Source: a virus
Length of the DNA stretch: 30,091 bases
Direction: 5' to 3' (one strand)
IMG/VR virus record: IMGVR_UViG_3300020450_000063
Span: 1 to 30,091 of that record
In this document: positions 1-30,091 of the stretch, piece by piece
How the letters are laid out: each line of letters opens with the position of its first letter
Numbering within the stretch: position 1 is the stretch's first letter
The notes under the pieces: model-generated
Told to the model about the DNA's origin: nothing
The model's database searches: none
Seen by the model: the letters and a program-made list of their open reading frames with translations, nothing else
Program-made: the position numbers and the translations under genes

Positions 1-143
1 GGAATCATAACAGCCTCAGCCATATCCTCTACAAACAACATATCTATTGCAACCTTTTCACTTTTTGCTTTAGTGATAGTCTTGGTTGTTCTCCAAGGCC
101 CTCTTATTACGTTATTTACCCCTTTGGAATTATCGTCTGCCAT
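1..143 (-). CDS. Hypothetical protein, 3' end outside window
   Basis: The frame opens with ATG at 143 and stays open for 47 codons to the window edge, so the C-terminus is missing. The N-terminus (MADDNSKGVNN...) is polar and then basic, with an amphipathic stretch at about residues 28-46. I see no recognisable domain. It overlaps the 3' end of the 139-residue gene upstream by 28 bases, in keeping with the tight packing of neighbouring genes. I infer it is the last visible member of the bS21-containing early-type operon. The start could be one of the few later Met codons, but the first ATG comes soon after the upstream coding end and is the simplest choice. Confidence 0.55.
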   Translation of the reverse strand, partial: MADDNSKGVNNVIRGPWRTTKTITKAKSEKVAIDMLFVEDMAEAVMI

Positions 144-535
144 TTAATCCTCTTATCTTCATAAGGCCCATAAAAATCACTACACCAATCGCCGTGTTTT
201 AAATAATGCCTCATCTGTGTTATGTATCCCTGTGCACTATGGTATTTAGCCTTTGCACCCTTTACTTCTCTCCTCATTTCACCTCTTAGAGTAGATAGTA
301 ATTCCTTTTGTGTTTTAATCCAACTCTTAACATTTTTTGCTGAAAAAATATCATTCTCGTCTTTAGCTAAAACAGAGAAATGAATTGAGTCATTTTTAGC
401 TGGGGCTTTGGCTGCCCGAGCCTTTGCAAGATTTGCACTTGCAATTTTTCTTTGTGCCTCTGTCATGGGCTTACGTTTCTTTGGTTGTTTCCAACCATCA
501 TTGACAGTAGTTTTTGCTAAACCTCTCTTAGTCAT
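116..535 (-). CDS. Conserved phage hypothetical protein (139 aa)
   Basis: The first 50 residues are rich in Lys, Arg and Ala and contain a KRKPMTEAQR motif, giving a strongly basic, probably flexible N-terminus. The remainder is amphipathic helix followed by an aromatic end (GDWCSDFYGPYEDKR). From memory, proteins with this architecture (basic TEEQR-type head, then a GDW...FYG...KR tail) are common in marine T4-like phages and have no assigned function. It overlaps the bS21 gene by 8 bases upstream and the truncated gene downstream by 28 bases, so it is probably co-translated with bS21. The basic N-terminus might bind nucleic acid, which is inference only. Confidence 0.8.
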   Translation of the reverse strand: MTKRGLAKTTVNDGWKQPKKRKPMTEAQRKIASANLAKARAAKAPAKNDSIHFSVLAKDENDIFSAKNVKSWIKTQKELLSTLRGEMRREVKGAKAKYHSAQGYITQMRHYLKHGDWCSDFYGPYEDKRIKWQTIIPKG

Positions 536-767
536 TTGGCCACTTTCCTTGTTCTTTTAGTTTCTCTACTTTCTTTAACCATCTTCTACGACCAGCTGCT
601 TTCTCTAATCTTCGCTTTTCATTTCTAGTTTTATATGAAGTTCTCTCACGAACTTCATTGAAGATGCCTTCTTGTTGCATACGTTTCTTTAGAACACGCA
701 TTGCACCACTTAGGTCATCTCCACGAACTAAGACAGTTAATCCTTGTTTTGGTCTTTCTTTTCTCAC
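528..767 (-). CDS. rpsU: Ribosomal protein bS21 homologue
   Basis: This 79-residue protein resembles bacterial small-subunit protein bS21. It has an N-terminal beta segment (LTVLVRGDD), then a helix with the family pattern AMRVLKKRMQQEGIFNEVRER, where bS21 has a helix ending in ...G(V/I)L.E(V/L)R.R. A basic helical tail RRLEKAAGRRRW follows. Length is close to the cellular protein (about 70 residues). It starts with GTG at 767, overlapping the stop of the upstream lipoprotein gene (GTGA), and AAGGA lies 6 bases upstream. bS21 sits at the mRNA exit region of the 30S subunit near the anti-Shine-Dalgarno sequence and aids initiation. A phage copy could replace the host protein and bias translation towards phage mRNA, which is inference. 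bS21 is one of the ribosomal proteins known to occur in phages, including pelagiphages. Confidence 0.9.
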   Translation of the reverse strand: MRKERPKQGLTVLVRGDDLSGAMRVLKKRMQQEGIFNEVRERTSYKTRNEKRRLEKAAGRRRWLKKVEKLKEQGKWPND

Positions 768-1423
768 ATCATATCCTTTGTGATTTTTTTAGTAACTAAA
801 TTACTTATAGATTTAGACCCATCTTCTTTCTTAGAAGATTCTACCTCTTTCTTTAACTCTTTAAAAGCATTGGTAGATTTAATTTTAGAATACACAAGTT
901 TATCTTTCATCATACGATTCATCACAATCTTACGAGCTTCTGTATCAGAGTATTCTAATAATACAAATGCACGAAACTGTGTACCACTAGGAAATACTTC
1001 TATTTCTTTTGGATTGTAACCAGCAACGTCTACTGATGCTATTATATTTTTGACTACTTTATCAACCTCTGACATTGTGGTTGCAGATATATCTTCATCT
1101 GTTCCTAGTCTTGTCATAAAGGTTTTCATCATACCATCTAGTTTACCATTAATCCTATCTGCAAGTGTATACTTTGCATTAAGTGTTGCCATGTCTACTG
1201 ATAGTTGTAAGTCTGGTGAAGATGCAGAACCTACACTAAAAATAGAGTTATCTTTCTTTGGTAGTTTTTTATACCATTTTGGAACATTAGAAACAGCTGC
1301 TTCTACCTTTTCCGTTTTATACTTAATCATTGGTGTATTCACAATTTTAGTTGGGTCTGGGTTTTTTGCACATGCACCTAATCCAACCATCAGTGCCAAA
1401 GCACTCACTCCATAATATTTCAT
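764..1423 (-). CDS. LPP20-like outer-membrane lipoprotein
   Basis: The 219-residue product has a short signal peptide ending in a lipobox, L15-G-A-C18, so it should be lipidated at Cys18 and exported. The mature part carries W50-Y-K-K-L-P, followed by a segment (FSVGSASSPDLQLSVDMA...) with the helix/strand pattern of LPP20-type lipoprotein domains: an S-x-D-L/M-A helix, then a TSG/PSGTQFRAFVLLEY strand. I infer membership of the LPP20 lipoprotein family with moderate certainty. Its start ATG overlaps the stop of the small membrane protein upstream (ATGA), and its stop overlaps the bS21 GTG. A role at the host envelope, for example superinfection exclusion or lysis, is possible but not shown. 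Confidence 0.8.
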   Translation of the reverse strand: MKYYGVSALALMVGLGACAKNPDPTKIVNTPMIKYKTEKVEAAVSNVPKWYKKLPKKDNSIFSVGSASSPDLQLSVDMATLNAKYTLADRINGKLDGMMKTFMTRLGTDEDISATTMSEVDKVVKNIIASVDVAGYNPKEIEVFPSGTQFRAFVLLEYSDTEARKIVMNRMMKDKLVYSKIKSTNAFKELKKEVESSKKEDGSKSISNLVTKKITKDMM

Positions 1424-1557
1424 TTCTTTAAGTCCTCTAAAGTTTCAATTGATTTATCTACTGCGCCAGATTGAACGAAAAAATCTAACATCTCTGGCAA
1501 AATGTTATATTTCACTAATATCACTCCGATAATAATTCCCATAATAAATTTAAACAA
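1420..1557 (-). CDS. Small single-span membrane protein (TTG start)
   Basis: This 45-residue frame begins with TTG at 1557, six bases after a GGAG ribosome site (1564-1567), and ends in a TGA that overlaps the ATG of the lipoprotein gene. The N-terminal 15 residues (MFKFIMGIIIGVILV) form one hydrophobic membrane segment, followed by a polar, acidic C-terminus. A later ATG at 1542 would give 40 residues but lacks a ribosome site. It is the first gene after a strong sigma70-like promoter (1581-1609). The close promoter, good ribosome site and ATGA coupling make it a real gene. Its function is unknown. Confidence 0.65.
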   Translation of the reverse strand: MFKFIMGIIIGVILVKYNILPEMLDFFVQSGAVDKSIETLEDLKK

Positions 1558-1571
1558 TCATATCTCCATTT

Positions 1572-1871
1572 TTAATTAACATTATATACTAAAACTGAAA
1601 AGAAGTCAAGGGCTTTATTATTAGTGAAATAATTACCATTGACATAATCTTGATAAGATACAACTGGTGGTCTTACTTTTTTTGTTTCTGTATATGTATT
1701 TGGTGGTAACACTAAAATTGGTTTTGATTCTTTACATACATATTCTGTTTTTGAGGATAAGATTTTTCCATTATCATCTAATTTTACTACTAACTTATAT
1801 TTACAATCTTGACTAAATGCAGATGTACTCATTAGTATAGCAACCGAAGTTGCTATTAAAATATTTTTCAC
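1572..1871 (-). CDS. Small secreted protein of unknown function
   Basis: The 99-residue product has a classical signal peptide: Lys2, a hydrophobic core to about residue 18, and cleavage after AFS to leave QDCKYK. The mature protein is about 78 residues with two cysteines (C23 and C46) that could form a disulfide in the periplasm, and a Pro-rich middle (PILVLPPNTY, RPPVV). The start is GTG at 1871, six bases after AGGAG. The 3' end contains the promoter for the next operon, with the -35 and -10 boxes inside its last codons. I do not recognise a family. Confidence 0.75.
   Translation of the reverse strand: MKNILIATSVAILMSTSAFSQDCKYKLVVKLDDNGKILSSKTEYVCKESKPILVLPPNTYTETKKVRPPVVSYQDYVNGNYFTNNKALDFFSVLVYNVN
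1581..1609 (-). promoter_or_regulatory. Sigma70-like promoter for the lipoprotein/bS21 operon
   Basis: TTGACT (1609-1604), 17-base spacer, TATAAT (1586-1581), read on the minus strand. Predicted +1 near 1574, about 17 bases before the TTG start at 1557. The sequence just before the -35 (GCCC) also appears at two of the other three promoters. Confidence 0.8.
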
Positions 1872-1883
1872 TATCTACTCCTA

Positions 1884-2087
1884 TTAACTAAAGTGGTCAC
1901 CAGTTTCAATCGCAAAGATTTCTTCCTTTGCAACATCAACACCCATATTACCGAACTTTGTTTTGATATCTGTAATCAAATCATCTTTTGTTTTGATTTT
2001 TGTATCACCAACAAAATTACCATCTTCATCAAAGAAATCCCAAACTGTTTCTTGAACATCCATAATAAAGTTTTTAATCTTACTCAT
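1884..2087 (-). CDS. Conserved small phage protein (67 aa)
   Basis: I place the start at ATG 2087 (MSKIKNFIMDVQE...). The ribosome site GAGGGAG (2094-2100) is correctly spaced for it, whereas the in-frame TTG at 2093 directly abuts that site. The protein is acidic, with WDFFDEDGNFVGD at about residues 16-28 and an alternating charged helix behind it. Short proteins beginning SKIKNFIMDVQE are, from memory, common among marine T4-like phages. No function is known to me. Its start overlaps the stop of the 48-residue gene upstream, so the two are coupled. Confidence 0.7.
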   Translation of the reverse strand: MSKIKNFIMDVQETVWDFFDEDGNFVGDTKIKTKDDLITDIKTKFGNMGVDVAKEEIFAIETGDHFS

Positions 2088-2226
2088 ACTCAACTCCCTC
2101 TACTTTTTCAATAATTAATTTTCCACCATTAACTTTTTCTAATCTTTCAACTTCTTCCTTTTCGACAGATGTCCAATATTCGTAATCTCCGTCTGGATAA
2201 GTAACTTTAAAATAAATATTTTTCAT
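2080..2226 (-). CDS. Small acidic protein (48 aa)
   Basis: The frame runs from ATG at 2226 to a TAA at 2082-2080 that overlaps the next gene's start. The product begins MKNIYFKVTYPDGDYEYW and continues with a Glu/Lys-rich helix, which looks like a short beta hairpin plus helix. A GAGAGG ribosome site lies 8 bases upstream of the ATG. It is the first gene behind the sigma70-like promoter at 2259-2287, with a predicted leader of about 26 bases. I do not recognise the family. Confidence 0.65.
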   Translation of the reverse strand: MKNIYFKVTYPDGDYEYWTSVEKEEVERLEKVNGGKLIIEKVEGVEYE

Positions 2227-2258
2227 AATTTAAACCTCTCTCTTTATCTTACTCTTAG

Positions 2259-2287
2259 ATACTATCAGGCTTTTAGCAGTATGTCAA
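2259..2287 (-). promoter_or_regulatory. Sigma70-like promoter for the small-gene operon
   Basis: TTGACA (2287-2282), 17-base spacer, TAGTAT (2264-2259) on the minus strand. It starts within the end of the nuclease gene. Predicted +1 is near 2252, giving a 26-base leader with GAGAGG before ATG 2226. Confidence 0.8.
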
Positions 2288-2619
2288 GGGCCTTTATGCA
2301 AATTAATAAAATAATTTGCATCTACAACTACTAATGGTTTATGATTATTTCTTTTGATAAACACCACTGGCTCATATTTACCAGCGTTCTCTTGTGCTTG
2401 TTTATATGATTCCCAAAGGTTTACTTTTTCTTGATTTTTACACTCTATAGAATATGGAAAAGATTCTCTTGCAGCACGTGCCATAATTAAATCTTCTCCA
2501 CCAGCTCCCATAGAGCGACTTTCTATATCTTCTGGGTGTATGTCTAAAACTTCTATAAGTTTATCACGAACCCATTGTTGGAATCGTCTTCCTTTAGCTT
2601 TGGCTGAACTTGTCTTCAT
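2284..2619 (-). CDS. PD-(D/E)XK-type nuclease, VRR-NUC/resolvase-like
   Basis: The 111-residue protein opens with a basic helix (KAKGRRFQQWVRDKLIE) followed by S-MGAGGEDLIM and then YSIECKNQEK. Together these give the E...(G)ED...ECK pattern of the PD-(D/E)XK nuclease fold, with metal ligands at the Asp of GGED and the Glu of ECK and the Lys as catalytic base. A C-terminal strand pair (PVVFIKRNN, PLVVVDANYF) completes the core. In the T4-like context it could be a branched-DNA or end-processing nuclease, which is inference. The start is uncertain: ATG 2619 is chosen, while GTG codons at 2625 and 2634 are in frame and none has a clear ribosome site. It overlaps the zinc-ribbon gene upstream. 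Confidence 0.75.
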   Translation of the reverse strand: MKTSSAKAKGRRFQQWVRDKLIEVLDIHPEDIESRSMGAGGEDLIMARAARESFPYSIECKNQEKVNLWESYKQAQENAGKYEPVVFIKRNNHKPLVVVDANYFINLHKGP

Positions 2620-2749
2620 TTTCACATTTTTCACATCTGCAATGGCGACAGATAATTACTATTGACTCACCTTGTGTATGCGGTGGGTCTGATACTTTCA
2701 TTACATCTCCACAGTGTGTATCATGTCCACAATTTTTACAACTAATCAT
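2594..2749 (-). CDS. Small zinc-ribbon protein A
   Basis: I choose ATG 2749, which gives 51 residues starting MISCKNCGHD. A GAGGAAG ribosome site precedes it and the start overlaps the stop of the upstream zinc-ribbon gene by 8 bases. Cys4, Cys7, Cys13, Cys34, Cys37, Cys39 and Cys42 provide two C-x2-C knuckles (CKNC and CRHC), sufficient for at least one structural zinc. A longer version starting upstream would run through the neighbouring gene without a ribosome site. The role is unknown, but small zinc ribbons often mediate protein or nucleic-acid contacts. Confidence 0.7.
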   Translation of the reverse strand: MISCKNCGHDTHCGDVMKVSDPPHTQGESIVIICRHCRCEKCENEDKFSQS

Positions 2750-2903
2750 AATCTTCCTCGTATTCGTCATCAACCTCATCTTCAAGGTCTTCATTCAGAG
2801 TTTCACCACAAAATGGACAATACTCTATGCTATATAGTCGTTTGTCCATATCGTGTTTTATGCGAAACTCTGAATCACATGACTCACAAACAATCAGTTT
2901 CAT
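2742..2903 (-). CDS. Small zinc-ribbon protein B with acidic tail
   Basis: The 53-residue frame starts at ATG 2903, overlapping the stop of the ribonucleotide reductase gene (ATGA). It has C6-E-S-C9 and C29-P-F-C32, a standard two-knuckle zinc ribbon, followed by a run of about 15 mostly acidic residues (EDLEDEVDDEYEEDYD). From memory, similar CPFCG-plus-acidic-tail proteins are frequent in cyanophages. The acidic tail could mimic nucleic acid or contact a basic partner, which is inference. Tight coupling to the reductase suggests co-expression with nucleotide metabolism. Confidence 0.75.
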   Translation of the reverse strand: MKLIVCESCDSEFRIKHDMDKRLYSIEYCPFCGETLNEDLEDEVDDEYEEDYD

Positions 2904-4819
2904 TGTATTTCACAATTACCAGCCACACATGCAAGTTCTTGTGAGCCTAGTGTCATATCTTGACTTTCATATTCTGCTAGTTTAGACCAATCCACTTTCT
3001 TTGGCATTTGTTTTAGTAAAAACTCATAACCCTCTTTATTAGTATCTTGGTATGGAGCTTGTTGATATGTATGCTCACTAAATGGTAAGAATGATACACC
3101 AGACATATAATCAAAATTTTCATACACCCAAGCACCAACTTGCATCCACTCATCTTCTTTTACAGATATTGTAACAGATGGTTTATGTTCACACCAATGC
3201 TTTTGATATGTCAACCATAGTTCTAATTGTTCAACAGCTGTCATGTCAGTTCTGAATACTGCACCAGAACCTACTTTCATAGGAAAAGAGAATACAGCTG
3301 TATTCTGTGGATTCATAATATCATCTTCAACTGGAAATCCTACGTCTGTCATCATCTTTGTCAGTGGGTCTTTTTTATCTCCACGAACAGTTCTAATATA
3401 GTATGGATTATGTCTTGCATGAATACCAGATGCTGCATCTACAAGTTGTGATACTGTTCCACTTGGTTTTACACAAGTGATTGCTGCAGATTGTGGAATA
3501 CCTAATTTTTCAGAAAACTCTTTATTTACTGCAACAGCTTCTTCTCTTAATGTGTCTAGTAATTCTTCAAGATGTCTTTCTTTACCATTTGTCATACGAC
3601 TATCCATAATACCAGTAAGTGAAACACCTAAGAGTCTTTCTTCCATACAGTTCTTTTTCCAAGCTGCAGATACATACTTAAAGTTTGTAAGTGTAGATTG
3701 AAAAGTTCCAAGTATCGTTGCAAGTCTTACTTTTTCTAGTAAAGATTGTCTAGTATCAGTTGACCTCACTACAACCTCTGAAAGATTACAGAACTCTCTA
3801 TCTCGTAAGATTATCTCACTACAAGGATTTGTACCAAACTGATAACCCTCAATAGTTCTACGACCATTTTTTTCAGCCATCTTGTTTGCAGATGCACGAT
3901 TAAAAATACCTCTTTCACCAGACTTTGAATTATAAAGTGCAGTCCACTCTTCCATGAAAATACCCATGTCTGGTTTTTCTGTATAACAGGCGGAGTTGTT
4001 TGCAAGAGCTCTCTGTCCGTTCTGTTCCCACCATTGTCCAGACTTGGCATGCCTCATTCTATCGTCAGAGAGGTTAGAAAGACTTATCAGGGCACTTCTT
4101 CTTACGCCACCTACTACGACTACCTCTGCTATTTTACAAACAATATCGTGACATTCTAGTGATGAAAGTTTACGACCATTTGCACCCTTGAATACATTTA
4201 CAGTAAAATTAAATAAATTTTCTAATGGTGCTGGGCCAGATGCACGACCACCAAAAGTTTTGAGTGGTGCACCTGCAGGTCTTACTTTAGATAAATCCCA
4301 TCTTGGTATTTGACCGATATAAAGTAAACCGACCAACTCTTTATAAGCTTTGGCCCAACCCAATTTACTATCTGCCACCACAATCACAGTATCAGTTTCA
4401 TGGAACTCCTCAGCCACCATAGGTAACTCTGATACGAACTGTCTTTCAACAGAAAATCCAACACCAGTTCCATTCATAAGAATATAAAGTATTTCATCAA
4501 ATGCCTGAATACGATTGACAGCTACATAACTACAGTTATACCCTGCAATATTTTCCCTCTTGAGAGCCTCTCCAGCAGTCATTAAACACCTCATTGATGG
4601 CATTACTCTCTGTTCTAGAACTGCAATTTCTAAATCATTCCTCAAATCGTTGTCTAACTTATAACCTGTCATATCTTTTAAATGGTCTGTAAAAAAATCA
4701 AAGTATCTAGTTACAGTTTCATTCCAAGTTTCTCTACGGCCTTCTTCTGGTAGCCATCTAGAGTATCTTGATAGATGTATAAATTCTTGATATGAGGTTG
4801 GTAAAAAATTGTCAGGCAT
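2900..4819 (-). CDS. nrdJ: Adenosylcobalamin-dependent (class II) ribonucleotide reductase, monomeric type
   Basis: The 639-residue enzyme reduces ribonucleotides to deoxyribonucleotides for phage DNA synthesis. It aligns with the Lactobacillus leichmannii B12-dependent ribonucleoside-triphosphate reductase. The redox pair is C96 (GYNC) and C344 (EFCNLSE), the thiyl cysteine is C333 within N331-P-C-S-E335, and the C-terminal shuttle pair is C631-x4-C636 (CVAGNC). The spacing of 11 between C333 and C344 and of 5 between C631 and C636 matches that enzyme, and KPSGT near residue 455 belongs to the active-site barrel. It is shorter than the bacterial enzyme (about 739), mostly through internal trimming. 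It overlaps the primase gene upstream by 8 bases and a zinc-ribbon gene downstream by 4. Confidence 0.93.
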   Translation of the reverse strand: MPDNFLPTSYQEFIHLSRYSRWLPEEGRRETWNETVTRYFDFFTDHLKDMTGYKLDNDLRNDLEIAVLEQRVMPSMRCLMTAGEALKRENIAGYNCSYVAVNRIQAFDEILYILMNGTGVGFSVERQFVSELPMVAEEFHETDTVIVVADSKLGWAKAYKELVGLLYIGQIPRWDLSKVRPAGAPLKTFGGRASGPAPLENLFNFTVNVFKGANGRKLSSLECHDIVCKIAEVVVVGGVRRSALISLSNLSDDRMRHAKSGQWWEQNGQRALANNSACYTEKPDMGIFMEEWTALYNSKSGERGIFNRASANKMAEKNGRRTIEGYQFGTNPCSEIILRDREFCNLSEVVVRSTDTRQSLLEKVRLATILGTFQSTLTNFKYVSAAWKKNCMEERLLGVSLTGIMDSRMTNGKERHLEELLDTLREEAVAVNKEFSEKLGIPQSAAITCVKPSGTVSQLVDAASGIHARHNPYYIRTVRGDKKDPLTKMMTDVGFPVEDDIMNPQNTAVFSFPMKVGSGAVFRTDMTAVEQLELWLTYQKHWCEHKPSVTISVKEDEWMQVGAWVYENFDYMSGVSFLPFSEHTYQQAPYQDTNKEGYEFLLKQMPKKVDWSKLAEYESQDMTLGSQELACVAGNCEIQ

Positions 4820-5804
4820 TTCTCTTTCTCCATGTAGTAAATTTTATCTTGGCCATATTACCTTGATAAGTGTTATTTTTAATTATAGTTTGTAATTCGT
4901 CTTTAGTCTTTCCAGATATAATCATGTCGTTTATATCTTTCTCTTTTATATCATCAGGCCATAACACTACGTTATATCCTAGATTTATTGTTTTCTCTAT
5001 CTGTTTTAAAACTTCATAATTTCTTCTTTCGTTATCAAATATTACAGTTGTGTTATCTTTCTTTAGTCTTGTAAAATCCGCGCCACCTACAGCAATACAA
5101 TTATCCAAAAACAATGAGTCAATGGGGCCTTCTACTACTAGTATCGGTTTTGTGGTATCGAGTCTGTTAAGACCATAGATTTTGTTTTTGTCTGGGTCAA
5201 GCGTGATTGTAATATATTTTGGTATTTCATTTCCGAACGCCCTTCCTTGAAACGCAAACATTTTGTTATTTTCATCTAAGAATGGTATCACCAATCTTGG
5301 ATGGTCGCCCTTCAAAGAGGGAAACTTATTTGGTATAATTTTATTCACCCACTCAAAAAACTTAGGTGCATAAAATAATTCATAATGGACTTTAGACGGA
5401 ATCTGTCTACTCTCTACAAATCTCTTAACTGGGTGGTCATGTTTTAGTGATGATACTTTTTTAAGTGATTTGAGTGGAGATGGCCCTTTCATAAATTTTG
5501 GTTGTGTGAACTTACCAATATCAACTTCTGGTTCGTTCTTTTTGTACTTCTCAAATATATAGTCATTACAAATCTTGGGGTCAATGTGGTTCAAAAGATT
5601 TTTGAAACTAGCACCAACTCCGCAGTTATGACATTTATATATAAGATTTGATTCTTTACGAAAGACGAATCCACGAGCTTTTGAAGAATTTTTTTGCGAG
5701 TCACCACAATAAGGACAACGAAAGTTCCAGACGAAATCGTTTGTCTTTTTAAATCTTAATAGTTGTGATGAAACTATATTCAAATACTTTTGTTCAATAT
5801 ACAT
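4812..5804 (-). CDS. 61: DNA primase, T4 gp61-like
   Basis: The 330-residue protein makes RNA primers for lagging-strand synthesis together with the gp41-like helicase encoded at 23950-25344. The N-terminus carries a zinc-binding domain with C30-P-Y-C33 and C58-H-N-C61. The middle contains a TOPRIM domain with LVVEGPIDSLFL (the acidic Glu of the fold) and the second acidic motif VIFDNE. A C-terminal WPDD...KDINDM segment supplies another acidic cluster. ATG 5804 is the only sensible start and has no ribosome site. A sigma70-like promoter at 5812-5840 predicts transcription beginning at or next to this ATG, so the mRNA may be leaderless. The stop overlaps the reductase start. Confidence 0.9.
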   Translation of the reverse strand: MYIEQKYLNIVSSQLLRFKKTNDFVWNFRCPYCGDSQKNSSKARGFVFRKESNLIYKCHNCGVGASFKNLLNHIDPKICNDYIFEKYKKNEPEVDIGKFTQPKFMKGPSPLKSLKKVSSLKHDHPVKRFVESRQIPSKVHYELFYAPKFFEWVNKIIPNKFPSLKGDHPRLVIPFLDENNKMFAFQGRAFGNEIPKYITITLDPDKNKIYGLNRLDTTKPILVVEGPIDSLFLDNCIAVGGADFTRLKKDNTTVIFDNERRNYEVLKQIEKTINLGYNVVLWPDDIKEKDINDMIISGKTKDELQTIIKNNTYQGNMAKIKFTTWRKRNA

Positions 5805-5811
5805 GAATATC

Positions 5812-5840
5812 AGTATATACGAAAACTAGAGGTTTGTCAA
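5812..5840 (-). promoter_or_regulatory. Sigma70-like promoter for primase; predicts leaderless mRNA
   Basis: TTGACA (5840-5835), 17-base spacer, TATACT (5817-5812) on the minus strand. Only seven bases separate the -10 box from the A of primase ATG 5804. The usual start position is at or one base before that A, so the transcript would have no leader. Confidence 0.75.
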
Positions 5841-6250
5841 CTCCAAATTGGCATTTTTTGCAAAATAAATCCAATGACAATAGCACCACCAATAATTAAC
5901 CAACGCCATCTTTCTAATATACCAACTCTACTATTTAAGTCATGTTTAAGTTGTTGTATGTTTAGTGCCTGTTCTCTGTGTTGTAGAGTAATCATTTCGG
6001 TAAGTTCTTTATAATTAGAAGTTACTCTGGAGTGAAGTTCTTTTATGTCATTTGTAAATTCTATATTTGCTTTTGATTGTGCTTCTTCTTGATTTGCAAT
6101 CTTTTCCTCATGGACTGCTAACATGCGATTAACACAACTAGATACATCAGTAATCTTTTCAATAGCAACATCTAGTCGTGAAAAGATTACTTTAATATCC
6201 GACACTTCTTTTTTAAGAAGTGCGACTTCTGTGTTTAAATCAGCTTCCAT
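5837..6250 (-). CDS. Coiled-coil protein with C-terminal membrane anchor
   Basis: The 137-residue protein is almost all predicted coiled coil (heptad-like VALLKKEVSDIKVIF... and IKELHSRVTSNYKELTEM), ending with WRWLIIGGAIVIGFIL, a single membrane span, and a short tail. This makes it a tail-anchored membrane protein with the helix bundle in the cytoplasm. Proteins with the same plan, including an SSCVNRMLAVHEEKI-like stretch, occur in marine T4-like phages, but I know of no assigned function. A T4-type late promoter at 6256-6263 places its predicted +1 exactly on the A of ATG 6250. The primase promoter -35 box overlaps the stop codon. Confidence 0.8.
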   Translation of the reverse strand: MEADLNTEVALLKKEVSDIKVIFSRLDVAIEKITDVSSCVNRMLAVHEEKIANQEEAQSKANIEFTNDIKELHSRVTSNYKELTEMITLQHREQALNIQQLKHDLNSRVGILERWRWLIIGGAIVIGFILQKMPIWS

Positions 6251-6255
6251 ATTAG

Positions 6256-6263
6256 TATTTATA
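6256..6263 (-). promoter_or_regulatory. T4-type late promoter; predicts leaderless mRNA
   Basis: Exact TATAAATA on the minus strand. With the octamer at -13 to -6, +1 falls at 6250, the A of the ATG of the tail-anchored coiled-coil gene. No ribosome site precedes that ATG. Confidence 0.65.
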
Positions 6264-6299
6264 CCTTGTCAAAATTTTGGAGGGATTCTTTATTTGACA

Positions 6300-6575
6300 C
6301 TATTTGCCGTCACCATTGTGACGTTTTTCTAATTCTTCTATTTTATTTAATCTTTTTTCTAAGTCATCAATTTTTTTTGCGATATTTGGATATTGTGTTC
6401 TCCACGCAATATCCTCTTTATCAAGTATATCTATACCATATTTCTTTTGAGCCCAGTTTGCAATATCTTCAAATTTAGAATAGCCCCAGACACCTAACTT
6501 AGTATCTTTTATCCAAGCAGCAGATGCAGCTCCTAACAAACTACCCGCAACATTACTTACGACCCAAATCCACAT
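6300..6575 (-). CDS. Small membrane protein with coiled-coil tail
   Basis: The 91-residue product begins with a hydrophobic, Gly/Ala-rich segment (MWIWVVSNVAGSLLGAASAAW) that could span the membrane. A globular patch (KFEDIANWAQKKYGIDIL) follows, then a Lys/Glu-rich coiled coil to the C-terminus. The start lies 4 bases after the upstream stop and lacks a ribosome site, so translation probably depends on reinitiation from the DUF1353 gene. The function is unknown. A membrane role near the spanin genes suggests involvement in lysis or envelope contact, which is inference. Confidence 0.7.
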   Translation of the reverse strand: MWIWVVSNVAGSLLGAASAAWIKDTKLGVWGYSKFEDIANWAQKKYGIDILDKEDIAWRTQYPNIAKKIDDLEKRLNKIEELEKRHNGDGK

Positions 6576-6579
6576 TTGT

Positions 6580-7131
6580 TTAGACTATTCTTTTTGCACT
6601 ACTGTTGATAGCCCATCTACCAAACATTCTTACTGCCCAGTATGCAGAATATTTTTTCCATGATGGTACTGCTGGTTCAGATGCGTTCATACCCTCAAGA
6701 AATATATCATCTGCAATTTTACGATACTCTTCTCTTTCTTTTTTGGTAGCAGGGCCTTCTTCAGCAGCTGCAGACTCATTTACAAGTTTATATTGTGTAT
6801 TAATTTTTTCATACAGAATATCATGTACTACTGCAGCCCTTGCCACATCAAAAGGTGCTATAAATGCCCAACAACCTCTTGGTACAGATGCCATATCAGT
6901 TACATATTCTTTTGGTATAGTGATAATATACTGTTTAGTTTTAGTGGAGTTATGAACTTTTACTCCACACCATCTTAACATTTCTGCTTGGTTTTTGATG
7001 AGTATATCTGAATAGAATTTTAAATCCTCTAGCAGTGTCCAGTTTCTAGGTGGATTAAATGTTGCCTTCATTAGTGAATCGAATTTTGCCACTGAGCTTC
7101 TCCCACTTAAATATTTAATTGTTTTTCTCAT
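6580..7131 (-). CDS. DUF1353 family protein
   Basis: The 183-residue protein contains the hallmark of DUF1353: a strand ending IIIPKEYVTDMASVPR-type (here TIPKEYVTDMASVPRGCW), followed about 12 residues later by ARAAVVHDILYE. The conserved TD-ASVPR and HD pairs suggest a metal-binding or hydrolytic site, but the family has no established activity that I know of. It starts at ATG 7131, overlapping the lipoprotein gene by 17 bases. A sigma70-like promoter inside that upstream gene (7311-7339) could drive it separately. DUF1353 proteins are frequent in phages, often near lysis or tail genes. Confidence 0.8.
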   Translation of the reverse strand: MRKTIKYLSGRSSVAKFDSLMKATFNPPRNWTLLEDLKFYSDILIKNQAEMLRWCGVKVHNSTKTKQYIITIPKEYVTDMASVPRGCWAFIAPFDVARAAVVHDILYEKINTQYKLVNESAAAEEGPATKKEREEYRKIADDIFLEGMNASEPAVPSWKKYSAYWAVRMFGRWAINSSAKRIV

Positions 7132-7477
7132 TTTTCACCGCCTTTTCATAATATAATATAATTTGTTTTTGTTGTTCTATGTATAGTTTTATCTGTTCCA
7201 TATTGATTGCAAGTGCCTCAAAAGATTTAGGGTCTAATGCGTAAACTACAAATGACCCTTGCATATCTTTTACTCTTTTTATTACCTCTTGTAAATTTTT
7301 TTCAGTTATTACTATAACATCTGCGTTGCGTAATGTCAAGGGCTCTGGTCTAGGTACAACATTAATTGTTGGCATATAGACCTCAGCCTTAGTTACAATT
7401 TCTTTTTCTGGTTTCCATGAGCAACTACTTAGAAGTAGCAGACTCAATAGACTTGAAAAAACTATCCACTTTTTCAT
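7115..7477 (-). CDS. Probable outer-membrane spanin (o-spanin) lipoprotein
   Basis: The 120-residue protein has a signal peptide with a Leu-rich core and lipobox L16-S-S-C19, so it should be lipidated at Cys19. A Pro-containing stretch follows (YMPTINVVPRPEPLTL), then a region rich in helix ending IEQQKQIILYYEKAV. Its start is embedded in the 3' end of the inner-membrane coiled-coil gene, overlapping by 53 bases. That is the overlapping Rz/Rz1 arrangement of two-component spanins. I therefore infer it is the outer-membrane partner that fuses membranes at the end of lysis. It is longer than lambda Rz1 (60 residues), and the identification rests on architecture rather than sequence. Confidence 0.65.
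   Translation of the reverse strand: MKKWIVFSSLLSLLLLSSCSWKPEKEIVTKAEVYMPTINVVPRPEPLTLRNADVIVITEKNLQEVIKRVKDMQGSFVVYALDPKSFEALAINMEQIKLYIEQQKQIILYYEKAVKNEKNN
7311..7339 (-). promoter_or_regulatory. Sigma70-like promoter inside the lipoprotein gene
   Basis: TTGACA (7339-7334), 17-base spacer, TATAGT (7316-7311) on the minus strand, again preceded by GCCC. It lies within the coding region of the probable o-spanin and would serve the DUF1353 gene at 6580-7131 and perhaps the genes after it. Confidence 0.65.
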
Positions 7478-7802
7478 TTATCCTCGCCTCTGACGCTTTA
7501 GGGTCTGCAAGACTATTCTTGACTAAATCTGTTTGTGCAAGTAAGTCCTTTATTACTGTGTTGGCTAATTTAGCCTGTTCTAATTGTTTATTTAAATTAT
7601 TTGTCAATTCAAGTTGTTTCTTAATATTATCTTCCATAGTTTTAATTTTTATTTCAAGACTTTTATTACTTGATTCTAATTCTGTATTATTTGTTCTCAA
7701 TGTTGCAATACGTTGTTGTGTATCATTGTAATAAAAGTATGCACCATAACCTACACCAGCAATAAGGGCTAGAATAATTATTAATCCATAGATTCTTAAC
7801 AT
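7425..7802 (-). CDS. Probable inner-membrane spanin (i-spanin)
   Basis: The 125-residue protein has one N-terminal membrane span (IYGLIIILALIAGVGYGAYFYY) followed by about 60 residues of heptad coiled coil (IATLRTNNTELESSNKSLEIKI... to QLEQAKLA) and a charged tail. This is the topology of lambda Rz-type i-spanins: N-in, periplasmic coiled coil. The next gene encodes a lipoprotein that overlaps it out of frame. I use ATG 7802, whose codon overlaps the TGA of the gene upstream. The preceding GTG at 7805 is also possible. Spanins act last in lysis of Gram-negative hosts. The endolysin and holin are not recognisable in this window. Confidence 0.65.
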   Translation of the reverse strand: MLRIYGLIIILALIAGVGYGAYFYYNDTQQRIATLRTNNTELESSNKSLEIKIKTMEDNIKKQLELTNNLNKQLEQAKLANTVIKDLLAQTDLVKNSLADPKASEARINEKVDSFFKSIESATSK

Positions 7803-7963
7803 CACTCAGATTTCCAGATAGTCCAGATACCATATGCAATTGCCAAGTATGCAGCTATTTTTGCAAATGGCCCAGCGATTAAAACAATAACTCCTAGTGC
7901 TATCAATGCACCACCATCCCAAGATGTTCTTTCTTCAACTCTTTTCTTTACCCAATTAATCAT
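7802..7963 (-). CDS. Small hydrophobic membrane protein (53 aa)
   Basis: The frame runs from ATG 7963 to a TGA that overlaps the i-spanin ATG. After a basic amphipathic head (MINWVKKRVEERTSWDGG), residues 19-47 form one long or two short hydrophobic segments split by G31-P-F-A-K, and the protein ends IWTIWKSE. A GGAG ribosome site lies 7-8 bases upstream. From memory, the WVKKR.ERTSWDGG head is conserved in marine T4-like phages. Size, topology and position just before the spanins would suit a holin or antiholin, but that is only inference. Confidence 0.75.
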   Translation of the reverse strand: MINWVKKRVEERTSWDGGALIALGVIVLIAGPFAKIAAYLAIAYGIWTIWKSE

Positions 7964-7972
7964 AATAGTCTC

Positions 7973-8137
7973 CTATTTGTATTTGTCAGATTTCTTTTTC
8001 TTTCCATCAGACCTTGCAATCAATCCCTTTGCTTTAAGGTGTGCAATATCTGTAAATCCAGCCTTCCCTGCCTTATATCTTTTCATGGCATCAGCTGTGT
8101 TTGGTGCCTTTTCATATATTTGTTTAAAAGTTTTCAT
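7973..8137 (-). CDS. Small basic protein with capsid-targeting-like N-terminus (54 aa)
   Basis: The 54-residue product begins MKTFKQIYEKAP, resembling the MKTYQEFIAE start of T4 internal proteins. It then has a short helical region (DAMKRYKAGKAGFTDIAHLKAKGL) and a Lys-rich end. The start ATG overlaps the upstream TAA by one base (TAATG), and the stop lies 9 bases before the next gene. It could be a small internal head protein. Function is otherwise unknown, and the resemblance is at the N-terminus only. Confidence 0.7.
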   Translation of the reverse strand: MKTFKQIYEKAPNTADAMKRYKAGKAGFTDIAHLKAKGLIARSDGKKKKSDKYK

Positions 8138-8967
8138 TAACCACCACCTTTTGCAATCATAATAGCAGCCATATAATCATTGGCATCCTTTTTATTTTTG
8201 TAAACTTTTTTAAGTTCTTTCTTATGTTTACCCCCTGGCGTCATTACTCTTTTACCTTTTTTGAATACATCTGCATACACACCATATCCACCATCTGACA
8301 TTTTTCTAACATCTGCGGCTAAATATTTTTCACCTTGTGCATTACCACCATTACCACCTTGATTATTTCCATTACCAGTTTGACCATTACCATTACCATT
8401 ACCAGTTTGTCCATTACCATTTCCAGTTTGTTGGTCATTAGCATTTTGACCACTTTGATTTGATGAACCATTTGGCCTACCAAAAAATGGATATGCATAA
8501 ACTATCCCTTTCTTTGGAACACAAGACCTTAATTTTTTATCATATCTATATCCTGGCGGACACTTTGTGTTATAAACTGATTCCTTCGTTTGCCGTTTCT
8601 TAGTAATCTTTTTCATTTTTTCAATATAAGCACGATATACTGCAGCTTCTGCTGTTTTACCCATCACTCTTGCTCTTTGTTCCATAGCAATGGCCGCTTG
8701 TATTTTATGTGCATGAGTTTTACCAGAACCCTCTATTTTCTTTACACTTGCTTTGGCAGTTTTTACATCTTTAAAACCTAGACCATGTATTGTTCCTCTA
8801 GGATTTTCATCTGTGTATAAATCCGAGTGTTTATCAGAACCTGCAGGTTGACCTTTTTTTCTGGGTATTCTGGGATTCTTTTTTGCATTTAAATCTGCTA
8901 CTGGTTTCATAGTGCTAAAACCATAACCTGAATATGCATTTTCGTGAAATGTTAAAAAGGTTTTCAT
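8137..8967 (-). CDS. Putative internal virion protein with Gly/Asn repeat linker
   Basis: The 276-residue protein starts MKTFLTFHEN, capsid-targeting-like. Residues 54-120 form a conserved helical domain (NPRGTIHGLGFKDVKTAK and KTHAHKIQAAIAMEQRA) that I recall from many cyanophage proteins of unknown function. Residues 132-153 hold a two-cysteine patch (CPPGYRYDKKLRSC), which could be a small disulfide or metal loop. Residues 167-212 are a low-complexity Gly/Asn/Gln linker. A basic C-terminal domain (KYLAADVRKMSDGGYGVYADV..) follows, with Lys-rich segments. The modular, linker-joined design suits a structural or internal head protein. AGG lies about 6 bases upstream of ATG 8967. Confidence 0.75.
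   Translation of the reverse strand: MKTFLTFHENAYSGYGFSTMKPVADLNAKKNPRIPRKKGQPAGSDKHSDLYTDENPRGTIHGLGFKDVKTAKASVKKIEGSGKTHAHKIQAAIAMEQRARVMGKTAEAAVYRAYIEKMKKITKKRQTKESVYNTKCPPGYRYDKKLRSCVPKKGIVYAYPFFGRPNGSSNQSGQNANDQQTGNGNGQTGNGNGNGQTGNGNNQGGNGGNAQGEKYLAADVRKMSDGGYGVYADVFKKGKRVMTPGGKHKKELKKVYKNKKDANDYMAAIMIAKGGG
8332..8469 (-). repeat. Low-complexity Gly/Asn/Gln-coding repeat
   Basis: Bases here encode residues 167-212 of the 276-residue protein. The core 8341-8427 repeats the heptapeptide-like unit TGNGNGQ three times with variants, visible on the plus strand as repeated ccattacca and ccagttt words. It looks like a slippage-prone flexible linker between two domains, not a regulatory or CRISPR repeat. 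Confidence 0.8.
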
Positions 8968-8974
8968 TTGAAAC

Positions 8975-9493
8975 CTATCTCATTTTTACCTGTGACATAG
9001 CAAAGTCTGCGATTTTCATAAACTGAGCTTTAGAACCATTTAACATTCTATCAAATTTTTCTTTGTTAGATTGTTGTTTAATCGCATCATAAACTTTTGT
9101 AATTGCACTTGCAGTAAACAAATCAACTTTCATAGAACCATCTTTCATTTTTACTGGTTTGTTTTGTTTACTCTTCACAATACTTCTTAAAACTTTCATA
9201 TTGTCCTCTGCAAGAAGTGACTCACGATTAAAATCCATTATACTCTCTTGAATTTTTTTAGAAAACTGAGATGCTTTTCTATTTTCTAGTCTTTTTGCTC
9301 GTGCACGTTCTAATCTGGCTTGATGTGCCTTATATTCTTTTGTTCTTGCATCAAGTAATTTTTTCTTTTTCTTTTTAATAGCTGCATCTGGTGGCATTGA
9401 TATATTACTACCTTGTCCACCAAAATTAGTAGGTGCATCCTCATCTATAGCTCTACCAGTATAAGCACTCACCTCTTTCCATTTAGCTGTCAT
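8975..9493 (-). CDS. Conserved structural-cluster protein (172 aa)
   Basis: The protein has a Gly/Pro N-terminus (DEDAPTNFGGQGSNISMPPDA), a very basic helix (residues 40-80, Lys/Arg/Ala-rich), and a C-terminal helical domain. That domain contains DLFTASAITKVYDAI and DRMLNGSKAQFMKIADFAM, a combination I recall from marine T4-like phages. No function is known to me. The gene overlaps the 205-residue gene upstream by 11 bases. A virion or assembly role is inferred from gene order. Confidence 0.75.
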   Translation of the reverse strand: MTAKWKEVSAYTGRAIDEDAPTNFGGQGSNISMPPDAAIKKKKKKLLDARTKEYKAHQARLERARAKRLENRKASQFSKKIQESIMDFNRESLLAEDNMKVLRSIVKSKQNKPVKMKDGSMKVDLFTASAITKVYDAIKQQSNKEKFDRMLNGSKAQFMKIADFAMSQVKMR

Positions 9494-10100
9494 CTTTAAT
9501 GTCCTCCAAACTTACATATATTTTTTCTTGGGTTTTAACATGAACAACTGGAAATATATCAACACCCAATACTGTATCTACTGGTGGTTCATCGGCAAAC
9601 GTAACAACCTTGTCACCTTTCTTAGCAGATAATTCTTCTTCCTCTTTATTTAGTATATCGTTAACTAGAACATAGTTTCCTTTAGGTAAAACCTCACCAA
9701 AACCTATTACTTCCTCTGATATACTATTATCTAATTCTACATCATTTTCTTTTAGATACTTTAAAAATTGTTTTTCAAACATATCTGGGTCATCTACGGA
9801 TTCTTTAAAAGTATCTTTAAGTAAAAATAATGCAGCTGCATATGTACCAACTTTAGTTCTTAGGCCAGGAACTTTTGCAAATAATTTTTTAATATTGAAA
9901 ACTAATTTGTGTAGGATTGTGTATGAGTTTTTTTGTTCAGCTGTCACAAGTTCAACAGCTGGCATTTTAGATTTTGGTTTAGTAATACGATTTCCATTTT
10001 CATCAATGATACCTAATTTAAAAGCTTCTTGCTTTTCAAAAGGTGTCGTTAACAACTTTAAAAATCTATAGGTAACAAATAAATCAATCGCCCTACCCAT
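9483..10100 (-). CDS. Conserved structural-cluster protein (205 aa)
   Basis: The product begins GRAIDLFVTYRFLKLLTTPFEKQEAFKLGII, a strongly conserved opening in marine T4-like phages by my recollection. A helical middle (SYTILHKLVFNIKKLFAKVPG) follows, then a C-terminal beta-rich part (VLPKGNYVLVNDI, DKVVTFADEP, KIYVSLEDI). No catalytic motif is visible. It follows the 120-residue gene with a TAATG one-base overlap. A role in head or neck assembly is likely from context, but unproven. Confidence 0.75.
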   Translation of the reverse strand: MGRAIDLFVTYRFLKLLTTPFEKQEAFKLGIIDENGNRITKPKSKMPAVELVTAEQKNSYTILHKLVFNIKKLFAKVPGLRTKVGTYAAALFLLKDTFKESVDDPDMFEKQFLKYLKENDVELDNSISEEVIGFGEVLPKGNYVLVNDILNKEEEELSAKKGDKVVTFADEPPVDTVLGVDIFPVVHVKTQEKIYVSLEDIKDDS

Positions 10101-10462
10101 TATAGTCCCTTTAATATCTCTTCCACATTTTTATCTTTAATAATGTGGTCTAGTTCATCATCTCTAAGTATATTTAGAAATAATAAAAATGATTTTAATG
10201 CTGGCCAATATTCCTCTTGTATTTTATACAATAATAAAGTTGCACAAGCATCAGCTCCAAATACATTATTTAAAACAATAATATGATTTAAAAGTAATCT
10301 TTCTTTTAAAACACCTGTATCATAATATTTTCTTAAAAGTCTTTTTATGTATTTAAATCTTTTAAGGTCATCTTCAAATTCTTTTTCACCCTCACAATGC
10401 GGATTTGTATAGTTTCTTATCGCATACATTAACACATTGTCTGGTGTTATTTTTTCATACAT
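10100..10462 (-). CDS. Conserved helical protein (120 aa)
   Basis: The protein is predicted almost wholly alpha-helical, with a conserved-looking core (EFEDDLKRFKYIKRLLRKY, then LLLNHIIVLNNVFGADACATLLLYKIQEEYWPALKSFLLFL). It starts at ATG 10462 with a TAATG overlap to the gene upstream and ends with TAATG at the next. From memory the RFKYIKRL...NHIIVL.NVFG pattern recurs in cyanophages without an assigned function. There are no membrane spans long enough to call, although the leucine-rich middle is hydrophobic. Confidence 0.75.
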   Translation of the reverse strand: MYEKITPDNVLMYAIRNYTNPHCEGEKEFEDDLKRFKYIKRLLRKYYDTGVLKERLLLNHIIVLNNVFGADACATLLLYKIQEEYWPALKSFLLFLNILRDDELDHIIKDKNVEEILKGL

Positions 10463-10914
10463 TATTCGACTTTGGCGTAAACTTTACATGATTGATTCTT
10501 CGGCATCATTTCATATTCAATCTTCAAAGTCAAACCACCCTCTACCATATTAGAGATACCATCATCATTCATAAATTCATCATATGGAGTATTTTCATCT
10601 TTACCAAATCTACCGCCAAAAAGTGTTAATGGTAAATCAAATGAACCACTCTCACCCTCCATCATTGGTGCCTCTGGAAAAGACAAACCAATTTTGTTTA
10701 AACTTCCTCTTAGTCTATTGATTGCATGTTCTGGCATAATGTATTCCATATTTCCAATTTGACCTACAATCGCACTTAATCTTTTACGCACTAGAGGATT
10801 GCCCAAGTCAGCTGGATTTGTTTCCAAACTACCACCAAGATTATTAGGGTTTTCACCTACTGGCCCTGTTGGAAATCCGCTAGCCTCTTTCACGAATTTT
10901 TTAAAACTTTTCAT
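10462..10914 (-). CDS. Putative head protein with capsid-targeting-like N-terminus (150 aa)
   Basis: It opens MKSFKKFVKEASG, the closest match in the window to a T4 capsid-targeting sequence (MKTYQEFIAEA in internal protein III), with V-K-E before Ala as a possible prohead-protease cut. The mature part has a Gly/Pro/Asn-rich linker, a helix (PLVRKRLSAIVGQIGNMEYIMPEHAINRLRGSL) and a C-terminal beta segment (LTLKIEYEMM). It is the first gene after the terminator at 10933-10964 and has AAGGAAG 7 bases upstream. I infer an internal or assembly protein of the head. Confidence 0.75.
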   Translation of the reverse strand: MKSFKKFVKEASGFPTGPVGENPNNLGGSLETNPADLGNPLVRKRLSAIVGQIGNMEYIMPEHAINRLRGSLNKIGLSFPEAPMMEGESGSFDLPLTLFGGRFGKDENTPYDEFMNDDGISNMVEGGLTLKIEYEMMPKNQSCKVYAKVE

Positions 10915-10932
10915 TTTTTTCTTCCTTAATCT

Positions 10933-10964
10933 AAAAAGGGGAGAGAGTTAGTCCCCTCTCCCCT
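10933..10964 (-). terminator. Rho-independent terminator
   Basis: On the minus strand GGGGAGAG (10963-10956) pairs with CTCTCCCC (10945-10938) around a 10-base loop, extended by a flanking A-T pair. It is followed by five T residues (10937-10933). It lies 27 bases after the stop of the 156-residue structural-type protein. It is strongly GC in an AT-rich genome and should end or attenuate transcription before the downstream head genes. Confidence 0.9.
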
Positions 10965-10990
10965 ATATTTAGGTAATAGTAAATTACTAA

Positions 10991-11461
10991 TTAAGCAATA
11001 TCAACAATACCTGTGTCAGTGGATGCATCATTAGAAGCAAGGACTGCCCATGCAGTTCCTGTCCACATACAAATCACTGCATCACCAGCAGTTGCGAAAT
11101 CAAGGTTAGCGTAACCGAGTCTTGATTGTGGTGTTAACTCTGAACTTCCACCATCTACATCATTCACAATGATTTTTATTTGACCTTGTACAGTTCCGTT
11201 TGCCATTGTTGTGGCATTACTACCAGCTGTCTCTAGTAATGTTACAGCAGTTGATACTGAGATAGCAGTCTGTGTACCATCTGAAATATCTTCAATTGAA
11301 TTTGAAAATCCAATAAAAGATGGTAAGTTGTTAATGAAGTTAGTTACAGACACTTTTTTATTAATAGGTGTACCTGTTGGGTCATCTACAACATGAAGTA
11401 AGTCTGCACCTGCAATACCTGTGCTCAAATCTGTTAGAGCGGTAATCTTTTTATCAGCCAT
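10991..11461 (-). CDS. Virion structural-type protein (156 aa)
   Basis: The protein opens [30 protein letters not shown]-like; only the pattern matters here: K-I-T-x-L-T-D followed by A-D-L-L-H-V-V-D. This N-terminus is shared by several phage fibre and decoration proteins from marine phages as I recall. The rest alternates Thr/Val/Ser-rich strands ([32 protein letters not shown]) and should be all-beta. It is preceded by AGGAG and directly followed by a strong terminator, so it may be made in large amounts. A capsid decoration or fibre role is inferred. Confidence 0.75.
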
Positions 11462-11482
11462 TTTTGTCTCCTAAACTTAGCT

Positions 11483-11755
11483 TTATATTAACCCCATCGC
11501 AGCATTTTTCTGCTTACTTTGGGGAATGTTACTGTCGGCATTGTTTCCGACATCACCTGAGTCTGAATCATCAGGCTCATCATCATTTAAATCTTTTAAG
11601 AAGCTTATACATTGTTGTTTTGCACCATTCAGTGCGTTCATTAATGCAACAGCATCTTGTTTTTGTCTATCTAGTTCTTGAATCTGTAATGACACTTTTT
11701 GTATATCTGTATCAAGAACAGAAATTCTTTTTTTAATATTATCTTCACTAATCAT
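11483..11755 (-). CDS. Short coiled-coil protein with acidic tail
   Basis: The 90-residue product has a coiled coil over residues 1-55 (heptads in IKKRISVLDTDIQKVSLQIQEL), then an Asp/Ser-rich acidic linker (DDEPDDSDSGD) and a short tail. The start is ATG 11755; only a weak GGAT lies upstream. It sits between a fibre-like gene and a structural-type gene, so a chaperone or connector function is possible. I do not recognise a family. Confidence 0.65.
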   Translation of the reverse strand: MISEDNIKKRISVLDTDIQKVSLQIQELDRQKQDAVALMNALNGAKQQCISFLKDLNDDEPDDSDSGDVGNNADSNIPQSKQKNAAMGLI

Positions 11756-11794
11756 AATATATCCATTCAGTTTTTAATTATATAGTATTATATA

Positions 11795-13312
11795 TTAACT
11801 ATCTGGTAGTGCAATATCGTCAGATGCATCACCAGAAATACTTGAAGCGGCAACTAGAGTTTCATACTGAACTCTACCAGCACGACCACCAGTACCTACA
11901 GTTTTCTTTACCCAACCAATGTGTGCTACTTCTCTTTGGTCTATATCACCATCATCTCCAAGACCCCTAGAGGCAGTTGCAGTTGCTGTAGTTGCACCAG
12001 TTACAATTGTAAAGGTTTGAGCATTATGACCAGTACCGATATTGATTGCAGTTCCACCAGAAGTAGCGGCAATCTTAAAGGTATCGTCAGTTTTATCTCT
12101 TACAAATACAGTTTGACCATCTGTTACGTTAGTCATCAAAGTACCACCACCAACTTGGTTGTAAGTAATTTGGTCTGTATCAGATAATCCGTGTCCAGCA
12201 AATGTGATAACATTTGAACTAGCGTTTACGGCACTTGTAGGAATAGTCATCTTAGGTGCTTCAACTGTCACAGCAGGAGTAGATTGATAATCAGAACCAA
12301 CAGCAGTAACAGTAATACCAGTTACCTCTCCACCAGATATAGTCGCAGTTGCTGTTGCAGTGTCACCAGTAAAGGTTTGTGCATTGTTACCAGCACCAGA
12401 AATATTTGCAGCAGTTCCAGCCTGTGCATTTGAAAGTGATGTTGCAATCTTAAATGCAGTTGTTGAACCAGTATTGATTACAAATACCGCATCATCATCA
12501 TCAATGTCAGAACTTGCAATTTGCATATTCGTACCACCAGAAACATAAGTCAGCTTTGTACCAGTTCTCATGTTGTGACCAGCATCTACAGTAATTGTAT
12601 TGTCTGAAGTAGAAACTTTTGCAGTTGCAATAGTTCTTGCAGTCGGGCCTGCAACAGTAATAGTTGGAGCTTGGACATATCTTGCACCAGAAGTTTCTGT
12701 TACAGCGATATCTGTTACATTATCAACACCAGCAAGAGATTCTGCATTTGTGATACCCAAAATGTTTGCATTAATTTGTCCAGCACTTGAAGTTGCAAAA
12801 TCAATCGGCGGTCTTGAAACAGCTGCAGCAACACCAGATTCAGTAGAACCTGACATATTTGAAGTCATTGTCAAACCAGTATTAGTTGACCCTACAAAAT
12901 TTTGTGCATTATTTCCTGTTCCAGTAATATCGATTGCTGAACCACCAGAAGTGGCTGCAACTTTAAAAGTGTCATCTGCTTTGTCTCTTACGAAAACAAT
13001 TTGACCATCTGTAAGTCCAGCCATAGCAGTTCCACCACCAGCATTATATGTTATTGCAGTTCCATCCAAGTATCCATGAGCAGTAAATGTAATAACATTT
13101 GATGTTGTATTAACACCAGATGTTGCCACAGTTCTAGCAGGGTGTTGGTCTTTTACTCTTAATCTTTCTCCACCAGCAGATGTAACAACATCGCCGACTT
13201 TAACTTCTGTTAAATACACAGCAGATGCATTGCCGTTTACAACTGCACTGCCATTTGTAAATGTATGGGTGCCTGTCAGAGCACTGCCATCATTCATATC
13301 CCAAGCACTCAT
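11795..13312 (-). CDS. Repeat-rich fibre-like virion protein (505 aa)
   Basis: The protein is almost entirely Thr/Ser/Ala/Gly-rich beta structure with three copies of an 80-90 residue module (residues 64-140, 230-316 and 358-436). Each copy has the landmarks SNVITF.GHG, D..VFV.....FK.A, and GNNAQ.F.G. The N-terminus (FTNGSAVVNGNAS..EVKVGDVV) and the C-terminus (HIGWVKKTVGTGGRAGRVQYETLVA) match the pattern of marine phage structural proteins as I remember them. It is transcribed from a T4-type late promoter at 13354-13361 and has AAGGAG about 8 bases before ATG 13312. I infer a fibre or head-decoration protein. Receptor binding is possible but not shown. Confidence 0.75.
   Translation of the reverse strand: MSAWDMNDGSALTGTHTFTNGSAVVNGNASAVYLTEVKVGDVVTSAGGERLRVKDQHPARTVATSGVNTTSNVITFTAHGYLDGTAITYNAGGGTAMAGLTDGQIVFVRDKADDTFKVAATSGGSAIDITGTGNNAQNFVGSTNTGLTMTSNMSGSTESGVAAAVSRPPIDFATSSAGQINANILGITNAESLAGVDNVTDIAVTETSGARYVQAPTITVAGPTARTIATAKVSTSDNTITVDAGHNMRTGTKLTYVSGGTNMQIASSDIDDDDAVFVINTGSTTAFKIATSLSNAQAGTAANISGAGNNAQTFTGDTATATATISGGEVTGITVTAVGSDYQSTPAVTVEAPKMTIPTSAVNASSNVITFAGHGLSDTDQITYNQVGGGTLMTNVTDGQTVFVRDKTDDTFKIAATSGGTAINIGTGHNAQTFTIVTGATTATATASRGLGDDGDIDQREVAHIGWVKKTVGTGGRAGRVQYETLVAASSISGDASDDIALPDS
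12005..13123 (-). repeat. Three imperfect modules inside the fibre-like gene
   Basis: Modules lie at 12893-13123, 12365-12625 and 12005-12241. The first and third are close copies; the middle one is more diverged. They share the protein landmarks SNxITF-GHG, DxxVFVxD and GNNAQ-F. This is protein-level internal duplication, of the kind that changes fibre length by recombination. Confidence 0.8.
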
Positions 13313-13353
13313 ATTTTTTCTCCTTGTAACTCATAAGAATATTAATTTCTTAT

Positions 13354-13361
13354 TATTTATA
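13354..13361 (-). promoter_or_regulatory. T4-type late promoter
   Basis: An exact TATAAATA octamer on the minus strand lies between the HAD gene stop (13363) and the fibre-like gene. With the T4 rule (octamer at -13 to -6), +1 falls at 13348, leaving a 36-base leader with a ribosome site before ATG 13312. Confidence 0.75.
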
Positions 13362-13362
13362 A

Positions 13363-13878
13363 TTATTTGAAACCTAATCGTTTCAATTCGTTTAATGTTT
13401 TGGGAACTGCTGTATGATGGATTCCTATACCACCTTTACTTTCCCATTCTTTAATATTTTTTATATAATCATCAATAAGAACATTTGGTTTTCCATCAGT
13501 TTGAGCAAAAGCTTGTTTTTGTGCTCGTGTTACCAAGTGTATTTTACTTCTCTTAAAATTAGTATTCTTAGAGAGCCACTTCATTTTTCCAGACTTTGAA
13601 TTTGGGTCTTTACCAGAATACGCAGAGAGAATATGTGCATCGTATCTCATAATACTTTGCACAATCTTTTTTGCCCCTGGCATCCATGGCAGGTTTGCCC
13701 AAAAGTCTGGTGTATCAGATATTTCTTCCCATCTTGTTTGTTTATTAGCATTTACAAATGGCATACCTAAAACTTTTTCTGCACCTTTTAGAAAATCACA
13801 AAGAACCATATCCATATCACAGTATATGGATGGTAAGTCATCTTTACTTACTTCTAAAAGGTCAATTAAATTTTTCAT
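13363..13878 (-). CDS. HAD-superfamily 5'(3')-deoxyribonucleotidase-like phosphatase
   Basis: The 171-residue protein contains the HAD signature: motif I in Y19-C-D21-M-D23-M-V-L-C-D28, motif II in L84-S-A-Y-S88, a Lys in the VTRAQKQAF segment (near residue 121) and motif IV in L134-I-D-D137. The catalytic pair DxD and the metal-binding DD are present, so it should be active. The closest type is the small NT5C-like nucleotidase that dephosphorylates (deoxy)nucleoside monophosphates. Unusually, it begins MKNLIDLLEVSKDD, a short helix resembling the leaders of its neighbours, and lies among head genes. A packaged nucleotidase is one reading; a plain cytosolic enzyme is another. The start has a TAATG overlap with the upstream stop. 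Confidence 0.85.
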   Translation of the reverse strand: MKNLIDLLEVSKDDLPSIYCDMDMVLCDFLKGAEKVLGMPFVNANKQTRWEEISDTPDFWANLPWMPGAKKIVQSIMRYDAHILSAYSGKDPNSKSGKMKWLSKNTNFKRSKIHLVTRAQKQAFAQTDGKPNVLIDDYIKNIKEWESKGGIGIHHTAVPKTLNELKRLGFK

Positions 13879-14726
13879 TACTTATCAGTTTTCTTTTCTT
13901 TCATATCTGGGTCAACAGCAACCTTAGTCATTGGTTTGCCAGTCATGGTTTTATCTTCTTTTTTTGAACCTTTTTTTGGCCCATAAAGTTTATCTAAAGA
14001 TTTATCTAAACCTTTTTTTCCAGTTCCACGAGTGATTTTTTCAGCGAATGGATTATGACCCTCATCTACACCCCAGACTTTTGCAAGTGCTTCTCTCATA
14101 GATGCATTTTTCTTTTGCATAGTTTCTACTTGTTGTTGCCAGTCATCAGAAGATTGGCCAGGAGTTGCATCTAACTTTGCTTTCGTATTCTCTTGAGTTC
14201 CTATATCGTAGTTTTCATGTTGTTTATAATCTTCAACTTTATAGGTTTTACCAGATACAACAAAAGTTTTATCACCATTTTCTCTTGCATCCTTTAGAGC
14301 TTTACCAAAAGCATTACCCTCTTTTTTATCTTTCTTCATTGCCTTACCGATAGCCTTACGTCTTTGTGCAAGATACTTATCAGTTTCATCCTCATCACCA
14401 TCATTATCAATGTCACCATCTTCTTTACCAACTGGGTCAAGTTTTTTTTCATCCATTTTTTTCACATCATAATTAGCCATCAAATTTAGTTTTTTATTTG
14501 CAGCTGCAATCTTCTTTTGGTCGCCACTAATCTCATATTCATTATAACCATCATTACCGCTAAAACCTAAATCTTTTACTTTAAGTCCAAATTTTTTGAT
14601 GTCCTTAATTAGTTTTGGGTCATCATTTTCTAAGTCTAAAATGATTTTTGCTTCATTTATTTTATTTCTAACAGCCCCACGAATTGCTTCCTCAAGACTA
14701 CCAGATTTTGTGTCAAAGTATGCCAT
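13878..14726 (-). CDS. Putative prohead core/scaffold protein with dockerin-like calcium loop
   Basis: The 282-residue product is highly charged and low in hydrophobics, as in core-scaffold proteins. It begins MAYFDTKSGSLEEAIRGA and has two protease-like sites near its start (L-E-E before A; I-N-E before A). At about residues 103-125 it carries D-I-D-N-D-G-D-E-D-E-T-D-K-Y-L, the spacing of a dockerin/EF-hand calcium loop. Later parts (EGNAFGKALKDAREN, KTFVVSGKTYKVEDY, GTGKKGLDKSLDKLYGPKK) recall cyanophage proteins of unknown function. It is 2 bases downstream of the 889-residue gene. I infer a head-core or internal protein that is cleaved during maturation. Confidence 0.7.
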   Translation of the reverse strand: MAYFDTKSGSLEEAIRGAVRNKINEAKIILDLENDDPKLIKDIKKFGLKVKDLGFSGNDGYNEYEISGDQKKIAAANKKLNLMANYDVKKMDEKKLDPVGKEDGDIDNDGDEDETDKYLAQRRKAIGKAMKKDKKEGNAFGKALKDARENGDKTFVVSGKTYKVEDYKQHENYDIGTQENTKAKLDATPGQSSDDWQQQVETMQKKNASMREALAKVWGVDEGHNPFAEKITRGTGKKGLDKSLDKLYGPKKGSKKEDKTMTGKPMTKVAVDPDMKEKKTDK

Positions 14727-14728
14727 CT

Positions 14729-17398
14729 TTATTTCCCCTTTATAGCATTGAGCAAACTCTTGTATGAGGTTGCTATTTTATTTTGAAACTTCAATTTATC
14801 TTGAGGTTTCATTCTCATGTGCATATCAATTGCTTTCTGTGCAATTCTCATATCCACTTTTTTCTTACCATCTGCAAACTCTACGTCTTTATTTCCTCTC
14901 ATGGAAACAGACTTTCTAAGTTGCATAATAATATTCTTTGCAGCATTCTCTATATCCTTTTCAGATGCTGTATCATCAATATCTGCTGGGTCTATTCTTT
15001 CAGCCATTTGCATATGAGAAATATATCCTGCAGCTTTATTAATTAATTCATTTTCTTCTACAACATTACTATCCATAGCCTTAGCTAATCTTAGTTGTCC
15101 TTGTTTAAACATGAAACCAACATCACCTTTGTCTTTCATTAATAAATCAGCTGCATCTTTCATATCATTTCTATTAACTACAACTTCATGTTTTACATTT
15201 TTGGGTAGTTTAAATATTGCTTTTGGCCCCATCTGATAAAAGTGTGTAAATCTTATCTTACCAAGAATTTTTGACAATTCAGAATTAACTTTATTTGCAT
15301 TTGCCCTTGATATTTCATCAAGCATTTCTGAAGCTCCCTCATGCATCATGGTTGCTGGTGCATAGTTTCCTCTATTAATAGATTTGTCAAATGCATAATT
15401 AAATACATTATTAACTTTATCTTTTGGCCCAACAAAAGTATATCTACCAGCTTTTTTATCAGCTGGTGTTGGTGAACCCACCATGACTTTTTCATCTTTT
15501 GCTTTGTTTAGTAAGTCTTTGAGAAAGTTTCTATCTTTTACATCTTTCACAAGAATCTTAATGTCTTTTGCCTCAGCTAGTTGTTCTATGATACCTAAAT
15601 CTCTTAATTCTTTTGGTGACCTAGCTAGTGCATTCATTTTTTCTAATGTCTTATCACTAATTTTCTTTTTGATAGGATGTATAGTTGACTTAGTTCTTCT
15701 TGATATCTCTTTTGCATCTTTTTCATTGGATGTAAATCCTTGAATTTTATTTTGCATATTAATTAAAACGAACTTCATATCCATCTCATCAAGTTCAACT
15801 TCTTCTTTCATGTCCAACACATTGCCTTTTCTATCAATTTTTCTTCCAGATAACACCTTTGGTCTAAACTTTTTCATAATCTCTTCATGCTCTTTGTTCA
15901 TATCTCTCCTACCAGCATCAACTATAATCACACCTCTATTGATATCTTCATCATCTACACTATTAAAATATTTAAGCAACACTTTCTTTGCTTTCATTGC
16001 TTCATTTTTATCTTTAAATTTATACTCTACAGATTGAACTGTATGGCCAGGTAGAACTTCTTCACTTTTCATATTTCTATGAGCAAATGAAACTGTGGTT
16101 AATGGTTGACCTTTCTTTGCATTTGGATACATTTGCAAAAATGTCTGTGGGTCATTTACACCAATTAAATTCATAACTAATTCTTTTGGTTCAGTATCTA
16201 AATTAAAGATAAACTTTTTAAGTTTTTCCCTTGAGGCTGGGTCTGATGCTTGAACATATAATGCTCTTGCTTTTTGATAATCTTTTAAATCAAGGTCATC
16301 ATATCTTTTTGCTTGTGTAATAAAATTATCGAAAGCTTTTGCACCTTTTTCTTGAGGTTTGGTTGATTTGAAAGAGCCTGGCTTGTATGACATTTCATTT
16401 ACTGACTCTAGTTTTGAATAATACTTCTTAACTAATGCATCTCTATCTTGTTGGTCTTTTCTACTAATACCACCTTTCATATTATGTCTAGCTGCAATAC
16501 CAGCCATCTTCACCTTTTCAGCAGATGTACCAAACATATTTACAATTTCTACACCATTCTCTGTGTGATGGTTTGAATCCTCATTGTCTTTAAAATCTTT
16601 CTTGGTAAACTTTTCGTTTATTTCTTCACCCATAAATTTCACATGGGCATCAATACTCTTTGATTGTCTTTTGTGAGCCTCAGATGCTTTCTCTAATTCA
16701 CCTACAATCTTTTTTAAGTCTGCTAGACCACCAGCACCCTCTGGGCCTTTCGCGTCTGCCTTTACCATCATATCAACATGAGCCTGAACTCTTTTAGATT
16801 GTGCAAGGTGCATACCAGATGCCTTTACTAATTCACCAACTAAATTTTTAAGGTCTGGTATATCTCCAGCTTTTTCATTAAGGTCAAACTCCTCATACAC
16901 TTTATCTAATACTTTTTTAACAGCTGGGTCTTTTGATAAACCTTTTGCAATCTTTTCAATTGCTGTCTTTTTGTCAACCATTTGTTTCATAGAAAATCTA
17001 CTATCTCTTGCAATAGCTACGGCAGCCTTTACTTGGTCTGGTTTGAAAGCTTCATCAAGTTCTACTTCTTCTGTTGTGGGAACTAAAAAGTAATCTCTAA
17101 GTTTGTTCATACTATTAGATGATACTGCAAGTTTATTAGTCCACCAACTTGGTAGTGACTCCTCTGGGTTCATACCTTTAAGTTTTTGTAAGACTTGCAT
17201 AGAATCTTCTAAGATAGTTTTACATTGACGAATGGCAGAGGCTACATCTGTATGGCCGTCTTCTTGAATATCAAGCTCTTCTTCTTTCTTTTTACCTTTA
17301 GCTTTATATCCCTGTGCAAATGCAGCTCGTCTTTGAGCATCACTTGCAAAGCCTTCCTCATTTTTTCTTACCTGCTCTAATAATGTTCCCATTCGCAT
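14729..17398 (-). CDS. Large putative internal head protein with repeats and multiple protease-like sites (889 aa)
   Basis: This 889-residue protein is Lys/Glu/Asp-rich and predicted mainly helical. It contains several sites of the (L/I)xE type followed by small or basic residues: V-E-L-D-E-A (112-117), L-N-E-K (173-176), I-N-E-K (260-263), a second V-E-L-D-E near the middle, and Q-L-A-E-A. These resemble T4 gp21 prohead-protease sites, so it may be processed into several pieces. Residues 182-211 and 227-256 are a tandem repeat. An early W-W-containing helix region (SLPSWWTNKL) recalls cyanophage proteins. AAGGA lies 7 bases before ATG 17398. No catalytic domain is visible. Confidence 0.7.
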   Translation of the reverse strand: MRMGTLLEQVRKNEEGFASDAQRRAAFAQGYKAKGKKKEEELDIQEDGHTDVASAIRQCKTILEDSMQVLQKLKGMNPEESLPSWWTNKLAVSSNSMNKLRDYFLVPTTEEVELDEAFKPDQVKAAVAIARDSRFSMKQMVDKKTAIEKIAKGLSKDPAVKKVLDKVYEEFDLNEKAGDIPDLKNLVGELVKASGMHLAQSKRVQAHVDMMVKADAKGPEGAGGLADLKKIVGELEKASEAHKRQSKSIDAHVKFMGEEINEKFTKKDFKDNEDSNHHTENGVEIVNMFGTSAEKVKMAGIAARHNMKGGISRKDQQDRDALVKKYYSKLESVNEMSYKPGSFKSTKPQEKGAKAFDNFITQAKRYDDLDLKDYQKARALYVQASDPASREKLKKFIFNLDTEPKELVMNLIGVNDPQTFLQMYPNAKKGQPLTTVSFAHRNMKSEEVLPGHTVQSVEYKFKDKNEAMKAKKVLLKYFNSVDDEDINRGVIIVDAGRRDMNKEHEEIMKKFRPKVLSGRKIDRKGNVLDMKEEVELDEMDMKFVLINMQNKIQGFTSNEKDAKEISRRTKSTIHPIKKKISDKTLEKMNALARSPKELRDLGIIEQLAEAKDIKILVKDVKDRNFLKDLLNKAKDEKVMVGSPTPADKKAGRYTFVGPKDKVNNVFNYAFDKSINRGNYAPATMMHEGASEMLDEISRANANKVNSELSKILGKIRFTHFYQMGPKAIFKLPKNVKHEVVVNRNDMKDAADLLMKDKGDVGFMFKQGQLRLAKAMDSNVVEENELINKAAGYISHMQMAERIDPADIDDTASEKDIENAAKNIIMQLRKSVSMRGNKDVEFADGKKKVDMRIAQKAIDMHMRMKPQDKLKFQNKIATSYKSLLNAIKGK
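16631..16855 (-). repeat. Tandem 30-residue repeat in the 889-aa protein
   Basis: Residues 182-211 and 227-256 share D-L-K-x-(L/I)-V-G-E-L-x-K-A-S, then Q-S-K and a final A-H-V-x-(M/F)-M. The copies are 45 residues apart, so the unit including linker is about 45 residues. It is a protein-level duplication. Confidence 0.75.
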
Positions 17399-17402
17399 GT
17401 TC

Positions 17403-20400
17403 TTATCCTTTCATTAAATCTGAAACAGATTTACCTTTTTCCCAAAACTTACATGACCAGTATCTAGCTTTATATTTTGGGCCAGGGTTATCACAGTTGT
17501 GTCTAGCCCTAAAACTTTTTCTTCGTGCTGGGTCATCTCTTTTGATTTCCATGTTAGGGTCACCAAACTCTACTTTGACCACATTACCTTTATCGTTCTT
17601 TACATATACTTTAAATTTTTTGACATCACCTCTCGTTGGATTATTTAGTTCAACTTTTCTACCTTGATATTCTGCAGCCTCAGTTACCTCTCCCCAAGAA
17701 TTTCTCATCATCATTCTATAGGGTGAATCTAATCTACTTGCACTACCACCTTTTCTTTGAAATTTAGTTACACCAGCTTTACCTTTTTTTGGCACTTTTA
17801 AATTTGGTAACTCTTTATCTTTTCTAAGAGTTGACATTTTACGTTCAATATAACTTAATACATCTTCACTTTTTGCCCTTTTCATCTGTGCAGGTGTTGG
17901 TGCTCCCTTTTCACCTTTTTTTCTCATCTTCTCACCAGAACCTTGTTTGATTCTTTGTCTTTTCTTGTGTATATTTGCCCAAAGACTTTCGTTTAAACAA
18001 TGTCCACACATATGTTCTATACTCTCATCCATTCTATTATCATAGAACTTTGGTAGTGGGTCTTTTGTAATTCTTTCTGCATATTCTTTTTTAGCAGGCC
18101 CATCTTCTACTGGAACTTTACCATCAACCATATCTCTGACAAAACCCATTGTGGCTGCGTTTGCATATAGACTACCACATCTTGCAGTAACCTCTTCCTT
18201 GAGTCCATCATAAATTATACTACCAGTTACATGACCAAGTGTGTCTAACATATCACTTGGTATTTTTATACTCATAACTGTGTAAACATAATCTCTGTGT
18301 GGTTTTGGAAATGCATGAGGAATACTTTCATCTATGATATATGTTTCTCTTTCATCTTTTCCAAATGAACCAAGTTTGTTCCATTTCAACATTGTTTCTG
18401 TTACTTCATCTGGTTGACCATATTCATCAATAAGTTTCTCTGCATATCCTTTTGCATCTTCATATTTCCAGTCTTTCAAAGAATCCTCGGCTTTCATCTC
18501 CTCTTTTATATCACCAATTTTAGCCCCAGGCGAGTTCAATACATAATTAGAGTCTGGGCCTTTGAAAACTGTTTTACCATTTTTCTTTACCAAACTTTGC
18601 ATTTTTGATTTACTACCACTTGCAACAATCTTACCTTTTAATACATGATGATACATTGCTTCATTAAGTTCCTCACCACAATCATCACAACATAAGCCAA
18701 GTTTTTCTAAAATCTTATCATGGACTTCATTGAGCTTCCACCACCAATCATCTCCATGTCTTAGTTGATAGATGGCCCTTGTTCTATCAGATTCAAACCA
18801 CTCATTGATAGGTTTTTCTTGAAGACTTTTAATTAGTTCTCTTACTTTAATCTTTGCAAAACCCTTGCCTGGCGTCTTTTTACCTTTTTCTAAATCTTTT
18901 AACATCTTTTGTAATTTGGCCATTTGTTCTTTTTCTTTTGATGTATCTTTACCATACATATCTAGAACACCCATTGTTTCTGTAACTTCTTCTTTCTTAG
19001 CCTTCTTTGCTTTCTTTGCAGCCTTTACTTTAGGTTGTAAATCTGGGTCAGCCTTACCACCTGTTAACATTGAGTTCACTCTTGCAAATGCCCATTGTTG
19101 TGGAGTAGTGCCTGGCCTGTGTCCAGTTTTCCATGCGGCCATTCCTCTGTCATAACTCTTTTTTAGGATACCATAAGGAACACCAGTTTCTTTTGATTTC
19201 TTAACTAGACCAGCAATCTTTTCATCTATTTGATAAAACTTCATATCGGTTTCCTCTTTTTTATCCTTGGCATCTAGATAAGCTGCAATAGCCATATCTC
19301 TAATCTTCTTATCTGATTTGCCCTTGAACTGTGGTGCTTTTGACTTTCTAAAATCATCTATGTAATCACCAGCATCTGCATCTTTACCAAGTTTCTCTTT
19401 TATACCAAGTTTCTTTCTCATATCATCAATCTGTTTCATAATCTCTTTGTGTTTAGGAGAACCAGCTGGAGCTGCCATTCCTTTATTATAAAGTTTAAGA
19501 AGTTCTAGTGGTATCTTAATATCTTTCTCTCCATACATCTGTTTATACTTTTTAGTATATTGCGATGGTTTTGTTTTCTTACCTTTATCGCCAGGAGCTG
19601 GTTTGTAGGAATCTGGGTCATTATCTGGTTTGTCTGCTCCCTTTGCAAAAAATCTTGCACGTGCAACAGCTGTGGATTTAGACATATCTTTTCCAGTTGC
19701 ACCTTTTGCATAATACTTTGCAGGTTGTGTTCCTTTTACATCTCCAACCTCACCTTTGGCTTGTTTTACTTTTGTAATCTTTTTCTGTTCTTCAATATCA
19801 TACAACCAAGCTTTATGTACTTTGTTATTCTCATCTACAAATGATAGATAGTTTGTACCTTTACGAATTACTTTACCTTTTGCACCATTGGCCTCAACAA
19901 TATCTCCTACATTCCAAATCTTTCCAGTAAGATACATATCTCTTAGAGTTTCAAAATCATTCATCTCACCCATATCTCGTTCTTCACGAATACCCATGTA
20001 TTTACGAACATCATTATATAATTTAAGTGCATCTCTAAAACCAGATGGAACTCCCATTTTAAATGAATCAAAGTCTCCTGCTGTAGCAGCTGCTCTCATT
20101 TTTGATGCAGACATACCCTCAACACCCTCAGCATCTGGGTCACGCTCTCCTGCAGAAATAACTCTTATATCATCAAAACCATAGTAACCATGTCTTGCCT
20201 CAACACCATTATATCTATCTAACAGTGTTTGAAATTCTTTTACTCTATCTGAACCAACAACCATATTAATTGCATGGAAACCCTCTTTATATAATTTTAC
20301 TGCAATCTCAATAGCAGTCCTTGCATTTTTATCTGCTTTAATATTCTTTGCATATCTAGGAAACATCTTTCTCATGTATGCCACTTTAAGTGCAAATGGA

Positions 20401-20579
20401 AGTGGGTCTTTCTTTGGATTATTTGATTGGGATGGATAAATACGAAATGGCATTGAACCTGCAACAGATGCTACTTTTTTTATGAGTTTTTCATGGCCTG
20501 TCGTTGGTGGATTAAATCTACCAAATGTGAAAACTATTGTTCCAGTTGCTTCGTTTATTACATCAGAAAATTTACGCAT
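17403..20579 (-). CDS. Giant multidomain protein with N-terminal (T/H)xGH nucleotidyltransferase (1058 aa)
   Basis: The product starts MRKFSDVINEATG, a capsid-targeting-like leader with I-N-E before Ala. Immediately behind is a nucleotidyltransferase domain of the NMNAT/cytidylyltransferase class: G20-R-F-N-P-P-T-T-G-H29 (first motif), VVGSDRVKEF at 107-116, and MSASKMR at 156-162 (the ISxTxxR-like motif). Residues 222-263 look like a KOW/SH3-like beta domain (WNVGDIVEA...KVIRKGTNYLSFVD). Residues 453-515 hold a conserved phage module (YDRGMAAWKTGHRPGTTPQQW), and near 629-640 there is a Cys patch (LCCDDCGEELNEA). The C-terminus has a conserved end (RARHNCDNPGPKYKARYWSCKFW). I choose ATG 20579 (8-base overlap upstream, AAGGG ribosome site); six codons upstream is an alternative. 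The substrate is unknown. Confidence 0.8.
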   Translation of the reverse strand: MRKFSDVINEATGTIVFTFGRFNPPTTGHEKLIKKVASVAGSMPFRIYPSQSNNPKKDPLPFALKVAYMRKMFPRYAKNIKADKNARTAIEIAVKLYKEGFHAINMVVGSDRVKEFQTLLDRYNGVEARHGYYGFDDIRVISAGERDPDAEGVEGMSASKMRAAATAGDFDSFKMGVPSGFRDALKLYNDVRKYMGIREERDMGEMNDFETLRDMYLTGKIWNVGDIVEANGAKGKVIRKGTNYLSFVDENNKVHKAWLYDIEEQKKITKVKQAKGEVGDVKGTQPAKYYAKGATGKDMSKSTAVARARFFAKGADKPDNDPDSYKPAPGDKGKKTKPSQYTKKYKQMYGEKDIKIPLELLKLYNKGMAAPAGSPKHKEIMKQIDDMRKKLGIKEKLGKDADAGDYIDDFRKSKAPQFKGKSDKKIRDMAIAAYLDAKDKKEETDMKFYQIDEKIAGLVKKSKETGVPYGILKKSYDRGMAAWKTGHRPGTTPQQWAFARVNSMLTGGKADPDLQPKVKAAKKAKKAKKEEVTETMGVLDMYGKDTSKEKEQMAKLQKMLKDLEKGKKTPGKGFAKIKVRELIKSLQEKPINEWFESDRTRAIYQLRHGDDWWWKLNEVHDKILEKLGLCCDDCGEELNEAMYHHVLKGKIVASGSKSKMQSLVKKNGKTVFKGPDSNYVLNSPGAKIGDIKEEMKAEDSLKDWKYEDAKGYAEKLIDEYGQPDEVTETMLKWNKLGSFGKDERETYIIDESIPHAFPKPHRDYVYTVMSIKIPSDMLDTLGHVTGSIIYDGLKEEVTARCGSLYANAATMGFVRDMVDGKVPVEDGPAKKEYAERITKDPLPKFYDNRMDESIEHMCGHCLNESLWANIHKKRQRIKQGSGEKMRKKGEKGAPTPAQMKRAKSEDVLSYIERKMSTLRKDKELPNLKVPKKGKAGVTKFQRKGGSASRLDSPYRMMMRNSWGEVTEAAEYQGRKVELNNPTRGDVKKFKVYVKNDKGNVVKVEFGDPNMEIKRDDPARRKSFRARHNCDNPGPKYKARYWSCKFWEKGKSVSDLMKG

Positions 20580-20952
20580 CTTTAGTATCCCTTGCATCTT
20601 TTACTTTTTGTAACTCATTTTTCTTTACAATTTTTAAAGACTTTGTGGCTATCTTATTAATCATATTACCATACTTTTGAGCTACAATAGCATCTACCTT
20701 AATTTTTTGCATCATAGGCATATTTTGATAGTTTGGATAATATTTGTCAAGAACTTTTTTCTTTGCAAGTTTTTGTGCCTTAACTCTTATTTTTTCTGGG
20801 GAGGCCACTCTGAATTTTGACCTCTCTACTTTTTTCTTAAAAGCTGCAGACTTGGCCAATTTTTTCATGCGAAGTGCTTGTTTTCTTCTCTGTGCTAAAT
20901 TAACTTGTTTTAACTCATTTAGATGAGAATATAGTTCAGAAAATGATATCAT
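20572..20952 (-). CDS. Very basic putative internal head protein (126 aa)
   Basis: The protein is about one quarter Lys/Arg and all helical, with AQRRKQALRMKKLAKSAAF and EKIRVKAQKLAKKKVL segments. It starts MISFSELYSHLNEL, the same MISFSEL opening as the next gene upstream. ATG 20952 is preferred over the ATG nine bases earlier because it forms an ATGA overlap with the preceding stop and restores the shared leader. Its charge suits packing with DNA in the head. It resembles, as I recall, basic helical proteins found in cyanophage head clusters. Function is inferred. Confidence 0.7.
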   Translation of the reverse strand: MISFSELYSHLNELKQVNLAQRRKQALRMKKLAKSAAFKKKVERSKFRVASPEKIRVKAQKLAKKKVLDKYYPNYQNMPMMQKIKVDAIVAQKYGNMINKIATKSLKIVKKNELQKVKDARDTKDA

Positions 20953-22190
20953 TTGTCCCATGCCTTTATAGCAGTAAAGTTGTTAAATGAGAACTCCATT
21001 CTGTCCACTAATTTAACAGCACCACCACTTGTTCTATCAATAGCAACATATCCCTCTGGATTAGTTACTTTAAATCCATTTGCGGTCTTGATGAATGTAT
21101 CTGTCAATCCCTTAACACTATTTAGTTTTTTTATGATTTGCATCTTTGCGTCAACAAGTAAATTTTGAAATGTAATTATCTGTGCTAAGTTGTTAGTATG
21201 TTTTCTAACTTCTCTCACATATTCTTTTTGAATATTTGTATATTTTTGTTTACCTGCCACACTTTTAGCTTTGTCAATTTGTTTCTGTATCGACATCTCT
21301 ACCCATTTCTCATAACCCTTTGCATGAGCTTTTGGATTAGTAATTCTTTGTCCCTGACGAACTTTACTATTATTGTATGTGGCAAGTTTAGCACCAACAA
21401 TTGCACCTGTCATACTTTGTTGTAAATTAATAAACTTTTTTAACAATGGTGCATTTATTCTTTGAAATATTTTACCAGTATCAGAGAGTATTTTTGTTAC
21501 AGACTCTGTTTCTTTATTATTAAAAGTTGCAGTACCAGAGGTATCCTTGTAAGTTGCATCATCCATCCAAACACTTGGAGTTTTTTTAAGGCCTGAAATA
21601 TCTACACCAAAAGATGCTTTCATTTCTGGTAAAGTCTTACCAGAGTAAGTTGTATGCCACACGATACCTACTTTTGCTTTTGCTATGACACCACCAAAAT
21701 TACTGTCAACAGGCACAGCGTAGACAATAGTATTAGGTTGGAAAGTATAGTATTTTGTACCATCAATGGTTTGGGTTTCCACATCATTTGTGAACATAAG
21801 GTCGCCTTGTATAACGGATTTGATTCCGAGTTTTGCGAACTCTGTGAGTGCAACTTTGAATTTTTCGTTGAGTGTTCCAGATAGGTCATCATCAATCTCC
21901 TTAGCTGTTTTATACAGTTTGGGATTTACATTAAATACTGATTTCTTTGCAACAAAGAATTTACCATCACTTGGGTCAATACCAGCAAAGATGGCAGGTG
22001 CACCATCCCATTTTACTGTCATGTTGATTGATGAACGAGCATTACCAGCTAACATATCTCTAAGAGAACGTAGAAAGTTTATTGCAGCTCTACCACCATC
22101 AACTCCATAGTTTATGATTTCATCTTCTAGATGTTCTAGGTGTAAATTTTTACCACCCTTGTCTTCTGTTAATTCTGAAAAACTAATCAT
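20949..22190 (-). CDS. Covalent nucleotidyltransferase/ligase-fold protein
   Basis: The 413-residue protein has the ordered motifs of the ATP-ligase/capping-enzyme superfamily. Motif I is K60-W-D-G63 (Lys would carry the AMP or GMP). A motif III-like V126-I-Q-G-D130-L-M-F comes next, then W-H at 178-179 in a KVGIVWH strand. Motif IV is E379-G-Y-V382, and motif V is V392-K393-L-V. About 170 residues, mostly helical, are inserted between the middle motifs and motif IV. The leader MISFSELTEDKGG resembles capsid-targeting sequences with L-T-E as a possible cut site. It could be a packaged RNA or DNA ligase, or a nicking-repair or capping-type enzyme. The substrate is unknown. It sits 1 base after the 574-residue gene. 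Confidence 0.72.
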   Translation of the reverse strand: MISFSELTEDKGGKNLHLEHLEDEIINYGVDGGRAAINFLRSLRDMLAGNARSSINMTVKWDGAPAIFAGIDPSDGKFFVAKKSVFNVNPKLYKTAKEIDDDLSGTLNEKFKVALTEFAKLGIKSVIQGDLMFTNDVETQTIDGTKYYTFQPNTIVYAVPVDSNFGGVIAKAKVGIVWHTTYSGKTLPEMKASFGVDISGLKKTPSVWMDDATYKDTSGTATFNNKETESVTKILSDTGKIFQRINAPLLKKFINLQQSMTGAIVGAKLATYNNSKVRQGQRITNPKAHAKGYEKWVEMSIQKQIDKAKSVAGKQKYTNIQKEYVREVRKHTNNLAQIITFQNLLVDAKMQIIKKLNSVKGLTDTFIKTANGFKVTNPEGYVAIDRTSGGAVKLVDRMEFSFNNFTAIKAWDK

Positions 22191-22191
22191 T

Positions 22192-23916
22192 TTACTTCCA
22201 ACTATTTACTTTACTTTGAGATGTTATTGTATTTATCTCAATCTTTGTACTAAAACTAGAGCCAGATGAGTTTGCAATACCCATTGTTTGATATATTGGG
22301 CTTGGTTTACCTTTATCATCTTTAAACCCAGTACACAAGTGAACATTGACAGCATTGTATAATTTATTTCTTACTTTACTTATCTCAATTACCACAACAT
22401 AAAAATCATTTATCTGTTTACCTTTCTGTAATAAGTCAGCTTGATTTGTTTTTGTAAAATCATCTCTAGTCCCTAAGTTTTTATTATATCCATCTAATCC
22501 ACCATAACATATAACAAGAGGTAATGCTGTGTTTCCAAATTTTGCTTCACCCTCTAAAGTTGATACAAAGGCAAAAAGTGATTCCACCAAGTTTTCGTAT
22601 TGGCCAATATTTTTTTCTACACCTTTTAGTATCTCATTGATTGCAATATTACCAGCATTATTAGAGGCTAGAGTTACTGCAAATTTAAACTTATCTCTAT
22701 CTACACTTTTATTTTTTTTAAAATCATTTAAAATATCTTTTATTATAAATCTTGCTTCGTTTACATTATATTGTCCGTCTTTTTCTCCAATGAATAATAT
22801 TGGTGGGACAGCCCTGATTTTCATTTTTGGTCTATCATTTAATTTTCTAACTAATTTTACATTGGCATCGTGATTATCATTAACTTGGTCTATGACTTTT
22901 AGTAAAGCTGTAGTTTTTTTCACTAAACTATCTTTAGCTGGAATTGTTTGTTCTGTTAGTTTTTGTAAACCAACCTCTCTAATTAAATCATTTGATAATG
23001 ATGTTAAATCTCTTTTGTTTTTAATTCTTCTATTCACACCAGCTTGTGCTATATTTTTTATTAACGATACTACTTTTCCGAAAAGATTTTGAGCCCAATC
23101 AGTAAATACTTTGATACCTTTAGTTGCAATATTTTTAAAGGTAGTTACTAAATCTCTCATTCTATCCATCAAATTAAATTCTAATAGTAACATATCATCT
23201 TCTGTCCAACCAAAATGTTCTGTTTGTTTTACTGGGTCGTGAACTGCTTTTATAAATGAACCAACTTTACCTATTCTAGCTCCACCCTCTCCTTTTTTAA
23301 GTGACACTTGATAGAATGAAATTTGTTTACCTTTATCATTTGATATTGTTACTTTACCATCTGGTTGTGTTGTGGCTCTTGATACTTGTTCTCTCTCACT
23401 TAGTTTTGCAATTTCTTTCAGCATTGCTGTGAGTTCTGCAGCACTTGCATCAAGGATTAATACACAATCTGCAGTATTCTCTTTTGTTTGTAAAGAGAAC
23501 TGAAATGATTTTGGCATAACTCTGTAATAATTTTGTGTGATACTATCTTGTAGAAAATCTTGGAACTTACCTAATTTTGAAATAGGATAGCCTAAATTGG
23601 AATAATATTCCAGTAAAAGGTCAAAATATTCTTTAGGTACACTTTTCTCTGCCCAGTCTTTTGCTTTTTTTGCAAAGTCTTTTTTTATGATTGAGTTGTA
23701 ACTTGACCTAGTTACTTTTCCACCACTTAGTGCAACAAGAACGACAGCACTTTCATACACTTGAGTTCTATCGTCTGCAGATAGACCTTTCATAAAGGTT
23801 TCAATAAATTCTGGATTTGTTTCTAGCTCTTGCTCTAACAAAGATTGTATTTTTTGTACATGGGAAATATTATGATTAGGCCGTGGCCTAACTTGTCTTA
23901 GACTTTTCGAAAGCAT
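22192..23916 (-). CDS. Conserved late protein of unknown function (574 aa)
   Basis: I choose ATG 23916 (MLSKSLRQVRPRPN...), the third in-frame ATG, because GGAG lies six bases upstream of it, inside the first codons of the longer frame. The protein is mixed alpha/beta. An amphipathic helical stretch near the middle (NLMDRMRDLVTTFKNIATKGIKVF...) could associate with membrane. Later segments alternate strand and helix (KMKIRAVPPILFIGEKDG, LPLVICYGGLDGYNKNLG, FYVVVIEISKVRNKLYNAVNVHLC). The last part ends in a GIANSSGSSFSTKIE tail. I see no catalytic motif and do not recognise a family. It is the first gene behind a late promoter (23947-23954) and leads the putative head-cargo operon. Confidence 0.75.
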   Translation of the reverse strand: MLSKSLRQVRPRPNHNISHVQKIQSLLEQELETNPEFIETFMKGLSADDRTQVYESAVVLVALSGGKVTRSSYNSIIKKDFAKKAKDWAEKSVPKEYFDLLLEYYSNLGYPISKLGKFQDFLQDSITQNYYRVMPKSFQFSLQTKENTADCVLILDASAAELTAMLKEIAKLSEREQVSRATTQPDGKVTISNDKGKQISFYQVSLKKGEGGARIGKVGSFIKAVHDPVKQTEHFGWTEDDMLLLEFNLMDRMRDLVTTFKNIATKGIKVFTDWAQNLFGKVVSLIKNIAQAGVNRRIKNKRDLTSLSNDLIREVGLQKLTEQTIPAKDSLVKKTTALLKVIDQVNDNHDANVKLVRKLNDRPKMKIRAVPPILFIGEKDGQYNVNEARFIIKDILNDFKKNKSVDRDKFKFAVTLASNNAGNIAINEILKGVEKNIGQYENLVESLFAFVSTLEGEAKFGNTALPLVICYGGLDGYNKNLGTRDDFTKTNQADLLQKGKQINDFYVVVIEISKVRNKLYNAVNVHLCTGFKDDKGKPSPIYQTMGIANSSGSSFSTKIEINTITSQSKVNSWK

Positions 23917-23946
23917 CAACATCTCCATTTGAATATAGTTATGTAC

Positions 23947-23954
23947 TATTTATA
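23947..23954 (-). promoter_or_regulatory. T4-type late promoter
   Basis: An exact TATAAATA on the minus strand overlaps the end of the helicase gene (stop at 23950). The T4 rule puts +1 at 23941, giving a 25-base leader with GGAG before ATG 23916. It separates the replication block from the late block. Confidence 0.75.
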
Positions 23955-25344
23955 CTTTAAAATCCTTTATGGCTGAGAACTTATCATACTTACTACCAAA
24001 GTCTGTCTTATCAAAAACTACCTCTTCTTGTCCGTTATCTACTAAATCTTCTTGTTCTTTCTGTGCACAATCATATAACCTCATTTTAGCTCTATCAATA
24101 CCTAAAACAAATCTTTTATTAACAGTTGGGTCATTATATCTATTCTTTAGTTGTTTGACAACGATTTGATTAAGTGCCTCAAGTTCGTCATTGGAGATGA
24201 GAGCAAACATGAAGTCCGCTGTTGCTGGGAGCCCAAATGATTCAGATGTGTCCTCAAGCCCCAAGTCTGATGATGTGAATCCACTTCTTGTTGTTTGTGT
24301 TGCCGACATAATTGGAACATTACATTCAACGGCAAGTCCTCGTAATTCTTCTGCAATAGATTTGATATAAGTGTACGAATTAACATTGGTAGCTCCTTTT
24401 AATCTAGAAGATGCACAAATATTTAGATAGTCAACAAATATCATATCTGGTTTAAAACTTCTTTTGATTGCAAGTTCTTTTATCAATCCACGAAAATGTG
24501 CAGAGTGTGCCGTGGCAGTTGGATATTCTTTTACAATAAGTTTACCATTTGTTTTCTTTTGTAGTTTAGCAATCTTATCGTCAAACATTTTCTTTGGTAG
24601 GTCATGTAAATCTTCCATAGAAATATTCATTAGGTTTGCATCTATACGTTCTGCAATACGTTCCTCTGCCATTTCTAGGGTGATATACAAAACATTCTTA
24701 CCTTGAGATAAACAAGATGCAGCCATATGACACATGAACAAAGATTTACCAACACCAGTTCCAGCAAGAGCAATATTCAAAGTCTTCTGTGGTAATCCAC
24801 CTTTTGTAATCTTGTTAAAAAAATCTAAGTCAAAAGGAATACGTTCCTCTACTTTATGATAAAATTCAAATCGTTCTTCACTATCATCAAAGTAGTCATG
24901 TCCCACTGCATTATCAAAACAAACAGCAAGAGCATCTGTAAGTATACTTGGTATTGCATCTGGACTACGTTTCTTATCTTTACCATCAATGATAGAGATG
25001 CCATCTACAATTGCATTATAGATTGCCTTATCTTTACAAAACTTTTCTGTAGTATCAACTAACCACTCCATATCAACATCAGTAGAATCAAGTGTTTGAA
25101 TAATTTCTACAATCTTTTTATGTTGGTCTTCTGTTAAGTCTTTTCTAGACTCTACCTCAATCTCTAAAGATATCTTTGTCGGAATACGTTTATACTTTTC
25201 AACAAAGTTTGTAATCTCTTCAAATACAACTCTTTCTTCTTTTACATCAAAATAATCTGGTTTGATAAATGGTAATACTTTTCTACAATATTCTTCATTC
25301 GTTACTAAGTTGCTCAGCGTTGTTCGTTCTATTGATTGATTCAC
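23950..25344 (-). CDS. 41: Replicative DNA helicase, T4 gp41/DnaB family
   Basis: The 464-residue enzyme unwinds DNA ahead of the phage fork and works with the gp61-like primase. The N-terminal third is helical. The RecA-like ATPase core has Walker A G195-T-G-V-G-K-S201, the catalytic Glu in LYITLEMAEERIAERI (E224), Walker B MIFVDYLNI (301-309), a glutamine sensor in SATQTTRSG, and an arginine-finger region near the C-terminus (RAKMRLYDC). The start is GTG 25344, with GAGG nine bases upstream. It overlaps the 140-residue gene upstream by 50 bases. Length is close to T4 gp41 (475 residues). Confidence 0.93.
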   Translation of the reverse strand: MNQSIERTTLSNLVTNEEYCRKVLPFIKPDYFDVKEERVVFEEITNFVEKYKRIPTKISLEIEVESRKDLTEDQHKKIVEIIQTLDSTDVDMEWLVDTTEKFCKDKAIYNAIVDGISIIDGKDKKRSPDAIPSILTDALAVCFDNAVGHDYFDDSEERFEFYHKVEERIPFDLDFFNKITKGGLPQKTLNIALAGTGVGKSLFMCHMAASCLSQGKNVLYITLEMAEERIAERIDANLMNISMEDLHDLPKKMFDDKIAKLQKKTNGKLIVKEYPTATAHSAHFRGLIKELAIKRSFKPDMIFVDYLNICASSRLKGATNVNSYTYIKSIAEELRGLAVECNVPIMSATQTTRSGFTSSDLGLEDTSESFGLPATADFMFALISNDELEALNQIVVKQLKNRYNDPTVNKRFVLGIDRAKMRLYDCAQKEQEDLVDNGQEEVVFDKTDFGSKYDKFSAIKDFKV

Positions 25345-25717
25345 TCGTATTATCCTCTGCCTGTGTTATGATGATATGATATAAAATATCACCAATTAAT
25401 TTAAAAAATTCATCTCCAAACTTTTCTTTTGGAATGCCATTATTCTCTAATATATCATATTTAAATTTTAAATTCAAGTTATTATTTGCATCTAATTTAC
25501 TTTCATCTGGTAAAGTCACTTCGCCATAGCGATACACAACACCATGATAATCTGTTTCAGAAGTAAGACCAATACAAGTTTGATTTGGATAAGCCTCACT
25601 TGTAAGAAAAACAAATTTCTTTGTGATAGGGTCTTTGAGTATTTCTTCTACTGTTGGTAATTTACTTTCATCAACTATTGGTTTTATTGGATTTCCATCT
25701 ACATCTACTAATGCCAT
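25295..25717 (-). CDS. Conserved hypothetical protein before the helicase (140 aa)
   Basis: The product begins with a Pro/Val-rich strand region (DVDGNPIKPIVDESKLPTVEEILKD), then beta segments (KKFVFLTSEAYPNQTCIGL, HGVVYRYGEVTLP) and a C-terminal helix (DEFFKLIGDILYHIIITQA). It starts at ATG 25717 with a TAATG overlap to the 2OG oxygenase stop and runs 50 bases into the helicase gene. Its place might suggest a helicase accessory role, but it does not resemble T4 gp59 to me. Confidence 0.75.
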   Translation of the reverse strand: MALVDVDGNPIKPIVDESKLPTVEEILKDPITKKFVFLTSEAYPNQTCIGLTSETDYHGVVYRYGEVTLPDESKLDANNNLNLKFKYDILENNGIPKEKFGDEFFKLIGDILYHIIITQAEDNTSESINRTNNAEQLSNE

Positions 25718-26277
25718 TACATCGCCCTCACTGTATAATCTATTGCTATTCTTTTTTCATCACACAAAATGTTATCTGCTCTATGTGGAACTCTTGGGTC
25801 AAAAACATAAAATGAACCTGGCTTTGCATAGTATGTTTTACCATTCCAAGTAAACCCACCACCCCATTCTTGTTTCCAATCAGAGTTCAACATACCAAGA
25901 ACTTTTAAAACTTTCATATCTTTTGGTACATCATCCATATGGTCTGTATGAGTATTATCCTCTCTATGTTTATCCTTAATAGAAGCTCCTGCCCACATCA
26001 ATTCTGGATACACTGTGCCATGTAGACCTTTTTCATAAACCATGAGAAACAATGACATCACAATACCAGCAAGTCTTTCTACCTTTGGTGGCTGTTCTGT
26101 TCCATCAACTAATGTAAGTTTAGGATGCCTTTTACTAAAGTGTGCACCTTTTGGATATTGCCAACTCCAGTTCTCTGATTCTTGTATCTGATATCTTACA
26201 TATTCAAGAAACATTGGAGAGGCTACGTTTTCAATTATTTTTACATCATTCATTATCGGTTTGTATGACGTTTCCAT
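25717..26277 (-). CDS. 2-oxoglutarate/Fe(II)-dependent oxygenase
   Basis: The 186-residue protein has a double-stranded beta-helix pattern with the iron triad. H110-T-D112 or, as an alternative, H113-M-D115 supplies the HxD pair, H165 (in VPHRADNI) is the distal ligand, and R176 is the likely 2-oxoglutarate-binding Arg, followed by IAIDYTV. The [11 protein letters not shown] segment belongs to the barrel. Prolyl-4-hydroxylase-like members are common in marine T4-like phages, with unknown substrates. I choose ATG 26277 because AAGGAG lies 7 bases upstream; the earlier frame start has none. It overlaps the end of uvsX by 32 bases. Confidence 0.85.
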
Positions 26278-27274
26278 ACTTAAACTCCTTTTCAGCACAT
26301 TCATTCAAAATATCCATCACATCTTTTGTAAAGTATTTTGTAGGATTACTCATAATCGTTTTACCAAATTCTTTACTTCCGTCTGGTAATTCATATCTTG
26401 TGGATACTTTTTTAAACACATTGTATTTTTCTGCCAACTCTAACAAGCCATAGTATTTATCTAAACCCTTTTCATAATTCAGACGAACATCTACCATTTT
26501 ATTTTCTATTGTCAATCTTGACTTATAATTTTTACAATGTATAATATTACCTACAACCTCTGACCCATCTTTTTCTTTTTTCTTAGATAAGAATACAATG
26601 GATGATGCTGCATATTTAAGACCTGAGCCACCACCCATTTCTTTTGTAGAGAATAATCCCATAGATTCATAAGTGTGATTAGTAACAACCATAGGAACTC
26701 CAGCTCGACCAAGTTTCAAAGTCAACACACGAAATGCAGCTTTAAGAACTTGCGCTCTTGTCATATCTCTAGTTTCTTTACCCTCACTTGTATCTTCAAC
26801 TTCTTTTGTGGTTGACAACATACCAAGTGAATCTAAACACATCATCATAGGTCTTTTTTCAGATTTTTCTAAGTATGAATCTAAAACCTTTATTGCCTGT
26901 GTACGAAACTCTTGTACAGTTGTAACTGGAATGACTACCATTCTATTTGGGTCGATGCCTCTATCAATCACCATCTGTTTAGTGATTGCACTTTCTGATT
27001 CAAAGTAAAGACAACCAGCATCTGGATTTGCATCTAGAAAGCTTTTGACCATGCCCATAACAAAAAAGGTTTTACCAGTTGCTGATTCACCAGCGATTGC
27101 TGTAATCTTGTTACTAGGTAATCCACCATAGATAGAACCAGATAATAACGCATTGAAAATATAAGAACCAGTATCAACAAAATTATCTACGTCTGCCCCC
27201 TCGATGCCATCTGAAACTAATGATGCATATTCATTACCAGTTGTCTTAATTATATCTTTAAAAAAATCACTCAC
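26246..27274 (-). CDS. uvsX: UvsX, RecA-like recombination protein
   Basis: The 342-residue protein catalyses strand exchange for recombination-dependent replication and repair. Walker A is G62-E-S-A-T-G-K-T69. The strand [13 protein letters not shown] (141-153) is Walker B, and ESESA at 92-96 provides the catalytic Glu region. [11 protein letters not shown] resembles the RecA L2-proximal segment, and [11 protein letters not shown] follows. It is shorter than T4 UvsX (about 390), chiefly at the C-terminus. Its start overlaps the MazG stop by one base, and its stop overlaps the oxygenase gene. Confidence 0.93.
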
Positions 27275-27684
27275 TAAATATCTCCTACTTTTCTACTTGC
27301 CGACTTCAATGCATCAAACCCGCCAGGGTATCTTTCTGAAAGTTTACTTATGTTAATATCAAATATTTCTTCCCAAGAACTATCTAAAGCTTTTATAGCT
27401 TGAACCATATACCAGCATATATCAGATAATTCAGACTTCAAATGTTTCTTTGTATCTTCATCAATCTCTTTACCTTGAAACAATATCTTTTTTACGATAT
27501 CGTTGAACTCGCCAACTTCTCCAGATAGTCCTACTGATGCAGTAAGTAATCTAGATGGTTCAATACCTTGTTCTTGCATAATTTCTAATGCATCTTTGAA
27601 GTCATCATAATTTTTAGTCATATCACTTGTAACTGTATCTACAAAGTTTATGTAATCATTTAATATACTTGGTCTTTTTTTCAT
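27274..27684 (-). CDS. mazG: MazG-like nucleotide pyrophosphohydrolase
   Basis: The 136-residue protein has the MazG/all-alpha NTP-PPase signature E56-V-G-E59 followed by E85-L-S-D88, the metal-binding glutamates and aspartate. The linking helix carries [11 protein letters not shown], and [10 protein letters not shown] comes after. The enzyme hydrolyses (d)NTPs, or possibly (p)ppGpp-related or damaged nucleotides, to monophosphates. In cyanophages it has been proposed to tune host starvation signalling, although its substrates remain debated. Its ATG overlaps the stop of the 55-residue gene upstream (ATGA), and it precedes uvsX directly. Confidence 0.88.
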
Positions 27685-27848
27685 ACTAAAGGCTCCGATA
27701 TGTAATGGTCTTGATAATCATCATCTCCCATATAAATTCTAACTGTAGTTTTTTTCATAAGTTTACCAGTTTCATCTCTTTCATATGAGATAAGTTCTTG
27801 TCTTATCAAGCCCTCTCTTGGCATTTCCATTCTTAAATCTTCTACCAT
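27681..27848 (-). CDS. Small conserved protein between CmoA and MazG (55 aa)
   Basis: The frame starts at ATG 27848, with AGGAG 5 bases upstream, and ends in a TGA overlapping the mazG ATG. The protein is a likely two-stranded beta sheet with charged loops: residues 14-24 (LIRQELISYER) and 30-40 (LMKKTTVRIYM), then an acidic Tyr/His-rich tail (GDDDYQDHYI). From memory, short proteins with the VRIY.GDDYQD pattern are found near nucleotide and DNA genes in cyanophages. Function is unknown. It is the third cistron after the methyltransferase and CmoA-like genes. Confidence 0.7.
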   Translation of the reverse strand: MVEDLRMEMPREGLIRQELISYERDETGKLMKKTTVRIYMGDDDYQDHYISEPLV

Positions 27849-27856
27849 ACTTACTC

Positions 27857-28540
27857 CTATTTAATAGCTAGTGCACCAACAAATGCATGATTACGCCAAA
27901 ATGGTTGTGCATCTGAAAATCCAGCTCTATGCAAATTATCTTCTATCTCTTTCCATGTATTTGGTTTCATCATGTGTCTTAGTGTTCTTTCTTTGTCCAT
28001 AATATCTTCAGTATCAAATGACTTTCTTTTATAATCATAATAATTAAATGTAATCATATCTTGAACTAATGCATTCTGACATATGGTTTTTTCTGCAAAG
28101 ATGAAAGCACCACCATCATTTAATCCATTGTAAACATTTTTTATTACGTTTAGTCTATCTTTCTTTGGCATAAACTGTAGAGTGAAAATAGATGTAACTA
28201 ATGAACAATTCATAAATTCATAATTACGAATATCATCTAATATAAAATCTACTTCATACTTGTCTAACTCATCTGCTCTTTTTTCTAAGTCTTTATAAAA
28301 GCCTTCAGCAATCTCTATACCTATGTATCTTCCTTTAGAACAATGGTCTTGATTATATTCAATCATAGCTTTAGTAAGTTTACCAGTAGAACAACCTATG
28401 TCAACAATATTTGTACCATCTTCAACAAAGTATCTTGATAGACTTATTACATCATCAAGTAAATTAGAATAACCACGAATAGATTTTTCTATGTGTTCAT
28501 CAAAGCCTTCTTCTCTATGTGCAAATGTAAAATCAGCCAT
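27857..28540 (-). CDS. cmoA: CmoA-like carboxy-S-adenosyl-L-methionine synthase
   Basis: The 227-residue protein matches E. coli CmoA along nearly its full length: FTF.(E)..FDEH near residue 5-16, S20-I-R-G-Y-S25 (E. coli RSVPGYSN), SAM motif D47-I-G-C-S-T-G53, the characteristic F119-T-L-Q-F123, GLNDGGAFIFAEK (139-151), a DYKR segment (169-172) and LHRAGF near 203-208. CmoA uses SAM and prephenate to make carboxy-SAM, normally passed to CmoB for tRNA wobble modification. Around K183-E-R185 an Arg lies one position from where my by-eye alignment puts E. coli R199, which contacts the carboxylate. The start overlaps the DNA methyltransferase stop by 8 bases, so the two are coupled. I see no CmoB. 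An ordinary methyltransferase role remains possible. Confidence 0.85.
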   Translation of the reverse strand: MADFTFAHREEGFDEHIEKSIRGYSNLLDDVISLSRYFVEDGTNIVDIGCSTGKLTKAMIEYNQDHCSKGRYIGIEIAEGFYKDLEKRADELDKYEVDFILDDIRNYEFMNCSLVTSIFTLQFMPKKDRLNVIKNVYNGLNDGGAFIFAEKTICQNALVQDMITFNYYDYKRKSFDTEDIMDKERTLRHMMKPNTWKEIEDNLHRAGFSDAQPFWRNHAFVGALAIK

Positions 28541-29660
28541 TATGTAACTCCTTGTAAGGTTTCAATACTTTTTCGTAAATAGAATCTGCAATTGCTTTCA
28601 TCATCAAAGGCGGAACCATACGGCCCATTCTTTCTGACTTTTGTTCCCACTTACCAGTTAATTTAAAATCATCTGGTAAAGACATAGCTCTCTGTGTTTC
28701 ACACAATGCAAGTTTTCTCATTTCTTCCCAATGAATACAACCACCAGATGCTGTAATTGTTGGTGCAGGTTTATGTCTTGATATTCTTTTCATGTTGAAG
28801 TGATGACCTTTAGGGTGATAATCACAGCCAGTTAAAACTTTGTCTGGGTCTTTTGGCATCTTGGATGCTGTTTCAAAATGTGAACCCTTAGAAAACTTTT
28901 CTGTCAACATCTTTATTTCTTCTTCATCATATTGTAAATCACTAAATGCATCTCCACAAGTTATAGCTTCAGAGAACTTCTCTGGAAACACACCAGCAAT
29001 ATTCATAAATGTAAGTCCTATCGCTGTGGTTACATCTTCACGAACACCAATGAATATCAATCTCTTTCTTGTTTGAGGAACTCCGTAGTGTGAAGAATCT
29101 AACACCATAGATGATACATCATATCCTATCTTTTCAAACTCATTTGTAATCTTATAATAATATTGTTTAGCTTCACCCATAGTCAGACCTGCAACATTTT
29201 CACCTACGATTACTTTAGGTTTTATTTCTTCTGCAACTCTAAGAAACTCAAAAAATAAATCCTCAATATTCTCAATCTTTTTACCATCTGAATATTTTTT
29301 AGTTTGTTTAAATCCTTTTGAATGACCACCTTGAACCATAGCACCAGCTACAGAGAACGCGCTACATGGTGGTGAACCATCAAGTATGTCTACCTCTCCA
29401 GCTTTGATACCTGCAGCATCAAGTAGATGTTGACCAGTAAGTTCTTTTATGTCATCTGGTAAAATCGGTGTATCTGGATAGTTCTCACTATATGTGTTAC
29501 GCGCCTCCTGCACAAATTCATTGATGCATAATATCTTACCACCTGCTAAACGATAACCTGTGCTAGAACCACCACCACCTGCAAATGTAGATATCACATT
29601 AAATTTATTTTGTTTAGATGCATCATGTACATCTTGTAAATTATACTTTTGATATTTCAT
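28533..29660 (-). CDS. DNA cytosine-C5 methyltransferase with Arg in motif X; candidate carboxymethyltransferase
   Basis: The 375-residue enzyme has all C5-methyltransferase motifs: motif I F26-A-G-G-G-G, motif IV G95-S-P-P-C99 (catalytic Cys99), motif VI E154-N-V156, motif VIII Q196-T-R-K-R200, target-recognition region about 206-298, and motif IX P298-A-P-T-I-T. Motif X reads G346-R347-M-V-P-P351 where most enzymes have G-N-(S/A)-V. That Asn lies near the SAM methyl/carboxylate side, and in M.MpeI its change to Lys or Arg allows carboxy-SAM use. No partner endonuclease is visible, so it is probably protective or regulatory modification. It overlaps the CmoA-like gene by 8 bases and the truncated gene upstream by 4 (ATGA). 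The target sequence cannot be predicted. Confidence 0.9.
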   Translation of the reverse strand: MKYQKYNLQDVHDASKQNKFNVISTFAGGGGSSTGYRLAGGKILCINEFVQEARNTYSENYPDTPILPDDIKELTGQHLLDAAGIKAGEVDILDGSPPCSAFSVAGAMVQGGHSKGFKQTKKYSDGKKIENIEDLFFEFLRVAEEIKPKVIVGENVAGLTMGEAKQYYYKITNEFEKIGYDVSSMVLDSSHYGVPQTRKRLIFIGVREDVTTAIGLTFMNIAGVFPEKFSEAITCGDAFSDLQYDEEEIKMLTEKFSKGSHFETASKMPKDPDKVLTGCDYHPKGHHFNMKRISRHKPAPTITASGGCIHWEEMRKLALCETQRAMSLPDDFKLTGKWEQKSERMGRMVPPLMMKAIADSIYEKVLKPYKELHNG

Positions 29661-30091
29661 TGCATGAACTCCTCTAAAGTATTCGTACTATTTAGCAAGT
29701 TCCAATCTCTACATATATCCATAACCCTCTTTCTATCTCTAAAATTAATTTCTTTATTGTCAATTAATGTTTCAAATAAGCTTATTATACCACAATCTAT
29801 CTGTAAATTCAAGTGCTTTTTTACATTTTTTATTAATTTAAATTGGTAGAATGCATTTCGTACATGATGTTTTTGATATGGTAAATTTACATCATCCCAA
29901 TCCATGTTATAAAAATAGTTCTTGACGTTCTCTGATAGATATGGTGTTATAAACTTTTTCTCATATTTGTCAGCTACTTTCTTGTGCCACTTGTAACCAG
30001 CTTGCATATCTGGTTTAAAGTAATTATCTCTAAACTCATCAAACAATTCTTTTGTATGTTTATAGTTTAGTATAGCTTTTTTACTAATTCC
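29657..30091 (-). CDS. Unrecognised protein, 5' end outside window
   Basis: The reading frame is open from the window edge to the stop at 29657, so at least 144 residues are present and the true start is beyond 30091; an internal TTG at 30046 is not needed. The protein is charged and rich in Tyr, Trp, Phe, Lys and Asn (GYKWHKKVADKYEKKF, YFYNMDWDDVNLPYQKHH), and ends EEFMQ. It looks like a helical globular domain without a motif I recognise. The stop overlaps the methyltransferase ATG (ATGA), so it belongs to the same operon and may be connected with the modification system. Confidence 0.75.
   Translation of the reverse strand, partial: GISKKAILNYKHTKELFDEFRDNYFKPDMQAGYKWHKKVADKYEKKFITPYLSENVKNYFYNMDWDDVNLPYQKHHVRNAFYQFKLIKNVKKHLNLQIDCGIISLFETLIDNKEINFRDRKRVMDICRDWNLLNSTNTLEEFMQ

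Follow-up and report, generated by a model that had tools for sequence, protein, structure and literature searches.

The window, by which we mean the whole 30,091-nt stretch of viral DNA analysed here (IMG/VR record IMGVR_UViG_3300020450_000063), carries a compact set of overlapping genes at one end. The features relevant to the analysis are as follows.

29657–30091, minus strand: cmoY, last 144 aa, its 5′ part cut off by the contig edge; predicted ATP-dependent amide ligase of the asparagine-synthetase type (similarity to S-B43 CmoY)
28533–29660, minus strand: cmoX, C5-cytosine methyltransferase homologue, 375 aa (Pfam DNA_methylase; PDB 8YF3 match)
27857–28540, minus strand: cmoA, carboxy-SAM synthase homologue, 227 aa (TIGR00740, PHROG 4752, 4GEK, S-B43 CmoA)
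27681–27848, minus strand: small ORF of 55 aa between cmoA and mazG, left out of the system (sequence read directly)
27274–27684, minus strand: mazG, replication/nucleotide gene outside the pathway (Pfam/PHROGs)
26246–27274, minus strand: uvsX, replication/nucleotide gene outside the pathway (Pfam/PHROGs)
25717–26304: 2OG-Fe(II) oxygenase-like gene

An earlier note on this DNA had described a CmoA-like gene whose start overlaps a complete C5-methyltransferase gene by 8 bases. Both ORFs are confirmed, with the overlap at 28533–28540, and the residues it quoted (D47 and F119 of CmoA; R347 and the motif X G346-R347-M-V-P-P of the methyltransferase) all check out. Pfam DNA_methylase covers the cmoX product over its full length (E = 2.2e-52). 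Its catalytic motifs are all intact, with SPPC at S96-P97-P98-C99 (nucleophile C99), ENV at 154–156 (E154), QxRxR as QTRKR at 196–200, and motif X as GRMVPP. At the level of sequence, the assignment of CmoX as a C5-methyltransferase is solid. Where ordinary SAM-dependent enzymes of this family have G-N-(S/A)-V in motif X, however, the window CmoX reads G-R-M-V.

The top PDB match of this protein is the structure of SpCmoX (8YF3, E = 7.2e-149), the enzyme of Synechococcus phage S-B43, to which it is identical at 231 of 368 positions (63%). R347 aligns with SpCmoX Arg350, which stands where ordinary C5-methyltransferases have the motif X Asn and contacts the carboxylate in the crystal structure (PMC12783734). 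C99 corresponds to SpCmoX C98, the four published cofactor contacts that we checked are all kept (F26, E48, F49 and D70, equivalent to SpCmoX F25, E47, F48 and D69), and the base contacts Glu (of ENV) and Arg (of QxRxR) are present. The window protein thus carries both published hallmarks of CmoX, SPPC and R350. Avoidance of the GC dinucleotide, as a trace of a GC target motif, was not seen (observed/expected 1.06).

The best NCBIfam match of the cmoA product is TIGR00740 (E = 1.1e-33), at 116.9 bits versus a curated cut-off of 193.3, and we file the protein as a homologue of the assayed phage CmoA rather than as a TIGR00740 equivalog. PHROG 4752 (E = 3.2e-64) and the E. coli CmoA structure 4GEK (E = 1e-28) also match, and identity to the assayed S-B43 CmoA is 61.6% over 99% of the length. 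Cofactor residues of the E. coli enzyme are Y39, D62, G64, S66, E164 and R199 (PMC3663124). The first five are kept in the window CmoA as Y24, D47, G49, S51 and E150, while the carboxylate-binding Arg199 has Glu184 as its counterpart, with Arg185 one residue off. SpCmoA is active and has Glu-Lys at this position, so that the missing Arg199 need not count against activity.

Judged by similarity, the third gene of the operon is a partial cmoY, which was overlooked in the earlier note. The 144-aa fragment shares 45% identity over 132 aa with residues 130–261 of S-B43 CmoY (E = 2e-36) and is 87–95% identical to the complete 272-aa CmoY proteins of three sister contigs (L006–L008). CmoY of L006 matches Pfam Asn_synthase, and all three sister proteins contain LLSGGVDS, an ATP-binding SGGxDS loop. 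Because only half of CmoY lies on the contig, the ATP-binding N terminus of the window protein is presumed from these relatives. As the ORF at the contig end is the C-terminal half of CmoY, which overlaps cmoX by 4 bases, the operon reads cmoY-cmoX-cmoA.

These three genes have a characterized counterpart. Yang et al. (Nat Commun 2025, published 7 December 2025; PMC12783734) described the CmoA-CmoX-CmoY system of S-B43. SpCmoA makes carboxy-SAM with a kcat of 2.33 per s; SpCmoX, which as wild type accepts only carboxy-SAM, forms 5-carboxymethylcytosine in GC; and SpCmoY amidates this base with glycine. In virion DNA, the glycine amide (5gcxmdC) is present and the unamidated nucleoside (5cxmdC) is absent. 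The authors list 5,615 CmoX candidates, drawn from IMG/VR and elsewhere. The system is therefore already published, and the window is another example of it, not a new one; given the December 2025 publication, its novelty is low. In S-B43 (MN018232.1; 8YF3), as in the window, the three genes form one operon, with identities of 63% for CmoX, 62% for CmoA and 45% for the partial CmoY, and with Arg350, Cys98 and the cofactor contacts conserved. The two differ in that gene order is A-Y-X in S-B43 but Y-X-A here, that the window backbone is nearer to the methylo- and pelagiphages Melnitz and HTVC008M, and that the window cmoY is cut by the contig end. In the engineered M.MpeI N374K, as cited in PMC12783734, a basic residue in place of the motif X Asn likewise admits carboxy-SAM; that enzyme is CG-specific and is not a natural CmoA partner. 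The MetaGPA paper (PMC8670742) makes no mention of CmoA or carboxymethylation.

Of the 156 Arg-type genes found, 105 have the order Y-X-A, more than have any other. This order recurs in L006, where the genes run DNA polymerase B, cmoY, cmoX, cmoA, mazG, uvsX, oxygenase-like gene and helicase. In L006, mazG follows cmoA almost directly, versus the 55-aa ORF that separates them in the window. The mazG and uvsX genes mark the insertion site, and the same flanking genes are found in L006 and in the OM43 methylophage Melnitz. Window UvsX is 80% identical to that of Melnitz and 71% to that of Pelagibacter phage HTVC008M; in the latter, the genes between polymerase and uvsX are different ones, none of them annotated as a methyltransferase. 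The 2OG-Fe(II) oxygenase-like gene was considered as a further tailoring enzyme. We discarded this idea, since S-CRM01 and Melnitz, the latter without cmoA, likewise have a 2OG-Fe oxygenase gene after uvsX/recA. In other cyanophages, a gene of this kind overlaps uvsX/recA.

How closely the motif X Arg tracks cmoA was surveyed among methyltransferase homologues from viral contigs (found with five methyltransferase queries and one CmoA query) and from phage regions. We scored the residue at the R347 column and the presence of cmoA within 6 kb, requiring flanks of at least 1.5 kb or at least 3 kb on both sides of the gene. With flanks of at least 1.5 kb, cmoA accompanied 61/62 Arg-type genes and 0/54 of the Leu, Asn, Met and Ile types, counts whose rows are strongly non-independent, most Arg rows coming from one marine clade and most Leu rows from another. 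The corresponding values for flanks of at least 3 kb were 27/27 and 0/31. As loci found with the CmoA query carry cmoA by construction, we recounted without them and without the window, obtaining 50/51 and 23/23 Arg-type genes with cmoA at the two flank lengths. The single Arg-type exception (L079) lies on a contig that ends inside a second, tandem cmoX. Arg-type exceptions sit on contigs that end short of the expected cmoA position, several of them within tandem cmoX arrays. The comparison of GR-type with other motif X types, proposed in the earlier note, thus came out as predicted there, and the caveat attached to it, that Arg-type enzymes may occur without CmoA, is largely ruled out. On the same counts we rejected the idea that Arg in motif X is a widespread oddity with no bearing on cmoA.

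In a tree of 45 representatives, there are three or more changes between Arg and non-Arg on branches with good support, and cmoA follows the switch in nearly all of 200 random pairings. An independent-pairs test gave P = 0.25, with only 3 pairs, too few to reach significance. Arg together with cmoA occurs in separate phage groups, namely cyanophages and related marine phages, Moraxella phage Mcat8, Streptomyces phage TurkishDelight and Pseudomonas phage PaBG. Few relatives (1 and 3 loci) came from scans that started from the YongM and Mcat8 enzymes. In two staphylococcal phages (L142:5947–7646 and L147:5950–8468), cmoA stands beside a divergent C5-methyltransferase whose motif X aligns as GGVINQ, the alignment being uncertain.

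We consider it about 90% probable that cmoY-cmoX-cmoA in the window form a DNA-hypermodification operon of the phage, homologous to the S-B43 system and serving the same pathway. CmoA would convert SAM and prephenate to carboxy-SAM. CmoX, through the covalent intermediate usual for C5-methyltransferases, formed via Cys99, and with Arg347 holding the carboxylate of the cofactor, would move the carboxymethyl group onto C5 of cytosine, with GC as the probable context. CmoY would then activate the carboxylate with ATP and join it to an amine, most likely glycine, and the bulky modified base would probably shield phage DNA from host restriction. The window itself provides the gene content, order and overlaps and the conserved active-site residues; the three reactions, GC specificity and protection from HhaI were demonstrated for the S-B43 homologue (PMC12783734). 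From these we infer that the window enzymes act like their S-B43 counterparts, and the same analogy underlies our assignment of the amine, of GC as the motif and of a benefit to the phage. The earlier note had proposed that the phage supplies its own carboxy-SAM to its own C5-methyltransferase, giving 5-carboxymethylcytosine, a mechanism that is almost certainly right in outline. Its core chemistry is borne out by close homologues (PMC12783734); the bare acid is the less likely end product, cmoY having been missed. With the C-terminal half of CmoY encoded at the contig end, the operon probably leads to an amide of 5-carboxymethylcytosine.

That CmoA and CmoX make 5-carboxymethylcytosine as the final base, with CmoY absent or irrelevant, would have precedents in the family. 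There is no asparagine-synthase-type gene in the full genome records of S-CRM01 (L003) and Mcat8 (L138) or in a 123.7-kb contig (L076), all of which have CmoA and CmoX, and cmoY is missing within 6 kb at 9/34 single-cmoX loci (cmoA present, flanks of at least 1.5 kb). For the window, however, we regard this as quite improbable: the C-terminal half of cmoY is there, overlapping cmoX, the closest relatives carry an intact cmoY, and S-B43 virions lack the unamidated nucleoside (PMC12783734). Less easily dismissed, if still unlikely, is that the pathway is the same but ends in a different hypermodified cytosine, with the CmoY of this clade using an amine other than glycine. Identity to SpCmoY is only 45% for the window fragment and 52–53% for the complete sister proteins, and ligase clusters with other predicted amines have been reported (PMC12783734). 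Yet the alignment of the sister CmoYs with SpCmoY spans almost their full length, and no glutamine amidotransferase domain was found in them, unlike in the TurkishDelight ligase. A broader form of this idea, in which the methylo-/pelagiphage-like clade as such uses a non-glycine amine and makes an undescribed hypermodified cytosine, in the same interval that in sister phages holds a Leu-type methyltransferase and a TET/JBP-like cassette, is speculative and we rather doubt it.

CmoB is the tRNA partner of CmoA. The classic role of CmoA in tRNA modification, together with the C5-methyltransferase family and motifs of CmoX, could be read as an ordinary orphan enzyme making 5-methylcytosine with SAM beside an unrelated CmoA homologue engaged, for example, in tRNA cmo5U synthesis. 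We rejected a tRNA role for CmoA, as searches of the window and of six other phage records gave no CmoB and the window showed no tRNA gene. The nearly perfect association of the motif X Arg with cmoA and the strict use of carboxy-SAM by wild-type SpCmoX (PMC12783734) also argue against such an orphan enzyme, which we consider extremely unlikely.

A hypermodification operon of the S-B43 type is thus the reading that we retain for the window, within a family whose composition varies. S-CRM01 (HQ615693.1) resembles the window in its overlapping genes and in CmoX (59–61% identity) and CmoA (59%), and differs in having the order A-X and neither CmoY nor any asparagine-synthase gene in its whole 178.6-kb genome. 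Such phages, S-CRM01 and Mcat8 among them, suggest that amidation is not obligatory in the CmoA/CmoX family; since S-CRM01, Mcat8 and the 123.7-kb contig are without an asparagine-synthase gene, free 5-carboxymethylcytosine may be their end product. In Mcat8, a gene with a ParB_N domain lies just upstream. Two tandem cmoX paralogues, 50–66% identical, were found in 25 viral loci (L029, L031, L059, L063, L076 and 20 more), possibly reflecting two sequence specificities. Usually there is one cmoA at these loci, and some are without cmoY. In the main text of PMC12783734, a word search turned up no mention of tandem cmoX paralogues.

Melnitz (MZ577098.1) has in the same polymerase-to-mazG/uvsX interval a C5-methyltransferase about 40% identical to window CmoX (tblastn). 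It differs in that motif X is Leu-type (GLMVAP), that cmoA was not found there and that the next gene encodes a Tet_JBP-domain protein; other genes complete the stretch between DNA polymerase B and mazG/uvsX. The Tet_JBP gene beside this methyltransferase suggests oxidation of 5-methylcytosine instead of carboxymethylation. Across the survey, a TET-like gene was present at 28/37 Leu-type loci (flanks of at least 1.5 kb) and at no Arg-type locus. Melnitz-type enzymes with GLMVAP, related to CmoX, were seen at L139:4010–6194 and at loci L151–L230, mostly beside a Tet_JBP gene and never with cmoA. Near the Melnitz methyltransferase/TET-like pair there is also a RimK-like ATP-grasp gene (L139:82–1131), a possible tailoring ligase. 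Neither TET nor dioxygenase nor Pelagibacter is mentioned in the main text of PMC12783734. We infer that sister phages fill one and the same interval with alternative cytosine-modification cassettes.

The window would extend a newly described DNA modification to a marine phage group beyond the single isolate studied. The survey serves as a comparative test of the motif X Arg as a signature of carboxy-SAM use, residue and cmoA switching together on the tree. The location of the operon suggests that marine T4-like phages swap entire cytosine-modification cassettes within one interval (carboxymethyl/amide versus methyl/TET-like), an exchange compatible with an arms race against host restriction.

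Two further observations concern the window at large. CpG is strongly under-represented over positions 1–30091, with an observed/expected ratio of 0.36, compared to 0.43–0.70 in nine other phage stretches. At 17403–20597, a 1064-aa protein matches CTP_transf_like weakly and also matches DUF5824, and its similarity to Melnitz and HTVC008M is split over two or three annotated genes.
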